From: Tessaracoccus aquimaris
Lineage (GTDB): Bacteria > Actinomycetota > Actinomycetes > Propionibacteriales > Propionibacteriaceae
DNA: 64,000 nt
Reading direction: 5' to 3'
Assembly: GCF_001997345.1 (NCBI RefSeq)
Contig: NZ_CP019606.1
Location: forward strand, 2,914,001-2,978,000
Shown here: positions 1 to 64,000 of the stretch, one piece after another
Position numbering within the stretch: position 1 is the stretch's first letter
Layout: each line of letters starts with the position of its first letter
Notes under the pieces: generated by a model
What the model was told of the DNA's origin: nothing
The model's database searches: none
Seen by the model: only the letters and a program-made list of their open reading frames with translations
Program-made: the position numbers and the translations under genes

Positions 1-49
1 TATCCTGCTCGACGACCTGGCAACCAAGTACGACCTGCCCCGAGGATAA
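1..49 (+). CDS. C-terminal end of an unknown protein (cut by window edge)
   Basis: Only the last 15 codons are inside the window (ILLDDLATKYDLPRG, then TAA). The frame runs in from the left edge and stops 2 bases before the ATG of the next gene, so the two are probably co-transcribed. Nothing can be said about function. Confidence 0.6.
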   Translation, partial: ILLDDLATKYDLPRG

Positions 50-51
50 GA

Positions 52-780
52 ATGATCGAACTGCCCGACAGCCCCCTGCTGCTCGGCGTGATGCCGATGC
101 TCGCCTGGGAACAGGCCAAGGACCGCTACCGCACCGGCGGTGCGCCGGACGAGGACCAGGCGGTCTTCCAGCAGGCGGCGGGTCTCTACCTGGAGGACGG
201 CTCGCTGGAGCCTCGCTGGGCGGAGGCGTTGGGCGTGGCCGTCACCGCGAAGGCGGGCTTCGTGCTGGTGGCGACCATGGGTGACGTCGTGTTCCTCAGC
301 ACCGCGCACCTCGCGCCCGATCGGACGGTGGTCGCCCGCTCGCGCGCCGTCTCGGAGAACGGGCAGTTGACGAAGATGGAACCGGTGGTCGAGGTCACCC
401 TCGCGCCCGCCGACCAGACGTGGGACTCGCTGGCACGGGTGCTCCCGCCTGCGCTCGCTGCGGGTCCGCGGGTCGGCGAGCGTCGCCCGGTCGCCCGGCC
501 CGACGTCACTCCCCCGTCCGGCGTCGGCTCGACGATGGAGAGCATCGCCGCCTGGGACGGCGCACCCGAGGAACTGCGCCGCTCGGCCGAGGCTGCCCTG
601 TCGCCCGACGCGACGCTGACGCTGACGTGGGGAGGGCCTGGAGTCGAGGGCCCGAACACACTGATGTGGTTCTGTCGCGGCGAGGAGATCTACCGCGTCG
701 ACCGCGAGCATTGGGACGCCGTCGAACCGGGCGACCTGGCAGCCGAACTCGTCGTCCTGGCCGCCGACCTGCGCGGCTGA
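52..780 (+). CDS. hypothetical protein, 242 aa
   Basis: Soluble protein without signal peptide or membrane segment. It begins at an ATG two bases after the stop of the preceding gene. The N-terminal half (to about residue 120) alternates short beta-like segments and mentions no known catalytic motif; residues 125-165 are a proline- and arginine-rich linker; the C-terminal part again looks like a small alpha/beta domain ending in a Leu/Ala-rich helix. The shape and length loosely resemble EspG-type chaperones of actinobacterial type VII secretion, but no WxG100 or ESX gene is visible, so I leave it as unknown. Convergent with the next gene, which ends 9 bases downstream. Confidence 0.75.
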   Translation: MIELPDSPLLLGVMPMLAWEQAKDRYRTGGAPDEDQAVFQQAAGLYLEDGSLEPRWAEALGVAVTAKAGFVLVATMGDVVFLSTAHLAPDRTVVARSRAVSENGQLTKMEPVVEVTLAPADQTWDSLARVLPPALAAGPRVGERRPVARPDVTPPSGVGSTMESIAAWDGAPEELRRSAEAALSPDATLTLTWGGPGVEGPNTLMWFCRGEEIYRVDREHWDAVEPGDLAAELVVLAADLRG

Positions 781-788
781 CCGCCCGG

Positions 789-1349
789 TCAGCGCGCCAT
801 CAACGCGTCCATCGCGACGCCCAGGCAGGCCGCGACCCGGTAGTCGACCCGGCTGTCCGGCACCGTCACGGTGTACTTGTCGCGCAGCGCGAACTGGCGC
901 TCGATGCGGAGCAGTTGGTTGCCCTGGTCATCGTCGTAGACGAAGTGGATCGGCAGGAACGGGAAGTCGAGGAAGCGTCGCAGGATCGCGACCACCTGGT
1001 TCTCCTCCTGCCCCTTCCCCTCGTAGCCGGGTCCGCTGAGCAGGAACGTCGAGCGCAGCAGCGACGCCCCGAAGTCCTTCTTGAAGTAGCCGATCGGCTG
1101 GCCACCGCCGTCGGTGATGTCGTAGCCGGAGTTGAGGTCCATCACCTTGCGTGCCTTGAAACCGAACAGGGGCTGGGTGCGCGCCTCGTCGGCGTAGAAC
1201 GTCACCTGTTCCTTGAGCGCCATCCGCTTCTGCTGCGCGAGCGCGATCAGGGCACCCTCCGTGCCGTCGGGGTTAGCGACGCGGATCTCGTAGCGGTTCA
1301 CCATCATGGTGATGCGCTGCTTGATGTAGAACTTCGGATAGTGCTGCAC
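789..1349 (-). CDS. LURP-one-related family protein, 186 aa
   Basis: The N-terminus (QHYPKFYIKQRIT) and the following beta-rich body match the LURP-one/phospholipid-scramblase-like (tubby-type beta barrel) fold: strands around 'YEIRVANPDG', 'LFGFKARKVMDL', 'IGYFKKDFGASLLRSTFLL' and a C-terminal helix. Family members are small intracellular proteins of uncertain role, possibly lipid- or nucleotide-binding. I chose the GTG at 1349 because GAGGAG sits 5 bases upstream and the family starts with this motif; the frame stays open further upstream without a better start. The upstream neighbour ThrE is on the same strand, 59 bases away. Confidence 0.8.
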   Translation of the reverse strand: MQHYPKFYIKQRITMMVNRYEIRVANPDGTEGALIALAQQKRMALKEQVTFYADEARTQPLFGFKARKVMDLNSGYDITDGGGQPIGYFKKDFGASLLRSTFLLSGPGYEGKGQEENQVVAILRRFLDFPFLPIHFVYDDDQGNQLLRIERQFALRDKYTVTVPDSRVDYRVAACLGVAMDALMAR

Positions 1350-1408
1350 GGATGCTCCTCTTGAGATGGACGGCCCGAAGGCGCGGATCAACGTAGCAAA
1401 CCCCCAGG

Positions 1409-2785
1409 TCAGGGGCCGGTCTGCTCGTCGCGCGTCTTCCGCCGGCCCCGTAGGCTCGCCTTGAACGGGCCGACAAGGCGGGGCCCTGCGAGTCTCGTCT
1501 CCAGGCGGCGCGCCTCGCGCTTCAACGGCTGCGCGACCCATTCACCCAGGATGACACCGGAGGCGAGCGCGATGGCGACCGAGGCCGCCGTCATCATCGC
1601 CAGCAGTCCGGCGGCGGTGCTCGCCTCGGTGCCCTGCGTCAGCAGCGACAGGCCGCGGTAGATCGCAAGGCCGGGCAGCAGCGGGACGATCGCGGGGACC
1701 ACGATCACCAGCGGCGGCACCTTCACCCTGCCCGCCACCGCGTAGGCGACCAGGCCGATGGCGAGCGCCGCGGCGCCGGCTCCCCATGGTCGCGCCAGGC
1801 CGAAGTTCGCGATCACGCGGTCCAGGCAGGCGGCGACCAGCGCGATGGCCGCGATCGGCGCGACGACCCGCCACGGGGCGTAGACGGCGACGGCGAAGGC
1901 CGCCGCGCAGGCGGCCGCGCCCAGCGCGAGGACAGGCATCTCCTCCCAGCCCGTGCGACCCGGTTCGAGATGGCCGATCTCCTGCCCAAGCAGCCCCGCG
2001 AGCGCGAGGCCGCCGCTGACGCCCGCGATGATGCCGGCGGTCGCCAACAGGGCCTCCATCATGCGCGCGGTTGCGGTGACGTAGAAGCCGGTCAGCGCGT
2101 CCTGCAGCGCCCCCATGAAGCCGATGCCTGCGAGCAGCATGACGATGTTGGCCGTCACGACGAGGCTCGGGTCGACCTTCAGCCCGGACGCCGCCGCGGC
2201 CACCGCGAACAGCGTCGCGACCCCGCCGCCGGCGACCTGGACGTAGAAGCCGGGCAGCCGCAGCCGAGACAGGAGCAACTGCACCCGGTCGATCGCCGCG
2301 GCAGCAAGGAAGGCGATGGCCGCGACGATGGGCCCGCCGCCGAGGAACACCGCGACGGCGCCGCACATGGCGCCGTTGGCGACGGTGACGACCCAGCGGG
2401 GCGCGGCGTGGGGGGTCGACACGACGGTCGCCATCCGGGAGCGCGCCTCCGTGACGTCGACGCGGTCCGCCACCACGTCGAGGACCAACTGGTTGACCAC
2501 CGTCAGATCCTCGTAGTCGATGTCGCGGTGCGTGACCCGGCGCACCAGCGTCAGCGGCATCTGCTCGGGGTCGTAGGAGTAGCTCATGGACAGTTGGGTG
2601 AAGGTGACGTCGACCTCGGGCCGCGTGATCCCCAGGTGGTGCGCCACCGCCTGCATCGAGGCGACGACGTCGGCCGCACCCGCGCCGGAGGACAGCAGCA
2701 CCTCGCCGATCCTCAGACAGAGGTCGAGGATCAGGTTGAGTTCCCGGACCTCCGGGTGGGCGCCGCCGACAGACATGGCGCCCAT
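1409..2785 (-). CDS. threonine/serine exporter family protein (ThrE-like), 458 aa
   Basis: Integral membrane protein with the two-part ThrE architecture. A cytoplasmic N-terminal segment (residues 10-130, with 'ILDLCLRIGEVLLSSGAG' and the 'HRDIDYEDL' stretch) leads into about five hydrophobic helices, followed by a second block of about five helices ending at residue 425 and a basic tail. In Corynebacterium glutamicum ThrE exports threonine and serine by proton motive force; the substrate here is inferred only from family membership. The basic C-terminal tail (GRRKTRDEQ) is typical of the positive-inside rule. The start ATG at 2785 could equally be the ATG at 2776. Confidence 0.85.
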   Translation of the reverse strand: MGAMSVGGAHPEVRELNLILDLCLRIGEVLLSSGAGAADVVASMQAVAHHLGITRPEVDVTFTQLSMSYSYDPEQMPLTLVRRVTHRDIDYEDLTVVNQLVLDVVADRVDVTEARSRMATVVSTPHAAPRWVVTVANGAMCGAVAVFLGGGPIVAAIAFLAAAAIDRVQLLLSRLRLPGFYVQVAGGGVATLFAVAAAASGLKVDPSLVVTANIVMLLAGIGFMGALQDALTGFYVTATARMMEALLATAGIIAGVSGGLALAGLLGQEIGHLEPGRTGWEEMPVLALGAAACAAAFAVAVYAPWRVVAPIAAIALVAACLDRVIANFGLARPWGAGAAALAIGLVAYAVAGRVKVPPLVIVVPAIVPLLPGLAIYRGLSLLTQGTEASTAAGLLAMMTAASVAIALASGVILGEWVAQPLKREARRLETRLAGPRLVGPFKASLRGRRKTRDEQTGP

Positions 2786-2880
2786 GTTTCCAGACGCCCG
2801 GGCGGACCCCGAAACCGCCCTGTCAGGAGCCGGTCGCTGGCGCCTTCGGATCGCCCACGACCGCTGCCGGGCCTCCGAGC

Positions 2881-2960
2881 TTGAGCATGTTCGGCAACTC
2901 GTTTCCGATCTGATCGTTCAAATGTGTCCCGGGAGGCAACGAGCAACCAAACATGCTCAA
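2881..2960. repeat. 80-bp palindromic repeat element, copy 1
   Basis: Near-perfect inverted repeat. Read on the minus strand the left arm is TTGAGCATGTTTGGTTGCTC and the right arm ends CCGAACATGCTCAA, with about 20 of 23 arm positions pairing. The central loop of about 30 bases holds GATCAGATC. A second copy of exactly the same length lies at 11227-11306 in opposite orientation; the outer 25 bases of the left arm are identical between copies while the loop differs. It sits in the 265-bp gap upstream of the ThrE gene and downstream of the glycerol-1-phosphate dehydrogenase gene. It looks like a REP/MITE-type repeat or a structured RNA element. Confidence 0.8.
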
Positions 2961-3050
2961 CGCCCAACCCAACCACCGCGACGGCGCCCCGGGGAGAGAA
3001 CGGAGAGTCTCCACCGAGGCGCCGTGTCTTGGGGCCGAGCGCGGGGGCGC

Positions 3051-4409
3051 TCAGGCGGGGTGCGGGGTCCTGCCCCAGTAGCCGTCCGGGGAGAACAGCC
3101 GTTCAAGGACCGCGTCGAACTGCCCGGTCTCGCACAGCAGTTCGAGGACGGTGTAGCGGGTGCGGATCATGTGCGCCTTGTGGTGCGTGCCCCGGAACCG
3201 GTCCCAGCCGATCCCGATCGACTCCGGATGGTTCGGCGCCCCTGCCGCGGCCAGCATCCCGGCGGCCCGCTCCGGCGTCACCAACTGGGCGGCGACCCGC
3301 TCCCGGATCCGCGGCCACGCGGCGACGATGCCCTCGAGCCTGGCGCGCAGGTCGTCGCCCTCCAGGTGCTTGGCGAGTGAGGTCTTCAGCGCCTCCTCCA
3401 CGATCCGCTCGGGGAGCGCAGCCGTGACCCGATCGACGATGTCCTGACGGCTGGGCGCGGCCGCGACGACCGCGTCGACGTCTAGGCCCCCCAGGTCGAG
3501 CCGAAGGGCCTCCTGCCACATCGCGAGCGAGGCGACGGTCCCGACGCCGACCTTGTAGCCGTGGCTGAGCGGCGGCTCCCAGTCGAGGCCGCGCCCCTCC
3601 ATCTCCCACGTGTGGGAGAACTGGTGGCCTGCCCCGGAGGCGGGGCGCGACGACTTGATGGCCTGCATCGCCAACCCCGAGAGCAGGTTGCCCTCGGCGA
3701 GGGCCTCGATGGCGGTGGGGTCGCCTGCCGCGACCCGGTCGGGCGAGTCGAGGGCGCCGCGCAGCGGTCCCTGCACAAGCGACCAGACGTGCTCGTCGAT
3801 GGGTTCGATGCCGAGTTCGTCGGCGAGGATCCAGTCTGCGCCCGCGGGGATCTTCTCGATGAGGTCGCCGTAGCCGGTCGCCGTGAGCCGCGCCGGAGCA
3901 GCGGCCATGATGTCGAGGTCGGCGACCAGGCCTGCAGGCGCGGGGCAGTCGCGGGTGATCTTGAACCCGTCGACGGAGATCGCGGCCCCGTAGGCACTGA
4001 ACCCGTCGACCGAAGCCGCGGTGCACACGTTCAGGTACGGGCGACCCAACTCGCCGGAGGCCAGTTTCGTGATGTCGTTGAGGGTGCCGGCGGCGATCGA
4101 GCAGGCGACGGCGTCGGGCAGTTTGGCCAACCGGTCGCGCACGACGGTGACGTTGCCGTAGTCGGCGTACAGCGTGGGGACGCCGGGGAAGATCAGGGGC
4201 TCGGCGGCCTGTTGGACGCCCGCCTCACGCAGGGAGTCGAGCACCGCCTCGCCCGCTGCTGCGTAGGTGTTCCCGTCGGCGACCACGAGCACCGGTCGGC
4301 CGGGGAACAGGTCCTTGAACATCTGCCCGGTGCGGCGCACCCCGCCCGGGCCGAACTCGATGGCCCGCGTCTCGTCGGCGGATTGCAGCGCGCGCTCGAT
4401 CAACGACAT
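3051..4409 (-). CDS. sn-glycerol-1-phosphate dehydrogenase (AraM/EgsA family), 452 aa
   Basis: Iron-alcohol-dehydrogenase superfamily enzyme expected to interconvert dihydroxyacetone phosphate and sn-glycerol 1-phosphate with NAD(P)H. Visible hallmarks are the nucleotide-binding 'AAGTLNDITK', the substrate loop 'CTAASVDGFSAYGAAI', and the metal ligands in 'GYGDLIEK', 'GAGHQFSHTWEM' and 'PPLSHGYKVGVGT'. The C-terminal helical domain contains 'GTHHKAHMIRTRYTVLELL', also typical of AraM-like proteins. The start at 4409 has AAAGGA 6-10 bases upstream; an alternative ATG at 4451 overlaps the stop of the phosphatase gene (ATGA) and would add 14 residues. It forms a two-gene unit with the upstream phosphatase. 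Confidence 0.88.
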   Translation of the reverse strand: MSLIERALQSADETRAIEFGPGGVRRTGQMFKDLFPGRPVLVVADGNTYAAAGEAVLDSLREAGVQQAAEPLIFPGVPTLYADYGNVTVVRDRLAKLPDAVACSIAAGTLNDITKLASGELGRPYLNVCTAASVDGFSAYGAAISVDGFKITRDCPAPAGLVADLDIMAAAPARLTATGYGDLIEKIPAGADWILADELGIEPIDEHVWSLVQGPLRGALDSPDRVAAGDPTAIEALAEGNLLSGLAMQAIKSSRPASGAGHQFSHTWEMEGRGLDWEPPLSHGYKVGVGTVASLAMWQEALRLDLGGLDVDAVVAAAPSRQDIVDRVTAALPERIVEEALKTSLAKHLEGDDLRARLEGIVAAWPRIRERVAAQLVTPERAAGMLAAAGAPNHPESIGIGWDRFRGTHHKAHMIRTRYTVLELLCETGQFDAVLERLFSPDGYWGRTPHPA

Positions 4410-4447
4410 GGAGGTCCTTTCGCCCGTCGTGACGGGCCGCGTGGCGG

Positions 4448-5287
4448 TCATCGGGAGCTCACCGTCGCAGGCTCGGGGATGAGTTGGTCGATGCTCTCGA
4501 CGATGTAGGTGGGACGACGGTCCTCGGGAAGGGCCGAGACGTCGTCGAGGGTTGAGTCGCCGGTGAGCACGAGCGCGGACGCCATGCCCGCGCGGTGCGC
4601 CAGTTCGATGTCGGTGCCGAGCCGGTCGCCGACCATCACGCAGCGCGTCGGGTCGACGTCGAGGCCCGCGAGCGCCTGGGCGACCATGCTCGCGTCGGGC
4701 TTCCCTACAACCTGGCGGCAGGTGGTGCCGGTGCATGCCTCGATCGCCGCGACCACCGCGGCGCAGTCGGGCTCGCCGCGCCCGCCGGGGAACGGGCAGT
4801 ACCTGTCGGGGTTGGTGGCGACGAGGAACGCGCGCTTGTGGAACCAGATCGCGTCGAAGGCGATCTGCAGCTTGCGGTACTCGAAGCCTCGGTCGTAGGA
4901 GGCGACCACGATGTCGATCTCGTCGGGGTCCTCGCTCATTGCGATCCCGGCGGCCTCGAAGGCCTCGATGAGCGGGCGCTCCGCGATCGGGAACACGACG
5001 GCGTCGGGGTGGTTGGTCGTCAGCCAGGTGGTCATGGTGGCGACGGTGTTGGCGATGTCGCCGATCGGGGTGGGCAGGCCGAGGCGCGCGAGCTTCTCGG
5101 CGTACTGCGCGGGCGCCTTGGTGGGGTTGTTCGACAGGAAGCGCACGGGGATGTCGCGTCCGCGGAGTTCCTCGATGAGGCGGCGGGCACCGGGGAGGAG
5201 GTCCTCGCCCAGGTAGATGGTGCCGTCCAGGTCGAAGAGATAGGCGTCGTGGAATCCGGTCGGGCGACCGAGCGCGATGGTCTCCAT
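4448..5287 (-). CDS. HAD-IIA (NagD-type) phosphatase, 279 aa
   Basis: Haloacid-dehalogenase phosphatase of the IIA subclass. Motif I is 'LFDLDGTIYLG' (nucleophile and acid/base Asp), motif II 'FLSNNPTK', the cap domain spans roughly residues 85-195, motif III is 'VGKPDASMV' and motif IV 'MVGDRLGTDIEL'. Close relatives dephosphorylate small sugar or glycerol phosphates (NagD, glycerol-phosphate phosphatases) or p-nitrophenyl phosphate. Because its stop overlaps a possible start of the glycerol-1-phosphate dehydrogenase gene, I infer that both act on the same phosphorylated C3 or sugar pool. Start ATG has GAAAGGAC just upstream. Confidence 0.88.
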   Translation of the reverse strand: METIALGRPTGFHDAYLFDLDGTIYLGEDLLPGARRLIEELRGRDIPVRFLSNNPTKAPAQYAEKLARLGLPTPIGDIANTVATMTTWLTTNHPDAVVFPIAERPLIEAFEAAGIAMSEDPDEIDIVVASYDRGFEYRKLQIAFDAIWFHKRAFLVATNPDRYCPFPGGRGEPDCAAVVAAIEACTGTTCRQVVGKPDASMVAQALAGLDVDPTRCVMVGDRLGTDIELAHRAGMASALVLTGDSTLDDVSALPEDRRPTYIVESIDQLIPEPATVSSR

Positions 5288-5309
5288 GCGTGTCCTTTCG
5301 TGAGTGGGG

Positions 5310-5340
5310 GCCGGGCCGGACGTTGCTTGTCCGGCCCGGC
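5310..5340 (-). terminator. GC hairpin after the secreted CBM protein gene
   Basis: Perfect 12-bp stem (GCCGGGCCGGAC / GTCCGGCCCGGC) with a 7-base loop, starting 6 bases beyond the stop of the gene at 5346. No long T tract follows, as is usual in high-GC Gram-positives. It separates the secreted-protein transcript from the phosphatase/dehydrogenase pair. Confidence 0.7.
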
Positions 5341-5345
5341 GCCGG

Positions 5346-6800
5346 TCAGCCGATCAGCGTCCAGGGGCCGTTCTGGCCTCCGGGCTCCTGATTCCGGGTC
5401 CACCACTGCGCGCTGTAGCGCTGGGAGCCGTGCACCACGACGTCGCCTGCGGTGAAGATCCTGCTCGGGGTCCAGACGGCAGCGCCGTCGGGGGCCGTGA
5501 CGATCTCCTGCCATGGACCGTTGGGGTCGCCAGGCTGCTGTCCGCGCGTCCACCAACTGGCCTCCCAGGTGGACCCGTCGAATGGCACCCGGTCGCCTGC
5601 GGTGTAGACCGCGTCGCGCTGCCAGGGGTACTCGAAGTCGGCCGTGACGGTCGCGAACGGCGCGTTCGCGTCGCCCGTCCAGCTCTTCAGCGTGATGACG
5701 GAGCCCTGTCCGCCCGCAGACTTGGTCTGCTTGGCGATGTAGTACAGGCCGTTGTCGAGGCTCTGGATGCCGACGGAGGCGTCCTGGTTCCAGCCGCGGA
5801 TCCCGGTGGCGGGATCCTGCAGGCCGTCGTCTGCCAGCGGCAGCAGCAGGCCCTTCTCGCCGCCGAGCCCAGTCAGGGTCTGCATCTTGGGCTTGTCCTT
5901 TGCGTCGACCGCGAACATCAGGTAGTTCGGGTACTGCGGCTTGGTGCCCTTGTAGACGCCCATCCACCAGCGCTGCAGGTAGGCGTCGTACTCGAGGTTC
6001 TGCACGCCGTAGGTGGTGTTGCCGGTGAAGACGAAGTACTTGCCGTCGACCTTCTTTGGCCCGACGCGGTGTGGGTCGGCCTCGGTGAGGGGACGCTCGA
6101 GGGCGGCCCACTTGGAGGTGTCGTACTGCAGCAGGACCTGGTGGTCGTTGTCGACGCGGTCGACGTTCTTGTAGATGCCGTAGGCGACGGTCAGGTACTG
6201 CTTGCCGTCGGCTCTGCCGAACTTCGGCCCGAAGGCGGTGCCGTCGATGCCGGAGGAGCCGTAGCGGTGGTCCGGGGTGTTGGCGATGTTGCCGTCGAAG
6301 TCGCCGTCGCCGTCCATGTCGGCCGCGTAGTCGTCGACGACCTCCTGCAGGTGCACCGTCGACACGACGTGCGAGTTCTGCGCGTCCATGCCGATCTCAT
6401 CGATCTTGTCGACGTCGAAGATCGCGATGTAGAACGCCTCGGCGGCCTTGTACTCCAGCGATCCGTAGACGCGTCCGTCGGCGGGGTTGATGTCGAGGTC
6501 ACCGAGGTGTCCGGTGAAGCCGCCGACGGTGCCGACGACGTTGCCCTGCAGGTCGGTCTTCACCAGCAGCGTGGTGAACGAGTAGTAGATGAAGCCCTTC
6601 TCGGCGTCGACGGCGATGCCTTGGACGTGGGACGTTGGCCAGGGGCCGTTGCTCAGTTCGAGTTCGAGCCCGTCGAACGAGTCGGCGGCGGCGGGCTGCG
6701 CAGGCGCGATGACGCCCGCAACTGCCAGCGCCGCGCCGAGCAGCAGTCCGAGCAGGCGGCGCTTCGGTGCGCGGCTGCCCGGTCGGTTGGTGGTTCCCAT
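5346..6800 (-). CDS. secreted protein with two C-terminal CBM5/12-like modules, 484 aa
   Basis: Starts with a basic region (RAPKRRLL), a hydrophobic signal segment and a cleavage-type 'AQPAAA' around residue 40. Residues 45-370 have repeated 'GIAVDAEKGFIYYS' / 'GDLDINPADGRVYGSLEY' strands that suggest a beta-propeller. They also include an Asp-rich stretch 'ADMDGDGDFDGN' that may bind calcium. The C-terminus carries two copies of a roughly 45-residue module with the pattern Y-x-A-G-D-x-V...W-x-A-x-WWT-x-x-Q-x-PG...GPW, as in chitin/cellulose-binding families 5 and 12. I infer an extracellular enzyme or capture protein that acts on a polymer-associated substrate and feeds the adjacent importer. 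The catalytic activity is unknown. Start ATG 6800 follows AGGAGG by 12 bases. Confidence 0.75.
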   Translation of the reverse strand: MGTTNRPGSRAPKRRLLGLLLGAALAVAGVIAPAQPAAADSFDGLELELSNGPWPTSHVQGIAVDAEKGFIYYSFTTLLVKTDLQGNVVGTVGGFTGHLGDLDINPADGRVYGSLEYKAAEAFYIAIFDVDKIDEIGMDAQNSHVVSTVHLQEVVDDYAADMDGDGDFDGNIANTPDHRYGSSGIDGTAFGPKFGRADGKQYLTVAYGIYKNVDRVDNDHQVLLQYDTSKWAALERPLTEADPHRVGPKKVDGKYFVFTGNTTYGVQNLEYDAYLQRWWMGVYKGTKPQYPNYLMFAVDAKDKPKMQTLTGLGGEKGLLLPLADDGLQDPATGIRGWNQDASVGIQSLDNGLYYIAKQTKSAGGQGSVITLKSWTGDANAPFATVTADFEYPWQRDAVYTAGDRVPFDGSTWEASWWTRGQQPGDPNGPWQEIVTAPDGAAVWTPSRIFTAGDVVVHGSQRYSAQWWTRNQEPGGQNGPWTLIG

Positions 6801-6948
6801 GATCGGTTGGTTCCTCCTGGGGGATGGGGGTGTCCTGATTGGGTAACGCGGGGGCCGACGCCCGATTCCGGGCATGCCAGGGCCAGGGTCGGTCGTGGGG
6901 GTCGATCCGTGACGGGATCGGGCACGGTGGGAGCCTGGGGCTCCCGTT

Positions 6949-6989
6949 CGGTCGCGGTCGCTCGTTCAGGAGCCGAGCGACCGCGACCG
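6949..6989 (-). terminator. strong hairpin after the solute-binding protein gene
   Basis: A perfect 16-bp inverted repeat (CGGTCGCGGTCGCTCG and its complement) around a 9-base loop, 15 bases past the stop of the binding-protein gene ending at 7004. Likely ends the transporter transcript and insulates the secreted-protein gene downstream. Confidence 0.75.
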
Positions 6990-7003
6990 GTCATGGGGTG
7001 GGG

Positions 7004-8065
7004 TCAGCCGTTGACCTCGGTGAACACGTCGGTCCACTTCTCGACGATCTCGTCCCGGTGCTCGGTGAGCCATGCGACGTCGCGCTCGACCCACTTGACC
7101 TCGGAGGTCACGGGCAGGAACTCGGACTTCACCTCTGCCTTGGTGGTCATCCGGACGGTGCCGACCGCCTCACCGAAGGCCTGCTGACCCTCGGGGCTCA
7201 TGATGTAGTTGATGACCTTCTTGGCGAGCGGCGCATTCGGGGCGCCCTTGATGACGGCGGTGCTGAACGCCGAGGCGCTGGTGCCGTTGTCGGGGTACTG
7301 CAGGCGGATGTTCTCCGCGCCGCTCTTGAGCAGCGAGGCGATGCCGTCCTCGTAGGTGAGGCCGACGACGTACTCGCCGTCCTCGACGCTCGCGAACGCG
7401 GCGGACGAGGAGCCCGCGATGACGATGTCATTCTCGAGCAGGCCGCGGATCATCTTCCAGGCCTCGTCGGAGTCGTTGCCGTAGACGGCCATGATGTTGG
7501 ACAGGTTGTTCCACGCCGACGACGAGGACGTCGGGTCGGCCATCACGATCTTGCCCTTGAGCTTGGGATCGAGGAGGTCCTCGTAGCTCGTGATCGACAG
7601 GCCGAGTTCCTTCTCCAGGTTGTTGTTCACCGCGAAGGCGACGCTGGAGAGGTGGTCGACGTTGTAGAAGCCGTTGGGCGACTTGTACTGGTCCTGCACG
7701 TCGCCCTCGTGGTCGGAGAGCCAGTGCTCGAAGATCGCGGAGTGCTTGTCGCCGTCGGCGGTGTCGAGGCCGCCCCACATCATGTCGCCCTGCGGCTTGC
7801 CGGACTCGGACTGGATGCGGGTGGTGAGTTCGCCTGCGCTGCCGTTGACGATCTCGATGGAGATGCCGGGGAACTTCTCCTCGAGGAGCCCCTGGAGGAC
7901 CTCGAGGTCGTTCTCCGTCATGGACGAGTACAGGACGAGATCCATGTTCTCGGGCTGGTCGCTGCTGCCACCGCCCGCGGTGTCGCCGCCTCCGCCGCCG
8001 CATGCGGCGAACGCGAGGCTCGCCGCAAGCGCGGTGCCTGCCGCGATGAGCTTCTTGAAGGACAT
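7004..8065 (-). CDS. ABC transporter solute-binding lipoprotein, Fe/sugar-phosphate type, 353 aa
   Basis: Lipoprotein signal (KKLIAAGTALAASLAFAAC, lipid-modified Cys about residue 21) followed by a low-complexity Gly-rich tether. The mature part is a bilobal family-1 binding protein: 'LVLYSSMTENDLEVL' begins lobe 1, and 'GDMMWGGLDTADGDKH', 'KLKGKIVMADPTSSSSAW' and 'PNAPLAKKVINYIMSPEGQQAF' are typical of the FbpA/PotD/AfuA class. Members bind ferric iron, phosphonates or sugar phosphates; the tyrosine pair that marks ferric-binding FbpA is not evident. Given the neighbouring phosphatase and glycerol-phosphate dehydrogenase I favour a phosphorylated organic substrate. ATG is preceded by GGAGAAACAG. 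Last gene of the transporter transcript. Confidence 0.85.
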   Translation of the reverse strand: MSFKKLIAAGTALAASLAFAACGGGGGDTAGGGSSDQPENMDLVLYSSMTENDLEVLQGLLEEKFPGISIEIVNGSAGELTTRIQSESGKPQGDMMWGGLDTADGDKHSAIFEHWLSDHEGDVQDQYKSPNGFYNVDHLSSVAFAVNNNLEKELGLSITSYEDLLDPKLKGKIVMADPTSSSSAWNNLSNIMAVYGNDSDEAWKMIRGLLENDIVIAGSSSAAFASVEDGEYVVGLTYEDGIASLLKSGAENIRLQYPDNGTSASAFSTAVIKGAPNAPLAKKVINYIMSPEGQQAFGEAVGTVRMTTKAEVKSEFLPVTSEVKWVERDVAWLTEHRDEIVEKWTDVFTEVNG

Positions 8066-8119
8066 CTGTTTCTCCTAGTGGTGGGTGTTGACGTGGTCGT
8101 CGTTGACGGGGTGGTTGGG

Positions 8120-9814
8120 CTACATCTGGATGTCTTCCTCCGCGGTGAAGCGGAGATAGATCAGCAGGATGACGGCGGTGAGGACGGTGAGGATCGCCGA
8201 GAAGGCGCAGGCCAGGCCGTAGTTGCCGCGGGAGATGGCGACGTAGGCGGACATCGTCAGCGTGATCGTCTTATTGTTGTAGAGCAGGATCGCGCTGGAC
8301 ATCTCGGTGACGATCGACACGAAGCTGAGGATCGCGCCGGAGGTGATGCCCGCGGCCATCATCGGGGTGGTGATCCGGAAGAAGGTCTTCATCTTCGAGG
8401 CGCCGAGGCTGCGGGCGGCCTCCTCCGCGGAGATCGGGATGTGCATCAGCGTGGCCGTCGCCGAGCGGATCGTGTACGGCATGCGTCTGATCACCAGCGC
8501 GATGATGATGATGGTGGCGGTGCCGGTCAGCGCGAGCGGCGGGCTGTTGAAGGCGAGCACCAGGCCGATGCCGATCACGGCTCCGGGCAGGATGTAGGGG
8601 ATCATCGACAGCGTGTCGATCAGGTTGTTGGCGAAGTTGGCGCGCCGCACCACCAGGTAGGCGATCAGCACCGACATCACGATGATGATCGCGAGCGACG
8701 CGAACCCGAACCACAGCGTGTTCCAGGTGGAGCGCCACAGAAGGCGCGAGGCGGCGGCCTGGTAGTTGTCGAAGGAGTACCCGGGCAGGAACTTGCCCGA
8801 GTTCGAGTTCCGGAACGACAGGTAGATGATGTAGAGCTGCGGGAGCACGCCGAGCGCGACGAGGCCGTACATGTAGATGTACATCAGGACGCCGCCGATG
8901 CCGCGCGGCTTCTTCTTGTCGACGGGGCGGCTCGCCTTGATGGAGAAGTTGAACTTGCTCGTCGCGTACTTCTGGATCAGGAACACCGCGGCGGTGACCA
9001 GGACGCCGATCACGCCGATCGCGGCCGCGAAGTTGTGGTTCTGGCCGGTCTCGCCGAGGTACTGGTTATAGATCTCGACGGTGAAGGTGCGGTAGCCCTC
9101 GCCGATCAGCAGCGGTGTGCCGAAGTCGGCGAAGGCGCGCATGAACACGAGCAGCGACGCGGCGAGCACCGTCGGCATCGTGAGCCGGATCATGACCTGC
9201 CAGACGCGCTTGAGGCCAGTGCTTCCCATCATGGAGGCGGCCTCGAGCAGCGACGAGTCGATGGAGCGGAAGGCACCGTTCATGTAGACGCTGACAAGCG
9301 GGAACAGCTTGAGGCTGAGCACGAAGACGATGCCGCCGAAGCCGTAGATCGAGCCGACCGGGATGAACGGGAGGAACGTCTCGAGGAACTGGGTGACGAG
9401 ACCGCCACGGCCCATCAGCAGGATCCAGGAGTAGGCGCCGATGAAGGGGGCCGACATGCACGACAGGACCGCGCCGACGAACAGGAACTTGGCGCCGCGC
9501 AGCTTGAAGTAGGTGTAGAAGTACGAGAACGGGATGCCGATGGCGAGCGAGACGAGCGTGACGGCGATGCTCAGCACGAAGCTGTTGCGGATGGTGCCGA
9601 GGTAGTAGGTCTTCGACAGGAACTGGACGAAGTACTTCCAGGTGAAGCCGCCGTCGCCGTCGATGACCGATTCCTTGAGCACGCCCCAGAGGGGATAGAC
9701 GAGGAACAGCCCGAAGACGCCCAACATGAACAGCGTGACGAAGGTCCACACGTCGGGACGGAGGAGGCGCGACTTGGTGCGCACCCCGTCCTGGGGAACA
9801 GACAGGATGGTCAC
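8120..9814 (-). CDS. ABC transporter permease, fused double-domain (FbpB/AfuB type), 564 aa
   Basis: About twelve membrane helices arranged as two copies of the binding-protein-dependent permease domain. Each half carries an EAA-type loop contacting the ATPase: 'LLEAASMMGSTGLKRVWQV' in the first half and 'AEEAARSLGASKMKTFFRI' in the second. This fused form is standard for iron(III), phosphonate and hexose-phosphate importers. Its start ATG overlaps the last codons of the ATPase gene by 4 bases (ATGA), and the binding-protein gene follows 54 bases downstream. Confidence 0.88.
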   Translation of the reverse strand: MTILSVPQDGVRTKSRLLRPDVWTFVTLFMLGVFGLFLVYPLWGVLKESVIDGDGGFTWKYFVQFLSKTYYLGTIRNSFVLSIAVTLVSLAIGIPFSYFYTYFKLRGAKFLFVGAVLSCMSAPFIGAYSWILLMGRGGLVTQFLETFLPFIPVGSIYGFGGIVFVLSLKLFPLVSVYMNGAFRSIDSSLLEAASMMGSTGLKRVWQVMIRLTMPTVLAASLLVFMRAFADFGTPLLIGEGYRTFTVEIYNQYLGETGQNHNFAAAIGVIGVLVTAAVFLIQKYATSKFNFSIKASRPVDKKKPRGIGGVLMYIYMYGLVALGVLPQLYIIYLSFRNSNSGKFLPGYSFDNYQAAASRLLWRSTWNTLWFGFASLAIIIVMSVLIAYLVVRRANFANNLIDTLSMIPYILPGAVIGIGLVLAFNSPPLALTGTATIIIIALVIRRMPYTIRSATATLMHIPISAEEAARSLGASKMKTFFRITTPMMAAGITSGAILSFVSIVTEMSSAILLYNNKTITLTMSAYVAISRGNYGLACAFSAILTVLTAVILLIYLRFTAEEDIQM

Positions 9815-10950
9815 GATGCGACCGCCTCGGCGCCCTCGGAGACGGCGCGCTGGGCCTTGCCAGGCCAGCCGAGCAGGTTGCGCTCGCCGTCGGCGGTGTA
9901 GACGTTGATCTTGCGGACCTTGAGGTCGAGGAAGACCTGGGTGCCCGGCTCGAGCAGCCCCTCGATCTCCGACTCCTCGATGACCTCGACGGTGGTGCCG
10001 TCGTTGAGGTTGAGGACGTGATGGGTGTTGAGGCCAAGGAAGATCGAGTGGTCGACCGTCGCGGGGATGCCCGTGGTGGCGGTGCGGTCGAGGACGAACT
10101 GCTCGGGTCGGACGGAGACCTGGACGGCGCCCGCGACGCCCGGCTCGTCGACGATGCCGGGGACCACGAACTGGCCGCCGGCGACGGAGACGATGGCCTC
10201 GCCGTCGCGGAAGACGAGTTCGGCGGGCAGCACGTTGGAGCGGCCGATGAAGGTCGCGACGAACAGGTTGCTCGGGCGGTGGTACAGCTCGGGCGGGGTG
10301 CCGAGTTGCTGGATGATGCCGTCCTTCATGACCGCGATGCGGTCGGAGACGGCCATCGCCTCCTCCTGGTCGTGCGTGACGTAGACGGTGGTGGTGCCGA
10401 CCTCGCGCTGGATCTGGCGGATCACGTCGCGCATCTCGATGCGGAGCTTCGCGTCGAGGTTCGACAGGGGCTCGTCCATCAGGAGGACGTCGGGGTTGGT
10501 GACGAGCGCGCGGGCGAGCGCGACGCGCTGCTGCTGGCCGCCGGAGAGCCGGTCGGGCATCTGGTCGGCCCAGCGGTCGATCTGGACGAGCTTGATGTAC
10601 TCCTCGGCCTTCTCGCGGATCTGGTCCTTGGGGAACTTCATGTTGCGAAGGCCGAACTCGACGTTCTTGCGGACGCTGAGGTGCGGGAAGATCGCGTAGT
10701 TCTGGAAGACCATGCCGATCCGGCGCTTCGACGGCTCCATGTCGTTGATGCGGGTCTCGTTGAAGTAGAAGTCGCCGCCTTCAATGGTGTTGAAGCCGGC
10801 GATCATGCGCAGCATGGTCGTCTTGCCGCAGCCCGAGGGGCCGAGCATGGTGAAGAACTCGCCCGGCTGGATGTCCAGCGAGAGGCCCGGGATGATCGTG
10901 GTGTCGCCGTACTTCTTGACGGCGTCCCGGATCTTGATGTTGATGCTCAC
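9811..10950 (-). CDS. ABC transporter ATP-binding protein, Fe/AEP/sugar-phosphate type, 379 aa
   Basis: Complete importer ATPase: Walker A 'GPSGCGKTT', Q-loop 'FQNYAIFPHL', signature 'LSGGQQQRVALARAL', Walker B 'DVLLMDEPLSNLDA' and switch His 'VTHDQEEAM'. A C-terminal TOBE-type regulatory domain starts near residue 285. The GTG at 10950 is chosen because GGAG lies 7 bases upstream, family alignment begins here, and it forms a GTGA overlap with a short upstream reading frame (10947-11045). It energises the fused permease encoded immediately downstream. Confidence 0.9.
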   Translation of the reverse strand: MSINIKIRDAVKKYGDTTIIPGLSLDIQPGEFFTMLGPSGCGKTTMLRMIAGFNTIEGGDFYFNETRINDMEPSKRRIGMVFQNYAIFPHLSVRKNVEFGLRNMKFPKDQIREKAEEYIKLVQIDRWADQMPDRLSGGQQQRVALARALVTNPDVLLMDEPLSNLDAKLRIEMRDVIRQIQREVGTTTVYVTHDQEEAMAVSDRIAVMKDGIIQQLGTPPELYHRPSNLFVATFIGRSNVLPAELVFRDGEAIVSVAGGQFVVPGIVDEPGVAGAVQVSVRPEQFVLDRTATTGIPATVDHSIFLGLNTHHVLNLNDGTTVEVIEESEIEGLLEPGTQVFLDLKVRKINVYTADGERNLLGWPGKAQRAVSEGAEAVAS

Positions 10951-11045
10951 TGAAGCGCTCCACTCCACTTGAGGGTCGTGATCGGCGACCCGGCGTGCAG
11001 GGGCGAGGTGCCCTGAGGTCCGCTGAGCTGGTGAGGTGCCGACAC
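10947..11045 (-). CDS. possible 32-aa leader peptide upstream of the transporter ATPase
   Basis: Short frame starting at GTG 11045 with AAGGAGG a few bases upstream, the best ribosome site in this intergenic region. It ends in TGA that overlaps the GTG start of the ATPase gene by 4 bases, the usual sign of translational coupling in this genome. The peptide (VSAPHQLSGPQGT...KWSGALQ) has no recognisable motif. It may be a genuine small protein, a regulatory leader, or an N-terminal part of the ATPase gene whose frame was lost. Homologue conservation would decide. Confidence 0.4.
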   Translation of the reverse strand: MSAPHQLSGPQGTSPLHAGSPITTLKWSGALQ

Positions 11046-11155
11046 GGTTGACCCTCCTTGGTCTTCGGTTGGATGAATGGGGCAGTTCGTCCTGCCCGAC
11101 GTTCGATGACAGTACGCGTCGATCGCAGGCCTCCTCATTGGCTAGTTGGGCTCCC

Positions 11156-11169
11156 TGCTCATCTGAGCA
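11156..11169. promoter_or_regulatory. candidate operator TGCTCA-TC-TGAGCA
   Basis: Perfect 6-bp inverted repeat with a 2-base spacer in the 413-bp gap between the SorC-type regulator gene and the transporter operon, upstream of the small leader frame. Position and symmetry fit a binding site for the neighbouring regulator; this is inference. Confidence 0.35.
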
Positions 11170-11184
11170 ATAACTAATCGGTAA

Positions 11185-11208
11185 CGCCCGACCGGGTTGG
11201 GTCGGGCG
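11185..11208 (-). terminator. hairpin terminator candidate after the SorC-type regulator gene
   Basis: Perfect 9-bp stem CGCCCGACC / GGTCGGGCG with a 6-base loop, followed on the minus strand by TTACCGATTAGTTATT. Lies between the regulator gene and the transporter operon, so it probably separates the two transcripts. Confidence 0.5.
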
Positions 11209-11226
11209 CTCGGTGAGGGTCTGCGT

Positions 11227-11306
11227 TTGAGCATGTTTGGTTGCTCGTTGCTGATCGCGCCCTGTATGCACGATCAAATCCGCATCGAGTTACCAGACAT
11301 GCTCAA
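11227..11306. repeat. 80-bp palindromic repeat element, copy 2
   Basis: Same length as the copy at 2881-2960, in opposite orientation. The left arm TTGAGCATGTTTGGTTGCTC is identical, the right half shares CGATCA-x-ATC and CGAGTT-x-CC-x-x-ACATGCTCAA, while the central 18 bases differ. The two arms pair over about 21 bases with three mismatches. Located 58 bases beyond the stop of the SorC-type regulator gene. Confidence 0.8.
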
Positions 11307-11363
11307 GGTCGGGCCCACACGGAGCTCACCCCGGCTCGCAGTAGGGTCGGGGACGGCGCGGGT

Positions 11364-12401
11364 TCAGCCTCCGGCGCGCTCCGAGTGGTGGAACGCGGTC
11401 ACGGGCGGGAGGTCGAGCAGGGCGGACGCGAGTTCGACGTCGACGACCAGGTCCGTCAGGATCCCGGAGCGGCACACCGACCGCACGGCCTGCGCCTTCA
11501 ACGGGTCGGCAGCGGCCGCGATCACCCGTCCGATCCGCGCCAACTGGCGAGGGGTGATGTTGACGGTGTGCCGCCACAGGTTCGTGTCGACGGTGTGGCC
11601 GTCTGCGGCGAACAGCGAGCCCTGCACCTCGCCGACGGCGCCCGATTGGACGACGCGCTCGATGACTCTTTCGGGGACGGCGGAGTAGGCGATCGAGATG
11701 GGGGTCGGCACGACGGCGCCGATGCCGACGACGGCGGTGGTGAGGCGGTCGAAGTCGGCCACCACCGAGGCGACGTTCGGGTGCCTGCGCACCGCGACGG
11801 CCTGGCGCGCGTCGTCGATGAAGAAGGGCGCCCGGATCACGCGTGCGGCGCCCCCCGTCAGCGCCATGGTGCGGCGGGTCAGGGTCGCCGCGGAGTTGTT
11901 GACGTCGCCGCCGAACTTGCCCGAGAGCTGGACGATCTCGACGAGCGGCAGGTGCTCGAGGTCGTCGAACATGGTGTTGAGCGTGCGGCCCCAGCCGATG
12001 CCGAGGACCTCACCGTCGTCGAGTTGCTCCTGCAGGACGATGCCGGTGGCGCGCCCGACGGCGGCCCGCACGTTCTCGATCTCGCCGTAGACCTCGACGA
12101 CCGATGCGCTACGCAGGCCGAGGTGTTCGGCGAGTCGCTCGGACAGTTCGGGCAGCGGCAGGCCGCTGTTGACCGTGATGGAGACGATCCCGAGTTCGCG
12201 GGCCTCGTCGAGGTACCGGGCGACCTTGAACCGGGAAATGCCGAGTTCGTCTGCGACCTGGATCTTGGCCTTGCCCTCGATGTGGAAGGCCTTGGCGACC
12301 TGCATCAGGAGCCGCCGGTGCCCTGCCGCGTTGACGTCGCGGGAGCGGGGCCGGCCGATCGGAGCGAGCCGCTCATCCTCCGGGCTGGGACGGGTCGTCA
12401 C
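11364..12401 (-). CDS. SorC/DeoR-type sugar-binding transcriptional regulator, 345 aa
   Basis: N-terminal helix-turn-helix around residues 35-75 ('KIQVADELGISRFKVARYLDEA') followed by a SorC-type effector-binding domain (residues 80-335). That domain has the characteristic 'GIGWGRTLNTMFDDL', 'VVGIGAVVPTPISI' and 'VQGSLFAADGHTVD' segments and an Arg/Lys set that in relatives binds the phosphate of sugar phosphates. It lies directly upstream of, and in the same direction as, the transporter operon, which it most likely controls in response to a phosphorylated metabolite. This supports a phosphorylated substrate for the locus. Confidence 0.88.
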   Translation of the reverse strand: MTTRPSPEDERLAPIGRPRSRDVNAAGHRRLLMQVAKAFHIEGKAKIQVADELGISRFKVARYLDEARELGIVSITVNSGLPLPELSERLAEHLGLRSASVVEVYGEIENVRAAVGRATGIVLQEQLDDGEVLGIGWGRTLNTMFDDLEHLPLVEIVQLSGKFGGDVNNSAATLTRRTMALTGGAARVIRAPFFIDDARQAVAVRRHPNVASVVADFDRLTTAVVGIGAVVPTPISIAYSAVPERVIERVVQSGAVGEVQGSLFAADGHTVDTNLWRHTVNITPRQLARIGRVIAAAADPLKAQAVRSVCRSGILTDLVVDVELASALLDLPPVTAFHHSERAGG

Positions 12402-12646
12402 GGATCACGCCTTTCTGGCCTTTTCACCTGACGTCGATGATTCTGTGCACACTACCCCCTCCCCGCGGATGGCCGCCCACCCCTCCCCGCCACGCTCGGG
12501 GTACGACGTCAGAGCCAACACTCTTTCTGCCGTGTTCCGCGTCGTGATCGCGTCAGGTGAGCCGTGCGAACACCGCCGTGGCCCGAGCGCGGTCGCCGCC
12601 GATCCCTGTGCCGACGGATGCACGCCTCGTCGCCTACCGTTGCGGT

Positions 12647-13240
12647 GTGACCGACTTCACCCGTCTCGACGATGCCATCCTCACCACCCTTCGCGCGGGA
12701 GTGACAGAACTGCGCTCGGCCGAACCCACGCTGGCGCTCGTCGCGTGCGGGCTCGTCGAGGACCTCACGGGTTTCTTCATCGCGGGCGCCGACACCGAGT
12801 GGCTCGCCGAACTCGACGATTCTGGGGAACTCGCCTGGCTGCCCTCGGAGTGGCCGCTGAGCGCCGAAGACCCGACGGACACGCCGCCCGGTCGTGTGAC
12901 GAGTGCGATCTGGGAGCTCGTCGAGGACCTCCCCGACGACGATGGCGATGACTACTCGCCCACGTACGACGCGCTGCGCGTCGACTATGTCGACCGCATC
13001 GTGCGCGCGTTGCAGATCATGCGCGAGGCCGGCGAACTGAGGCGCGTCGATGGTGGCGAGCTGTGGGTCTGGCTGCACGCCGCCGACGCCTACGACGAAG
13101 ACCTCGACGATGTGACGTTCGCGCGCCTGCACGACGCCGAGACGGCCGCCGCCTTCGCGACCAGATTCGACGGCGGCCACGATGCACTCGTCGGGCGGCT
13201 CATCAACCGGCCCTCCTCACCCGAGCATCCGATCGGCTGA
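12647..13240 (+). CDS. DUF4303 domain-containing protein, 197 aa
   Basis: Acidic cytoplasmic protein. The opening 'FTRLDDAILTTLRAGVTEL' followed by 'TLALVACGLVEDLTGFFIAGADTEWLAEL' and the WxPSEWPL segment match the DUF4303 pattern; this family often accompanies immunity or polymorphic-toxin loci, but no toxin gene is nearby. I chose the GTG at 12647, where the family similarity begins; the frame is open for another 30 codons upstream with no better ribosome site. The preceding 245 bases (12402-12646) hold no other gene. Confidence 0.7.
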   Translation: MTDFTRLDDAILTTLRAGVTELRSAEPTLALVACGLVEDLTGFFIAGADTEWLAELDDSGELAWLPSEWPLSAEDPTDTPPGRVTSAIWELVEDLPDDDGDDYSPTYDALRVDYVDRIVRALQIMREAGELRRVDGGELWVWLHAADAYDEDLDDVTFARLHDAETAAAFATRFDGGHDALVGRLINRPSSPEHPIG

Positions 13241-13291
13241 CCTCACGTTCGGTTTCGGCGGATCGCCGAGACGCGGTTAGGGTGCTGAGGC

Positions 13292-13975
13292 ATGAGCACA
13301 CCTGGGTTTTCGGCCGTCCTGTTCGACTGCGACGGGATCCTGGTGAACTCGGAACCCATCACCAACTCGGTGCTGCGCGAGATGCTGCACGAACTCGGTT
13401 GGGAGATCTCCGAGGAGGACTGCATCCGCCACTTCGTGGGCACGTCGTTCATCGACGAGTGGGAGATCATCCACGAACACACCGGCTACCGCATCGACCA
13501 CGACTGGATCCTTGGCTTCCGGGAGCGACGCAACGCCGCCCTGGTCGCCCGGCTGGAGCCCGTTGCGGGCGCCGTCGACGCCGTCAGGAGCATCGCGGAG
13601 CGCTTCCCCGTGGCGTGCGTCTCGGGGGCGGACCGCGGCAAGATCGACATGCAGCTGGCGATGGCGGGGCTGACCGAAGTCTTCGGCGACCGCGTCTTCA
13701 GCGGCATGGAACTGCCGCGCTCGAAGCCGGCACCCGACGTGTACCTGGCCGCGGCCTCGGCGATGGGGATCGACCCGACGACGGCGGCGGTCGTCGAGGA
13801 CTCGTCGTCCGGCGTCCGTGCTGGTGTGGCGGCGGGTGCGACCGTGTTCGGTTACGCCCCCGGGGAGCCGACCTACCTCTCCCCCGACGAGCTGACGGCG
13901 CTCGGCGCGGCGGCCGTCTTCGACTCGATGGACGCGCTCCCAGGCCTGGTCTCCGTTGGTCGCCCGGCCGCGTAG
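13292..13975 (+). CDS. HAD hydrolase, beta-phosphoglucomutase-like subfamily, 227 aa
   Basis: Motif I 'LFDCDGILVNSEP', a helical cap from about residue 20 to 85, motif II 'VACVSGADR', motif III Lys in 'SKPAPDVYLAAA' and motif IV 'AVVEDSSSGVRAG'. These identify a group I HAD phosphatase of the PGMB/phosphatase YniC type, which removes phosphate from small sugar phosphates. It stands 51 bases after the DUF4303 gene on the same strand and may share its promoter. Confidence 0.88.
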   Translation: MSTPGFSAVLFDCDGILVNSEPITNSVLREMLHELGWEISEEDCIRHFVGTSFIDEWEIIHEHTGYRIDHDWILGFRERRNAALVARLEPVAGAVDAVRSIAERFPVACVSGADRGKIDMQLAMAGLTEVFGDRVFSGMELPRSKPAPDVYLAAASAMGIDPTTAAVVEDSSSGVRAGVAAGATVFGYAPGEPTYLSPDELTALGAAAVFDSMDALPGLVSVGRPAA

Positions 13976-14045
13976 CTCGCCCGCAGCCACGACGCCTGCC
14001 CCAAGGGGTAGGTGCCTTGCTAGGTGTACTGACCGGTCACGTTGA

Positions 14046-14573
14046 TCAGTCTGGATTCTCAAGGCGTCGCACGGTTTCGATGTGGTCCGCCAGTTCGCCG
14101 TCACTGAGGGGCGGCAGTCGGAGGAACCATCGGAAGAGGAGAGGAGCTAGCAGAAGCTCTGTGGCTTGTTCTGGATTGGCGAAGCCGTCTGCAGCGACCA
14201 GGCGGGCGAACTGCTGTTGCTGGGGCTGGAACAGCGCGGTGTGGAACTGATGGGCGATCGCCTCGTCGCTCTGGATCGCAGCGGTCAACATCCGCAGCAG
14301 TGAGGCTCGCGGTTCTGACACGAGCTCGGTGCTGGTTGCCTTCATGGCCCCAAACAGGTCCGGGTGGCTGACGAGGGGTTCAGCCGCGGCCGATTCCGCC
14401 GCCAGGGCGTCGAACAGGAGTGCATGGATCGAGGGCCATGTGCGGTAGAGCGTCTGTTTGCCGACACCAGCTTCGGTAGCGATGCCTTCCATGGTCAGGG
14501 CGTTCGGGCCGCCACGCTCGGCGAGGTGCAGGACGGCCGCGAACACACGCGCGGCGGTAGTGGGGCGGGCCAT
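14046..14573 (-). CDS. TetR/AcrR family transcriptional repressor, 175 aa
   Basis: N-terminal TetR DNA-binding domain: 'RVFAAVLHLAERGGPNALTMEGIATEAGVGKQTLYRTWPS' pattern (helix 1 to recognition helix, residues 9-48), then a helical ligand-binding domain of about 120 residues. Divergently transcribed from the SDR gene with a palindromic operator between them, so it very likely represses both. Ligand unknown. Confidence 0.92.
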   Translation of the reverse strand: MARPTTAARVFAAVLHLAERGGPNALTMEGIATEAGVGKQTLYRTWPSIHALLFDALAAESAAAEPLVSHPDLFGAMKATSTELVSEPRASLLRMLTAAIQSDEAIAHQFHTALFQPQQQQFARLVAADGFANPEQATELLLAPLLFRWFLRLPPLSDGELADHIETVRRLENPD

Positions 14574-14586
14574 GCCCTCAGTATAG

Positions 14587-14609
14587 AAACGAGACGAAGC
14601 GTCTCGTTT
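14587..14609. promoter_or_regulatory. TetR operator between divergent regulator and SDR genes
   Basis: Perfect 10-bp inverted repeat AAACGAGACG / CGTCTCGTTT with a 3-base spacer (AAG). AAACGAGACGnnnCGTCTCG symmetry of this kind is typical of TetR-family operators that repress a divergent SDR gene. It lies 13 bases from the regulator start and 17 bases from the SDR start. Confidence 0.8.
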
Positions 14610-14626
14610 GGTGGTTGACTGGGCCC

Positions 14627-15454
14627 ATGACGACAGCGAACACTTGGTTCATCACCGGCGCGAGCAGTGGTCTCGGCCTTTCCTTGACTCAGCGGGTGCT
14701 GGCCGCAGGCCATCGTGTCGTGGCCACGAGCCGCCGAGGTGCGCTGCCTGTGCAGCACCCGTCTCTGACCGTGTTGCGCCTGCACCCGGCCGATCGGGGT
14801 GAGTGCCGGCGAGCCGTCGAGGAAGTTTACGAGGTCGCAGGCCGTCTCGACGTCCTGGTGAACAACGCGGGCTACGGCCTCGTTGGCGCCGTCGAGGAGG
14901 TCAGCGAGGAGCAAGCGAGGGCGATCCTTGACGTCGATCTCCTGGGGCCCTTGTGGCTCACGCAGGCGGTGCTCCCGCTGATGCGCGCTCAGGGCAGGGG
15001 CCACATCGTGCAGATCTCCTCGACCGGCGGGGTAGGCGCCATGCCGATGCTCGGTCTCTACAACGCCGCAAAGTGGGGTCTTGAGGCCTTCACCGAGTCC
15101 TTGGCAGGCGAGGTCAGGTCCATGGGCGTGCGAGCCACCCTCGTCGAGATCGGCGCCATGGATACCCAGTGGGCGACCTCGGGGATGCAGTTCAGTGCTC
15201 CGCTTCCTGGCTACGACGAGTTGCGCCAGCGGCTCTTCGGAACCTCCGTCGTGCCGTGGCCGAGCGAGCCCGGGGCCACAGGAGGCGGCTCGACTCCGGA
15301 GGCCATAGCCGAGGCGATCCTTGCCCACGTGAACGCGGAAGAAGGGCCACTGCGACTGGTCCTCGGCGAAGGCGCCGCCGACCAGATCCGAATGGTCCTC
15401 GATCAACGCCAGCGCGACTATGCGCTTCAGCCGGGATTTCAGGCCGAGAGTTGA
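14627..15454 (+). CDS. short-chain dehydrogenase/reductase (SDR), 275 aa
   Basis: Classical SDR oxidoreductase. Cofactor motif 'FITGASSGLGLSL' at the N-terminus, 'LVNNAGYGL' near residue 83, catalytic Ser in 'VQISSTGGVG' and the 'YNAAK' Tyr/Lys pair. The Arg residues after the second strand ('TSRRG') suggest NADP(H). Substrate is unknown. Start taken at ATG 14627, close to the operator; translation may be leaderless since no good ribosome site precedes it. Expected to be induced when the divergent TetR protein is released. Confidence 0.9.
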   Translation: MTTANTWFITGASSGLGLSLTQRVLAAGHRVVATSRRGALPVQHPSLTVLRLHPADRGECRRAVEEVYEVAGRLDVLVNNAGYGLVGAVEEVSEEQARAILDVDLLGPLWLTQAVLPLMRAQGRGHIVQISSTGGVGAMPMLGLYNAAKWGLEAFTESLAGEVRSMGVRATLVEIGAMDTQWATSGMQFSAPLPGYDELRQRLFGTSVVPWPSEPGATGGGSTPEAIAEAILAHVNAEEGPLRLVLGEGAADQIRMVLDQRQRDYALQPGFQAES

Positions 15455-15521
15455 CCGGCGCTCTACGGCCGACTCCGCCCATCAGCCGCCGTTCTCACGG
15501 TTGACCAACGTCTCAGTACAG

Positions 15522-16310
15522 CTAGAGGCGGACGCCGATCTTCTCGAACGCCGTGCGGAAGATGGTGATGCCCTCGAGACCAGGGAACTTCTGAACCCGC
15601 TGATCGAGCTTGTCCAATTCCTCGCCGTGGTCCTCGAACAGGTGGCGCATCACATGCTTGATCTCGCCGTCGTCCATGATTCCCGAGCCGACCGGGTTCC
15701 ACACCTTCGTCATCACGAATCGCACGATCTTCTGGGCGCGGGTCGACTCCTCAAGCTTCGCCCTCGCCTGCGTCGTGTAGAACGCGACGTGCCTGGTCTC
15801 CTGCTTCGCGATCCGCTCCAGAAGCGGAGAAAGGACCGGGTGATGCTGCATGTCGGCCATCCGCCGGTAGGCCGCGACGGCCGACAGTTCGTTGGCCGCA
15901 CCCCACGTCATGTGGACGGCGATGAAGTCGTCGCCGACCAGGTTCGACCCGGTCGCCTGCTTCACCGGGCCCATCGCCAACTGCCAGCCCAGCTTGATCC
16001 GCTTTGCCTTCAACTCGTCGTAGTCGACGTGAATGCCGTGCTTCTTCAGCACCGCGGACAGCGCCTCGCCGTGCCAGAACTCCTCGCGGTTCCACGTCGT
16101 CATGAAGCCGCGCGCCTCGTCCTCGCGGTGCGACCTGGTGACGAGCAGGTCCCGCAGGTAGCAGGACGTGTGGTATTCGACGTCGCACATGTACCTCAGC
16201 GACCGCAGCGTCTCGGCATCAAGCGGCTGCTCGTCGAAGATGTCGAGGTCGAGGTCTTCCCACCGGACCCGGTCAGAGGTCTCGGCGTACTTTTCAAGGT
16301 CGAACGCCAC
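15522..16310 (-). CDS. ferritin-like diiron protein, acyl-ACP desaturase-like, 262 aa
   Basis: Helical protein with a full set of carboxylate/histidine diiron ligands: Glu in 'CDVEYHTS', the ExxH of 'REEFWHGEAL', Glu in 'AANELSAVAAY' and the second ExxH of 'AKQETRHVAFY'. This arrangement is seen in acyl-ACP desaturase-like and related ferritin-like oxygenases of actinobacteria. A redox role using O2 is inferred; the substrate is unknown. ATG at 16310 follows an AGGAA ribosome site. It overlaps the end of the related gene upstream by 17 bases, indicating one operon. Confidence 0.82.
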   Translation of the reverse strand: MAFDLEKYAETSDRVRWEDLDLDIFDEQPLDAETLRSLRYMCDVEYHTSCYLRDLLVTRSHREDEARGFMTTWNREEFWHGEALSAVLKKHGIHVDYDELKAKRIKLGWQLAMGPVKQATGSNLVGDDFIAVHMTWGAANELSAVAAYRRMADMQHHPVLSPLLERIAKQETRHVAFYTTQARAKLEESTRAQKIVRFVMTKVWNPVGSGIMDDGEIKHVMRHLFEDHGEELDKLDQRVQKFPGLEGITIFRTAFEKIGVRL

Positions 16311-17205
16311 GGCGTTCCTTTCTCGACAGGAATCCCGGGGTCGGGGCGATCGCGCCCCAGAAGGGCGTGGGACGCTCCATCAGCAAGCGCCGTAGGTCGG
16401 CGTCGGCACTCTCGAATGCTGCCTGATCTTCGGGGGTGCGGAAGATCGACGCGAGCGCCCTCTCCTCGTCGGGATCGGCGACGCCGACGACCCGGAAGGG
16501 GCGCCATCCCGATTGCAGGTGCCAGCGCGCCATCCGCGCCTCCTGTGGGGAGCGCGTGATGCGGGCGGAGGCCTCCAGCCGGAAGAAGCGCACGATCTCA
16601 TCCCGACGATCGACGACCTCCTGCACGACCCGGGCGGCCTCGCCTTCCAGCCGAGGTATGAGCGATCGATATGCGGCCTGCATCGTGGCCTCCTGGACGG
16701 CGATCCTGGCCATCTGGCCTGCGGCGACCGACTCTCCGACGAGGGAGGTCCACACCGGGACGACGATCGGCAGGACCCGCTCGTCGTACCAGGAACGTAG
16801 CCTCGCGCCGAGCCGGGCGCGTTCAAACGGCTCGGGCAGCGGCTCACCGTTCGCCGTCAACAGATCACGAACCGCGTGGGCCAGCCACAACCGCTCGTAC
16901 GCCCATGTCGCGACGAAGGCCGTGATCCTCCCCTCGTTGCCCGTCCAACTGGCGAGCAGGGCGCGCGTCTCCGACAGCGCGGCGCTCTCGATCCGCCAGA
17001 GGAACGCGAGGTCGTCTCGCACGTCACCGGTGATGCCGGTGAGCTTCGCCTTGGCGATCCCGAGCCTGCCCCGCGCGTCACGCGTGTACGCAGCAACATC
17101 GAAGTCGGTGAAGAGTGTCAGGGGCCGGCCCGCGATGGAATGGAGTCTTCCGTCGCGGTAGCCGGGCAGGCTGGACGCGTCGCGTCCCGAAACCTTCGTC
17201 GTCAC
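16294..17205 (-). CDS. ferritin-like-fold protein that has lost its metal ligands, 303 aa
   Basis: Residues 70-250 align by pattern with the neighbouring diiron protein. 'FVATWAYERLWLAHAV' corresponds to 'FMTTWNREEFWHGEAL', and 'QEATMQAAYRSL' to 'NELSAVAAYRRM'. Yet both ExxH motifs are gone: Glu and His become Arg and Leu in the first, Arg and Ile in the second. I infer a non-catalytic paralogue, perhaps a partner subunit. The GTG start at 17205 is supported by a 4-base GTGA overlap with the acetyltransferase stop. Transcribed with the GNAT gene before it and the diiron gene after it. Confidence 0.7.
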   Translation of the reverse strand: MTTKVSGRDASSLPGYRDGRLHSIAGRPLTLFTDFDVAAYTRDARGRLGIAKAKLTGITGDVRDDLAFLWRIESAALSETRALLASWTGNEGRITAFVATWAYERLWLAHAVRDLLTANGEPLPEPFERARLGARLRSWYDERVLPIVVPVWTSLVGESVAAGQMARIAVQEATMQAAYRSLIPRLEGEAARVVQEVVDRRDEIVRFFRLEASARITRSPQEARMARWHLQSGWRPFRVVGVADPDEERALASIFRTPEDQAAFESADADLRRLLMERPTPFWGAIAPTPGFLSRKERRGVRP

Positions 17206-17786
17206 GGCTTCTTGATTCCTCCGACCGGTCGTGGTGGTACCAGGGTAGCCATTTGCGACCGACGCGCGACCCCCTGATCCGGGGAAGAGACACCGCCCAG
17301 ATCCTTGATCAACGACTCGGACCGTTCGCTGGCTCGCCGCTCGACGCCATGGTCGTCGAGATAGCTGTAGGCGCACTCGTCAAAGACGCCTGTCGGACGG
17401 TAACCGAGCCGCAGATACAGCCCACGGGCGGCCTGGTTGTCGTCCTCGACGGCAAGCACCGTCCGGGCGACGCCCCGCGCCGACGCCAAGCGCTCGGCGT
17501 GATCGATCAGCCCTGTTCCGATGCGCGCCCCGCGGTGCCCGTCGCGGACGTGCAGGTGGTTGATCTCGACGGCGTCGGGATGCGCGGTGCGCGCGGCGGC
17601 TCCGACGCAGCCCTCCCACTGGACCAGTGCCACGCCGACAGGGTCGTCGTCGAGCCAGGCTGCGAGGAAGGTCGCCTCCCCGGCGGCCGCCCTGGCCGCG
17701 TGCCCATCCCAGACGTCGTGGGCAGGCCAGCGGGAGCCAAGCGCCGCGAGGTCCTCGGCCGACACGGGCCTCACGTCGGCGGTCAC
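17202..17786 (-). CDS. GNAT family N-acetyltransferase, 194 aa
   Basis: Acetyl-CoA-dependent acyltransferase fold. 'INHLHVRDGHRGARIGTGLIDHAE' contains the R-G-x-x-I-G-x-G acetyl-CoA pyrophosphate loop (motif A), and 'NQAARGLYLRLGYRPTGV' is motif B. The natural substrate cannot be told. About 35 extra residues follow the domain. The GTG start overlaps the restored stop of the response regulator gene (GTGA), so all of 16-19 kb on this strand may be one transcript. Confidence 0.85.
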   Translation of the reverse strand: MTADVRPVSAEDLAALGSRWPAHDVWDGHAARAAAGEATFLAAWLDDDPVGVALVQWEGCVGAAARTAHPDAVEINHLHVRDGHRGARIGTGLIDHAERLASARGVARTVLAVEDDNQAARGLYLRLGYRPTGVFDECAYSYLDDHGVERRASERSESLIKDLGGVSSPDQGVARRSQMATLVPPRPVGGIKKP

Positions 17787-18441
17787 ACGACCCCGACCGG
17801 TAGGCGATCACCACGAGTTGGGCGCGGTCGCGGGCGCCCAGTTTGGTCAGGATGTTGCCGACGTGGGTTCGCGCGGTGGCCTTGCTGATCACCAGTCGCT
17901 GCGCCAGTTCGTCGTTGTTGAGGCCCTCCGCGACGAGCGTCAGTACCTCGCGTTCGCGTTCGGTCAGCTCGTCGAGTCGCGGGTGGCGGGCACCGACCCG
18001 CGGCGCCTGGCCGGGGCGGGCGAAGGTCCCGATCACGCGGGTGGTGACGCGCGGGGACAGCAGCGAGTCACCCGCCGCGGCCGCACGGACGGCGCGCAGG
18101 ATCTCGTCGGGGTCGGCGTCCTTGATCAGGAACCCCGCGGCGCCCGCCTCGAGAGCGGCGAAGACGTACTCGTCCAACTCGAAGGTGGTCAGCATCACGA
18201 CCCGGACCCCCTCGCAGGCAGCGTCGGCGACGATCAGGCGCAGGGCGGCCAGCCCATCCAGCACCGGCATCCTGATGTCCATCAGGACGACGTCGGGGCG
18301 AAGGGTCGAGGCAAGGTCGACGGCCTGTCGACCGTCCTCGGCCTCCGCGACGACCTCACAGTCGGGCTCTGACGAGATGAGGGCCCTCAGGCCCATCCTG
18401 ACGAGGGGCTGGTCGTCGGCGATCACGACGCGGATACTCAC
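17783..18441 (-). CDS. NarL/LuxR-type response regulator (frameshift near the 3' end)
   Basis: Receiver domain with acidic pocket 'IADDQ', phospho-acceptor Asp in 'VVLMDIRMP', 'TTF' and Lys in 'FLIKDA', then a LuxR-type helix-turn-helix 'LTEREREVLTLVAEGLNNDELAQRL...'. As sequenced the frame misses its stop and runs on into the GNAT gene to 17380. Adding one G to the four-G run (C4 at 17791-17794 on the plus strand) gives the usual ending 'YRSGVV' and a TGA at 17783 that overlaps the GNAT start by 4 bases. The restored length, 219 aa, is normal for the family. Pairs with the sensor kinase just upstream. Confidence 0.85.
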
Positions 18442-19586
18442 GCCGCCTCCCCGGCCGGGAGCAGCGCGTCGACGGTGAACCCGTCGGCACCCGCGTCGAG
18501 CAGCAGCGTGCCGCCGAGCGCGTCGACCCGCTCGCGCATGCCGGTCAAGCCGCCGCCGAGCACGATCGGTCCGGTCACCGCACGATCGCTGTGCACCCGG
18601 ACGGCGAGGGACTCCTCGCGTTGGGCGACGGTGACGGCGATCCTGGCCCCAGGCGCGTGCCGGAGGGCGTTGGTCAGGGACTCCTGCACGATGCGGTGCG
18701 CGACGGCCTGGACGCTCGGCGCCACCGGGTCCCGCCCCTCGTCGAGGCGCAGTTCGACCGGTACCCCGGTCGCGCGGACCTGGTCGACGAGGGCGGCAAT
18801 GGCACCAAGGTCGGGCGTGGGTGCGAGGGGCGCGTCGTCCTCACGGAACACGCCGAGCGTTCGCCGCACCTCCGCGAGGGCGTCCTTTGAGGTGGCACGG
18901 ATCGCCTCAAGACTCTCGCGGGCCTGCGCGGGGTCGTCGTCGAGCACCTTGAGCGCGACGCCAGATTGCAGCGTGATCAGCGACAGGGAGTGGCCGACGA
19001 CGTCGTGGATGTCGCGGGCCAGGCGCAACCGCTCCGCGTGCGCGACGCGTTCGAGTTCATCGCGGCGCCGCTGTGCCCGCTCGGCGTGGCGGTTGTGGAC
19101 GGCGAGAGCCACGCCCACCGGCAAGAGGGTCCAGGCGAGCATCGTCACGACCGTGAACCAGTGCCGCAGGTCGAACGGCGCGCCGGCCGCGAACGCCGGA
19201 ATGAGCAGGAGTGCCCACGGCCACCTGGATCGCAGTTCATGGACCCTGAAGAACCCGATCGACGCGATCACTGCGACGAACACCGCCCCAACCGGCGCGC
19301 CTCCGGAGACGAGGTAGATCGCGAGTCCGGCCACCGCCACGAGGTAGCCGACGAGCGTGCGGCGGGCCGCGACCCCTCCCGCGCTGAGCGCGACGCCGAC
19401 CCAAGCGAGCCCGCTGAGCGGGACCATCCGGGGTCGACCCTCACCGAACGGCTTGTGGCCGGGTTCGAAGCCCTCAAGGCGGAATGTCTGGGTGATGCTC
19501 CACGCCATCACGAGGACGGCGACGACGGCGAGCGTGAGCAGCGCGTCAACCGCCCATTGTCGGCGGGTCTCGGATCGGGGATGCAC
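18438..19586 (-). CDS. NarL-type sensor histidine kinase, 382 aa
   Basis: About five or six N-terminal membrane helices (residues 13-150) without a large extracellular sensor domain. A HisKA_3 dimerisation region follows with phospho-acceptor 'ARDIHDVVGHSLS', then a HATPase domain with 'VQESLTNALRHAPGA' (N box) and a 'GGGLTGMRERV' G-box. Such kinases usually sense membrane or envelope state. Its stop overlaps the regulator's start by 4 bases, forming a classic two-gene system. The divergent SHOCT-protein genes are the likely targets. Confidence 0.9.
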   Translation of the reverse strand: MHPRSETRRQWAVDALLTLAVVAVLVMAWSITQTFRLEGFEPGHKPFGEGRPRMVPLSGLAWVGVALSAGGVAARRTLVGYLVAVAGLAIYLVSGGAPVGAVFVAVIASIGFFRVHELRSRWPWALLLIPAFAAGAPFDLRHWFTVVTMLAWTLLPVGVALAVHNRHAERAQRRRDELERVAHAERLRLARDIHDVVGHSLSLITLQSGVALKVLDDDPAQARESLEAIRATSKDALAEVRRTLGVFREDDAPLAPTPDLGAIAALVDQVRATGVPVELRLDEGRDPVAPSVQAVAHRIVQESLTNALRHAPGARIAVTVAQREESLAVRVHSDRAVTGPIVLGGGLTGMRERVDALGGTLLLDAGADGFTVDALLPAGEAA

Positions 19587-19643
19587 CCCCTCAGCCTACG
19601 CAGCCGCACCTGCTGACGGCTCGTCTCGGGGGATGACCTTCTC

Positions 19644-19663
19644 CCTACGTCACCTGACGTAGG
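19644..19663. promoter_or_regulatory. 20-bp palindrome CCTACGTCA-CC-TGACGTAGG
   Basis: Perfect 9-bp inverted repeat with a 2-base spacer in the intergenic region between the sensor kinase gene and the divergent SHOCT gene. LuxR-type response regulators bind such short palindromes, so this is a candidate autoregulatory operator of the adjacent two-component system (inference). Confidence 0.55.
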
Positions 19664-19729
19664 GGCGGCCCGTCAAGATCGTCGCGCAGGCCGATGAACG
19701 CGAGGACGCGAAGGCGAAGACTTGTGGTC

Positions 19730-20059
19730 ATGCAACTTCTACTGGAACTGCCCCAGCACGGGGCTCACGCAATGGGTCCGATGCTCTTCGGTCTCATGAT
19801 GTTCAAGGCGCTGCTGTTCGGCCTCCTGATCTTCGCCGTCATCAAGTTGGTGAAGCATCGTCGCCTCGGCCCGGTCGGCTTCGCCCCACGCGGCGCAGGA
19901 CCCGCTGGCGGTCACCCGCACGGCTGGGCCGCGCACCGTCCCGCGGAGGACGCCGCCTTCGACACCCTGCGGATGAGGCTCGCCAACGGCGACATCACGC
20001 CGGAGGAGTACCTGGAACGCTCGTCGGTGCTGCGGACACCGCAGGAACCGCGCGAGTAA
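19730..20059 (+). CDS. small membrane protein with C-terminal SHOCT domain, 109 aa
   Basis: One hydrophobic helix (residues 18-40, 'MLFGLMMFKALLFGLLIFAV'), a basic and Gly/His-rich linker, then a SHOCT oligomerisation motif 'TLRMRLANGDITPEEYLER'. Similar small proteins sit next to two-component systems in actinobacteria; their function is not established. I chose ATG 19730; ATG 19694 in the same frame would add 12 basic residues. Followed 9 bases later by a second SHOCT protein. Confidence 0.7.
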   Translation: MQLLLELPQHGAHAMGPMLFGLMMFKALLFGLLIFAVIKLVKHRRLGPVGFAPRGAGPAGGHPHGWAAHRPAEDAAFDTLRMRLANGDITPEEYLERSSVLRTPQEPRE

Positions 20060-20068
20060 GGGTCAGCC

Positions 20069-20281
20069 ATGTTCTTCGTGATCGCGATCGCCGTGTTCCT
20101 CATCGCGCTGCAGCACCGAGGAAGCATCGGCCCCTTCCGCTGGCTGGGCACCCCGGTCGCGGCAGCGCCCCAGCCCACCGCCATCGACTCGGCCGAGGGC
20201 GTGCTCGCCCGACGCCTGGCCGACGGCGACCTCAGCCCCGACGAGTACCTGGAAAGGGCGGCCCTGCTGAAGGACCGCTGA
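20069..20281 (+). CDS. small membrane protein with SHOCT domain, 70 aa
   Basis: Short N-terminal hydrophobic helix (FFVIAIAVFLIAL) and a C-terminal SHOCT motif 'LARRLADGDLSPDEYLERAAL', clearly related to the preceding gene (tandem duplication in miniature). ATG with GGGTCAGCC upstream. A hairpin follows at 20298. Confidence 0.72.
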   Translation: MFFVIAIAVFLIALQHRGSIGPFRWLGTPVAAAPQPTAIDSAEGVLARRLADGDLSPDEYLERAALLKDR

Positions 20282-20297
20282 CCACCCATCCAATCAA

Positions 20298-20323
20298 CGG
20301 CCCGGAGAACACCTCCGGGGCCG
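20298..20323 (+). terminator. hairpin after the SHOCT genes
   Basis: CGGCCCGGAG / CTCCGGGGCCG stem with one bulge and a short loop, 17 bases beyond the stop of the second SHOCT gene and before the HerA operon. Confidence 0.55.
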
Positions 20324-20425
20324 TGCTCTGCGTTCGGCGCAGCACTTCCCAACCCGAGCCGATCCCGGATCTGTCGGCGGCGGTCGGTACGGTGGTCCCC
20401 ACAGGTCGTCGAGGCAGGGAGGGTC

Positions 20426-22135
20426 ATGGCCGAGCAGCGTGACACCGTAGGACTGGTGGCCGGGACGAGCGACTCGACGCCGCTGAAGTTCAGCGTCGCC
20501 GTCGGCCCGGATGCCTACCTTCAACTCGACGACGTCGTCACCACCGAGCGCGTCGTCCCCGGCGTCGGCCCCGTCCGTACTTCCGGCGTCGTCACCCAGG
20601 TCGTCGCGCGCCACGAGGGCGCCAGCTTCGGCTCAGACGCGTTCCTGATCGCCGACGGAGTGCTTCCCGCCATCACGCAGGAAATCGCAGAGGTCACCAC
20701 CACGCGGGTCGACCCAGAGGTCTACGTCCCGCCGCTGCCGGGCGTCGCGGCGACCCGCGCGACGGGCGCCCAACGCGACCGCGCGCTCTACTTCGACTCG
20801 ATGGACAAGAAGGTCGTCGTTGGCCTCGGCAGGGACGGCGCCCCCGTCTACGTCAACCTCGACTTCCTCGACGGCACCCGCGGCGCGCACGTGTCCATCT
20901 CCGGCATCTCCGGGGTCGCGACCAAGACCAGCTTCGCGCTGTTCCTGCTCCACTCGCTGTTCGCCTCCAAGGTGCTCCGCGAGCGAGCGCTTTCGGCGAA
21001 GGCGCTGATCTTCGCCGTCAAGGGCGAAGACCTGATGTTCCTCGACAAGCCCAACGCAAAGCTCGACGACTCCATGCGCGCGCAGTACGCGCGGCTCGGG
21101 CTGCCCGCCACGCCCTTCGACTCGGTGCAGTTCTTCGCTCCCCCGACCCCCGGCGACACCACCGGACGCCCGCACGTGGCGGGCCGCACCAGCGGCGTCG
21201 ATGCGTTCTGGTGGACGCTCGCCGAGTTCTGCCAGAAGGAACTGCTCCCCTACGTCTTCGCCGACGCCGAGGACGACCGCAACCAGTACACGCTTGTCAT
21301 CCACCAGGTCGCGGCCCAACTGCGCCGCGAGGCCAAGGCAGCGGGGGTCGACGGCGCCGTCTCGATTGGCGGCACCCAGCTTCGCACCTACGCCGAGTTG
21401 GTCGAGTTCATCGCCGACCGCCTGCAGGACGATACCACCAAGGCCGACTGGGCTGGCGCGGCCACGACGGCGGGCTCGGTCAACGCGTTCATCCGACGAC
21501 TGCGCTCCTCACTGAAGGCTCTCGGCCCCATCATCCGCGGCGACCTCGCGTCGCGCCCCGGCCAGCGCCAGGTCTCCACCGCGAACAGCCGGGTCACGGT
21601 CGTCGACCTGCACAACCTGCCCGACCGGGCCCAACGCTTCGTGGTCGGCGTCGTGCTGCGCGCCGAGACGGAGGCGAAGGAGCGCGCCGGCGCAGGCGGG
21701 CTGCTCTTCACGATGCTCGACGAGTTGAACAAGCACGCGCCCCGCGAGGGCAACTCCCCCATCAAGGAGGTGCTGCTCGACATCGCCGAGCGAGGCCGCT
21801 CGCTCGGCATCATCCTGATCGGCGCGCAGCAGACCGCCTCCGAGGTCGAGCGCCGGATCGTCTCGAACTCGTCGATCCGCATCGTCGGCCGCCTCGACCC
21901 TGCCGAGGCGGGCCGCCCCGAGTACGGCTTCCTTCCCACCTCGCAGCGGCAGCGCGCCACCCTCGCCAAGCCGGGAGCGATGTTCGTGGCGCAGCCCGAA
22001 CTGCCGGTTCCGCTCGCGGTCGAGTTCCCGTTCCCCGCCTGGGCGACGCGCCAGTCGGAGATGGCGCCCGAGTCGAGCGGGCCGATCAACATCATGTCCC
22101 GGATGGCGCGCGACGCCGACCCCGCGCCCTTCTAG
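20426..22135 (+). CDS. HerA-like ATPase/DNA translocase, first gene of the DNA-repair operon, 569 aa
   Basis: N-terminal beta-barrel-like region (residues 1-110) then an FtsK/HerA-type ATPase. The P-loop reads 'ISGISGVATKTS', with Thr where Walker A normally has Gly before Lys. Walker B is 'LLFTMLDELNKHAP', and 'GIILIGAQQTASEVERRI' plus 'RIVGRLDPAEA' are the sensor and arginine-finger-like parts seen in HerA and VirB4. In archaea HerA hexamers pump DNA and work with NurA nuclease and Mre11-Rad50; the same partners follow here in tight order. GTCATG start with AGGGAGG upstream. Probably the first gene of a four-gene transcript. Confidence 0.85.
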   Translation: MAEQRDTVGLVAGTSDSTPLKFSVAVGPDAYLQLDDVVTTERVVPGVGPVRTSGVVTQVVARHEGASFGSDAFLIADGVLPAITQEIAEVTTTRVDPEVYVPPLPGVAATRATGAQRDRALYFDSMDKKVVVGLGRDGAPVYVNLDFLDGTRGAHVSISGISGVATKTSFALFLLHSLFASKVLRERALSAKALIFAVKGEDLMFLDKPNAKLDDSMRAQYARLGLPATPFDSVQFFAPPTPGDTTGRPHVAGRTSGVDAFWWTLAEFCQKELLPYVFADAEDDRNQYTLVIHQVAAQLRREAKAAGVDGAVSIGGTQLRTYAELVEFIADRLQDDTTKADWAGAATTAGSVNAFIRRLRSSLKALGPIIRGDLASRPGQRQVSTANSRVTVVDLHNLPDRAQRFVVGVVLRAETEAKERAGAGGLLFTMLDELNKHAPREGNSPIKEVLLDIAERGRSLGIILIGAQQTASEVERRIVSNSSIRIVGRLDPAEAGRPEYGFLPTSQRQRATLAKPGAMFVAQPELPVPLAVEFPFPAWATRQSEMAPESSGPINIMSRMARDADPAPF

Positions 22136-22142
22136 GAGACCG

Positions 22143-23297
22143 GTGAAGTTCCTCCACACCGCCGACTGGCACGTCGGCAAGACCCTCAAGGGCCGCAGCC
22201 GACTGGAAGAGCAGCAGGCGGTCCTCGCCGAGATCATCGACATCGCCGTCCGGGAACAGGTCGACGCGGTGCTGATCGCGGGCGACCTCTACGACAGCGC
22301 CGCCCCCAACGCAGAGGCGCAGCGACTCGTCAACGGCGCCCTCCTCAAGCTGGTCGGCGAGGGCATCGAGGTCGTCGTGATCGCGGGCAACCACGACCAC
22401 GCGCGCACCTTCGAGGCGCTGCGCCAACTGATGGCGGCGGCTGGCATCGAGTACACCGGTCGGGTCCGCGCGGCTGACGATGGCGGCGTGCACCGCTTCA
22501 CGGCCAGGTCGACCGGGGAGGAGGCGGTCGTCGCACTCGTCCCCTTCATCACCCGGCGCCACATCATCGGCACCGAGGAGATCGTCACCGGCACGCCCTC
22601 GGAGAACGCGGGCCAGTACGACCAGTCGGTCCGCGACATCATCGCAGCCCTTGCGACATCGTTCGGGCCTGACACCGTCAACATCGTGATGGCGCACCTG
22701 ACGTGCACCGGCGGGGTGATGGGCGGCGGCGAGCGCGAGGCCCAGTCGATCTTCGAGTATCACGTGTCCGCCTCCGCGTTTCCGATCACCGCGCACTACG
22801 TCGCTCTTGGCCACCTGCACCGCCGCCAGCAGATCCCGGCCCCCGCACCCGTGCACTACTCAGGCGCGCCGCTGGCGGTCGACTTCGGCGAGCAGGAGAA
22901 CACGCCAGTGGTGTGTCTCGTCGAGGCCACCCCGTCGACGCCCGCCCGCGTGACCGACATCCCCATCACCGCGGGCAAGCGGCTGCGGACGGTCTCCGGC
23001 ACGGTCGAGCAACTGCTCGCCTCCGTCGAGGACTACGGCCAGGACTACCTGCGCGTCGTCGTCGAGGAACGCACCAGGGCGGGCCTGCGCGACGAGGTCC
23101 TCGACGCGCTGCCCAACGCGCTGGAGGTGCGCATCCACCCCGACTTCGCCCAGACCCAGCCGCAGCACACGGCGCAGAACACCAGCCGCTCCCCGCGCGA
23201 CCTGTTCGCCGCCTACTGCGAGGAGACGGGCATCGATGATCCTCGCCTGCTGGCGCTGTTCTCCGACCTGCTCGACGAGACGACGGCGGCCTCCTGA
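22143..23297 (+). CDS. sbcD: exonuclease SbcD/Mre11 family, 384 aa
   Basis: Calcineurin-type metallophosphoesterase with all five motifs: 'TADWHVG' (DxH), 'IAGDLYDSA' (GDxxD), 'IAGNHDHAR' (GNHD), 'MAHLT' and 'VALGHLHRR' (GHxH). These ligate two manganese ions for nuclease activity on DNA ends and hairpins. The C-terminal part (after residue 270) is the capping and SbcC-binding region. Ends in TGATG shared with the SbcC start, so the two subunits are translationally coupled. Acts as the nuclease of the SbcCD/Mre11-Rad50 complex. Confidence 0.95.
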   Translation: MKFLHTADWHVGKTLKGRSRLEEQQAVLAEIIDIAVREQVDAVLIAGDLYDSAAPNAEAQRLVNGALLKLVGEGIEVVVIAGNHDHARTFEALRQLMAAAGIEYTGRVRAADDGGVHRFTARSTGEEAVVALVPFITRRHIIGTEEIVTGTPSENAGQYDQSVRDIIAALATSFGPDTVNIVMAHLTCTGGVMGGGEREAQSIFEYHVSASAFPITAHYVALGHLHRRQQIPAPAPVHYSGAPLAVDFGEQENTPVVCLVEATPSTPARVTDIPITAGKRLRTVSGTVEQLLASVEDYGQDYLRVVVEERTRAGLRDEVLDALPNALEVRIHPDFAQTQPQHTAQNTSRSPRDLFAAYCEETGIDDPRLLALFSDLLDETTAAS

Positions 23298-26200
23298 TGC
23301 GCCCCGTCCGCCTGGAGATGAACGGTTTCGCGTCGTTCCGCACCGAGACCACCGTCGACTTCGACGGCGCAGACTACTTCGCGCTCGTCGGCCCGACCGG
23401 TGCTGGCAAGTCGACCGTGATCGACGCCATGGTGTTCGCCCTCTACGGCTCCGCGCCGCGCTGGGGTCGCGCCACCGCCATCCAGTACGCGCTGGCCCCC
23501 ACGGCCACCTCCGCCACAGTCCGGCTCGTCTTCGACGTCGGCGCCGAGCGCTACCAGGTGGCGCGCGAGGTGCGCCGTGTCGGCCAGTCCATCCAGCAGC
23601 GCAGCGCCGTCCTGGAACGCTTCGACGACCCGGCCAAGACCGCCGCCACCAGCGACGAGGTCGACGTGGTCGCCTCCGAGGTGCGCGACGTGACGCCCGC
23701 CGTCGAGGAACTCCTCGGGCTGTCCTTCGACGACTTCACCAAGGCCGTCGTGCTCCCGCAGGGCCGGTTCGCCGAGTTCCTCAACGCGACGGTCGGCGAG
23801 CGTCAGGACATCCTCCTCAAACTGCTCGGTGCCCACCAGTACGACATCGTGATGCGCGCCGCAGGCTCGCGCCGAGCCGCCGCGAACTCCGACGTCCTCA
23901 CAGCGGAAGCGCGGATCGGCGACCTCGGGGGCGCGACCCAGGAGGCGATCGACGAGGCACGCGCCCGCGTCGAAGACTTCCGACTCCTCGACGACCGGAT
24001 CACCGCGCTGCAGGCCTCGCTCGACGGCGCCAGGAGCACGGCGCACAAGGCGTCCGACGCGCTCACCTCTGCCGCTGCCGACGTGACGCGACTCTCCGCC
24101 GTCCGGATCCCAGACGGCCTGACGGGCCTTGCGGCCCGGTCGACCCAGGTGCGCGCCGAGGCCGAACGGCTGACCTCCGAGGCCACCGCGGCCGAGGCCA
24201 CCTATGGCGAGGCCCGCGCGGCGCTCGAGGCTGGCGGGAACCGCTCACAGTTGGAGCGCCTGCGCGACCAGTGGGTCGAACTGGCGACCCTCACAGCGAC
24301 ACTGCCCGACCTGCAGACCCAGTCCGCCGAGGCACAGTCCCGCGCCACCGAGGCAGCCGTCGCACGGTCGGCGGCAGAGGCGGCGTGGTCCGAGGCGTTC
24401 GCCGCCGAAGCGGAGGCCGGTCAGGCGCTCGCCGCGGCCGGCTCCGCCGTCCAGGCGGCGGAGGATCGGCGGGCGCGGATCGCCGCCGTCGAGGCCCCTG
24501 ACGGGCTCGACGACCTGGCCCAGCGACTCGACGCCGCCTCCGACGCGGTGCGCGCCGCGGGCGACGCGTTCGACGCCGCCGAGTCTGCCGAGGACGACGC
24601 CCGCGAGGCGCTGCGCACGGCAGGTGAACCCGTCGACCTGTCCCAGACGATCGCCCGGTGCGACGCGGCCATCGCGGCGTCGGCAAGGGTCGACGACCTG
24701 ACCGCCCGAGCCGGCGCCGCGGGGATCGCTCTGGGCGACACCCACGTGATGGCGCAGGCCGCCGAGGCCGACCTGACGGCGGCGCGCGCCCGCAACGACG
24801 AGGCACGCGTCCTCGTCACGGCCGCCGGGCTGAGGGCAGGGCTCAAGGTCGGCCACGACTGCCCGGTCTGCACGGTGCCCGTCGCGACCCTCCCCGACCC
24901 GATCGACGCGGGCGAGGCCGACGCAGCCGCGGGGCTGCTCCGCCAGGCCGACCTCGCGGCGCGCACCGCCCGCGAGGCGGTGACCCGCGCCGAATCCGAG
25001 GTCGCGGCCCTCTCCCGGACGCTCGCCGAGGCCCGCGCCCAACTCGCCAACCTCACACCGTCGGGGACAGACCCCGCCGAGGCACGAGCCGACGCCGTGG
25101 CCGGGCTGGCCAAGGTCGACGCCGCGCGCGCACGACTCGAGGCGGCCCAGGCCGATCGATCGACCGCCCGCGCGTCCCTCGAGGACACCAAGCGCCGCGC
25201 CGCGACCCTCGACGAGGAGCGCAAGGCGGCGCTCACGGCGCTCCGCGAGGCGCGATCCGCCCTCCTGCCGCTCGGGTCACCGGTCGCCGAGTCCGACTCG
25301 GTGCAGGACTCCTGGCGCGAACTGACCTCTTGGGCGAGCGGCGCCCTAACCGACCTCGACGCCACCTCGCTTCCCCGCGTCCGCGCGGACCACGAGGAGG
25401 CCGGGCGAGCGCACTCCGAGGCGACCATGGCGCTCGCCGCGGCCAAGGACGCGCGTGAGAGCGCCTCCGCCGCTGCCGACGGCGCCCGGTCGGCCGTGCT
25501 GCGCGCCGAGTCCACGCTGACCAGAGTCACGGAACGCGGCGAGGACCTCCGTCGCACCCTCGACGGAGCGCCGCCTGCCGCGCAGGTCTCGGGAGACCTC
25601 GACGCGCTGGCCGCCCTCGAACGACAGGAGCGGTCGGCGCTGGCCGCCTTCCAGGCGGCGGGCCAGTCACGCAACGCCGCCGCGCAGGCCGAGCGCGACC
25701 TGCGCGCCGAACTGTCGGCCGCCGACCGATTGCTCCGCGAGACGCGCGACCCATTGGTCCCGCTCGGCGCCCCCTCCGTCGACACGTCCGACCTGCCCGC
25801 GGCGTGGTCTGCCTTGGCCGACTGGGCCAAGACGGCCACGACGGCGGCCGAGGAGAGGCTGCTGGCCGCCCACACGGCCTCCGAGGAGGCGACCAAGGGC
25901 GTCACCGAGGCCGAGGCCGCCATTGTCGCCGCGGCCACGGACTGGGGGCTAGAGGTAGCCACCGCCGCGGGCGTCGCGTCGGCCCTCGCGGCGGAGTCGG
26001 CCCGTGCCGCCGACCGTGTCACCAATCTGGAACGCGACCTTGCCCGGTTGGCGACCCTGCACGAGACGCGCGCAGAGGCCGAGGAACGCAGACAGGTCGC
26101 GGGCATGCTCGCCGAGCACCTGAGCGCCAAGAAGTTCCAACGCTGGCTGGCAGGCGCGGCCCTCGACGTGCTGGTCGAGGCAGCATCGTCCTCGCTGCTC

Positions 26201-26590
26201 GAACTCTCGGGTGGGCAGTTCACCCTCGCGCACGAGAAGGGCGAGTTCTTCGTCATCGACCACGCCGACGCCGAGGCAAAGCGCTCCGTCCGCACGCTTT
26301 CCGGCGGCGAGACCTTCCAGGCGAGCCTCGCTCTGGCGCTGGCGCTGTCCGCCGAACTGTCGTCGATGTCGTCCAACGCGGCCAAGCTCGACTCGATCTT
26401 CCTCGACGAGGGCTTCGGCTCGCTCGACCCCGACAGCCTCGAGGTGGTCGCCGTCACGCTCGAACGCCTGGCCGCAGGCGACCGGATGGTGGGCGTCGTG
26501 ACCCACGTGCAGGGCCTCGCCGAACGGATCCCGACCCGATTCGTCGTCACGCGCACCTCGCGCTCGTCGACCGTGGTGCGGGAGGGCTGA
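23297..26590 (+). CDS. sbcC: SbcC/Rad50 family ATPase with zinc hook, 1097 aa
   Basis: SMC-like ATPase split by a long coiled coil. N-terminal Walker A 'VGPTGAGKST' (residues 33-42) and Q-loop 'KAVVLPQGRFAEFL'. Two heptad-rich, alanine-rich arms flank a central zinc hook 'CPVC' near residue 523. The C-terminal signature is 'RTLSGGETFQASLALALALS' and Walker B 'SIFLDEGFGSLD'. ATP binding clamps DNA and controls the SbcD nuclease. The arms are strongly Ala/Arg/Glu-rich, as expected in high-GC bacteria. The gene shares single bases with both neighbours (TGATG), indicating one coupled transcript. Confidence 0.95.
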   Translation: MRPVRLEMNGFASFRTETTVDFDGADYFALVGPTGAGKSTVIDAMVFALYGSAPRWGRATAIQYALAPTATSATVRLVFDVGAERYQVAREVRRVGQSIQQRSAVLERFDDPAKTAATSDEVDVVASEVRDVTPAVEELLGLSFDDFTKAVVLPQGRFAEFLNATVGERQDILLKLLGAHQYDIVMRAAGSRRAAANSDVLTAEARIGDLGGATQEAIDEARARVEDFRLLDDRITALQASLDGARSTAHKASDALTSAAADVTRLSAVRIPDGLTGLAARSTQVRAEAERLTSEATAAEATYGEARAALEAGGNRSQLERLRDQWVELATLTATLPDLQTQSAEAQSRATEAAVARSAAEAAWSEAFAAEAEAGQALAAAGSAVQAAEDRRARIAAVEAPDGLDDLAQRLDAASDAVRAAGDAFDAAESAEDDAREALRTAGEPVDLSQTIARCDAAIAASARVDDLTARAGAAGIALGDTHVMAQAAEADLTAARARNDEARVLVTAAGLRAGLKVGHDCPVCTVPVATLPDPIDAGEADAAAGLLRQADLAARTAREAVTRAESEVAALSRTLAEARAQLANLTPSGTDPAEARADAVAGLAKVDAARARLEAAQADRSTARASLEDTKRRAATLDEERKAALTALREARSALLPLGSPVAESDSVQDSWRELTSWASGALTDLDATSLPRVRADHEEAGRAHSEATMALAAAKDARESASAAADGARSAVLRAESTLTRVTERGEDLRRTLDGAPPAAQVSGDLDALAALERQERSALAAFQAAGQSRNAAAQAERDLRAELSAADRLLRETRDPLVPLGAPSVDTSDLPAAWSALADWAKTATTAAEERLLAAHTASEEATKGVTEAEAAIVAAATDWGLEVATAAGVASALAAESARAADRVTNLERDLARLATLHETRAEAEERRQVAGMLAEHLSAKKFQRWLAGAALDVLVEAASSSLLELSGGQFTLAHEKGEFFVIDHADAEAKRSVRTLSGGETFQASLALALALSAELSSMSSNAAKLDSIFLDEGFGSLDPDSLEVVAVTLERLAAGDRMVGVVTHVQGLAERIPTRFVVTRTSRSSTVVREG

Positions 26591-27540
26591 TGCAGTACTC
26601 GGTGGACGGATGGGCACCTGACTACGGCTCAAGCTTGCAGGAGGTCGAGGAACTGGCGGAGTCGGTCGCCCAACTCGACGCCAGCGTCGAGGTCGCCCTC
26701 GAGCGCTGGGCCGCGGTCCCTGCGCAGCCCGTGGCGGTGCCCGAGACGATCCTGTTCGTCGACGGCGTTCGTCGCGTCGAGGCCCGGCTGTGGATCTCGG
26801 AGGACGACGGCGACGCCGCGCCCGGGCTGTGCGCCTCCTACGCCGCGGGAGTGGTTCGCTCCACCAGGAAGGCGGCCACCGTCGAGGTCGCCGAGGTGCG
26901 CCGCGCGCTGCTCAGCACCTCCGAGGACGCCGCCGACATCGTCACCCGCCTCGGCACCTGGACGGCGGTGCACGCCAAGCCCGACCCCTCCAAGCAGGTC
27001 TTCGACGTGCTCTCGCTCGCGCTGCAACAGAAACTGGCCGAGTTGGAGATCATCTGCGCGGCGAACGCCCGCGCCGCGACCGGTTCCGTCGACGATGACC
27101 TGCTCGTGATCGACGGCCCCCTGCACGGTCGCACCAAGGTGCCCCGGGCGATCGGGGCGATCAAGTCGCACCAATCCGCCTACCTGCCCGCCGACCTGAA
27201 TCGGGTGGTCGGCACGCTCGAAGCCGGCGAGCGGACGCCGATCTTCCTGCTGGGCACCACCTGGGAGCGCTACTCCTGGTACCTGCGACTGCCCGGCGGA
27301 GGCGGCTCGCCGTGGGCGGGCATCGTCCGCGTCGAGTGCTCCCCCGAACTGCCGGTCGAGGACGCGGTCGCGCTCGCCTCACTGTCCCAGGCCGTGTTGC
27401 CTCGCTACGCGTCGGAAGCCTTCAAGGACCCGCGGGCCCCGCAGAACCTGTACCCGATCAGCGGCTTGGAGAAGACGCTGCGCCACCGCCTCGGCGACCC
27501 GGCCCTGCTCCGACGCGCGCTGATCTCCGCTCCCCGATAG
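26590..27540 (+). CDS. NurA-like 5'-3' nuclease, 316 aa
   Basis: RNase H-like nuclease of the NurA type: first catalytic Asp in 'ILFVDGVRRVEARL' (about residue 56), second in 'LLVIDGPLHG' (about residue 177). A conserved Lys follows in 'GAIKSHQSAYL', and the C-terminal 'NLYPISGLEKTLRHRLGDPALL' corresponds to the NurA 'YP...L..A' motif. In archaea NurA is driven by HerA and resects DNA ends after Mre11-Rad50 opens them; gene order here implies the same partnership. It starts at the ATG sharing one base with the SbcC stop. The 108 bases after it hold no recognisable gene. Confidence 0.8.
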   Translation: MQYSVDGWAPDYGSSLQEVEELAESVAQLDASVEVALERWAAVPAQPVAVPETILFVDGVRRVEARLWISEDDGDAAPGLCASYAAGVVRSTRKAATVEVAEVRRALLSTSEDAADIVTRLGTWTAVHAKPDPSKQVFDVLSLALQQKLAELEIICAANARAATGSVDDDLLVIDGPLHGRTKVPRAIGAIKSHQSAYLPADLNRVVGTLEAGERTPIFLLGTTWERYSWYLRLPGGGGSPWAGIVRVECSPELPVEDAVALASLSQAVLPRYASEAFKDPRAPQNLYPISGLEKTLRHRLGDPALLRRALISAPR

Positions 27541-27648
27541 CGGCTAGGGCGCGACTCGGTCCTCGGCTTCGGCAAACCGGCCCGCGAGAAGCGCTCGCCA
27601 TCGCGGGCCAGTCCCGGATGTGCAGCAACTCCTTCGCGACTAGTTCCA

Positions 27649-28122
27649 CTAGAACTCCACCGCGTCCCGCAGGATGTCTGCGTCAATCCCTTGCCTCAAA
27701 CCTCCGTATGTCACGAGGTCCACCGGGCGGCCAAGAGTCGAGGAGAGTCGGTCCTGAAGGCCGACGATGTCGCCGATGGTCGCCCCGGTCGGCGGTTGCA
27801 CGAGGAGGTCGATGTCCGACTCGGTCGTGGCCTCGCCTCGTGCCACCGATCCGAAGACCGCCAGCCTTCCGAACCCGTAGGCAGCAGCGAGATCGACCAG
27901 TACGGGGCCTGCCGCCTCGACCGCGTCGCGAGGGTGTGCGTCGGAGACGGATTCTGCGACCTTGAGTTGTTGGCTCACCGCGGGTTGGCTGATTCCCAAC
28001 TCGTCGGCGACCTCCCGCTGAGAGCGCCCCTCAGCCACCATGGCGCGGAGGCTGTAGGCGCGCCTGAGCCGCGCGATCTCCTCAAGGTGACGCGCGGCCC
28101 GATACTCCCCCAGAAGAGCCAT
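27649..28122 (-). CDS. HTH plus nucleotidyltransferase (MNT-type) protein, 157 aa
   Basis: N-terminal helix-turn-helix 'REVADELGISQPAVSQQLKVAE' (residues 36-57) fused to a minimal nucleotidyltransferase domain with 'VFGSVARGEATTESDIDLLV': the GS motif and the two Asp residues needed for metal-dependent nucleotide transfer. MNT domains usually act as antitoxins that AMPylate a HEPN (HepT) RNase toxin encoded next to them. No HEPN gene is recognisable on either side here, so this may be an orphan or an autonomous regulator. Its ATG is preceded by a TTATGG context with a weak ribosome site. Confidence 0.78.
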   Translation of the reverse strand: MALLGEYRAARHLEEIARLRRAYSLRAMVAEGRSQREVADELGISQPAVSQQLKVAESVSDAHPRDAVEAAGPVLVDLAAAYGFGRLAVFGSVARGEATTESDIDLLVQPPTGATIGDIVGLQDRLSSTLGRPVDLVTYGGLRQGIDADILRDAVEF

Positions 28123-28149
28123 AAGGCAACCTTATCACGATCTCGACGG

Positions 28150-29193
28150 CTAGCTGACGAGGACGGGAGAGGGGTCGAGCGAGACTCGCACCGGGGCGCC
28201 GTGGCTGAGGCGGTCGGCGTCGCGGGTGTGGACCAAGGCCTGCACGGTCGTCCCGTCAGTCAACTCGGCGACAACGCTCGCGCGGTCGCCCAGGAAGGCG
28301 ACCTGGCGCACCGTCGCCTCGTGGCCGTCCTCACCGATGCCGAGCAGTACGCGCTCCGGGCGGACCAGGGCTGTGCCCTGCCCCTCACCGATCGAGCCGG
28401 GCAGGGTCGGCAGCCATTGGCCGAGCACCTGCACGGACCCCGCCGCCACCCTGCCGGGAAGCGGGTTGGTCGACCCGATGAACCGCGCCACGAAATCGGA
28501 GACAGGTCGCTCGTACAGGTCCTGCGGTGCACTGAGTTGCTCGATCCGCCCGCTCTGCATGACGCCGACCCGGTCGGCCATGGCGAGCGCCTCCGCCTGG
28601 TCATGGGTGACGAAGAGGGCCGTGGTGCCCAGTTCGAGCTGAATCCGGCGGATCTGGTCGCGCAGTTGCACTCGGACCTTCGCGTCGAGTGCCGACAGCG
28701 GCTCATCGAGGAGCAGCACGTCTGGGCGCGACGCCAACGCGCGGGCGAGCGCCACCCGCTGCTGCTGTCCTCCGGACAACTCGTGCGGGAACCGCTTGGC
28801 CATCGCCCCCAACTCGACCAACTCCAGGTGGTCGCGGATGATCGCGCCCCGCTCGGGGCGGGGCACCTTTCGCATCGAGAGCGCGAAGTCGAGGTTTCCC
28901 TCCACTGTGAGATGGGGGAAGAGCGAGTAGCTCTGGAAGACCATCGACATGTGCCGCCTGTTGGCGGGCAGCGCGGTGATGTCGCGGTCCGCGACGAGCA
29001 CGGTCCCCGAGTCGGCTTCCTCCAAGCCTGCGAGGACGCGCAGGGCCGTGGTCTTCCCGCACCCGGAGGGGCCGAGCAGCGCGACCAGTTCGCCTGGGTG
29101 GATCTCGAGCGAGAAGTCACGCAGCGCGCGGACGGTGCCGAAGCTGCGGTTGAGGTCACGCATCGAGACGGATGCGGCGGTGGGATGGGACAC
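28150..29193 (-). CDS. ABC transporter ATP-binding protein, Fe/polyamine type, 347 aa
   Basis: Walker A 'GPSGCGKTT', Q-loop 'FQSYSLFPHL', signature 'LSGGQQQRVALARAL', Walker B 'DVLLLDEPLSALDA', switch 'VTHDQAEAL', and a C-terminal TOBE domain from about residue 270. The family couples ATP hydrolysis to uptake of ferric iron, spermidine/putrescine, thiamine or 2-aminoethylphosphonate. GTG start at 29193, seven bases after the stop of the permease gene. Last gene of a four-gene importer operon. Confidence 0.9.
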   Translation of the reverse strand: MSHPTAASVSMRDLNRSFGTVRALRDFSLEIHPGELVALLGPSGCGKTTALRVLAGLEEADSGTVLVADRDITALPANRRHMSMVFQSYSLFPHLTVEGNLDFALSMRKVPRPERGAIIRDHLELVELGAMAKRFPHELSGGQQQRVALARALASRPDVLLLDEPLSALDAKVRVQLRDQIRRIQLELGTTALFVTHDQAEALAMADRVGVMQSGRIEQLSAPQDLYERPVSDFVARFIGSTNPLPGRVAAGSVQVLGQWLPTLPGSIGEGQGTALVRPERVLLGIGEDGHEATVRQVAFLGDRASVVAELTDGTTVQALVHTRDADRLSHGAPVRVSLDPSPVLVS

Positions 29194-29200
29194 GGGTGGC

Positions 29201-29986
29201 CTATCGGGTAGGTCGACGGTTGGTGAAGAAGCTGATGCCCACCAGGAGGGCGATGCCGAACAGCAGCGAGAGCAGCGACACGGCGGCCGCCACTTGCGGG
29301 GCCGCCTGGTTGACGAGCATCACGCCGGTCTGGAGCGTCTCCCGGGCAAGCATCCGGGCGATGGTGAACTCCCCGAGCACGACGGCGATCGAGATGAACG
29401 CAGCCGACGCGATCGCGGTCCGGAGGTTCGGGAGCACGACCCGGAGGATGACCGTTGGCCAGGATGCCCCCATCGATCGGGCGGCCGTCGCGAGGGTCTC
29501 CAGGTCGAGCGCCGACAGGCCGGAGTCGAGCGCGCGATAGGCGAAGGGCAGCACGAGGATCACGTAGGCGAAGCACAGCCAGATCGCGTCCGTGTTGAGC
29601 AGCGACGTCGAGATGAACCGGTAGATCGGCACGAGACCGACGACGAGGACGATGGCGGGTAGGGTCAGCGGGAGCAGGGCGCAGAACTCCACGATCCGCG
29701 AGAGCCTCGGCAGCCTCAGCCGCACCCAGATCATGGTCGGCACGAGGAGCGCCAGCATGATCGTGACGGTCAGGGCCGCAATGAGGAGCGAGTTGACGAC
29801 CCCCTGGTAGAGCGGAGCCAACCTGCTCTGGTCCGTGCCACCGAACAGCTTGGTCCACGCGTCGAAGGACACATTGCCGGTCAGCGGGAACCGCACCGAG
29901 AACTCGAACAGGGCGTACAGCGGGTACGCGAGGAAGATCGCCACAAGGGCGAGGAGGACCACCGATGGCCAGGCGCGGCGCCTCAT
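29201..29986 (-). CDS. ABC transporter permease (second subunit), 261 aa
   Basis: Six membrane helices with the EAA loop 'LATAARSMGASWPTVILRV' in the last third. The ATG at 29986 overlaps the stop of the first permease gene by 4 bases (ATGA), which fixes the start. PotC/FbpB-like half of the importer. Confidence 0.88.
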   Translation of the reverse strand: MRRRAWPSVVLLALVAIFLAYPLYALFEFSVRFPLTGNVSFDAWTKLFGGTDQSRLAPLYQGVVNSLLIAALTVTIMLALLVPTMIWVRLRLPRLSRIVEFCALLPLTLPAIVLVVGLVPIYRFISTSLLNTDAIWLCFAYVILVLPFAYRALDSGLSALDLETLATAARSMGASWPTVILRVVLPNLRTAIASAAFISIAVVLGEFTIARMLARETLQTGVMLVNQAAPQVAAAVSLLSLLFGIALLVGISFFTNRRPTR

Positions 29987-30855
29987 CGGTGCCACCTCGA
30001 TGCCCGACGCTGGATCAGGGTGTACCCGCCCATGACGAGCGCCACCACAAGGATCATGCCGGTCGCCAACGCTTGCGCGTAGGCATCCATCCCTGCGTTG
30101 TTCTCGTTGCGGATCGCGCCCTCGATGGCCATCGGGACGATGATGTTGCGCTGCGAGATGAGCGCCGCGGCGGTGGCATAGGCGGAGAAGGCGTTGGCGA
30201 ATAACAGCAGCAGGCAGCCGAGGAAGCTGGGCGCAAGGATCGGGGCTGCCACGCGCGCCCAGTACGTCAGGCTCGAGCCGCCCAGGTTCGCGGTCGCGTC
30301 GCGCCATTCGACGCGAAGCCCGTCGACGGCGGGCAGGAACACGATGACCATCAGCGGGATCTGGAAGTACGAGTAGACGACGATCAGGCCAGGGACCGAG
30401 GCGAGAAAGTCGCCCGGGATCACGACGTGGAAGGCGTCCGCGAGCAGTCGGGTCAGGTTGCCGTTCTTTCCGAGGACCGCGATGAAGGAGAAGGCGAGCA
30501 TCACGCCGCCGAACTGCGCCAGGACGCTACACACCGCCGTGAAGACCCTGCGGGTCGTGCTGGTGATCGACGTCAAGGACAGGGCATACGCCGCTGCCCC
30601 GCCGACGACCGCACCGATCAGCGCCGAGGCGAGGGAGAGCCAGGAGGTGGTCAGGAAGATCTGCAGGGTGGCCGGTTGCAGCAGTCGGCTCATCGGTTCC
30701 AACGTGAAGACACCGTCACGGGTGCGGAAGGCACCCAGGATCACGATGACGGTCGGCAGGAAGAGAAACACCGCCAGGTATCCGAAGAAGGGGAGGGTGG
30801 CGGCGCCGTCGCGGAGGTTCCGGACGGCGCGCGCCACCGTCGAGGGGTTCGACAT
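29983..30855 (-). CDS. ABC transporter permease (first subunit), 290 aa
   Basis: Six-helix binding-protein-dependent permease of the PotB type. The EAA-like loop is 'RDATANLGGSSLTYWARVAAP'-like, with the usual Gly and hydrophobic spacing though the first Glu is Asp. The start ATG lies two bases after the binding-protein stop. Works with the permease encoded immediately downstream. Confidence 0.87.
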   Translation of the reverse strand: MSNPSTVARAVRNLRDGAATLPFFGYLAVFLFLPTVIVILGAFRTRDGVFTLEPMSRLLQPATLQIFLTTSWLSLASALIGAVVGGAAAYALSLTSITSTTRRVFTAVCSVLAQFGGVMLAFSFIAVLGKNGNLTRLLADAFHVVIPGDFLASVPGLIVVYSYFQIPLMVIVFLPAVDGLRVEWRDATANLGGSSLTYWARVAAPILAPSFLGCLLLLFANAFSAYATAAALISQRNIIVPMAIEGAIRNENNAGMDAYAQALATGMILVVALVMGGYTLIQRRASRWHR

Positions 30856-30857
30856 GA

Positions 30858-31991
30858 TCAGGAGATCGCCGAGTCCCAGTTGTCCTGCAGGAACTTCGTC
30901 ATGGCGTCGGCCTGCTCGGTGGTCGGCGACTGAAGGTCGCTCACCTTCGGCACGGCCGCCTTGGCGGCCTCGGAGAACTCGCCCTCGAACTCGGAGGCGA
31001 GCACCGGGAGCGCGCCGCCCTCTGCCCACAGGTTCTGCGCCTCGGCCGAGTAGAGGAACTCCTGCCACAGGCGGGCGGCCGCCGGGTTGGGGGCGTCCTT
31101 GTTGATGGCCTGGTTGTAGTAGGACCCGACGGCGATGTCCTTGGGCAGGAACGTCGCCCAGTCGACGCCCTGCGCCTTGAGGGAGGTCGCCACCGGCACC
31201 ATGTTGTACGACCAGTCGAAGACGACGCCGTGCTCCCCGGCCTCGATCGTCCCTGGGGTGACGTCGGTCAGGTTGAGGGTCTTGGCCTCGTTGAGCTTCT
31301 TGAAGTAGTCGAGCCCGGCGGTGCCGTCGTCGAAGGTGCCGCCGTTTGCCAGGTTGGCGAGCATGAAGCCGTTGAACGCGGCGCCGGCCTCGGCTGGCTT
31401 GCCGTTCAGGGCGACCGTCCCCGCGAACTTCGGGTCGGTCAACTGGTCGAGGGAGGTGATCTCACCGAACTTGGTCTTGTTGTAGCCGACCACCATGACG
31501 CCGGTGTAGTCGTTGACCCAGAGGCCGGTGGCCTCCTTGTTGTCGGCGGGGATCTTGTCCCACTGCTCCACCTTGTACGGGGCGAAGTAGTCGGTCGAAG
31601 TGAGGGCGATGTTGGTTCCGAGGTCGAAGACGTCGGGGGCCTTATCGGTGCCCTTGTTGGCGTCGGCCGCGGCGATCTCCTCCTTGGAGGAGGCGTCGGG
31701 CGACTGCTCATTGACGGTGATGCCGTACTTCGCCTTGAACGCATCGATGACGGCGCCGTAGTTTGCCCAGTCGCGCGGCAGCGCGATGACGTTGAGCTGG
31801 CCCTCGGCCTTCGCGGCCTCGACGAGCTTGTCCATCCCGCCGAGGTCGGCGACCGAGGCGGCCGTTGCGGCGTTCGACGAGCCGGAGCCTGACGTGGTGA
31901 CCTCTGCGCCGGGCGTCGACGCGCCGCAGGCGGAGAGGGTGAGCCCGAGCACCGCGAGGGCGGCCGCTGCGAGGGAACGGTAGGTGCGCAT
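30858..31991 (-). CDS. ABC transporter solute-binding lipoprotein, 377 aa
   Basis: Lipobox 'LTLSACG' (Cys about residue 22), Ser/Thr/Ala-rich tether, then a bilobal binding protein. 'LNVIALPRDWANYGAVIDAFKAKYG' and 'VNDYTGVMVVGYNKTKFG' place it with polyamine/2-AEP/thiamine-type binding proteins. The aromatic residues in 'VFDWSYNMVP' and 'VGSYYNQAI' would line the ligand site. Ligand cannot be assigned. First gene of the operon; the 193-base gap upstream (to 32184) should hold its promoter. Confidence 0.86.
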   Translation of the reverse strand: MRTYRSLAAAALAVLGLTLSACGASTPGAEVTTSGSGSSNAATAASVADLGGMDKLVEAAKAEGQLNVIALPRDWANYGAVIDAFKAKYGITVNEQSPDASSKEEIAAADANKGTDKAPDVFDLGTNIALTSTDYFAPYKVEQWDKIPADNKEATGLWVNDYTGVMVVGYNKTKFGEITSLDQLTDPKFAGTVALNGKPAEAGAAFNGFMLANLANGGTFDDGTAGLDYFKKLNEAKTLNLTDVTPGTIEAGEHGVVFDWSYNMVPVATSLKAQGVDWATFLPKDIAVGSYYNQAINKDAPNPAAARLWQEFLYSAEAQNLWAEGGALPVLASEFEGEFSEAAKAAVPKVSDLQSPTTEQADAMTKFLQDNWDSAIS

Positions 31992-32184
31992 GCGCTGTCC
32001 TTTGATCTGCCGTGGCCGGGGTGGCCACTGAGGCGGACGCTAGGAGCGCAAACCCAACGATCGACGACGCCATGGTTGCGGGCCGGGGAACATCGGACGA
32101 ACGGGGGCCATCACTCCTAGTGACCGCCCCCGCGTGTCCGGTGTTTGCCGACCCTCGATCAGCGTGCTTCTGTCGCCGAGCGCG

Positions 32185-32610
32185 TCACGCGAGGGTCGCG
32201 TCGAGCGTGATCTCGATGCCAGCCAGCGCCTGCGACACCGGGCAGTTGGCCTTCGCGTCGGCCGCGATCTCCTGGAACTTGTCCTGGTCCAGCCCGGGGA
32301 CGACGGCCCTCAGGGTCAGGTGACTTCCGGTGATGCCGACACCAGGCTGGAAGCCGACCTCGGCCGTCGTGACGACCTCCTCGGGCGGGGTGCCGTTCTG
32401 CGCGAGGCCGTTGGACAGCGCCATCGAGAAGCACGACGCGTGCGCCGCGGCGATCAGTTCCTCGGGGGTGGTGGTCGAGTCGGAGCCCTCGCTGCGGGCC
32501 TTCCAGTTGATGGGGAAGGTGCCGAGGTGGGACGAGTCGAAGGCGACGTCGCCCGAGCCCTCGAACAGGGAGCCGCGCCAGGTGGTGGTTGCCTTGTTGG
32601 TGACGGACAT
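32185..32610 (-). CDS. OsmC-family peroxiredoxin-like protein, 141 aa
   Basis: Thiol peroxidase of the OsmC/Ohr superfamily with the two redox cysteines in 'AAAHASCFSMALS' (about residue 58) and 'ANCPVSQALAG' (about residue 124). The N-terminal 'ATTTWRGSLFEGSGDV' and the 'TTPEELIAAAHA' helix are typical of OsmC. Detoxifies organic hydroperoxides. ATG at 32610 has GGAGGAT upstream. Monocistronic by spacing. Confidence 0.92.
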   Translation of the reverse strand: MSVTNKATTTWRGSLFEGSGDVAFDSSHLGTFPINWKARSEGSDSTTTPEELIAAAHASCFSMALSNGLAQNGTPPEEVVTTAEVGFQPGVGITGSHLTLRAVVPGLDQDKFQEIAADAKANCPVSQALAGIEITLDATLA

Positions 32611-32689
32611 GAATCCTCCAAAATCTTCGGGTACAAGCCAGCCTACGAGCCATTGGGCGACCGCGCGCCGTTCCCCTTGGAGCCACCCG

Positions 32690-33817
32690 TCAGGGGCGGG
32701 GCGCGCGTGCCGCGACCAACTCGTCGCCGAAGAACCTGCGCTCGATGTCGAGCATCGCGAGCCGGAGCGCGCCGCGCGCGACATGGTTGCCGCCGAGCGT
32801 CGAGATCCGGATCTCCGGCATCCGGAGCACCTGGGCAGCCAGGCTCGCCGAGAACCTCGGCACCCACAGTTCGGCGAACGCCGCAGCACGGCCGCCGATG
32901 ACGAGCACCTCAGGATCGAGCATCAGCGTGACGGCTGCTGCCCCCGTCGCGACGTCGTCGGCAAATCTCTCGACCCGGGCAAGCGCCCCACGCTCACCAC
33001 TGGCTGCCGCCCGAAACGCGAGATCCATGCCAGGAACGAGCGCGCCCTCATTGCCCACCAGGTCTCGGACCGCGCGACCCCACCGCACCGCGGGCAGCGC
33101 ACCGACCTCGCCCGCCGCTCCCCCATGTCCGCGCAGCAGCATGCCGCCGACGGTGGCCGCCGCGCCGATCCGGGCGCCCGCGAGCACGAAGGCGACATCG
33201 TCGACGCCGTCAGCAACGCCCCACTGGCGTTCGGCGAGCAGCGCGACCTTGACGTCATTGCCGACCAGCACGGGCCAGCCGAATCGCCGCCCGAACCGTT
33301 GCGGCAGGTCGACCTCGGCCCAGCCCGGTAGCGGGCTGAACAGCGCCGTGCGCCCGGACGAGTCGACGGGCCCGGTGACGGCAATGCCCATCGCCCAGAC
33401 CCGGCCGGGGTCGTTCACCATGGCGTCGATGAGTGCGTCGACGACGGCGAGGCGCGCGTCGGGCATCGCCTCGGGCGCGACCCCGGCGACCCTCTCGTCG
33501 AGCAGGGTTCCCGACAGGTCACCGACCACGACGCGGACGCCATGCACCCCGATGTCGACGCCGAGCAGGAGCCCCGCCGAGGCGTGGAAGCGGTGCCTGC
33601 GGGCAGGTCGGCCGCCGAGATCGGTCGTCGACATCCCGGCGGAGGCGATCCAGCCAAGCCGCTCGAGTTCTGCGAGCGCGCCATTCACGCTCGGCCTGGA
33701 GAGGCCCGTCGCTCCCGCCAACTCACTCGCGGTCGACCCCTCGGCCTCGCGCAGGTGCCGCAGCACCAGGTGGATGTTGAACCTGCGGACGTGACCGCTG
33801 TCGAGCGAGCCGGCCAT
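32690..33817 (-). CDS. ROK family transcriptional regulator without the zinc cysteines, 375 aa
   Basis: N-terminal winged helix (residues 10-70, 'TASELAGATGLSRPSVNGALAELERLG') and a ROK sugar-kinase-like domain ('LGVDIGVHGVRVVVGDLSG', 'GIAVTGPVD', 'VLVGNDVKVALLAERQWG'). The CxCGxxGC zinc motif of ROK repressors is missing: the region reads 'GEVGALPAVRWGR'. ATG 33817 is one base after the stop of the alpha-galactosidase gene, so both are co-transcribed and it probably regulates that gene in response to a galactoside. Confidence 0.85.
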   Translation of the reverse strand: MAGSLDSGHVRRFNIHLVLRHLREAEGSTASELAGATGLSRPSVNGALAELERLGWIASAGMSTTDLGGRPARRHRFHASAGLLLGVDIGVHGVRVVVGDLSGTLLDERVAGVAPEAMPDARLAVVDALIDAMVNDPGRVWAMGIAVTGPVDSSGRTALFSPLPGWAEVDLPQRFGRRFGWPVLVGNDVKVALLAERQWGVADGVDDVAFVLAGARIGAAATVGGMLLRGHGGAAGEVGALPAVRWGRAVRDLVGNEGALVPGMDLAFRAAASGERGALARVERFADDVATGAAAVTLMLDPEVLVIGGRAAAFAELWVPRFSASLAAQVLRMPEIRISTLGGNHVARGALRLAMLDIERRFFGDELVAARAPRP

Positions 33818-33818
33818 G

Positions 33819-35324
33819 TCAGAGCGGGTATGGGCCGGGGAGACCGTCGACGGCCGCGGAGAAGTCCACGATCCGCTCGTCGATGGCGTAGCGGTACCGC
33901 GAGAGCTGACGGGTGTTCGGCCGGGACGCGAGGTAGTCGCGCACCGCGTCCCTGTCGACACTTTCCAACCAGTCGGGAAGGTCGGAGACGGCGCGGAAGC
34001 CCGACAGGGTGGCGCAGTCGAGGAGCCACTGCCTTTGCTCAGGCGTGAGCAGGTTCTGCCTGCGCTGGAAGTAGACGACGTCGGGGTCGAGCCCGATGAG
34101 GCCCCTCAGCCACAGCCGGTTCGTCGCGTTGACCAGCGCATTGCGCCCGAGCGCATCGGTCGGTTCCGTGACCACGAAGTGGCTCCACAGCGGTGCGACG
34201 TCCGGGCCGGTGCGGACGGCGTCCAGGATGCCAAGCGACGGGAAGATCGGCGCGCCCGACCCGAGCAGGAACACGTCCGGCCCGACGGCGTCGCGGATCG
34301 TCGCGATGGCCTGCCGGTAGGCGGCCTCGCGGTCGATGTCGACGCTTCGCCGGCCGGCCACCGCACCCGCGTTGATGAAGTCGAGCTTCAGGTATGTGAA
34401 GCCCCAGTCCTTGACGACTCGGCGCACCGTCTCGACGAGGTGGTCGCGGGCGTCGGCGCGGGTGAAGTCGAACGTGTAGTAGTGGCTTCCCCAGTTCTCC
34501 CCCGCGCGGACGAGGTCGCCGTTGCCGTCGCGCAGCAGCATCTCGGGGTGCCGCGCCACGATCTCGGACCCGGGCAGCGCGATGAACGGCGCGATCCAGA
34601 GGCCGGGGCGGAGGCCGGCCTGGGCGATCCCGTCCGCGGTGGCGCGCATGCCGCCCGGGAACTTCTCGTTGGGCTGCCAGTCGCCGACGATGCGCTCCCA
34701 GCCGTCGTCGATCTGCACGGTGTCGAAGCCGAGGCCGGGCAGTTCCGGGACGATGTCGTCGAGCAGCGCCTGGGAAACGCCCTCGTAGAGCGAGTACCAG
34801 GAGCACCAGACGGCACCGGGCTCGGCCGTCATCGCTCCGTATCTGTCGGCCAGCAGCGCCCTGTAGCGGGCGAGAACGTCCTGCTCTGCGCCGCGCAGCA
34901 GCACCCAGGTTCCGGGGCGGCCGGTCTCGGTCCATCCGGTCAGGACGTCCGTGTCCGCACGCAACCGGGGTGTCTCCCCCTCCATGCAGCCGAGGAGCAC
35001 GCTGCCTGACTCGCCGGTGACGACCATCATCCACGAGGAATGGTGCCGGACGACGTCATGGTGGGCAGGGTCGTCGGCCGTCTGCAGTCGGTCGGCCCGC
35101 AGGACGCGCAGTGGTTCCTCGTCGATCCGGCGCCAGCCGGCCGGAGACCACGAGTTCTGACCGGTGCGGTAGACGTCGCCCTGCGCGATGCCGTGCAGCA
35201 GGGCGATCCTGGCGGCCTCGATCACCGACTCCTCGACGCCGGAGACGACCTCGGAGGGCCCGGCGACCACGCGGCCGTCGTGGTGAATGGGAAGTGGGTC
35301 GCGCACGGTGCTCCGATCAGTCAC
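33819..35324 (-). CDS. alpha-galactosidase-like glycoside hydrolase (GH36), about 501 aa
   Basis: TIM-barrel hydrolase of clan GH-D. 'VQIDDGWE' and 'GLWIAPF' are conserved barrel strands, the nucleophile Asp lies in 'TYLKLDFIN' and the likely acid/base Asp in 'VRTGPDVAPLW'. 'WCSWYSLYEG' lies at the start of the barrel. It has no signal peptide, so acts on imported oligosaccharides such as melibiose-type galactosides. Length is that of the short GH36 form. Start is uncertain: GTG 35324 is used; GTG 35306, with GGAG just upstream, is equally possible. Transcribed with the ROK regulator. Confidence 0.82.
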   Translation of the reverse strand: MTDRSTVRDPLPIHHDGRVVAGPSEVVSGVEESVIEAARIALLHGIAQGDVYRTGQNSWSPAGWRRIDEEPLRVLRADRLQTADDPAHHDVVRHHSSWMMVVTGESGSVLLGCMEGETPRLRADTDVLTGWTETGRPGTWVLLRGAEQDVLARYRALLADRYGAMTAEPGAVWCSWYSLYEGVSQALLDDIVPELPGLGFDTVQIDDGWERIVGDWQPNEKFPGGMRATADGIAQAGLRPGLWIAPFIALPGSEIVARHPEMLLRDGNGDLVRAGENWGSHYYTFDFTRADARDHLVETVRRVVKDWGFTYLKLDFINAGAVAGRRSVDIDREAAYRQAIATIRDAVGPDVFLLGSGAPIFPSLGILDAVRTGPDVAPLWSHFVVTEPTDALGRNALVNATNRLWLRGLIGLDPDVVYFQRRQNLLTPEQRQWLLDCATLSGFRAVSDLPDWLESVDRDAVRDYLASRPNTRQLSRYRYAIDERIVDFSAAVDGLPGPYPL

Positions 35325-35348
35325 TCGACGCCCGACTGGCGCCTCCGA

Positions 35349-35373
35349 GGTTAGGAAACTACTTTTACAAACC
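35349..35373. promoter_or_regulatory. candidate ROK-regulator operator
   Basis: Imperfect inverted repeat GGTTnGnAAA / TTTnCnAACC (8 of 10 arm positions pair) around a 5-base centre, about 25 bases upstream of the alpha-galactosidase start. An AT-rich palindrome stands out in this GC-rich region and resembles NagC/XylR-type sites. Confidence 0.5.
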
Positions 35374-35414
35374 TGGGTCAAGAATCGCTCACCGTTCGCC
35401 GCTACCGTGGGCCC

Positions 35415-37100
35415 ATGGCGCCGCTGCTGTATCCCAAGGACCCCCAGTTCGAGACAGAATCGGAGCGGGCTGTGTGGACACGACTACGGGATACTCTGCG
35501 GCCCGATGACGCGCTGATCGCCAACTACCGCCTCACCGACGCGCGCAAGGACCACGAGGCCGACCTGATCGCCGTGCTTCCCGGCGTGGGGGTGATCGTC
35601 ATCGAGGTCAAGGGCGCGGGCACCAAGTGCCGCGACGGGCAGTGGTACATCTGGCGCGAGCGGGAGGGACGCGACGTGCCGATCGACCCGGTGGGCCAGG
35701 CTCGGGACGCCCGCTACGCCGTCCGCGACTACATTGAGGGCGACCCGCTCTGGAAGGCCTCCTCACACGGTCGGATCCGGTCGGCCCACACGGTCGTGGC
35801 CCCATTCACGACGCTCGACGAGGCGTTCCACCTGCCCGACTGCCCGCGGTGGATGATCCACGACTCGACCGACCAGGACGACATCGCGAAACGGATCGCC
35901 GGGGTGGCCCGAGAGACGATCAAGGCCCCGGACGCCGATGCCTGCGAGCTGATCGTCGAGATCCTGACGAGCAAGGGGCGCCGGACGGCGCCGGATGTCG
36001 AGGGCGAGTCGGCCGAGCGGCAGGAACGCGCCGACCGACTGACGCAGGAGCAGTCCCTGATTCTGGACGTCACGAGGCTGCTGCGGCGCGTCGAGGTCCG
36101 CGGTGGGGCGGGCAGCGGCAAGACCGTCCTCGCACTCACCCAGGCACGCCAACTGGCACAGGGTCGCACTGGACGAAAGGCCGAGCGCGTCGCGCTGCTG
36201 TGCTACTCACTCGGCCTGGCCAGCCACTTTCGACGCGAGGTCGCCGGGTGGAACTACAAGCAGCGCCCAGCGTTCGTCGGCACCTTCGAGGCGCTCGCCA
36301 ACTTGTGGGGAATCGAGTCGGGTTCGCGTGACGACCCCAACTTCTGGGAGGTCCAACTCCCACTCCTGATGTCCGAGCGTGCGGCGCAACTTCCCCCGGG
36401 CGAGCGGTTCGACGCGTTCGTCGTCGACGAGGCGCAGGACTTCGCAGAGAGTTGGTGGTCACCACTGCTCGCGGCGCTGCGCGACGAGGCCGACGGCGGG
36501 TTGTACCTCTACTCCGACGCGAACCAGCGACTGTTCCAGCGGTTCGGGAACCCGCCCGTGCCGCTCGTGCCCCTGATGCTGGATCACAACCTCCGAAACA
36601 CCAGACAGATCGCCGAGGTCTTCCGCCCGCTCGCACCGTCGCGGATGCGTCTGGAGGGCGGAGACGGGCCCGAGGTGCACTACGTGCCTGCCTCCGTCGA
36701 CGACGCGATGGACGTCGCCGACGATCAGGTCGAGGCGCTGCTCGACGAGGGCTGGTCGCCGGGCAGCATCGCGCTGCTCACGACCGGGCGCCGGCATCCA
36801 GAACAGGCGTCGCGTCAGGAGCACGGCGGCCAGGACGGCTACTGGGAGACATTCGACGACCCCGACCTCGTCTTCTACGGCCATGTGCTCGGCTTCAAGG
36901 GCCTCGAACGGCGGGCCATCGTGCTGTGCGTGAACGAGGACGGCACCAAGGACCGGTTCAGGGAGCGCATCTACGTGGGGCTGTCCCGGGCGACCGACCG
37001 ACTGATCGTCGTCGGGGACCCGGACGCCATCGCCCGCTCTGACGCGGAGGTCGTCAAGGCGCTGCGGCGAGGCGCTCAGCCTGCGGCCTCCACCACCTGA
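35415..37100 (+). CDS. NERD nuclease-domain plus UvrD-like helicase protein, 561 aa
   Basis: N-terminal NERD (nuclease-related) domain: 'HEADLIAVLPGVGVIVIEVKG' supplies the D...ExK restriction-endonuclease-type residues (about residues 50-67). A superfamily 1 helicase core follows from residue 205: Walker A 'RGGAGSGKTV', motif II 'FVVDEAQDFAE', motif III 'YLYSDANQ', motif IV 'LDHNLRNTRQIAEVF' and motif VI 'IYVGLSRATDRLIVVG'. Such single-gene fusions are linked to DNA repair or to phage defence; the role here is not shown. Divergent from the galactosidase gene and convergent with the MFS gene, overlapping its end by 25 bases. Confidence 0.88.
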   Translation: MAPLLYPKDPQFETESERAVWTRLRDTLRPDDALIANYRLTDARKDHEADLIAVLPGVGVIVIEVKGAGTKCRDGQWYIWREREGRDVPIDPVGQARDARYAVRDYIEGDPLWKASSHGRIRSAHTVVAPFTTLDEAFHLPDCPRWMIHDSTDQDDIAKRIAGVARETIKAPDADACELIVEILTSKGRRTAPDVEGESAERQERADRLTQEQSLILDVTRLLRRVEVRGGAGSGKTVLALTQARQLAQGRTGRKAERVALLCYSLGLASHFRREVAGWNYKQRPAFVGTFEALANLWGIESGSRDDPNFWEVQLPLLMSERAAQLPPGERFDAFVVDEAQDFAESWWSPLLAALRDEADGGLYLYSDANQRLFQRFGNPPVPLVPLMLDHNLRNTRQIAEVFRPLAPSRMRLEGGDGPEVHYVPASVDDAMDVADDQVEALLDEGWSPGSIALLTTGRRHPEQASRQEHGGQDGYWETFDDPDLVFYGHVLGFKGLERRAIVLCVNEDGTKDRFRERIYVGLSRATDRLIVVGDPDAIARSDAEVVKALRRGAQPAASTT

Positions 37101-38317
37101 GGCGGCACGCTTGGGGCCCTCAGCCGTCGCACCTCGGGTGACAGGAGCGCAAGGACGACGGTGACAAGCATCAGGAGGGCCGCGCCGATCATCGAGGGGC
37201 GCGCTCCCCACCACACGACGGCGTGGCCGGCGAGCAGCAGGCCGATGGGTCCGAACATGAGCGACCCGAACGCGTCGTAGGCCGCGACGCGGGACAGCGC
37301 CTCTGCGGGGACGAGGCTCTGCATGGTGGTGTTCCACAGGACGCCGAAGATGTCGAATGCCATGCCCATCACGACGGCGAGGAGAACGACGATCCAGAGC
37401 GGCGCCCCGAGGCCGAGCGCCAGGAAGGTCGGGGTCGCGAGCGCGGTCAGCAGCACGCCGACCAGGATCGGTCGACTCGGGCGGATCCGCATGGCGATCA
37501 GCACGCCGAGGACCATGCCGACGGCGTCGCCGGCCAGCACCCACGCCCACGGCGTGGCGCCGCCCATCTCGGTGTCGGCGAGCACGGGGCCGAGCACTCC
37601 GAAGCAGGCCTGGAAGAGCAGCACCAGCATCGAGAACTGGAGCACGACGACCCAGATCCACTGCCGCGAGGAGAACTCGCGCCAGCCGCGCTTGAGGTCG
37701 CCGAGCGTCGACCCGGAGTCGCCGCGCCGATCCGCGAGTCCGCGCAGGCCCGAGATGATCAGACCAGAGGTCGCGAACAACGCGCCGGCCCCGATCAGCG
37801 CCCAGGCTCCTCCGACGACGGCGACGATCCAACCGGCGAACACCAACCCCGCGATCCTCGCAGTGTTCGCACCGAGCGCGAGCAGCGCGTTGCCCGACTG
37901 AAGTTGGGTGGGCTTGAGCACCTCGGGGATGATCCCGGTCAGCGCGGGCATCATCGTCGCGATGCCGACACCGCTGAACGCCGCCGCAACGCACAACTCC
38001 CAGAGGGACGGATCGCCGAGGAGGAGCAGCAGGCCGAGCGCAGTGAATGCGGTCGCCGACAGGAACTCCCCGACCATCATGACGCGCTGCCGCGGGAACC
38101 GGTCCGCGATCACGCCGCCGAACAGCAGGAAGGCGACCATCGGGACGCTCTCGGCTGTGAGGACGTAGGACAACGTCTCGCTGGTTCCGCCGGGCAGGTG
38201 CAGCACGCCGAAGGCGAGCGCGACGGGCGCGAACGACGACCCACCCATGGACGCGGTGCGGGCGAAGAAGAGGCGCGAGAACTGAGGATCGCGCAGCAGC
38301 GACCAATCGGCTCTCAT
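37076..38317 (-). CDS. MFS transporter (drug-efflux type), 413 aa
   Basis: Twelve predicted membrane helices. The inter-helix 2-3 loop 'GGVIADRFPRQRVMMVGE' is the MFS motif A. Sequence type resembles MFS_3/enterobactin-exporter-like proteins (EntS group) that export drugs or siderophores. ATG 38317 with AGGAGAG upstream. The last 25 bases overlap the convergent NERD-helicase gene. Confidence 0.88.
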   Translation of the reverse strand: MRADWSLLRDPQFSRLFFARTASMGGSSFAPVALAFGVLHLPGGTSETLSYVLTAESVPMVAFLLFGGVIADRFPRQRVMMVGEFLSATAFTALGLLLLLGDPSLWELCVAAAFSGVGIATMMPALTGIIPEVLKPTQLQSGNALLALGANTARIAGLVFAGWIVAVVGGAWALIGAGALFATSGLIISGLRGLADRRGDSGSTLGDLKRGWREFSSRQWIWVVVLQFSMLVLLFQACFGVLGPVLADTEMGGATPWAWVLAGDAVGMVLGVLIAMRIRPSRPILVGVLLTALATPTFLALGLGAPLWIVVLLAVVMGMAFDIFGVLWNTTMQSLVPAEALSRVAAYDAFGSLMFGPIGLLLAGHAVVWWGARPSMIGAALLMLVTVVLALLSPEVRRLRAPSVPPQVVEAAG

Positions 38318-38424
38318 GATCTCTCCTGACGGGGTGCGGCAATCAATGGTGCAGCAGCCCGCCGCCCGGCACGAAATCGGCCGACGCCCCTGGGAGAAGC
38401 GGCTTGCCAGCGACCCAGGAAAAG

Positions 38425-38463
38425 CCGAGAGGGCAGGCACCGTGATGGTGCCTGCCCTCTCGG
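38425..38463 (-). terminator. intrinsic terminator of the cold-shock gene
   Basis: Perfect 17-bp stem (CCGAGAGGGCAGGCACC / its complement) with a 5-base loop, starting 18 bases beyond the csp stop and followed on the minus strand by CTTTTCC. One of the clearest terminators in the window. Confidence 0.9.
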
Positions 38464-38480
38464 GGTCTAGATCGTTACGC

Positions 38481-38684
38481 TCAGAGCGCGCGGATGTTGG
38501 TTGCCTGGGGACCCTTGGGGCCCTGCTCGGTCTCGAACTCGACCTTCTGGCCTTCTTCGAGGGTCTTGTAGCCGGAGCCAACGATCGCACGGAAGTGCGC
38601 GAAAAGATCGGCGCTGCCGTCATCGGGAGCGATGAAGCCGTAGCCCTTTTCGGAGTTGAACCACTTGACGGTTCCTGTGGACAT
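38481..38684 (-). CDS. cold-shock protein, CspA family, 67 aa
   Basis: Small OB-fold RNA-binding protein. RNP1 is 'KGYGFI' and RNP2 reads 'LFAHFRAI', where most Csps have VFVHF/VFAHY; '[15 protein letters not shown]' and 'GPQATNI' are standard. Acts as an RNA chaperone. ATG 38684 is preceded by AAGGAAA. The 5' region contains an inverted repeat at 38725-38746. Confidence 0.96.
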
Positions 38685-38724
38685 GATGTGTTTCCTTTGT
38701 GTCGCAGGCAGGCACAACCCATAC

Positions 38725-38746
38725 CTCAGGTTGGCCTGTACCTGAG
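38725..38746. promoter_or_regulatory. inverted repeat in the csp upstream region
   Basis: CTCAGGT / ACCTGAG arms with an 8-base loop, 41-62 bases before the csp start. Could be part of a structured 5' leader, common in cold-shock mRNAs, or an operator. Not distinguishable by eye. Confidence 0.35.
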
Positions 38747-38914
38747 AGAATCCTACATGCTACGGGGTCGTCCGAATACCCAACCGCACACCTGATGCAT
38801 CTCGCTGGTGGCGAAACTCGCCGCACAGGGGGCTGAGCGGCCAGATTTTGGGAGGCTACGGTTGGTCCGAGGCGCTGGATCTCGCCGTCTCACCGCACCA
38901 CCGGGAGCCCGCCC

Positions 38915-39242
38915 ATGTCGACCGAGTTCTTGGCCCTCGTCGAGCACGGGACACGCTTCTACACCCGCAAGGGGTCCTCATCTCGTTCGAGGCCGCCAAG
39001 GCGTGGATCTGGGAGGACGACGGCCCGAGCACGCACGCGTCGATCATCGACGTGGCGGAACTGATGGATCCGTCCCGCGGGCCTTCCTCGCGGGCCCCGA
39101 TGAAACCTGGCTGAGGCCTCTCCTGGCGCGCCTCCTCGTCGGCGAGGACCCCGCCAGGTTGAGGTCGACGGCGATCGTTGAGTACCGCGCCCGCCACGGC
39201 GAGCCCCCAGCCGCCCTTGTGTACGACCACCCGCTGACCTGA
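38915..39242 (+). CDS. hypothetical protein, about 109 aa (two frameshifts)
   Basis: Three reading-frame pieces join into one sensible small protein. The first is MSTEFLALVEHGTRFYTRKG, the second 'VLISFEAAKAWIWEDDGPST..' and the third '[20 protein letters not shown]...YDHPLT'. Adding one G to the G4 run at 38971-38974 and one G to the G3 run at 39079-39081 restores the frame to the TGA at 39242. The protein has no motif I know. Either a recent pseudogene or, more likely given the pattern elsewhere in this window, a sequencing artefact. Confidence 0.55.
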
Positions 39243-39341
39243 CGCCCCGGGCGCTGAACCCCAACTCGGACGGCTCGAGGCGCAACATGCATCGCGTCCA
39301 GGACCACAAGGTCGACACGAAGTCGTGCGTCCGGCTCTACT

Positions 39342-40178
39342 TCAGCCCTTCGTGGCACCTTGCGTCAGACCGGCAACGATCCACCTGCTCGCGAATGCGA
39401 AGAGGAGCATGGTCGGCAGGATCGTCAGCACTGCGGCGGCCGACATCGGCCCCCACTCGATGTTGAAGCTGGAGATGAACCCGTTCAGGGCCGTGGGGAT
39501 GGTCTTGCGGTCATCTGTGTTGATGAGCGTGACGGCAAGGAACAGTTCGTTCCAGCAGTTGACGAAGTTGAAGATGAAGGTGGCGATGATGCCTGGTGTC
39601 ATGACCGGGACGATGACCCGCCACAGCGCGCCGAATCGGGTGGCGCCGTCGACCATTGCCGCCTCCTCGAGGCTGTCCGGCACGTTGTCAAAGAACCCAC
39701 GCAGCATGATCGCCGAGAAGGGGATCGTCATGGCGATGTAGATCAGCACCAGCCCGAAGCGCTTGTCGACAAGGCCCAGGTTGGTGAACATCTGATACAG
39801 CGGCCCGAGGGCGATGAACGCGGGGATCATCTGGGTGACGAGGAACGCCATCATGACAGCCCCCTTCCCCCGGAACTGGTAGCGGGAGAGGATGTAGGCG
39901 CTCAGTAGCGCGATGGCCGTCGCGACGAGGCCCGCCGCCGCGGACACGACGATGCTGTTGAGCAGGTAGGAGCCGAACTCGGATTTCTGGAAGAGGCTCG
40001 TGTAGTTGTCGAGCGTGAACTGCCTTGGCCAGTACCGCACGGGATACTCGGCGATCTGGTTGGCAGGCTTGAACGACGTCAGCAGGATCCAGTAGAGCGG
40101 GAAGATCGTGATGATGAGCCAGAACCCGAGCCCGACGATCCGGATGGCCGACAGCCACCGTGGGTCTTTGCTGATCAT
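39342..40178 (-). CDS. sugar ABC transporter permease, MalG/UgpE type, 278 aa
   Basis: Six membrane helices and the EAA loop 'LEEAAMVDGATRFGALWRVIVP', which contacts the ATPase. Family CUT1 carbohydrate uptake. ATG overlaps the stop of the first permease gene by 4 bases (ATGA). No ATPase gene is present in the cluster, so a shared MsiK-type ATPase elsewhere is expected, as is common in actinobacteria. Confidence 0.9.
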   Translation of the reverse strand: MISKDPRWLSAIRIVGLGFWLIITIFPLYWILLTSFKPANQIAEYPVRYWPRQFTLDNYTSLFQKSEFGSYLLNSIVVSAAAGLVATAIALLSAYILSRYQFRGKGAVMMAFLVTQMIPAFIALGPLYQMFTNLGLVDKRFGLVLIYIAMTIPFSAIMLRGFFDNVPDSLEEAAMVDGATRFGALWRVIVPVMTPGIIATFIFNFVNCWNELFLAVTLINTDDRKTIPTALNGFISSFNIEWGPMSAAAVLTILPTMLLFAFASRWIVAGLTQGATKG

Positions 40179-41121
40179 GACGTGCGCTCCCTGTTCAGCA
40201 GCATGAGATACATCCCGGTGAACACGACAAGCACGCCCATGATGATGAATCCGAGAGCCGAGGCGAGCCCGTACTCGCCCTGCTGTGTGTACTGGATCAT
40301 CCAGGTGGTGGCGATCTGCGTCTGGTCGCCAGGCCCGCCACCGGTCATCGCGTAGATGATGTCGGGGAAGTTGAAGATCCAGATGATGCGCAGCAGCACT
40401 GTGAGCACCAAGGTGCTGCGGATGGTTGGGATTGTCACGCGGGTGAGTGTCTGCCAGCGTCCGGCGCCGTCGAGCGCTGCTGCCTCGTACAGTTCGTCGG
40501 GCACCGACTGGAGGGCCGCGAGGATCATGATCGAGAAGAAGGTGACGCCGTACCAGATGTTGGCGACGATGACGGCGACGAGCGCCAGGTCCGGGTTGGC
40601 GAGCCAGGGAACCGGCTTGCTGACGATTCCGATGCGCATCAGGAGGTCGTTGACGACCCCGAACTCGGAGTTGAACATCCACCGGAAGAGGATGCCGATG
40701 AGGAAGCCGGAGACGGCCCACGGGTAGAAAACGACCGCCTGGTACAGGCCCCTGAAGCGGAACTTCTTGCGGAGCCCAAGGGCGATGAGGAACCCGATCA
40801 GGAGTTGTGGGACGAGCGAACAGACCACCCAGATCACCGAGTTCAGCATCACCTTGCCGAACATCGGGTCGGCGATGAGGGTCTGGAAGTTGCCGAGGCC
40901 GACGAACGGGGTACTGGTCAGGTCCCAGAGCGACCACTTCCTGAACGCCATCTGGCCGCCGACGACGAGCGGGTAGTACGTGAAGATGATGACGAAGATG
41001 AAGGCTGGCGAGAGGTACGCCAGGATCGTCAGCGCAGCTCGTGCGTTGAACTGTCGCCCCGTACGGGGGCGGACGCCCTTGGCGTCCGCCCCTTGGCGAC
41101 CTCATCGGTCGTGGCTGACAT
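40175..41121 (-). CDS. sugar ABC transporter permease, MalF/UgpA type (frameshift near the start), about 315 aa
   Basis: The body from 'ALTILAYLSPAFIFVIIF' onward is a complete CUT1 permease with EAA loop 'LYEAAALDGAGRWQTLTRV'. In the sequence as given this frame has no start codon upstream of its first helix. The natural start, ATG 41121 (MSATTDEVAKG...), lies three bases after the binding-protein stop but in another frame. One extra G in the G4 run (C4 at 41057-41060) joins them and gives a normal length. Otherwise only a truncated form from ATG 40951 would be made, lacking helix 1. Confidence 0.82.
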
Positions 41122-41124
41122 CGA

Positions 41125-42426
41125 TCAGCCTTCCCACTTCTGGGTCCAGTACTCGTCCCAGCCCTTCAGGAGATCGGCGGTCGACATCTTGCCGAGCAGG
41201 ACCTGCTGCAGGTCGGTCTCGGAACGCTTCATCCACTCGGTCCACCACGCGGAACTGCGCGGCTCGATGACGGAGATCCACGTGTCGGGGTTCGAGGTCA
41301 TCTCGACGTAGCCGGCCCACGGCCCGGTCTTGAAGAACTCATCCTCGCCTGCGGACTTCAGGATCGGAACCAGCGAATTGTCCTGAGCGAACTTGGTGGA
41401 CGGGTCACCCGAGAGCCACTTCACCAGCTTCACGGCCTCCTCCTTGTGTTTGGAGGACTCGGCGACGCCCCAGCCTGCCGTCGCCATCGGCCACGCGGCC
41501 TTGCCGGTCGGACCGACAGGGTTCGGTGCCACGTTCCACTGGTCCTTGGTCAGCGTCGAGTCGTTGACGACGGCGATGACCTCGGGGTCCTGGAGCAGGA
41601 AGGCGGTCGACCCGTTGGTGAAGGCCTGCACCATCTCGGCATAGCCCCATGCCACGGAGGACTCGGGAGATCCGGTCTTGAACAGCTCGATGTACTTGTC
41701 GAGCGCGACCTGGGACTCAGGGGTCGAGAAGATCGTCTTCCCGCTCGTGACCTTGTACGCGTTCTCGACGTCGAGGTTGTCCGCGTTGTAGGCCTCGAGG
41801 ATGCTCATCAGCTGACCGGACGAGTTCGCCCCTCCACGGAACGCGTAACCGTAGCGGTTCTTGGTGGGGTCCTGGATCTTGGCTGCCTGAGAGATCAGCT
41901 CGTCCCAGCTCTTCGGCGGACCAGCGAAGCCGGCCTCCTTCACCAGATCGGTGCGGTAGAACAGGCTCAGTCCATAGAAGCCGTAGGGGACGAAGTAGGC
42001 CTTGCCGTCGGCGTCGACGGTGAACTTCTTGGTCTGGTCGGTGAGGAGGTCATAGCCCTCCCAGCCCTTCAGGTCGCCCGCCATGTCGTAGAGCCACTTG
42101 TTGTTGCTGAACGGCCCGACGGTGAGGTCACGCACCTCAAGCACGTCGACGCCCGACCCGGACTGCAGCATCTGCTGGATCTTCTGGTCGGCCTGCTCGG
42201 TGGGCGGCGAGACGAGCTGCACCTTGATGCCCGGGTTGGCCTTCTCGAAGTCCGCCAGCATGCCCTTGAGTAGGTCTGTGCGGGCAGGGTTGGTCAGTGA
42301 CTCGACCATCTGGAGGGTGACGTCGCCGCCCTCCCCCTTGTTGCCTTCGTCGCCGCCGGCGCAGCCGGTCAGCACAAGCCCGAATGCCGACATCGCCGCA
42401 ACAGCTGAGATCAGCTTCTTGCGCAT
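41125..42426 (-). CDS. sugar ABC transporter solute-binding lipoprotein, 433 aa
   Basis: Lipobox 'LVLTGCAGG' (Cys about residue 22). Mature part is a CUT1 extracellular solute-binding protein: 'FEKANPGIKVQLVSPP', 'VPYGFYGLSLFYRTDLVKEAG', 'PKSWDELISQAAKI' and 'AWPMATAGWGVAES' are family landmarks. Captures an oligosaccharide or sugar derivative for the two permeases that follow. ATG 42426 has AAGGAGG 8 bases upstream. Preceded by the aminotransferase gene, 26 bases away. Confidence 0.92.
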   Translation of the reverse strand: MRKKLISAVAAMSAFGLVLTGCAGGDEGNKGEGGDVTLQMVESLTNPARTDLLKGMLADFEKANPGIKVQLVSPPTEQADQKIQQMLQSGSGVDVLEVRDLTVGPFSNNKWLYDMAGDLKGWEGYDLLTDQTKKFTVDADGKAYFVPYGFYGLSLFYRTDLVKEAGFAGPPKSWDELISQAAKIQDPTKNRYGYAFRGGANSSGQLMSILEAYNADNLDVENAYKVTSGKTIFSTPESQVALDKYIELFKTGSPESSVAWGYAEMVQAFTNGSTAFLLQDPEVIAVVNDSTLTKDQWNVAPNPVGPTGKAAWPMATAGWGVAESSKHKEEAVKLVKWLSGDPSTKFAQDNSLVPILKSAGEDEFFKTGPWAGYVEMTSNPDTWISVIEPRSSAWWTEWMKRSETDLQQVLLGKMSTADLLKGWDEYWTQKWEG

Positions 42427-42452
42427 GGATCCTCCTTGATTCTTGTTGGCTG

Positions 42453-43656
42453 TCATGCCTGATGTGTCCCCCCGCCGGGTTCGATAGACCACCGATGAAG
42501 CAGAGGGATTCCCACCGTGGCCAGGTACTGGTAGTCGTAGATCGAGTTGTAGGCATGGCCCGACAGGCGTAGGAAGCCGCGGCCCTCAAAGTTGGTGAAG
42601 GCGATGGCGATTCCGGTCGCATCGCTGAACGGCACCCGGAGCGCATCGGCACCCGCATGGGTGGCTCCGAGGGTGCCGGGGAGACCCACAAGTCGCAGCG
42701 GACCCACCGGTTGGCCAACGTCGGGCAACGGGTTGTCGACCAGCCCCTCAAGCGCTTGGGCAACCACGCCGCAGCCCTCGTCGAGGAGCGCAGCCGATCT
42801 TGCCCGGAGCCGCTCCCAGCCCACGGTCTCGCCCAGGTGTCGCCACGCGAAAGGTGCGGCGAGCCACGGCGTCGCGTCGAACGTGCCGCCATGGTCGAAC
42901 CGCAGGGGGAAGGGGTGCGGTGAACCCCACGAGTCGATCAGCGGAAAGAGCTCCTGCCCGGACCCGCGCGCGACAAGCACAGCCGCCCCGCGGGGGCGCT
43001 CACGAACTTGTGCAGGTTGCCCACCCAGTAGTCCGCCTCACGACAGATCGGGTCGGGGAGCACTCCTGGAGCGTGTGCGCCGTCGACGAGAGTGAGGACG
43101 CCCAACGACCGGGCCTCGCGGCAGATCGCGTCGACTGGGAAGGCGCGGGCCGTGGCGGAGGTGACCTGGTCGATCACCAGCAGCGTCGGCCGCTCTGCGC
43201 GCATGGCCTCGCCGACCAGTCCGATCACCTCGTCCTCGGTGGCGTTGAGGGGGATGTCGACCACGCTTGCCCGGCCCCCCGTTCGGGCAGCGACGCGCTC
43301 GGCGCCCATCGTCACGGCACCGTATCCGTGGTTGGTGGTCAGGACGGTGACCGGTCCGCGGTCCATCAGCGACTGATAGACGACGGAAGCACCGGCAGAG
43401 GCGTTGAGGACGAAGGCCAACCTGCTTGGGTCGACCGCCAGCAGTTCCGCCATCTCCTCGCGTGCGTCCCCGACCCGGGGGCGAGCGTGGCGAACCATCG
43501 CACGGGGTTCCACTCGGCGATCTCGCGCAACCGGTTCTGCTCAGCCTGTACCGCGACGGGCACAGCGCCGAACGACCCGTGGTTCAAGTGCCGCACGCAC
43601 GGATCGAGCGTCCACCGCAACTGCAGATCGGACCATCCGGGCGAAGAAATCGTCAT
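42453..43656 (-). CDS. class V aminotransferase, isopenicillin-N-epimerase-like (two frameshifts), about 401 aa
   Basis: PLP enzyme in three frame pieces: N-terminal 'LQLRWTLDPCVRHLNHGSFGAVP', the middle with 'TLVDGAHAPG' (Asp that pairs with PLP) and 'NLHKFVSAP' (Schiff-base Lys), and the C-terminal domain starting 'AVLVARGSGQ'. One added base in the G5/C3 stretch near 43474-43481 and one in the C4 run at 42986-42989 restore a 401-aa enzyme of normal length. ATG 43656 follows AAGGAGG. It begins an operon with the sugar importer and faces the FadR-type regulator. Transaminase, desulfurase or epimerase activity are all possible. Confidence 0.82.
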
Positions 43657-43671
43657 CGACTCAAGACCTCC

Positions 43672-43682
43672 TTGTCTGACAA
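43672..43682. promoter_or_regulatory. FadR/GntR operator, copy 1
   Basis: Perfect palindrome TTGTCTGACAA (arms TTGTC/GACAA), 16 bases before the aminotransferase start. Identical to a second site 52 bases further on. Fits the short palindromes bound by FadR-subfamily regulators. Confidence 0.72.
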
Positions 43683-43734
43683 TTATGTTGATCTACCGGC
43701 ATCATCACCAGACTATTGACCAAATCGTTACTAA

Positions 43735-43745
43735 TTGTCTGACAA
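43735..43745. promoter_or_regulatory. FadR/GntR operator, copy 2
   Basis: Second perfect TTGTCTGACAA, extended to AATTGTCTGACAAT, 42 bases before the start of the regulator gene. The two sites bracket an AT-rich stretch (43683-43734) that must hold the divergent promoters, so the regulator probably represses both directions, perhaps by looping. Confidence 0.75.
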
Positions 43746-43786
43746 TCTCACGTACGGCATCATGTATGTCAACTGAAGGGAGCCGG

Positions 43787-44488
43787 ATGAGCGCCGTCGA
43801 AACCGCCAGGCTCGGCCTGGCCAGGATGATCGCCTCGGGCGAGTTGGCGCCCGGCGAGTTGCTGCCAAGCGAGGCGGAACTCTGTGAACGCTTCGGCGTG
43901 TCTCGCAGCTCTCTTCGCGAGGCGCAGAAGATGCTCACCGTCGCTGGGGCACTCACCGCACGGCCAGGCAGCCGCTCGACAGTGTCCGTCATGGATGCGG
44001 CTCACGTGATGTCCGGGCTCAAGATGATCGTCCCTCTCATCCCGCTTGACCGCTTCCTTGAGCTCTATCCGCTGCGTGAAGTGTTGGAGGGGCACGTGGC
44101 CGCTGCATCGGCGGCACGCATGTCTGATGTCGATTGCGAACTCTTGCTCGCCATGGCGAGGGAACTCGCCGCCGAACCGGCAACCGACCGGGCCCAGACA
44201 CTCGACGCCAAGTACCACCGCATGATCATCGAGGGCGCCGGCGACGAGATCATCGCCGCGCTGCTTGCCTCGATCCGCCGCCGAGGGCAGGACTACCGGG
44301 TATTCGAGGGCGCGGCCGGGCTCGAGCGAAAGCGGGTCAGCGACGCAGCGCACGTCGACATCGCCGAGGCTATTAGGAACCGGGACCCCGAGTCGGCGCG
44401 CTTTCTGGCGATGAACCACGTGCGCACCACGCGCCTCTGGCTCGAGGGCCTGAAGCCCGGACCCATCGTCTTCGAGAATGCCGAGTGA
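43787..44488 (+). CDS. FadR-subfamily GntR transcriptional regulator, 233 aa
   Basis: N-terminal GntR winged helix with 'GELAPGELLPSEAELCERFGVSRSSLREAQKML' pattern (residues 20-52) and a C-terminal helical FCD domain whose metal-binding residues include 'DAKYHRMII' (Asp and His) and 'HVDIAEAI' His and 'NHVRTTR' His. It senses a small carboxylate or sugar acid in relatives. Divergent from the aminotransferase/importer operon with twin operators in between. ATG with AAGGGAG upstream. Confidence 0.92.
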   Translation: MSAVETARLGLARMIASGELAPGELLPSEAELCERFGVSRSSLREAQKMLTVAGALTARPGSRSTVSVMDAAHVMSGLKMIVPLIPLDRFLELYPLREVLEGHVAAASAARMSDVDCELLLAMARELAAEPATDRAQTLDAKYHRMIIEGAGDEIIAALLASIRRRGQDYRVFEGAAGLERKRVSDAAHVDIAEAIRNRDPESARFLAMNHVRTTRLWLEGLKPGPIVFENAE

Positions 44489-44619
44489 GAGCTCGACGAT
44501 GACCCGGCCCTGAGAAGAGGCTCTTGCGGCGAGGCTCCCCTGCGTCTGACCCGCCGTGGGTGCGGGCTCGGTCACTCCGGAGTCGATTCGTCGGAGCCTA
44601 GCCAGCCTCTAGGCACCCC

Positions 44620-45021
44620 TCAGCGCAGCAGGAACCAGACCCCGAGCGCGACCATCGCCAGGCCCCAGATCTGGATGGGGATGAAGAGCAGGGTGTTGTA
44701 GTTGCGCCGCGTCTTGTGCAGCGCCGACGCCTCCACGAGGCCAGGATTGACCGCCTCCGAGGCCTCGAACTGCTCCTGCGTCAAGCCCATCGCCTGGGCG
44801 ACAGTCTCGCGACCAAGCCGCTCCTGGAACTTCCGCGGGGCGATCATGTTGACGTACCAGCCGCCCACCACGACGGCGATCCCCGCCAGCACGAATCCGG
44901 TGCCGGTGACAGGGGAGTCGAGCAGGTCGAACGTGCCGTTGATGAGGCGGTTCGCCACGACGACCGCCGCAACAGCCAACGCAACCATTGCCCACCCGGA
45001 ACCGCGATAGAAGATCACCAT
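44620..45021 (-). CDS. hypothetical membrane protein, 133 aa
   Basis: Three hydrophobic segments: residues 8-24, 42-60 and 112-132, with a cytoplasmic stretch 'APRKFQERLGRETVAQAMGLTQEQFEASEAV' between the second and third. No family recognised. I use ATG 45021; an in-frame GTG three codons upstream is possible. Confidence 0.65.
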   Translation of the reverse strand: MVIFYRGSGWAMVALAVAAVVVANRLINGTFDLLDSPVTGTGFVLAGIAVVVGGWYVNMIAPRKFQERLGRETVAQAMGLTQEQFEASEAVNPGLVEASALHKTRRNYNTLLFIPIQIWGLAMVALGVWFLLR

Positions 45022-45051
45022 GGCCGTCACCGTAGGGCCCTCGGGCGGTCA

Positions 45052-45081
45052 CTACAGCCACTTGACCTGCACCAATGGCAT
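45052..45081 (-). pseudogene. nine-codon remnant resembling the start of a 4-oxalocrotonate tautomerase-like gene
   Basis: ATG 45081 preceded by AAAGGGG opens MPLVQVKWL and then meets TAG. That N-terminus, with the catalytic Pro after Met, matches the beginning of small tautomerases. No continuation is visible in any frame downstream, so this is either a truncated gene or coincidence. The rest of the 335-base gap 45022-45356 shows no gene; it should contain the phosphoketolase promoter. Confidence 0.35.
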
Positions 45082-45356
45082 CGATTCACCCCTTTGGGTG
45101 TGGAACGTGGGGAACAGTCCTCGGTGCTGACTCTGGCGGCCAAGCCTGCGAAGTGGCCGAACGGACCGACCCGCCTCGATGCCTCTGACGGAAACTCCGG
45201 CACCCGCTCCGCTGCGCCCGCCTGGCCCTGTCCCGTGGGGCGCCCAACGCTCAGGCGCGGCGGCACTGACCCGCGGCGGGTGAGGTCGGCTCGGCACCTG
45301 CAAACCCACCCGGGCCACCCCTGTGGGTGTTTGGATGGGATCGGACAGGAGAACCC

Positions 45357-47835
45357 ATGACGCACACGTGGCAGACCCGCGCCGAGACGGGCACACCAGA
45401 ACTCACCGACGCCGACCTCGATCGCATCCACGCGCGCTGGCGGGCCGCGAACTACCTCTCCGTCGGCCAGATCTATCTGCTCGACAACCCCCTGCTGCGG
45501 CGCCCACTCGAGCGCGACGATGTCAAGCGTCGACTGCTCGGCCATTGGGGACCACTCCTGGGCTGAACTTCCTCTATGCGCACCTCAACCGGATCATCGC
45601 GGAGCGCAGCCAGCCGACGCTGTACGTCACCGGGCCGGGGCACGGCGGGCCGGGCATGGTCGCCAACAGCTATCTGGACGGGACATGGAGCGACGTCTAT
45701 CCGGCGGTCGGCCGCGACGAGGAGGGCATGCAGCGACTCTTCAAGCAGTTCTCCTTCCCCGGCGGCATCCCGTCGCACGTCGCGCCGGAGGTGCCTGGCT
45801 CCATCCACGAGGGCGGCGAACTCGGCTACGCCCTCTCGCACGCCTACGGCGCCGCCTTCGACAACCCCGACCTGCTCGTCTTCGCCGTCGTGGGGGACGG
45901 CGAGGCCGAGACCGGCCCGCTCGCCACGTCCTGGCACTCCAACAAGTTCCTCAACCCCGTCCGCGACGGGGTGGTGCTGCCCGTACTGCACCTCAATGGC
46001 TTCAAGATCGCCAACCCGACGGTGCTCGCGCGCATCCCGGAGGACGAACTGGTCGACCTGATGCGGGGTTACGGACACCGTCCGCACGTCTTCACCGCTG
46101 GCTTCGACGAGGAGGACCCGGCGTCGTTCCACCGTCGGTTCGCCCAGTTGCTCGACGAGGTGATGGACGAGGTCGCCGAGATCCGGCGCATCGCCGCCGA
46201 GGAGGGCGAAATGGACGCCGAGCGCCCCGCCTGGCCGATGATCGTGCTGCGCACCCCAAGGGGTGGACGGGCCCGAAGGAGATCGACGGGCAGAAGACGG
46301 AAGGATCGTGGCGCAGCCACCAGGTTCCGCTTGCGAGCGCGCGCGACACCGACGAACACCTGAAGGACCTGTCCGACTGGCTCGAGTCGTACCGCGCCGA
46401 GGAACTCTTCGACGAGGCGGGCGCCCCAGTCGCGGACCTGGACGCCACCACCCCGCCCGCCGGGCTGCGCATGGGTGAGCGCCCCGAGGCAAACGGCGGC
46501 ATCATCCGCCGGGATCTGCACCTCCCCGACTTCCGCGACTACGCCGTCGACGTGCCTGCACCCGGCGCAACCGTCTCGGAGGCGACGAAGGTCCTCGGCG
46601 AGTGGCTGCGCGACGTGGTCGCCGCGAACCGGGACAACTTCCGCATCTTCGGGCCGGACGAGACGGCGTCGAACCGGTTGCAGGCCGTCTACGAGGAGAC
46701 GGGCAAGCAGTGGGTGGCGGAGTACGAGTCGCCCGAGGTCGACCAGCACCTGCAGCGTGACGGTCAGGTCGTCGAGATGCTCAGCGAACACCAGTGCCAG
46801 GGCTGGCTGGAGGGCTATCTGCTCACCGGCAGGCACGGCATGATGTCGTCCTACGAGGCGTTCATCCACATCGTCGATTCGATGGTGAACCAGCACGCCA
46901 AGTGGTTGAAGGTAACCGACCGTCTCGAGTGGCGTCGCCCCATCGCCAGCCTCAACTACCTGCTGAGCTCGCACGTATGGCGCCAGGACCACAACGGGTT
47001 CTCGCACCAGGACCCTGGCTTCATCGACCACGTCGTCAACAAGAAGGCCGACATCGTCCGCGTGTACCTGCCGCCATGCACGAACACACTGCTGTCGACG
47101 TTCGACCACTGCCTACGCAGCACGCAGTACGTCAACGTCGTGGTGGCGGGCAAGCAACCCAACCCGAACTGGCTGACGATGGACGAGGCGGTCAAGCACT
47201 GCACCCGAGGCCTCGGCATCTGGGACTGGGCGGGCACCGAGGTCGTTGGAGAGGAGCCCGACGTGGTGCTCGGCTGCGCCGGCGACATCCCGACTGTCGA
47301 GGTGCTGGCCGCCGTCGACATCCTGCGCAAGCGGATCCCGGACCTGAAGGTGCGGGTCGTCAACGTCGTCGACCTGATGCGACTGCAGGACGAGGACGAA
47401 CACCCGCACGGCCTGTCGCACCGCGACTTCGACACCTACTTCACCGCGGACAAGCCGATCATCTTCGCCTACCACGGCTACCCGTGGCTGATTCACCGGC
47501 TGACCTACCGCCGCACCGGCCACAGCAACCTGCACGTGCGCGGCTACAAGGAGGAGGGCACCACGACGACGCCGTTCGACATGGTGATGCTCAACGACCT
47601 GGACCGCTTCCACCTGGTGATCGACGTGATCGACCGGACGCCTGGCCTCAGTTCGCGCTATGCCGGGCTGCGTCAGGAGATGGAGGACAGCCGGATCGAT
47701 GCGAGGGCTTACGCCCGGATGTACGGCGACGACCCGCCGGAGATCCGCGACTGGGTGTGGCCCGACGCGGGCGACGCCGCGGCCGAATCCCAGGTGCGGG
47801 CTGCGGTGGCCGCCACCGGAGGCGACAACGAGTAG
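45357..47835 (+). CDS. xfp: phosphoketolase (xylulose-5-P/fructose-6-P), two frameshifts, about 826 aa
   Basis: Thiamine-diphosphate enzyme that cleaves xylulose 5-phosphate (and often fructose 6-phosphate) to acetyl phosphate. Landmarks are 'YLSVGQIYL', '[10 protein letters not shown]', '[17 protein letters not shown]', '[14 protein letters not shown]' (TPP-binding), '[12 protein letters not shown]', '[14 protein letters not shown]' and '[17 protein letters not shown]'. As sequenced it is in three frames. One G added to the G4 run at 45547-45550 gives 'HWGTTPG', and one C added to the C4 run at 46254-46257 gives '[11 protein letters not shown]', both canonical. Restored length is normal. Monocistronic by spacing; start ATG has AGGAGAACC upstream. 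Confidence 0.93.
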
Positions 47836-47944
47836 CGAACTTGCGTCCGCGGGGGCCCGGGGTCCTTCCGTGGCCAGCGGTGCGGCGACGACGGCGGGAC
47901 GCTGAACGCTGCGGATTGACCGGGGACGAGGCGATACTTGGCGC

Positions 47945-48811
47945 GTGTCACGCACGGATCGCCCGGAGCCGCGCAGCGATGTCGACTCGCTGTTGGCCGC
48001 CGCGCGCCGCGGCGACGCCGATTCCCTTGACGAGTTGGCCGACAGCGCCCACCTCAGCCGCTTCCACCTGTCGCGGCTCCTGAAGGAGCATCTCGGCTTC
48101 CCGCTGCGCGACTTCCTCGCCGCGGCCCGCGTCGACCGCGGCATCGACGTCCTTGTCGAGGGGCATTCGGTGACCAGGTCGCAGGTCGAGGCGGGGCACG
48201 ACTCAGCGTCCAGCTACACCAGGGCCTTCGCGAAGCACACGGGGATGGCGCCTTCGACGTACCGCTCACGCCTCGGCTCGCTCGCCGCGCACCTGATGCG
48301 CCACCAGGACGACGCCACCCCACTCGTCGTGCTGCACCGAGGCTTCCGGGCAGATGACCATCCTCAGCCGCACCCGCTGACGGTGCGCGTCGAGGGTGCC
48401 TCCGAGAGGGGCGCGTTGTTCGTGGCGCTGCATCCCGACCCCCTCGTCAAGGGCAAGCCACTGCTCGGCGTCGCGCTGCTCGGCACCCACGAGATCGACG
48501 TCACCGCCATCCCCGACGGCGACTACTACGCGATGGTCGTGGAGGTGCCGCGCGCGAGCAGCCTGCGGTCCTACTTCAGGATGGACGCGAACCGACGCCA
48601 ACTGGAGCGCACCCCCGTCAGGTTCCCGCTGGCGGCCCCGACGGTGCTCACGCTCCCGCTTCGGGACCTCATCGAGACCGACCCGCCGATCACGATCAAC
48701 CTGCCCCAGATCTTCTTCGAGTCGCTGGTCGGCAGGGTGGAGGTCGATGTCAGCAACTCGGGACAACCGGTGCGCAACTCGGGACAAGCACCGTCGTCGG
48801 GGGCCGGGTAG
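47945..48811 (+). CDS. AraC-type regulator with N-terminal HTH, 288 aa
   Basis: The DNA-binding domain is at the N-terminus (residues 14-110): 'LADSAHLSRFHLSRLLKEHLG' and 'HDSASSYTRAFAKHTGMAPSTYR' are the two AraC helix-turn-helices. The C-terminal half resembles a GyrI-like/effector-binding domain rather than a cupin. GTG start at 47945. It sits 34 bases ahead of a VOC-family gene, a common pairing in actinobacteria, and likely controls it. Confidence 0.85.
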   Translation: MSRTDRPEPRSDVDSLLAAARRGDADSLDELADSAHLSRFHLSRLLKEHLGFPLRDFLAAARVDRGIDVLVEGHSVTRSQVEAGHDSASSYTRAFAKHTGMAPSTYRSRLGSLAAHLMRHQDDATPLVVLHRGFRADDHPQPHPLTVRVEGASERGALFVALHPDPLVKGKPLLGVALLGTHEIDVTAIPDGDYYAMVVEVPRASSLRSYFRMDANRRQLERTPVRFPLAAPTVLTLPLRDLIETDPPITINLPQIFFESLVGRVEVDVSNSGQPVRNSGQAPSSGAG

Positions 48812-48845
48812 CGTCGTTCTCACCTACCAGACAAGGGAGAACATC

Positions 48846-49262
48846 ATGGCAAACCTGTCGACCTACATCGCTTTCCTCGGCAACGCCAAGGAGGCCTTCA
48901 CGCACTACCAGGACGTCTTCGGTGGCGAGCTTCAGCTCATGTCCTACGGCGACTTCCCACCCATGGAGGGAATGCCTTTCACCCCGGACCCCGACACCAT
49001 CGCGCACGCCCAGCTCGACCTGGACGGCGGCACCATCACCGGTGGCGACGCCATGCCGGGCGAGGACTACGTCGTGCAGGGCAGCATCTACTCGCTTCTC
49101 TACACGCTCGACGACGTCGACAAGGCCAGGGAACTGATCCAGAAGCTCGTCGACGCGGGCGGCTCCATCCAGATGCCCTTCGAGCCGGCCCCGTGGGGTG
49201 CCACCTATGGGCAGGTGTTCGACAAGTTCGGCGTCATGTGGTCCTTCGACGTGCCCGCCTGA
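48846..49262 (+). CDS. VOC-family protein (PhnB/glyoxalase-like), 138 aa
   Basis: Paired beta-alpha-beta-beta-beta units with 'YIAFLGNAKEAFTHYQDVFGGEL' at the start and 'WGATYGQVFDKFGVMWSFDV' at the end match PhnB-like VOC proteins. Substrate unknown; members often protect against electrophiles or antibiotics. ATG with AAGGGAG upstream. Followed by a bidirectional hairpin. Confidence 0.88.
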   Translation: MANLSTYIAFLGNAKEAFTHYQDVFGGELQLMSYGDFPPMEGMPFTPDPDTIAHAQLDLDGGTITGGDAMPGEDYVVQGSIYSLLYTLDDVDKARELIQKLVDAGGSIQMPFEPAPWGATYGQVFDKFGVMWSFDVPA

Positions 49263-49272
49263 GAACCCAACT

Positions 49273-49306
49273 CGACGCGGCGGGGGCCTCGGCCTCCGCC
49301 GCGTCG
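49273..49306. terminator. bidirectional hairpin between convergent genes
   Basis: Perfect 11-bp stem CGACGCGGCGG / CCGCCGCGTCG with a 12-base loop, lying between the VOC gene stop and the convergent methyltransferase stop. Serves both directions. Confidence 0.75.
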
Positions 49307-49314
49307 GCGTGCGG

Positions 49315-50010
49315 TCAGCGCTGTTCGGGCTCCAGCACGAAGAAGATGAACGAGACGAAACGCGTCGAGCCGTTGGGCAGCAACTCGGCCGGGGTGTCGG
49401 GCGCGACGGGCGGCTCGGCGATGTCGGCGATCCGGAAGCCCGCCTCGTGGAAGGCGTCGACCATGGCGTGCAGCGGCCGGTGCCAGGTCTGCAGGGTGGC
49501 CTGGGTGCCGCCGAAGTCGCATTCCATGGGGAACTCGACGATCGGGAAGTACTTGCCGCCCTCGACGCTCAGGGGGAATACCAGGGGGTGGTTGACGGAC
49601 AGGATCAGCCTGCCACCCGGCCGCAGCACGCGCCGCAGTTCGGCGAGCGCCCCGTCCCAGTCGCGCAGGTAGTGCAGCACCAGCGAGGCGACGACGTCGT
49701 CGAAGGCCCCGTCCTCGTAGGGCAACGCGTCGCCCAGGTCGAGGACCCGCAGGTCGGCGTAAGGCTGCAGTCGCTTCCTGGCGATCGCGATCATCCGGGC
49801 GCTGGAGTCGAACCCTGTCACGATCGCGCCGCGTTCGCGCAGCAGCACCGACAGCGGTCCCGACCCGCAGCCGGCGTCAAGGACGCGCCTGCCCCGCACG
49901 TCCCCGACCAGGTCGAGCATCGCCGGGCGCTCGTAGTAGTTGTTCAGCAGGTTCTCGGCGTTGTCCGCATCGTAGGCGGGGGCAAAGTCGTCGTAGTTGC
50001 TGATCGTCAT
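49315..50010 (-). CDS. class I SAM-dependent methyltransferase, 231 aa
   Basis: Rossmann-type methyltransferase: motif I 'VLDAGCGSGPLSVLL', acidic residue after strand 2 'VTGFDSS', motif 'LPYEDGAFDDVVASLVLHYL' and 'LRRVLRPGGRLILSVNHP'. Closest in style to UbiE/Methyltransf_11 proteins. Substrate unknown. ATG 50010 chosen as family start; divergent from the RibD-like gene. Confidence 0.88.
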   Translation of the reverse strand: MTISNYDDFAPAYDADNAENLLNNYYERPAMLDLVGDVRGRRVLDAGCGSGPLSVLLRERGAIVTGFDSSARMIAIARKRLQPYADLRVLDLGDALPYEDGAFDDVVASLVLHYLRDWDGALAELRRVLRPGGRLILSVNHPLVFPLSVEGGKYFPIVEFPMECDFGGTQATLQTWHRPLHAMVDAFHEAGFRIADIAEPPVAPDTPAELLPNGSTRFVSFIFFVLEPEQR

Positions 50011-50058
50011 GTCTCGCACGCTACCCGCGGCACGGCGCACCGAAGCTACGCTCGGCCC

Positions 50059-50790
50059 ATGGACGCCGAACTCCCCCGGGTCGTGCTGACGACGACCGCA
50101 AGCGTCGACGGGCGGATCTCGCTCGGCCGGTCGCAGCGACTGATGGACGACCGGGTCGGGCGCCGCTGGGGCACGATGGCCGTGCCCGGCGCCTTCACCG
50201 ATCGGCACGAGCAATTAGGCGCCCGCGCGATCCTCGAGGGCAGTGGCTCACTCGTCGACGTCGACGCCCCGGCACCCGAATGGCCCGTCCCGACGCCGCC
50301 GGACTCCGCCCTCCTTCGGGACCACCCGCCGGTCGCAACCGGGTCTGAGCGGTGGTACGTCATCGCCGACGGTCGCGGCCGCGTCGACTGGAAGTTCACC
50401 GAGATGGACGGCGTGCGCCTGCTGCTGCTCGTGTGCGAGGCGACCCCGACCGGGTACCTGCAGCGCCTCGTCGACCTCGGGGTCGGCTACTTCGTCGCCG
50501 GGCGCGACAGGGTCGACCTGCGCGAGGGGCTGCGGAAACTCCGCGCCAACCTCGGCCTCGAACTGGTCGTCGCCGACTCCGGCGGCACCATCAACGCGAC
50601 GCTGCTGCGCGAGGGCCTGGTGGACGTGCTGGACGTCGTCACGCTTCCCGGGCTGATCGGCGGCCTGGGCGCGCCGACCATCATGGACGGGCCGGAACTG
50701 GGCGAGGACGAGTCCCCGATCCTGCTGGAACTGCTCGACGTGGCGACCAACCGGGGCGTCGTGCGGACGCGCTACCGGGTGCTGTCCTGA
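50059..50790 (+). CDS. RibD C-terminal-domain reductase (DHFR-like), 243 aa
   Basis: NADPH-dependent reductase fold of the RibD_C family: 'VVLTTTASVDGRISLG' near the N-terminus, 'LLLVCEATPTGYLQRL', and the 'LVVADSGGTINATLLREGLVDVLDVVTLPGLIGG' pattern (Gly-Gly cofactor loop and E-x-G-x-x-L). Without a deaminase domain it is not a complete RibD; it may reduce a pyrimidine or pterin. ATG 50059, possibly leaderless. Confidence 0.83.
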   Translation: MDAELPRVVLTTTASVDGRISLGRSQRLMDDRVGRRWGTMAVPGAFTDRHEQLGARAILEGSGSLVDVDAPAPEWPVPTPPDSALLRDHPPVATGSERWYVIADGRGRVDWKFTEMDGVRLLLLVCEATPTGYLQRLVDLGVGYFVAGRDRVDLREGLRKLRANLGLELVVADSGGTINATLLREGLVDVLDVVTLPGLIGGLGAPTIMDGPELGEDESPILLELLDVATNRGVVRTRYRVLS

Positions 50791-50827
50791 AGCGTGCTGT
50801 CGACGGGATTCAGGTGACGCGAACCTC

Positions 50828-51439
50828 TCAGTTCGCGTCCGCGAACTCAAACGTGAGGCTGACGTCGGGGTCGATGCTGCTGATGATTCCGGTGTAGAAG
50901 ACCTTCGCTTGATCCTTGAGAATGTCGATGTTCGCGTCGACATATTTGGCCTCGGCCTCGTCGTTGAGAATGCCGCTGATCATCTCGGCAGTGTCGACCT
51001 CAGGAGTCACCCAACTTAGGACCCCGTTGTCTTCGGCGACCAGGCGAAAGGACTCGTCGTCATGCCCGATGAACACGAACTCCGGGATCACGATCCGGTA
51101 GCTGTTCTCACCCGTCGAGACGACCCTCACCGACTCGCCATCCAGCCCGAGTTTGGCGCTGAAGTTGTACTGGAGGAATGTGGCTCGATCGCTCCCCGGA
51201 ATGTCGATTCCCAGGATCTTGCTCTTGTCGGTGCTCTCCGCGATCCCTTGGATCCCCAGGCTTAGGAGCACCACTTCCTGCTTCTTGGTCACGGACTGAA
51301 CGACCTGGGTGGTTCGGCTCTCAGCATTGTTGCCGGACGCAAGGAGGACCGGCGCCAACCTGACGGCTCCAAACATCACTAATGCGCCTACCAACAGCCC
51401 AATTGTCAGCAAGCCACCGACCTTCATCGCCTTGCCCAT
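50828..51439 (-). CDS. membrane-anchored DUF4230-like protein, 203 aa
   Basis: One N-terminal membrane helix (residues 8-32) followed by an extracytoplasmic domain: 'VVQSVTKKQEVVLLSLGIQGI', 'FSAKLGLDG', 'IVIPEFVFIGHDDESF' and a long helix 'ILNDEAEAKYVDANIDILKDQAKVFYTGII' follow the DUF4230 layout. Function unknown. The codon use is less GC-biased than its neighbours, with several AT-ending codons, which may mean a transferred gene. ATG 51439 follows a G7 run that could serve as ribosome site. Confidence 0.68.
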   Translation of the reverse strand: MGKAMKVGGLLTIGLLVGALVMFGAVRLAPVLLASGNNAESRTTQVVQSVTKKQEVVLLSLGIQGIAESTDKSKILGIDIPGSDRATFLQYNFSAKLGLDGESVRVVSTGENSYRIVIPEFVFIGHDDESFRLVAEDNGVLSWVTPEVDTAEMISGILNDEAEAKYVDANIDILKDQAKVFYTGIISSIDPDVSLTFEFADAN

Positions 51440-51601
51440 TGAGCCCCCCCTGTTCACAACTCCTCGCGGAGAGTTCACGCCTTGACGGCGTCAGACTACT
51501 TGGGCGCTCAGACGTTTGTGCCCCCGCGCCGGGAAATATCCTGGCCATTCCGGAGACGCGTCGAAAGGGTGGTCGGTTCGTCGCTTGTCGACCATGCCGA
51601 A

Positions 51602-51629
51602 GCCCCGCCGACGCGACGGTCGACGGGGC
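51602..51629 (-). terminator. hairpin after the ScyD/ScyE-like gene
   Basis: GCCCCGcCGAC / GTCGaCGGGGC stem with one mismatch and a 6-base loop, 15 bases past the stop at 51644. Confidence 0.6.
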
Positions 51630-51643
51630 CATTCAGGCTCGAC

Positions 51644-52717
51644 TCAGCGGAAGTGACCCCGCACGGTCACCCTCTTGTTCGAGATGCTGACGATGGTTCC
51701 AGGCTTCTGCCCGGAGAGGTCCATCGTGGAGGCCCAGACGGTGCCATTAGGCGCCGTAGCGACGCTCAGCGAGCCGGCCAATGGGGCGAAGGTCGAGACC
51801 TTGCCGTGGTCAACCAGCGCGATGCCCGGCCCGAACAACTGGGCAACGTAAATCTTCGATCCAGACACTGCAAGCCCGGTCGCGCCGGACAGCCCTGAGG
51901 CAACCATGGTCGCCTTGCCGTTGCTCGGGTTGATCCTCCAGACCGCGCCGAGCGAGGCGGACTCCCCCGGGAATCCCGGGAGCGTGCTGACGTAGATGTC
52001 CCCGCCGCGCCCCACCGCGACGCCCGTCGGGACGGCCTCCGCGTAGAACGTGTCCCCGATCGCACAGTCGCCGAGCCCGAGCGCCCCGACCGACTCCGCG
52101 GTCAGCGTTACCGGCACAGGCGGCAGCACCGCGAGAGTGCGGATGGCTCCCCTGTCGGTGACCCGGAAGATCGCGTTGGCGCCTGCGTCGGCAACCAGCC
52201 AGTCACCCCGCCAGGAGGCGACGCCGTAGACGTGCGAGTCGATCCGCCCCGGTGCCGTGAAGCCCGCGGCACACGACGTCGGGTCGGTGATGCCGTAGGT
52301 GAGTGCCCCGTCGGGGTTGTGCTTGGTCTCGTAGGCGTGGACGTCGGCATAGACAGTCGTACCCTTGGGCGACCTGATGTTCAGGCCGCTCGCACTGATG
52401 ATGGGTGGCTCGCTGTCGTCCTCGATCGACGACCCATAGGCCGTCCAGGCGCCGCGGGTCGCCAGCCCTGCGAGGCCAGGGATGCCCGTGAGCAGCGGCT
52501 TGATGCTGCCGTTCGACTGCAACTGGCCGATGATGCCTGGGCCTCCGTCCGCGACGAGGACGCGACTTCCGTCGACGGCCAGGCTGAAGGGCACCGCGAC
52601 CTGGCTCGACCACACCTTGGTGACTGGCTCTCGGGGCGACGCCGAGGCTGGCGCCGGCGCCCCTACGATCAGCGCGGCCGCGGCACCGGCCGCGAACAGC
52701 GCACGAATTCTGCGCAT
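51644..52717 (-). CDS. secreted ScyD/ScyE-family beta-propeller protein, 357 aa
   Basis: Signal peptide 'IRALFAAGAAAALIVG..APASA' (cleavage about residue 26) and repeated propeller blades such as 'VPFSLAVDGSRVLVADGG', 'LVADAGANAIFRVTDRG', 'VAVGRGGDIYVSTL' and 'TGLAVSGSKIYVAQL'. The blade with 'PTGVAVGRGGDIYVSTLPG' is the hallmark of ScyD/ScyE proteins, named after cyanobacterial scytonemin genes but widespread in actinobacteria with unknown role. Monocistronic; the 278 bases upstream (52718-52995) contain no other gene. Confidence 0.85.
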   Translation of the reverse strand: MRRIRALFAAGAAAALIVGAPAPASASPREPVTKVWSSQVAVPFSLAVDGSRVLVADGGPGIIGQLQSNGSIKPLLTGIPGLAGLATRGAWTAYGSSIEDDSEPPIISASGLNIRSPKGTTVYADVHAYETKHNPDGALTYGITDPTSCAAGFTAPGRIDSHVYGVASWRGDWLVADAGANAIFRVTDRGAIRTLAVLPPVPVTLTAESVGALGLGDCAIGDTFYAEAVPTGVAVGRGGDIYVSTLPGFPGESASLGAVWRINPSNGKATMVASGLSGATGLAVSGSKIYVAQLFGPGIALVDHGKVSTFAPLAGSLSVATAPNGTVWASTMDLSGQKPGTIVSISNKRVTVRGHFR

Positions 52718-52995
52718 TTCTGCTCCGTTCTGCCTGACTTCCTTGCCAGGCCCAACTCAGCCCGCGGAACCTCCGAACGAGGGTCCGAACGCGGGCGAGT
52801 CGCCCCCAATGACGGCTCCGGCACATAGTCTCTCCGCGCGCTCTCCCGCGCAAGAGAATCGTGACGAAACCCCGCGCGCCGCGCCGCCCGGTCACGCCCC
52901 GGTGGCCCGCTAAGGCCGGTCGCGTGACGGTGACCACATACGCGTCGTGGTCGGAGAGTCGGCGTCGTCCCTGGTCCGGGCTCGCAACGACGGGA

Positions 52996-53547
52996 CTAGC
53001 CGATGGCCAGTTCACCGTCCTTGACGGTGACCGCCAGGGGGTCGGCGACCCAGTACTCCTGCTGCCCGTGGTTGTGGTCGGTCGGGCTGACCGCGCCGTA
53101 CAGCGCCAGCCGGTAGCCACCGTCGGCGAGGGGGTCCTTGGGCAGTGGCCCCTCGACCGGACAGGCTCCCAAGGTGACCTCGACGACGCCCGACCCGCTC
53201 GCCCCCTCCGCGGCGCCGATTCCCGTGACCAGGCCGACGACGAAGTCCTTCTCGTCGGTGACGTAGCCGTGCACCCACTTCAGGCCTGCGGAATGCTTGC
53301 CGTGATCCGAGTCCAGGTTCACGTCAACCTTGATCTTGGCGGTCATGGCCTCCTGGGAGGGCTCCGCGGGGGCCGCGGTCGCCTGGAACGACACGTCACC
53401 GTGAGGCTCGGTCCACATCGACCCGCACGCCTCGGTGAGGTACTCGAGGCGGCGCTCGTCCAAGGGCTCCGCCGGCGGCGGAGATCCGGGAGATGAGCAG
53501 GCGGCAAGCGCCGCGACGGCGGCCACGGCGACCACGATTCGTTGCAT
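52996..53547 (-). CDS. putative lipoprotein, 183 aa
   Basis: Lipobox 'ALAACSS' (Cys about residue 17) and a Pro-rich tether; the mature domain contains two further Cys residues ('TEACGSMW', 'TLGACPVEG') that may form a disulfide. No family recognised. ATG 53547 has GGGAGG 9 bases upstream. Divergent from the CBS gene. Confidence 0.78.
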   Translation of the reverse strand: MQRIVVAVAAVAALAACSSPGSPPPAEPLDERRLEYLTEACGSMWTEPHGDVSFQATAAPAEPSQEAMTAKIKVDVNLDSDHGKHSAGLKWVHGYVTDEKDFVVGLVTGIGAAEGASGSGVVEVTLGACPVEGPLPKDPLADGGYRLALYGAVSPTDHNHGQQEYWVADPLAVTVKDGELAIG

Positions 53548-53699
53548 GTGCGCATCCTCCCGAAGTGAGCCCCGAGGATAACCCGACGTCAGGGCAGCGC
53601 CGCGCCATGCGCCCGCCCCCGACCGGGCAACTCCGCGATCCGGCCCCACGATGGCCCGACTTGTGGTGGGCTGGGAGACCATCCACGAACGGAGATTCC

Positions 53700-54113
53700 A
53701 TGACCACCGCCAAGGACCTGATGACCTCACCGGCCGAGACGCTCGCGCCCGACGCGACGCTCGCCGACGCGGCCCGCGCCCTCGCCAACCTCGGAATCGG
53801 CTCGATGCCGGTCGCCGACGGCGATACCATCGTCGGGGTCGTCACCGACCGCGACATCGTCGTCAGCGGGATCGCGGCGGGGCTGGACGTCAACACCGCC
53901 ACAGTCGCCGACATCGCGACGACCGATGTGGTCACCGTCGGGGTCGACGACTCCGCCGAGGCTGTGGCCGCGGCCCTCGCCGAGCATCAGATCCGGCGCG
54001 TACCCGTGGTCGACGGCGGAATCCTGGTCGGCGTGATCTCGCAGGCCGACGTGGCCCGCGACCTCGACGCCGCGGACACGGGCGAGGTCGTCAAGGAGAT
54101 CTCGAAGGACTAG
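53700..54113 (+). CDS. CBS-domain pair protein, 137 aa
   Basis: Stand-alone Bateman module. CBS1 spans residues 1-62 ('AKDLMTSPAETLAPDATLADAA', 'GSMPVADGDTIVGVVTDRDIV') and CBS2 residues 70-125 ('VVTVGVDDSAEAVAAALAEHQIRRVPVVDGGILVGVISQAD'). Such proteins bind adenosine nucleotides and sense energy state or hypoxia. ATG 53700 follows GGAGATTCC. Its stop overlaps the convergent deformylase stop. Confidence 0.9.
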   Translation: MTTAKDLMTSPAETLAPDATLADAARALANLGIGSMPVADGDTIVGVVTDRDIVVSGIAAGLDVNTATVADIATTDVVTVGVDDSAEAVAAALAEHQIRRVPVVDGGILVGVISQADVARDLDAADTGEVVKEISKD

Positions 54114-54673
54114 CGCGCCGGCCAGTCCGGACCGTACTCTTCGGCGACGGCGGCGTGCGCGCGACGATGCAGCGCACGCGCCCTCGCCGAGAGGCGGTCT
54201 TCCAGGACGATCCCTGACAGGTGATCGGTTTCGTGCAGCAGACAACGCGCCAGATAGCCGGTGCCGTCGATCGAGATGGGCTGACCGAACTGGTCCTGGC
54301 CGTCGCAGATCGCGCGGAAGGGGCGCGGGAGCTGAGAGTAGGCACCTGGAAGTGAGAGACATCCTTCTGCCTCCGTCACCACCCGTCGGTCACGGGTCGG
54401 AACCTCGATGGAGGGGTTGCAGACCACACCGGCATGTCGCCTGAGCCGATCATCGACGGTGTCGTAGACGAAGACCGCGAGGTCCACTCCGACCTGTGGT
54501 GCGGCGAGTCCCGCCCCATCAGCGGCGCGGTTGGTGGCGAACATGTCTGCGATGAGGTTCCACAGATCCGGCCCAAACTCCTGAACGGGCCGCGCCGGTT
54601 TGTGCAGCACGGGGGCATCCCATCGCACGATGGGCAGCGCCAAACCGACAGTCATCAGTTGGTCCAACGGCAT
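54110..54673 (-). CDS. def: peptide deformylase, 187 aa
   Basis: Removes the N-formyl group from nascent proteins. All three motifs are present: 'GAGLAAPQVG' (motif 1), 'EGCLSLPG' with the metal-ligand Cys (motif 2) and 'HETDH' with the two His ligands and catalytic Glu (motif 3). Length is normal. The C-terminal tail 'RARALHRRAHAAVAEEYG' is basic. Convergent with the CBS gene (4-base overlap of stops). Confidence 0.95.
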   Translation of the reverse strand: MPLDQLMTVGLALPIVRWDAPVLHKPARPVQEFGPDLWNLIADMFATNRAADGAGLAAPQVGVDLAVFVYDTVDDRLRRHAGVVCNPSIEVPTRDRRVVTEAEGCLSLPGAYSQLPRPFRAICDGQDQFGQPISIDGTGYLARCLLHETDHLSGIVLEDRLSARARALHRRAHAAVAEEYGPDWPAR

Positions 54674-54947
54674 CGCGCACGCTCCTAGCTGGGGTGTGCC
54701 AAATCTACGTCGGGTCAGTGACTTGGTCTGAAGACTGAGGCGAAATCGTCTCGAAGACCCGCGGACCTAGAGGCCCTCTCTCGTCCCGTGGCAGGAGCGC
54801 GGCGGCCCGTCTGGTCGTCCCCAGGTCTGACGGCGTGGCCCCGCCCCGCCACTTTCGGCCAGACTGACCCGAGCCCCTGGTCACGGCGCGGTTCGCGGTG
54901 ATCCCTCGCCACCTAGTGTTTCGCTTCGAGACGAAAGAGGGACCACC

Positions 54948-55355
54948 ATGAAGCGATCCACCCGGCGAGTCGCCGCACTGGCCGTGGCCGTACTCGCGGC
55001 CGGGGCCGCGCTGACGGGATGCGGAGCCAAGGGCAGCGGGGCATCCGAAGACATCCAGGCGCGCGTCGAACCGGCGGTGCTTGCAGTGTCCGGCGTCACC
55101 GGCGGGACGTGCTCCGTCAAGCCGGCGTCGCTGTCGTACCTCATCAATTGCAGCCTCACCAGCGACGCGGCGGACAAGGATGCGCTGCAGGCGGTCCTCA
55201 CCGACGTCCTGACGACGGTGGTCGCACAGACCCCCGACGAGGACTCGGGAACGGCAGTCAAGGTCGTCGTGAAGAACGACGCGGACACCGTCACGACCGA
55301 CGCGCTCGGGCTCTCCAACCCCAGTTACCTCTCCGAACTGCGCGAGCTGTCCTGA
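54948..55355 (+). CDS. small lipoprotein leading the MoxR operon, 135 aa
   Basis: Signal with lipobox 'AALTGCGA' (Cys about residue 26) and a compact mature domain of about 105 residues with two Cys ('GGTCSVK', 'INCSLT') likely bridged. No known family. ATG follows AAGAGGGACC. The MoxR gene starts three bases after its stop, so it is co-transcribed and may present a surface component handled by the MoxR/VWA complex. Confidence 0.75.
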   Translation: MKRSTRRVAALAVAVLAAGAALTGCGAKGSGASEDIQARVEPAVLAVSGVTGGTCSVKPASLSYLINCSLTSDAADKDALQAVLTDVLTTVVAQTPDEDSGTAVKVVVKNDADTVTTDALGLSNPSYLSELRELS

Positions 55356-55357
55356 CC

Positions 55358-56377
55358 ATGTCAACGCAGCCCACCACGGCGCCGTCGTCGGCTGGGCCGC
55401 CGACCCGTGACGAACTCGCCCACGCCCGCCGACTGCTCGGCACCTTCCAGCGCGACTATTCGACCAAGGTCGTCGGCCAGCAGAACCTGACGCGGGCACT
55501 GCTTGTGACGCTCCTCAGCCGGGGGCACATCCTGCTCGAGTCGGTGCCGGGGCTCGCCAAGACCCTCGCCGCGTCGACGATGGCGAGCGCCGTCCAGGCG
55601 TCCTTCTCGCGCATCCAGTGCACGCCCGACCTGCTGCCGAGCGACATCATCGGTACGCAGATCTACGACGCCCAGCACGCCCGGTTCGTCACGAGCCTGG
55701 GGCCGGTGCATGCGAACTTCGTGCTGCTCGACGAGATCAACCGCTCCAGCGCCAAGACCCAGTCGGCGATGCTCGAGGCGATGCAGGAGCGTCAGACCAC
55801 CATCGGCGGCGAGACGCACCCACTTCCGGAGCCGTTCCTCGTGCTCGCGACCCAGAACCCCATCGAGGAGGAGGGCACCTACGTCCTCCCGCAGGCGCAG
55901 ATGGACCGCTTCCTGCTGAAGGAGATCGTCGACTACCCGACCCCCGCGGAGGAGTTTGAGGTCCTCAACCGGATCGAGTCGGGGGCCCTTGAGCGGCGGC
56001 GGATCGACGCGACCCTCACCACCGACGACGTCGCATTCCTCCAGGGCCTCGCCTCCCGGATCTACGTCGACGCGGCCATCAAGCGCTACATCGTCAGCCT
56101 GGTCAACGCCACCAGAAACCCCGCCGCGGTGATCGGGCCGGAGCGCGCCGCCTACCTCGAGTTCGGCGCGAGCCCGCGCGGCGCCATCGCGCTGCTGCAG
56201 GTCGCCAAGGCGCTCGCGGTCCTCAACGACCGAGACCATGTGGTCCCAGACGACGTGAAGGCCCTGCGGCACGCCGTGCTGCGGCACCGCCTGGTGCTCA
56301 CATTCGAGGCGGTCGCCGACCGGGTGCGCCCGGAACTGCTGATCGACTCGCTGTTCGACGCCGTCCCCGCCCCGTAG
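55358..56377 (+). CDS. MoxR-family AAA+ ATPase, 339 aa
   Basis: AAA+ chaperone-like ATPase. The Walker A region 'LESVPGLAKTLAAST' is the MoxR-type E-x-x-P-G-x-x-K-T; then 'RIQCTPDLLPSDIIGTQIYD', Walker B 'VLLDEINRSSAKTQSAMLEAM', sensor 1 'LATQNPIEEEGTY' and 'LPQAQMDRFLLKEI'. The C-terminal lid has 'GASPRGAIALLQVAKALAVL'. MoxR ATPases mature or remodel partner complexes together with VWA-domain proteins, exactly the genes downstream. Confidence 0.95.
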   Translation: MSTQPTTAPSSAGPPTRDELAHARRLLGTFQRDYSTKVVGQQNLTRALLVTLLSRGHILLESVPGLAKTLAASTMASAVQASFSRIQCTPDLLPSDIIGTQIYDAQHARFVTSLGPVHANFVLLDEINRSSAKTQSAMLEAMQERQTTIGGETHPLPEPFLVLATQNPIEEEGTYVLPQAQMDRFLLKEIVDYPTPAEEFEVLNRIESGALERRRIDATLTTDDVAFLQGLASRIYVDAAIKRYIVSLVNATRNPAAVIGPERAAYLEFGASPRGAIALLQVAKALAVLNDRDHVVPDDVKALRHAVLRHRLVLTFEAVADRVRPELLIDSLFDAVPAP

Positions 56378-56384
56378 AACTCCG

Positions 56385-57263
56385 ATGGCCCTCCTCACGA
56401 AGGTCAAGACCCGCATGGCGGTGCACGCGCACCGGAAGGTGCGGGGACTGCTCGACGGCGCCTACGCGTCGGTGCAGTTGGGCCGCTCGATGGACTTCTT
56501 CGATCTCCGCGAGTACGTGACGGGCGACGACGTGAAGGACATCGACTGGAAGGCGAGCGCGCGGCGCGGCGACCTCCTCGTCAAGCGGTTCGTGGCCGAC
56601 CGGAAGCACACCATCGCGCTTGCCGTCTCCGCGTCGCGGACCATGGCGGCCATGTGCGACGCGGACGCCACCAAGCGCGAGGTCGCCACGCTTGCCGCGG
56701 GCGTCCTCGGCTGGTTGGCGATCAGGCACGGCGACTGGGTGACGCTGACGCACGGCAACTCCGACGGCGTACAGGGCTCACGCCCGTCGTCCAGGGAGGA
56801 CGCGCTGGAGCGGATGTTGCAGTCGCTGGACGCGTCGTGCCTGCCGGGCTCGCCCGATCCCGACCTGACGCGGGTGCTTGAGCACGTGGTGCGCACGGTG
56901 CGGCGCCGCACGATCCTGGTGGTGATCGCCGACGACGCCAACCTCGACGAGACCCAGCGCCGTCTCCTGAACCGGTTGCGCGCCCAGCACGAGGTGCTGT
57001 TCCTGACGATCGGCGACCTTGATCCGACCGACCCGGCCCTGGGTCGCGCCCTCGTGGACCAGCCCACAGGGCAGGCGTGGCCGGGGTTCCTGCGCGACGC
57101 CACGCTGCACGAGGAGGTCGCGCAGAGGACCACGGAACGGCACGCGCTCCGCGCCGGGCACCTCGATCGACTGGGGATCGCCCACGGCCACATCGCGACC
57201 GAGGCCGAGGTCGTCGGGTCGATCTTCGCGCTGCTGGAGCGGCACCGACAGGCGAGGCGCTGA
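56385..57263 (+). CDS. DUF58 domain protein of the MoxR/VWA operon, 292 aa
   Basis: The DUF58 signature 'DFFDLREYVTGDDVKDIDWKAS' is at residues 40-61, followed by 'LLVKRF' and a vWA-like domain ('TIALAVSASRTMAAM') whose DxSxS metal site is not intact. Almost always encoded just after MoxR. Soluble here, without membrane helices. Seven bases after the MoxR stop. Confidence 0.9.
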   Translation: MALLTKVKTRMAVHAHRKVRGLLDGAYASVQLGRSMDFFDLREYVTGDDVKDIDWKASARRGDLLVKRFVADRKHTIALAVSASRTMAAMCDADATKREVATLAAGVLGWLAIRHGDWVTLTHGNSDGVQGSRPSSREDALERMLQSLDASCLPGSPDPDLTRVLEHVVRTVRRRTILVVIADDANLDETQRRLLNRLRAQHEVLFLTIGDLDPTDPALGRALVDQPTGQAWPGFLRDATLHEEVAQRTTERHALRAGHLDRLGIAHGHIATEAEVVGSIFALLERHRQARR

Positions 57264-57266
57264 GCG

Positions 57267-57731
57267 ATGCCCGTGTTCGGGCCGGCGCCCTACGCCGACT
57301 ATTGGCTGCCGCTGGCGATCGCCGCGGTCGTCCTCGTCTGCGGCATTCCGCTTCTCGGCTGGTGGTTCACCCGACCGAGGCCGCAACCGCCGCCCGCTCC
57401 CGCTCCCAGTCCCGACGTGGAGCAGGGACGCCGCGAGGCCCTGGCGCTGATCTCCGGCGTCGGCTCCGACCTGGCATCCGGGGCCGTCGACGCCCGCGGG
57501 GCGAGCCAGCGACTCAGCCGCATCGTGCGTGAGTTCCTCGTCGGTCGCGGCCGACCCGACGTCGAGGCGATGACCCTCACCGAACTGCGCGCCGACCCGG
57601 CGCTCGCCCCGGTCGCCGACCTGGTCGGGGGCCTGTACCGGCCCGCGTTCGGACCGGACGCTGGGGACCGGGCGGTCGGGGCAGAGTCCTCAGTCGCCGC
57701 CGCGGAACGGTTGGTGGCGACATGGCGCTGA
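57267..57731 (+). CDS. DUF4381-like membrane protein, 154 aa
   Basis: One N-terminal membrane helix (residues 10-32), a Pro-rich linker, and a cytoplasmic helical domain 'ASQRLSRIVREFLVGRGRPDVEAMTLTELR', as in DUF4381 proteins that sit in MoxR/VWA operons. Overlaps the next gene by 10 bases. Confidence 0.75.
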   Translation: MPVFGPAPYADYWLPLAIAAVVLVCGIPLLGWWFTRPRPQPPPAPAPSPDVEQGRREALALISGVGSDLASGAVDARGASQRLSRIVREFLVGRGRPDVEAMTLTELRADPALAPVADLVGGLYRPAFGPDAGDRAVGAESSVAAAERLVATWR

Positions 57732-58677
57732 AGTTCTGGTGGCTGGGGCTGGTGCTGCTCGTCGTGCTTGTCGTGTTCGCCATGGCGTGGGCGCTGCGGG
57801 GCAGGCCGTCGGCCGGCGTCGGCGCGCTGGTCGCGGGCACCGACGCGATCCGCTCGTCCCCGCGGTTCACGGCGCTGACCCGCCGGTTCCTGATCTCCGC
57901 GACGATCCAGGTCGCCTCCGTCGGGCTGATCGTGGCGGGGTGCTGGCTCCTCGCGTCGCGGCTGGGCGCGACGAGCGACGCGAACTCCGAGCAGCACAAC
58001 CGCGACATCATGTTGTGCCTGGACGTCTCGGACTCGATGACCGGGATCGACGCCGACCTGATGCGGGCCTTCGCCGACATCGTCTCCGGCCTGGAGGGAG
58101 AGCGCGTCGGCCTGACGATCTGGAACTCCTCGGCGATCGCGAAGTTCCCGCTCACCAACGACTACGACTTCATCCTCGACGAACTGCGCCGCGGCGCAGA
58201 CCAGGTCGACGACTTCGACTACATGGGCGGCACCAACGCGGGCGAGGGCGGCAGCCTGATCGGCGACGGGGTCGTGTCGTGCCTGCAGCGCTTCGACCAC
58301 CTGGACAAGGATCGGGCCCGCACCATGATCCTCGCCTCCGACAACTCGCTGGACGCCCGCCGATCTACACCGTCGACGAGGCGTTCGCGATGGTCAGGGA
58401 GCAGGGGGTCGTGGTGTTCACCCTGCACGGCTACGACACCACCGAGTACGAGCAACTGCGCTCGCTGGCCGCGGGCACCGGTGGCGCCGGCTACCTTCTC
58501 GACGACGCGTCGAGCGCCCGGGAGATCATCGGCTCGATCCAGGCGCAGGAGGCGGCCCGGCTTCCCGGCACGCCGCAACTGGTCGTCACCGACCAGTCCG
58601 CGATTGGACTGACGGTGATCGCCGTCGGCCTCGCCGGGTGGATCGTCGTCGGAAGGAGGGCCAGGTCGTGGCGCTGA
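57722..58677 (+). CDS. VWA-domain membrane protein (one frameshift), about 318 aa
   Basis: Two N-terminal membrane helices, then a von Willebrand factor A domain with MIDAS motif 'LCLDVSDSMTGID' (DxSxS), 'DYMGGTNAGEGG' (Thr/Gly MIDAS residues) and 'MILASDNSLDAR'. A final C-terminal helix is followed by 'GRRARSWR'. The frame breaks at about 58360: one more C in 'CGCCG' gives 'LDARPIYTVDEAFAM', the natural continuation, and leads to TGA 58677. Paired VWA proteins like this one and the next resemble BatA/BatB. The following gene starts inside its end with a strong GGAAGGAGG. Confidence 0.85.
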
Positions 58678-59624
58678 ACCCGTTCTGGCCGACCGTCGCG
58701 GTCGCCGTCGCCTTCCTGCTCGCCGTCGCGCTGCCCGCCATCCGTCAGCGCCGCTCCTCCGTTGCGCTGTGGCGTCGGCTCGGGATCGGCGTCCTGGTGC
58801 TGCTGGCGGCGCTGCGGCCCTCGGTGGCCACGGCCCCGTCGTCGACCGCGGTGCGCGACCTGGACGTGCTGCTGCTGGTCGACCGGAGCCTCTCGATGGT
58901 CGCCGAGGACTACGCCGATGCCGAGCCGCGCCTCGACGGCGTCCGCGCCGATGCCGCCGAGATCATGACCGAGTACGCCGGGGCCAGGTTCGCGGTGGTC
59001 ACCTTCGATCACTCCGGTCGCACGGAGACCCCCTTCACGCTCGACACCTCCGCGGTCTCCTCGCTCCTCGAGGTGACCAACCCGCGCCAGATCTATCAGC
59101 GCGGCAGTTCGATCGACGCTGGGCTGGCCGAGGCCGAGAAGCTGCTGAAGAGTTCCGCGAAGCAGCACCCCGAACGCAGCCGGGTGCTTGTCTACTTCGG
59201 CGACGGGGAGCAGACGGTCGAGACCGCGCCCGGCTCGATGGCTCCGCTGCGCCGCTACCTGTCTGGCGCCCTGGTGCTCGGCTACGGCACCGCCGAGGGC
59301 GGGCGGATGCGCCTCGACGACGGCGACTACCTCGACGGCGGGGAGGCCGTCTCCGTCGCCGACGAGTCCACGCTGAGGGCCATGGCCGAGCAGTTGGGCG
59401 GGTCCTACGAACACCGCGTCTCCCCTGGCCCCGTGCCGACGCCGACGGTGACGGCCACGGTCTCGCTGGTCGACGGCCAACTCGACGCGCGCGACGACTG
59501 GACCTGGCTGTTCGCCCTGTTGCTGCTCGGTCCCGTCCTCTGGGAACTGTGGGACTCCCTGACCCTTCGGCGGCAGGCGTCGCAGTGGGCCGCCTCGGCC
59601 TCGACGGAGCGGGGGCGGACATGA
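58668..59624 (+). CDS. second VWA-domain membrane protein, 318 aa
   Basis: Membrane helices at residues 8-22 and 38-50, VWA domain with intact MIDAS 'LLLVDRSLSMVAED' (DxSxS), 'GSSIDAGLAEAEKLL' and 'LVYFGDGEQT', and a last helix 'WLFALLLLGPVLWELW' near the C-terminus. GTG start chosen for its excellent ribosome site. The BatB-like half of the pair. Confidence 0.88.
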   Translation: MALNPFWPTVAVAVAFLLAVALPAIRQRRSSVALWRRLGIGVLVLLAALRPSVATAPSSTAVRDLDVLLLVDRSLSMVAEDYADAEPRLDGVRADAAEIMTEYAGARFAVVTFDHSGRTETPFTLDTSAVSSLLEVTNPRQIYQRGSSIDAGLAEAEKLLKSSAKQHPERSRVLVYFGDGEQTVETAPGSMAPLRRYLSGALVLGYGTAEGGRMRLDDGDYLDGGEAVSVADESTLRAMAEQLGGSYEHRVSPGPVPTPTVTATVSLVDGQLDARDDWTWLFALLLLGPVLWELWDSLTLRRQASQWAASASTERGRT

Positions 59625-60328
59625 GCCGCCGACGCCGCAGGCTCGCCCTCGCGTTCGCCCCGATCGCCGTGCTGCTGCTCGCGTTCGCCTGCAAGGTCAC
59701 CCTGATGCTCGGCAACAACGCCGCGGGTCAGGACGCCTACGACCAATCGCGATTCCCCGACGCGGCGCAGGCCTTCGGGAGGAACCGCACGCTCGATGTC
59801 CTCGAAGACTGGGTGGCGTCCTACAACCGGGGCACCGCGCTGCTCCAGCAGGGCCGCGCGACCGAGGCCCGCGTCGACCTGGAACGCGCGCTGGAACGCG
59901 CCCCAGAGGAGCGCGACTGCATGGTCCGGATCAACCTGGTGGCCGCGATGGATGCTCAAGCCGGCGACCTGCTCGCCGCGCAACGGGCCGCGGAGGCGCG
60001 GGACCTCTACGCGGAGGCCCTGGACGTGCTGGCCGCGGGGTCGTGCGGGCAGGTCGACAGCGGGGATTCCGACCGCGACGAGTCGGAGCGTCAGGCCGCC
60101 GAGGAGGCGAAGGAACGGCTCGAGGAGAAGCAACAGGAGTCCGACTCGAAGGCGGACGAACCGGTCACGGAGCCAACCCCGAGCGGCGAACCGTCCGCCA
60201 GCGCCGACCCGGGCGACGGTAAGCGTGAACGGTTGGAGGAGCGCAACCGTGAGGGCCAGCGGGAGAACACCGAGGAGCAGGACTACAACGAGGGCACCTC
60301 TGAGGATCCCCCGCCCCGCTCCTGGTGA
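59621..60328 (+). CDS. TPR-containing membrane protein of the MoxR/VWA operon, 235 aa
   Basis: N-terminal membrane anchor (residues 8-28), a tetratricopeptide-like helical region ('FPDAAQAFGRNRTLDVLEDWVASYNRGTALL' and onward, residues 45-140) and a strongly charged Glu/Lys/Arg-rich tail with predicted disorder. BatC/BatE-like proteins at the end of such operons have the same layout. ATGA overlap with the preceding gene fixes the start. Confidence 0.82.
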   Translation: MSRRRRRLALAFAPIAVLLLAFACKVTLMLGNNAAGQDAYDQSRFPDAAQAFGRNRTLDVLEDWVASYNRGTALLQQGRATEARVDLERALERAPEERDCMVRINLVAAMDAQAGDLLAAQRAAEARDLYAEALDVLAAGSCGQVDSGDSDRDESERQAAEEAKERLEEKQQESDSKADEPVTEPTPSGEPSASADPGDGKRERLEERNREGQRENTEEQDYNEGTSEDPPPRSW

Positions 60329-60568
60329 CGTCGCTGGGGCTGCGACACGAAGTGAGGCGGAACGTCGCCTAGTCGGTCGTCATCCGGTGCCGCTTGGCCG
60401 GCTGATGAGCCACGAGTAGGCGCGGGTGGGGCGTCGTCCGTCGGATCCGGTGGCGTCTGCGCCGCTGATTGAGCCACGAAGGGACGCGGAGCGCCGCTTC
60501 GTCGGTCGCGTGACGTCTGGGCCGCTGATTGAGCCACGAAGGGACGCGGAGCGCCGCTTCGTCGGTCG
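60325..60568. repeat. 60-bp tandem repeat, two near-identical and one or two degenerate copies
   Basis: A 58-base unit at 60451-60508 is repeated at 60511-60568 with a period of exactly 60 and only two differences, both in its first 11 bases. It includes GCTGATTGAGCCACGAAGGG and the pairing ends ACGAAG/CTTCGT. A degraded copy lies at about 60325-60379 (GTGACGTCGCTGGGGC...GTCGGTCG), with another partial match near 60398-60420. This fills most of the 335-base gap between the TPR gene and the kinase-like gene; no coding function seen. Confidence 0.85.
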
Positions 60569-60663
60569 AAATCCCGTGACGTCACGCAGGGACCTCCCCC
60601 AACTACCGGCACTCACGAGGGGCGATCCCGCAGGGAGGCCCCGCCAGCGACCATGATGGACCC

Positions 60664-61260
60664 ATGCTGCTGATGGTGTTCGGCCCACCCGCCGTGGGAA
60701 AGATGACGGTCGGGCGCGCCCTTGCCGACACCGGCCGGTTCCGTCTCTTCCACAACCACGCGACGATCGAACCGCTGCTCGAGACGTTCGGCCACGGCAC
60801 CGAGCCGTTCAACCTGCTCAACGAGGAGTTCCGCCGTCGGGTGCTCGAGGAGGCCGCCCGGCACGGCATCGACCTGGTCTTCAGCATCGTCTGGGCGCTC
60901 GACAGCGAGGGAGACCGGGATGTCATCCGGTCCTACGTGGACATCTTCGACGGCGAGGTCGCGTTCGTCGAACTCCGAGCCGACCTGAACACCCGCCTAT
61001 CACGCAACGGCACCGAACAGCGACTGCTGCACAAGCCGTCGAAGCGCGACTTGGAGTGGTCGGACGCGAACGTCCGGGAGATGGAATCCACCTGGGTGAT
61101 GACGTCGGAGGACGGCACCGGGGTCGCGACCGACCTGCTGTCGACCCATCCACACCTGGTCCTCGACACGACCGACCTGGCACCGGAGGAATCCGCGGCA
61201 AGGATCCTGTCCTGGTTGGAGTCGACAACCACATCGACAGCGGGCGTCAGCACAACGTAA
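60664..61260 (+). CDS. P-loop kinase-like protein, 198 aa
   Basis: Walker A 'VFGPPAVGKMTVGRAL' at the N-terminus, a small lid, and 'IDLVFSIVWALDSE' / 'FVELRADLNTRLSR' consistent with an AAA_18/shikimate-kinase-like small-molecule kinase fold. Substrate unknown. The ATG is at the family start, four bases after GACC without a clear ribosome site. Confidence 0.78.
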   Translation: MLLMVFGPPAVGKMTVGRALADTGRFRLFHNHATIEPLLETFGHGTEPFNLLNEEFRRRVLEEAARHGIDLVFSIVWALDSEGDRDVIRSYVDIFDGEVAFVELRADLNTRLSRNGTEQRLLHKPSKRDLEWSDANVREMESTWVMTSEDGTGVATDLLSTHPHLVLDTTDLAPEESAARILSWLESTTTSTAGVSTT

Positions 61261-61512
61261 TCAGCGCGACGTCTGCCTGGGCCGTCTCCGCTGGCCCTTC
61301 ACGATGTCGAACGCACGGAGGCCTATCGCGATCGTCGGCAGGCCGGTGCCGAGCAACGCGAGGCTCCTCAGGATGCTGAGCACGGCCGTGGTGAACCCGG
61401 GTGTGGGCGCTGGTTGGTCGGGGCTTGATGATCAGGCGAGCTAGCAGTCGGACAAGGAATGCTTGTCAGACCCCTCCTCTACCGTGAAGCACAGACCGGT
61501 AAGGAGGCCACC

Positions 61513-61701
61513 ATGAATGCGCAACCAGCACCGAAGCCGAAGTCGACCGGCGCTCGCCCGAACCCAAAGCATCGCAAAACGATCTACATGTCTAGGGCGA
61601 TACTCATCAGGCCAGCAATGCTGCGCGTCACCTCACGCGAGGCAAACTCCGACGGGCCTGATTGCATCCCCGAACCGACGAGACCGCCCCCAAGCGACTG
61701 A
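61513..61701 (+). CDS. small protein of unknown function, 62 aa
   Basis: ATG with a near-ideal ribosome site (GTAAGGAGG, 6 bases spacing), absent from most annotated genes here. The peptide is basic and Pro-rich (NAQPAPKPKSTGARPNPKHR...) with no known motif. A hairpin follows directly. Codon use is atypical (several AT-rich codons). May be a genuine small protein or a leader. The preceding 252 bases (61261-61512) contain no convincing gene. Confidence 0.5.
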   Translation: MNAQPAPKPKSTGARPNPKHRKTIYMSRAILIRPAMLRVTSREANSDGPDCIPEPTRPPPSD

Positions 61702-61712
61702 GGACAGCCCTG

Positions 61713-61746
61713 CTCACCCTCTAGTCGACTCTTCTGGGAGGGTGAG
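61713..61746 (+). terminator. hairpin after the 62-aa frame
   Basis: CTCACCCTC / GAGGGTGAG stem (9 bp) with a 16-base loop, 12 bases after the small ORF stop. Confidence 0.5.
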
Positions 61747-61773
61747 GACGCGCTCACATTCACGAGCGCGTCC
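61746..61773 (-). terminator. hairpin after the ABC exporter gene
   Basis: Perfect 10-bp stem GGACGCGCTC / GAGCGCGTCC with an 8-base loop, 8 bases past the exporter stop at 61781. Confidence 0.7.
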
Positions 61774-61780
61774 CCCCTGG

Positions 61781-63709
61781 TCAGTCCCGCCAGGCCCTCC
61801 AGAGTCGGGCGTACTCGCCGTCCTTCTCCAGCAGTTCGCTGTGAGCCCCCAACTCGACGATCCTTCCGTCCTCCACGACCGCGATCCGGTCGGCGTCGTG
61901 GGCCGTGTGCAGGCGGTGCGCGATCGCGATGACCGAGCGACCGTCCAGCAGCGCGGCCATCGAGCCCTCCAGGCTGCGGGCCGAGGTCGGGTCGATCAGC
62001 GAGGTCGCCTCGTCCAGCACCAGGGTGTGGGGGTCGGCGATGATGAGCCGGGCCAACGCCACCTGCTGGGCCTGGGCCGGGGTGAGCGCCGTCTTGCCGT
62101 GACCCAACTGAGCTTCGAGCCCGCCCTGTAGCTTCGAGACCCAGCCCCAGGCCCCGACGGTTGCGAGCGCCTGCTGCACCTCGGCGTCGGACGCGCTGGT
62201 CTCGCGGGCGAGCACGACGTTGTCGCGAACGGAGCCCACGAACACGTGGTGCTCCTGCGTGACGAGCGCCACCTCGGTGCGCAGCCGGTCGAGGGGAAGG
62301 TCCATCACGTCGACGCCGCCGACGGTGACCTCACCGGTGCGCGGACGGTTGACGCCGGCGACGAGGCGACCAAGCGTCGACTTCCCCGAACCAGACGGCC
62401 CGACGACGGCGAGCCGCTCGCCCGGACGCAGGTCGAGGTCGACGCCGTGCAGCACGTCGACTCCCTGCCGGTAGCCGAACCGCAGGTCGCAGCCGGTCAG
62501 CTTCACGCCGTCCGGCTGTGTCTCACCTGGTGTGCGGTCGTCGTCGAGCTGTGCGACGCCGATCAGGCGCGCGGTGCCGACGATGCCCAGTTGCAGGTGG
62601 TCAAGGACGGCGATGACGCGGTCGAGCGGACCCTGCAACTGCGAGACGTAGAGCGCGGCCGTGGTGATCTGACCGATCGTGACCCAGCCCTGCGAGTGGC
62701 CCCAGATACCGAGCAGGACGACGCCGACGAGGGGCAGCTGGAAGGACGAGTCGACCATGGCGAACAGCATGTTTCTGAGCGTCATCGTGTAGCGCTCCGC
62801 CTGTGCCGACACCTCGGTGTCCTCGTCCAACTGCTCGATCCGGCGTCGACCGAGGCCGAGCGCCTCCACCGTCCTGGCGCCCTCCACCGTCTCCGTGGTG
62901 GTGGAGTTGATGCCGGAGTACGACGCCGACTCGGTGATGTAGCCGGCCGTCGCCCGCCCCAGGTAGTAGCGACCGCCGAACGCCATGATCAGCGCGGTGC
63001 CGAGCATCGGAAGCGTCAGGAGCCACGAGTTCACCACCATGGCCGTGACGGTCGCCCCGATCAGCACCACCGACACGATCAGGTTCGGCAGCGCCCAGCG
63101 CGCGGCGGTGGCCATCTTGCTGACGTCAGAGGTGATCCTGGTCAGCAGGTCGCCCGACCCTGACGCCTCCACGTGCCCGAGGGGCAGCCGCAGCACGATG
63201 CGCACGACCTCCTCGCGGGCGGCGGCGAGCAGGTCGTAGCCGAAGACGGCGGAAGCCCGCCGCGCGCCGAACGTCAGGACGGCCTGCGCAACGATCAGGC
63301 CGGTGATGATTCCGGCCATGGTCGTGACGTCCGAGCGCCCGAGCGCGCCCGCCGTGACCTGGTCGATGAGTTGCCCAAGCAGCAGTGGAGCCACCAGGCC
63401 CACCCCGGCGGCCGCGAGGTTGAGCAGGATCGCCCAGACCAGCGCCGACCTGCGGCTACGCATCAGAGAGCCGAGGAACCCGGCCGCCTGGGCCGAGGTC
63501 GCAACCGGGAAGCCCTGCTTCGGGGCCCGGGCGTCCTCGTACACCGACCTCGCGTTCGCGCCTCGAACCGCATGCCGGTGCCTGAGTGACGAGAGCCGAC
63601 GTCGCAGGCCGGCACCCCTTGGCACCTCGAGCCCTGCCGGAACGCGGGGCGGCGGCGGGTCCTCACGCCAGGTATCGGCGGAGGTGATGCTCAATAGTTG
63701 TTCGCTCAT
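61781..63709 (-). CDS. ABC exporter, fused membrane/ATPase subunit, 642 aa
   Basis: About 85 N-terminal cytoplasmic residues, a six-helix exporter domain (roughly residues 88-380), then a nucleotide-binding domain: Walker A 'VGPSGSGKSTLGRL', Q-loop 'VALVTQEHHVF', Walker B 'TLVLDEATSLIDP' and switch His 'AIAHRLHTAHDADRI'. The signature reads 'ALTPAQAQQVALARL' instead of LSGGQ. Its ATG overlaps the stop of the upstream ABC gene (ATGA), so the two form a heterodimeric exporter with one degenerate ATP site. Substrate unknown (drug or peptide). Confidence 0.9.
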   Translation of the reverse strand: MSEQLLSITSADTWREDPPPPRVPAGLEVPRGAGLRRRLSSLRHRHAVRGANARSVYEDARAPKQGFPVATSAQAAGFLGSLMRSRRSALVWAILLNLAAAGVGLVAPLLLGQLIDQVTAGALGRSDVTTMAGIITGLIVAQAVLTFGARRASAVFGYDLLAAAREEVVRIVLRLPLGHVEASGSGDLLTRITSDVSKMATAARWALPNLIVSVVLIGATVTAMVVNSWLLTLPMLGTALIMAFGGRYYLGRATAGYITESASYSGINSTTTETVEGARTVEALGLGRRRIEQLDEDTEVSAQAERYTMTLRNMLFAMVDSSFQLPLVGVVLLGIWGHSQGWVTIGQITTAALYVSQLQGPLDRVIAVLDHLQLGIVGTARLIGVAQLDDDRTPGETQPDGVKLTGCDLRFGYRQGVDVLHGVDLDLRPGERLAVVGPSGSGKSTLGRLVAGVNRPRTGEVTVGGVDVMDLPLDRLRTEVALVTQEHHVFVGSVRDNVVLARETSASDAEVQQALATVGAWGWVSKLQGGLEAQLGHGKTALTPAQAQQVALARLIIADPHTLVLDEATSLIDPTSARSLEGSMAALLDGRSVIAIAHRLHTAHDADRIAVVEDGRIVELGAHSELLEKDGEYARLWRAWRD

Positions 63710-64000
63710 GGCGAGTCCTCCATCCCGCGCGCGATGACGCTGCGGTAGTCAGGATGATCGTGTAGTTCTTCATGGGTGCCGCGCGCGACCTCCCGGCCGT
63801 CGACGAGCACGGAGATCTCGTCGCAGCGGCGCAGCAGCAGCGGCGACGCCGTCACGACGACGGTGGTGCGACCCAGGCGGTGGCCAGCGAGTCGCTCCGA
63901 GATGCGCGCCTCGGTGTGTGCGTCGACCGCGGACGTCGGCTCCACAAGCACGAGGATCTCGGGATCGCGCAGCAGCGCCCGGGCGAGGACGACCCGCTGG
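63706..64000 (-). CDS. ABC exporter partner subunit, C-terminal part (cut by window edge)
   Basis: Last 97 codons of a second exporter ATPase. The visible part starts 'QRVVLARALLRDPEILVL' and shows Walker B as 'ILVLVEPTSAVDAHTE', where the usual Asp before the catalytic Glu is Val. The His-loop region is 'TTVVVTASPLLLRRCDEI', lacking the switch His. Together these mark the degenerate half of a heterodimeric exporter. The gene continues beyond the window. Confidence 0.88.
   Translation of the reverse strand, partial: QRVVLARALLRDPEILVLVEPTSAVDAHTEARISERLAGHRLGRTTVVVTASPLLLRRCDEISVLVDGREVARGTHEELHDHPDYRSVIARGMEDSP

Follow-up and report, generated by a model that had tools for sequence, protein, structure and literature searches.

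The window analysed here, a stretch of 64,000 nucleotides from the genome of Tessaracoccus aquimaris, carries on its forward strand an operon of four genes: herA (20426–22135), coding for a Deinococcus-type hexameric dsDNA translocase, sbcD (22143–23297) for a Mre11-like nuclease, sbcC (23297–26590) for a Rad50-like ATPase with a CPVC zinc hook at residues 522–525, and nurA (26590–27540) for a bacterial-type nuclease of RNase H fold. A putative PafBC-type DNA-damage promoter (LexA/RecA-independent) lies on the same strand at 20372–20393, reading TGTCGG-N10-TACGGT and separated from the ATG of herA by 32 nt. The sequence-only reading had named the same four proteins, zinc hook included, and profiles, folds and residues bear it out; the operon structure and the likeness to the archaeal end-resection gene set that it described both hold. 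The function of the operon is what we infer from sequence and structure comparison.

HerA and NurA are placed firmly by PDB profiles, folds and active-site residues, despite Pfam scores below threshold. The window HerA matched Deinococcus-type HerA in the PDB profile search (E 2.8e-191) and the structure 7wrw in Foldseek (TM 0.86), with 47% identity to D. radiodurans HerA (drHerA) in the fold alignment and 12–14% to archaeal HerA. The profile and fold searches proposed earlier were positive for HerA except in Pfam, where PF01935 (DUF87), on which membership is not based, gave 12.7 bits (cut-off 23.2). Residues K167/T168, D202, D432/E433, R440 and R497 were mapped by hand to drHerA K175/T176, D220, D487/E488, R495 and R552. 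Among 96 complete modules (91 distinct HerA sequences), K167, D202, D432 and E433 are each found in all 96 and T168 in 94, the other two having Ser; the DNA-translocation residues R440 and R497, both present in the window, are kept in 93 and 88. The P-loop, GISGVATKTS, is unusual, but an inert HerA was ruled out, as drHerA shares this loop and contacts nucleotide and metal via K175/T176.

NurA followed a similar pattern. PF09376 scored 16.3 bits (cut-off 21), leaving the Pfam part of the expected match unsupported, while PDB profiles, fold and active-site residues were all positive; the protein has the NurA fold and 25% identity to drNurA, and some of its close relatives do carry the Pfam NurA label. 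The published sites are W8, D58, K192 and R282, with E153 and D175 likewise invariant. By a correspondence set by hand, D58, K192 and R282 equal D53, K201 and R309, essential in drNurA, and are present in 96/96 complete modules. No match to NurA was found in phages or viral contigs, and a phage origin was rejected.

SbcD matched TIGR00619 (E 6e-59) and shows the motifs DWH, AGDLYD, GNHD and GHLH. Across the 96 modules the SbcD motifs DxH, GNHD and GHxH occur in 94, 96 and 96 and the SbcC CxxC in 96, with a strict GD pattern for SbcD in 46 only. The window SbcC exceeds the cut-offs of Pfam AAA_23 and SbcC_Walker_B, and scores 242.6 bits against the NCBIfam SbcC model TIGR00618, under its cut-off of 478.5. 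The general statement that SbcCD usually stands alone in bacteria turned out to be misleading here: the window SbcD is the sole one over cut-off in the T. aquimaris genome, and 27 of 28 module-carrying genomes have no SbcD over cut-off outside a module. Nor is the operon an extra copy beside a housekeeping SbcCD, a possibility ruled out by the two other SbcC Walker-B matches in the genome, one being a TIGR02680 protein and the other an SMC-like protein far under the SbcC cut-off.

The gene order is not confined to this genome, as a survey of its conservation revealed. HerA-SbcD-SbcC-NurA, or alternatively NurA-HerA-SbcD-SbcC, recurs throughout the Actinomycetota, while cyanobacteria and one chloroflexotan carry it on plasmids, and 103 of the 136 loci examined have the complete set in one of these two orders. 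Within the Propionibacteriaceae the distribution is patchy (11/198 family genomes); Amycolatopsis, Pseudonocardia and Streptomyces are examples of carriers that are mesophilic and can be cultured. Over 55 loci the four proteins vary together (r 0.89–0.93), a level matched by 0/500 shuffles. The set is accessory, behaves like a single unit and often provides the only SbcCD of its host. A quick tree, the careful search being unfinished, suggests that the HerA-first order arose within bacteria; in it the long-branched cyanobacterial locus L092 breaks an otherwise single origin of that order. Iyer et al. (2004) may already have noticed this operon.

The published PafBC consensus is tTGTCRgtg-8nt-TannnT (PMC5656591). 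Its core, TGTCRG-N10-TANNNT, is matched exactly at 20372–20393, the long form having two mismatches. At spacer 10 the core was found in 26 of 98 homologous operon upstreams against 0.27 expected, and at spacers 4–9 and 11–18 in 0/98; two of 298 control genes had the motif. All the exact matches belong to HerA-first operons (26/84, or 24 of 76 distinct upstreams), with 0/14 in NurA-first ones. Scanning the whole T. aquimaris genome gave 26 occurrences versus 3 for the reversed pattern, and recA, uvrB and dnaX are among the 9 downstream ORFs, out of 26, that were scanned. PafB and PafC are encoded by adjacent genes in the same genome (E 2e-43 and 6.6e-43 to PafBC structure chains). LexA control was ruled out, three LexA patterns matching 0/103 upstreams. 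We propose as new here a LexA-independent damage promoter of PafBC type ahead of herA; motif and PafBC genes were recognized by sequence, and damage would be expected to induce the operon. This promoter and the second gene order had both been absent from the sequence-only reading.

The closest known relatives are HerA-NurA of D. radiodurans (7f6d, 7wrw, 7wrx), which have in common with the window proteins the odd P-loop and the catalytic and DNA-contact residues that were mutated there. Unlike in that organism, described as without Mre11-Rad50 (PMC12977600), herA and nurA here share an operon with sbcD and sbcC under a PafBC-type promoter. The archaeal herA-mre11-rad50-nurA operons (Sulfolobus and others) encode the same four functions, and the S. 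islandicus one, as listed in its paper, has the same order; the window HerA and NurA, however, are of bacterial type, and the order has apparently arisen within bacteria. Standalone SbcCD belongs to the same families as the window pair, which is instead linked to HerA-NurA. A bacterial cluster with SbcD and SbcC after HerA has been published for Oceanithermus profundus (hepA-sbcD-sbcC; PMC5448004), where it was described for one genome, whereas here many actinobacterial lineages show two orders and a damage promoter. The defence systems SIR2-HerA, HerA-DUF4297 and TdpAB have the HerA motor fold in common with the window, and TdpB resembles NurA, but they are remote in sequence, and the window operon has SbcD, SbcC and NurA rather than SIR2 or DUF4297.

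Taken together, the operon probably serves DNA-damage-induced end resection at double-strand breaks. This reading, a dedicated resection pathway as had been suggested earlier, is favoured by the PafBC-type promoter and, in a few families, by neighbouring genes for Ku and ligase: of 40 phylum-sample loci, six from 3 families have Ku nearby, five of them also with an ATP-dependent ligase, and neither gene occurs in 20 control regions. The residues reported to serve catalysis and translocation in drHerA-NurA are also kept in the window. Damage would generate ssDNA, activate PafBC and switch on the promoter; SbcC-SbcD, by analogy with the Mre11-Rad50 family, may open blocked or hairpinned ends; and the HerA hexamer would pump duplex into a NurA dimer that cuts the 5' strand, leaving a 3' tail for RecA. 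Others have observed this last step in vitro with D. radiodurans HerA-NurA, and the conserved residues point to it here. Against resection stand the D. radiodurans nurA-herA double deletion, which raised resistance to UV and mitomycin C about 10-fold (PMC9960219), and the T. kodakarensis authors, who doubt resection and propose an antiviral role (PMC12977600). We also counted against it the partial occurrence of the motif among HerA-first operons and its absence from the NurA-first ones, the absence of Ku from the related-set (0/80), family-set (0/10) and plasmid (0/7) loci, and three full-length loci (L034, L051, L058) with no HerA within 3–4.5 kb upstream of SbcD. RecBCD and an AdnAB-like pair are already present in the genome, though not next to the operon as had been supposed but about 1.4–1.9 Mb away.

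Defence-type genes near some copies lower our confidence in resection. An unlikely though serious alternative is a dedicated anti-phage or anti-plasmid system, in which HerA-NurA and SbcCD would break down incoming DNA that is linear or unusual, the promoter merely coupling them to ssDNA caused by infection. The patchy, partly plasmid-borne distribution would fit, as would the SIR2-HerA pair, DNA methyltransferase and NERD-UvrD helicase near single copies (defence-type genes lie in L155, L159, L170 and the window); the earlier suggestion of an anti-phage role keeps some probability. PADLOC, however, found no family in more than one of 147 neighbours from 25 loci (E<=1e-10); 60 families were matched somewhere, versus 11 among 150 control proteins, and four neighbour proteins of three loci gave 47 family matches by themselves. 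The window HerA moreover scores 640 bits to drHerA versus 19 to defence HerAs, and the PafBC-type promoter is common to the operon, recA and uvrB. Matches to mad8 and mad3 were dismissed as generic ATPase similarity, control proteins matching the same models, which ruled out kinship to MADS. We consider it improbable that two independent tools are simply co-transcribed, SbcCD for hairpins or replication debris and HerA-NurA for another task with no joint machine. Thermus has nurA-hepA without SbcCD (PMC5448004), and in S. acidocaldarius the proteins Rad50, Mre11 and HerA were recovered without NurA (PMC2288612), but all four genes stay together in two different orders, their proteins co-vary, and archaeal HerA binds Mre11-Rad50 directly. 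Least credible is a decaying, horizontally acquired relic of little function: NurA and HerA are frame-broken in genome G008 and HerA is matched in two pieces in G540, yet the window genes are intact with catalytic residues kept, and in four genomes of the genus, T. aquimaris included, HerA and NurA are each matched in one stop-free piece.

A tentative extension of the resection reading, which we hold as possible but doubtful, is a portable ssDNA-gated resection cassette, transferred between lineages, providing the only Mre11-Rad50 of SbcCD-less actinobacteria and having reached the archaeal order independently. PafBC would sense ssDNA and induce enzymes that make more of it, a positive feedback that might commit the damaged cell to RecA-dependent repair.

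Whether HerA-NurA acts in break resection or against viruses is disputed (PMC9960219, PMC12977600). The latter places bacterial herA-nurA in Deinococcus-Thermus, via transfer from archaea, a placement that looks too narrow; other phyla are already named in a review (PMC8708640). The S. islandicus genes are essential, which hampers genetics, whereas the set here is accessory, occurs in culturable mesophiles and bears a damage-linked regulatory signature, so that deletion, induction and joint-complex tests are feasible. Its recurrence as one unit in many actinobacteria makes the question of repair or defence testable in ordinary bacteria.

Four genes on the forward strand of the window (20426–27540), encoding HerA-like, SbcD, SbcC and NurA-like proteins with the residues and folds to match, are as tightly coupled as the sequence-only reading had claimed, with 7 nt separating the HerA-like and SbcD genes and overlaps of one base at the SbcD/SbcC and SbcC/NurA-like junctions. 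A survey of gene-order conservation found the order well beyond the host genome (3.93 Mb, a single contig): among 136 loci (the best 80 of 407 from a genome scan for related loci, plus plasmids, a phylum set, a family set and the window, some present twice), 89 were HerA-first (HerA-SbcD-SbcC-NurA), 14 NurA-first (NurA-HerA-SbcD-SbcC) and 33 in neither complete order, many of the latter interrupted by contig ends. In L034, L051 and L058 there was no HerA within 3–4.5 kb upstream of SbcD.

NurA was present in 5 of 60 genomes, the host included, and HerA in 11 of 198 Propionibacteriaceae genomes (E≤1e-50; host included), 21 of 394 class genomes (E≤1e-100) and 141 of 396 genomes of the phylum (E≤1e-3), 74 of these 141 reaching E≤1e-100 by a hand count among the matches listed. 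Forty phylum loci, a non-random choice from the matches listed, had the complete set on a single strand in 25 cases (14 HerA-first, 11 NurA-first); a contig end interrupted five, NurA went undetected in one, SbcD lay 11–14 kb from HerA in two, six represented a divergent family with weak partner matches and one held a solitary HerA. Plasmids seldom carried HerA: it turned up in 6 of 72,556 records, of which one measures 11.85 Mb. The NurA-first set was found on plasmids of Sphaerospermopsis, Nostoc, Aulosira and Candidatus Chlorohelix and the HerA-first set on one from Streptomyces. Actinobacterial HerA/NurA homologues are already mentioned in a section of a review (PMC8708640), and a herA-sbcD-sbcC cluster in Oceanithermus in an excerpt of another paper (PMC5448004); among the matches listed, no paper was found that deals with the operon in actinobacteria or with its PafBC-type promoter.

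Over 55 loci the four proteins show correlations of 0.89–0.93 between their distances, to which shared ancestry contributes. A quick HerA tree (55 rows, midpoint root) needs 2 order changes, versus a mean of 12.7 after shuffling. NurA-first rows are mostly basal and HerA-first rows form one group, but the long-branched cyanobacterial L092 also falls inside it. The window's order, which an extract of an S. islandicus paper also lists for that operon, therefore looks, tentatively, convergent. Rows of the window's family are scattered over several places in the tree, which suggests repeated transfer.

The operon's own SbcD is the only one over the TIGR00619 cut-off in the host genome. Such an SbcD occurs in 8 of 36 Tessaracoccus genomes, five of them with the module, and in 28 of 31 module genomes, where only G432 has one outside it; G205 carries two modules. 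The remaining SbcC Walker-B matches in the host genome are a TIGR02680 protein within a TIGR02677/02678/02680 set (1181000–1189000 of the host contig) and a separate SMC-like protein of 1117 aa (3064933–3068286), which we take to be Wadjet-like. The sequence-only reading had suggested a pathway that may run next to RecBCD/AdnAB: RecB, RecC and RecD are indeed encoded, together with an AdnAB-like UvrD/PDDEXK pair, for which the matches name UvrD/PcrA-type helicases, but all lie elsewhere in the genome. The recC and recD frames look split (1486000–1494300), perhaps from real breaks, assembly errors or a simple ORF caller.

A partial text (PMC5656591) gives the LexA/RecA-independent, PafBC-dependent promoter consensus as tTGTCRgtg-8nt-TannnT, and ssDNA activates PafBC according to an extract of another (PMC11804915). 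TGTCRG-N10-TANNNT stands upstream of 26 of the 98 operons with upstream sequence available, against 0.27 expected from its density elsewhere in the same loci, and of 2 of 298 control genes; spacers of 4–9 and 11–18 gave no match in these 98 upstreams. With near-identical upstreams removed, the motif precedes 24 of 76 HerA-first and 0 of 14 NurA-first operons. LexA patterns were absent from 103 operon upstreams. In the window the motif (20372–20393, +) lies 32 nt before the herA ATG; just upstream are two short tandem proteins (19694–20059 and 20069–20281, +), of which the first weakly matches SHOCT. A second exact motif (61464–61485, +) has no clear gene downstream. The host genome holds 26 motif matches versus 3 for the reversed pattern. 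Nine of the 26 downstream ORFs were compared with Pfam. RecA lies 53 nt and UvrB 7 nt downstream of its motif; the other products named were DnaX, a DUF222-HNH protein and an AAA protein, and the remaining four ORFs matched nothing. Adjacent pafB and pafC genes, followed by a small ORF and tatA, lie at 683060–686260 of the host contig. Together these sequences make a predicted PafBC regulon readable in Tessaracoccus.

We consider PafBC-induced end resection by SbcCD and HerA-NurA the probable role of the operon: PafBC would induce it, given the motif and PafBC genes, SbcCD and HerA-NurA would act as a joint machine, and 3' tails would be formed here. The chief rival is anti-phage or anti-plasmid defence, and neighbouring genes bear on both. 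Ku occurs in 6 of the 40 phylum-sample loci, in three families, and adjoins the operon directly in two; an ATP-dependent ligase accompanies five of the six and occurs in one more phylum-sample locus. Ku was absent from 20 control regions and from 80 related, 10 family and 7 plasmid loci, the ligase being found in none of the control regions and 2 of the related loci. In two loci from different families, L158 (5985–15194, from G205) and L163 (6868–15581, from G151), Ku flanks the module on one side, adjoined by a DNA ligase in L158, and a conserved protein (a weak alpha/beta-hydrolase match in L158) on the other.

As to defence, 60 PADLOC families matched anywhere among 147 neighbours of 25 loci, with at most one neighbour per family, versus 11 among 150 control proteins. 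Ten proteins were looked at more closely, and four account for 47 family matches: a SIR2-HerA pair immediately downstream of a NurA-HerA-SbcD-SbcC module (L155, 14662–18146, from G432), a DNA methyltransferase (L159) and a NERD-UvrD helicase (L170). The window has a NERD-UvrD-type protein (35415–37100, +; PADLOC RTasNERD-Hel and C3a187 models) with relatives near the operon in G020 and, as pieces, in G008; no defence gene was seen among the operon's immediate neighbours. Directly 3' of nurA, on the opposite strand, is an HTH and nucleotidyltransferase gene (27649–28122) with no obvious partner. Two reports, each seen as an excerpt, count against resection: a nurA-herA deletion makes D. radiodurans more damage-resistant (PMC9960219), and workers on T. 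kodakarensis favour antiviral degradation (PMC12977600). One damage-induced nuclease could serve both repair and antiviral degradation.
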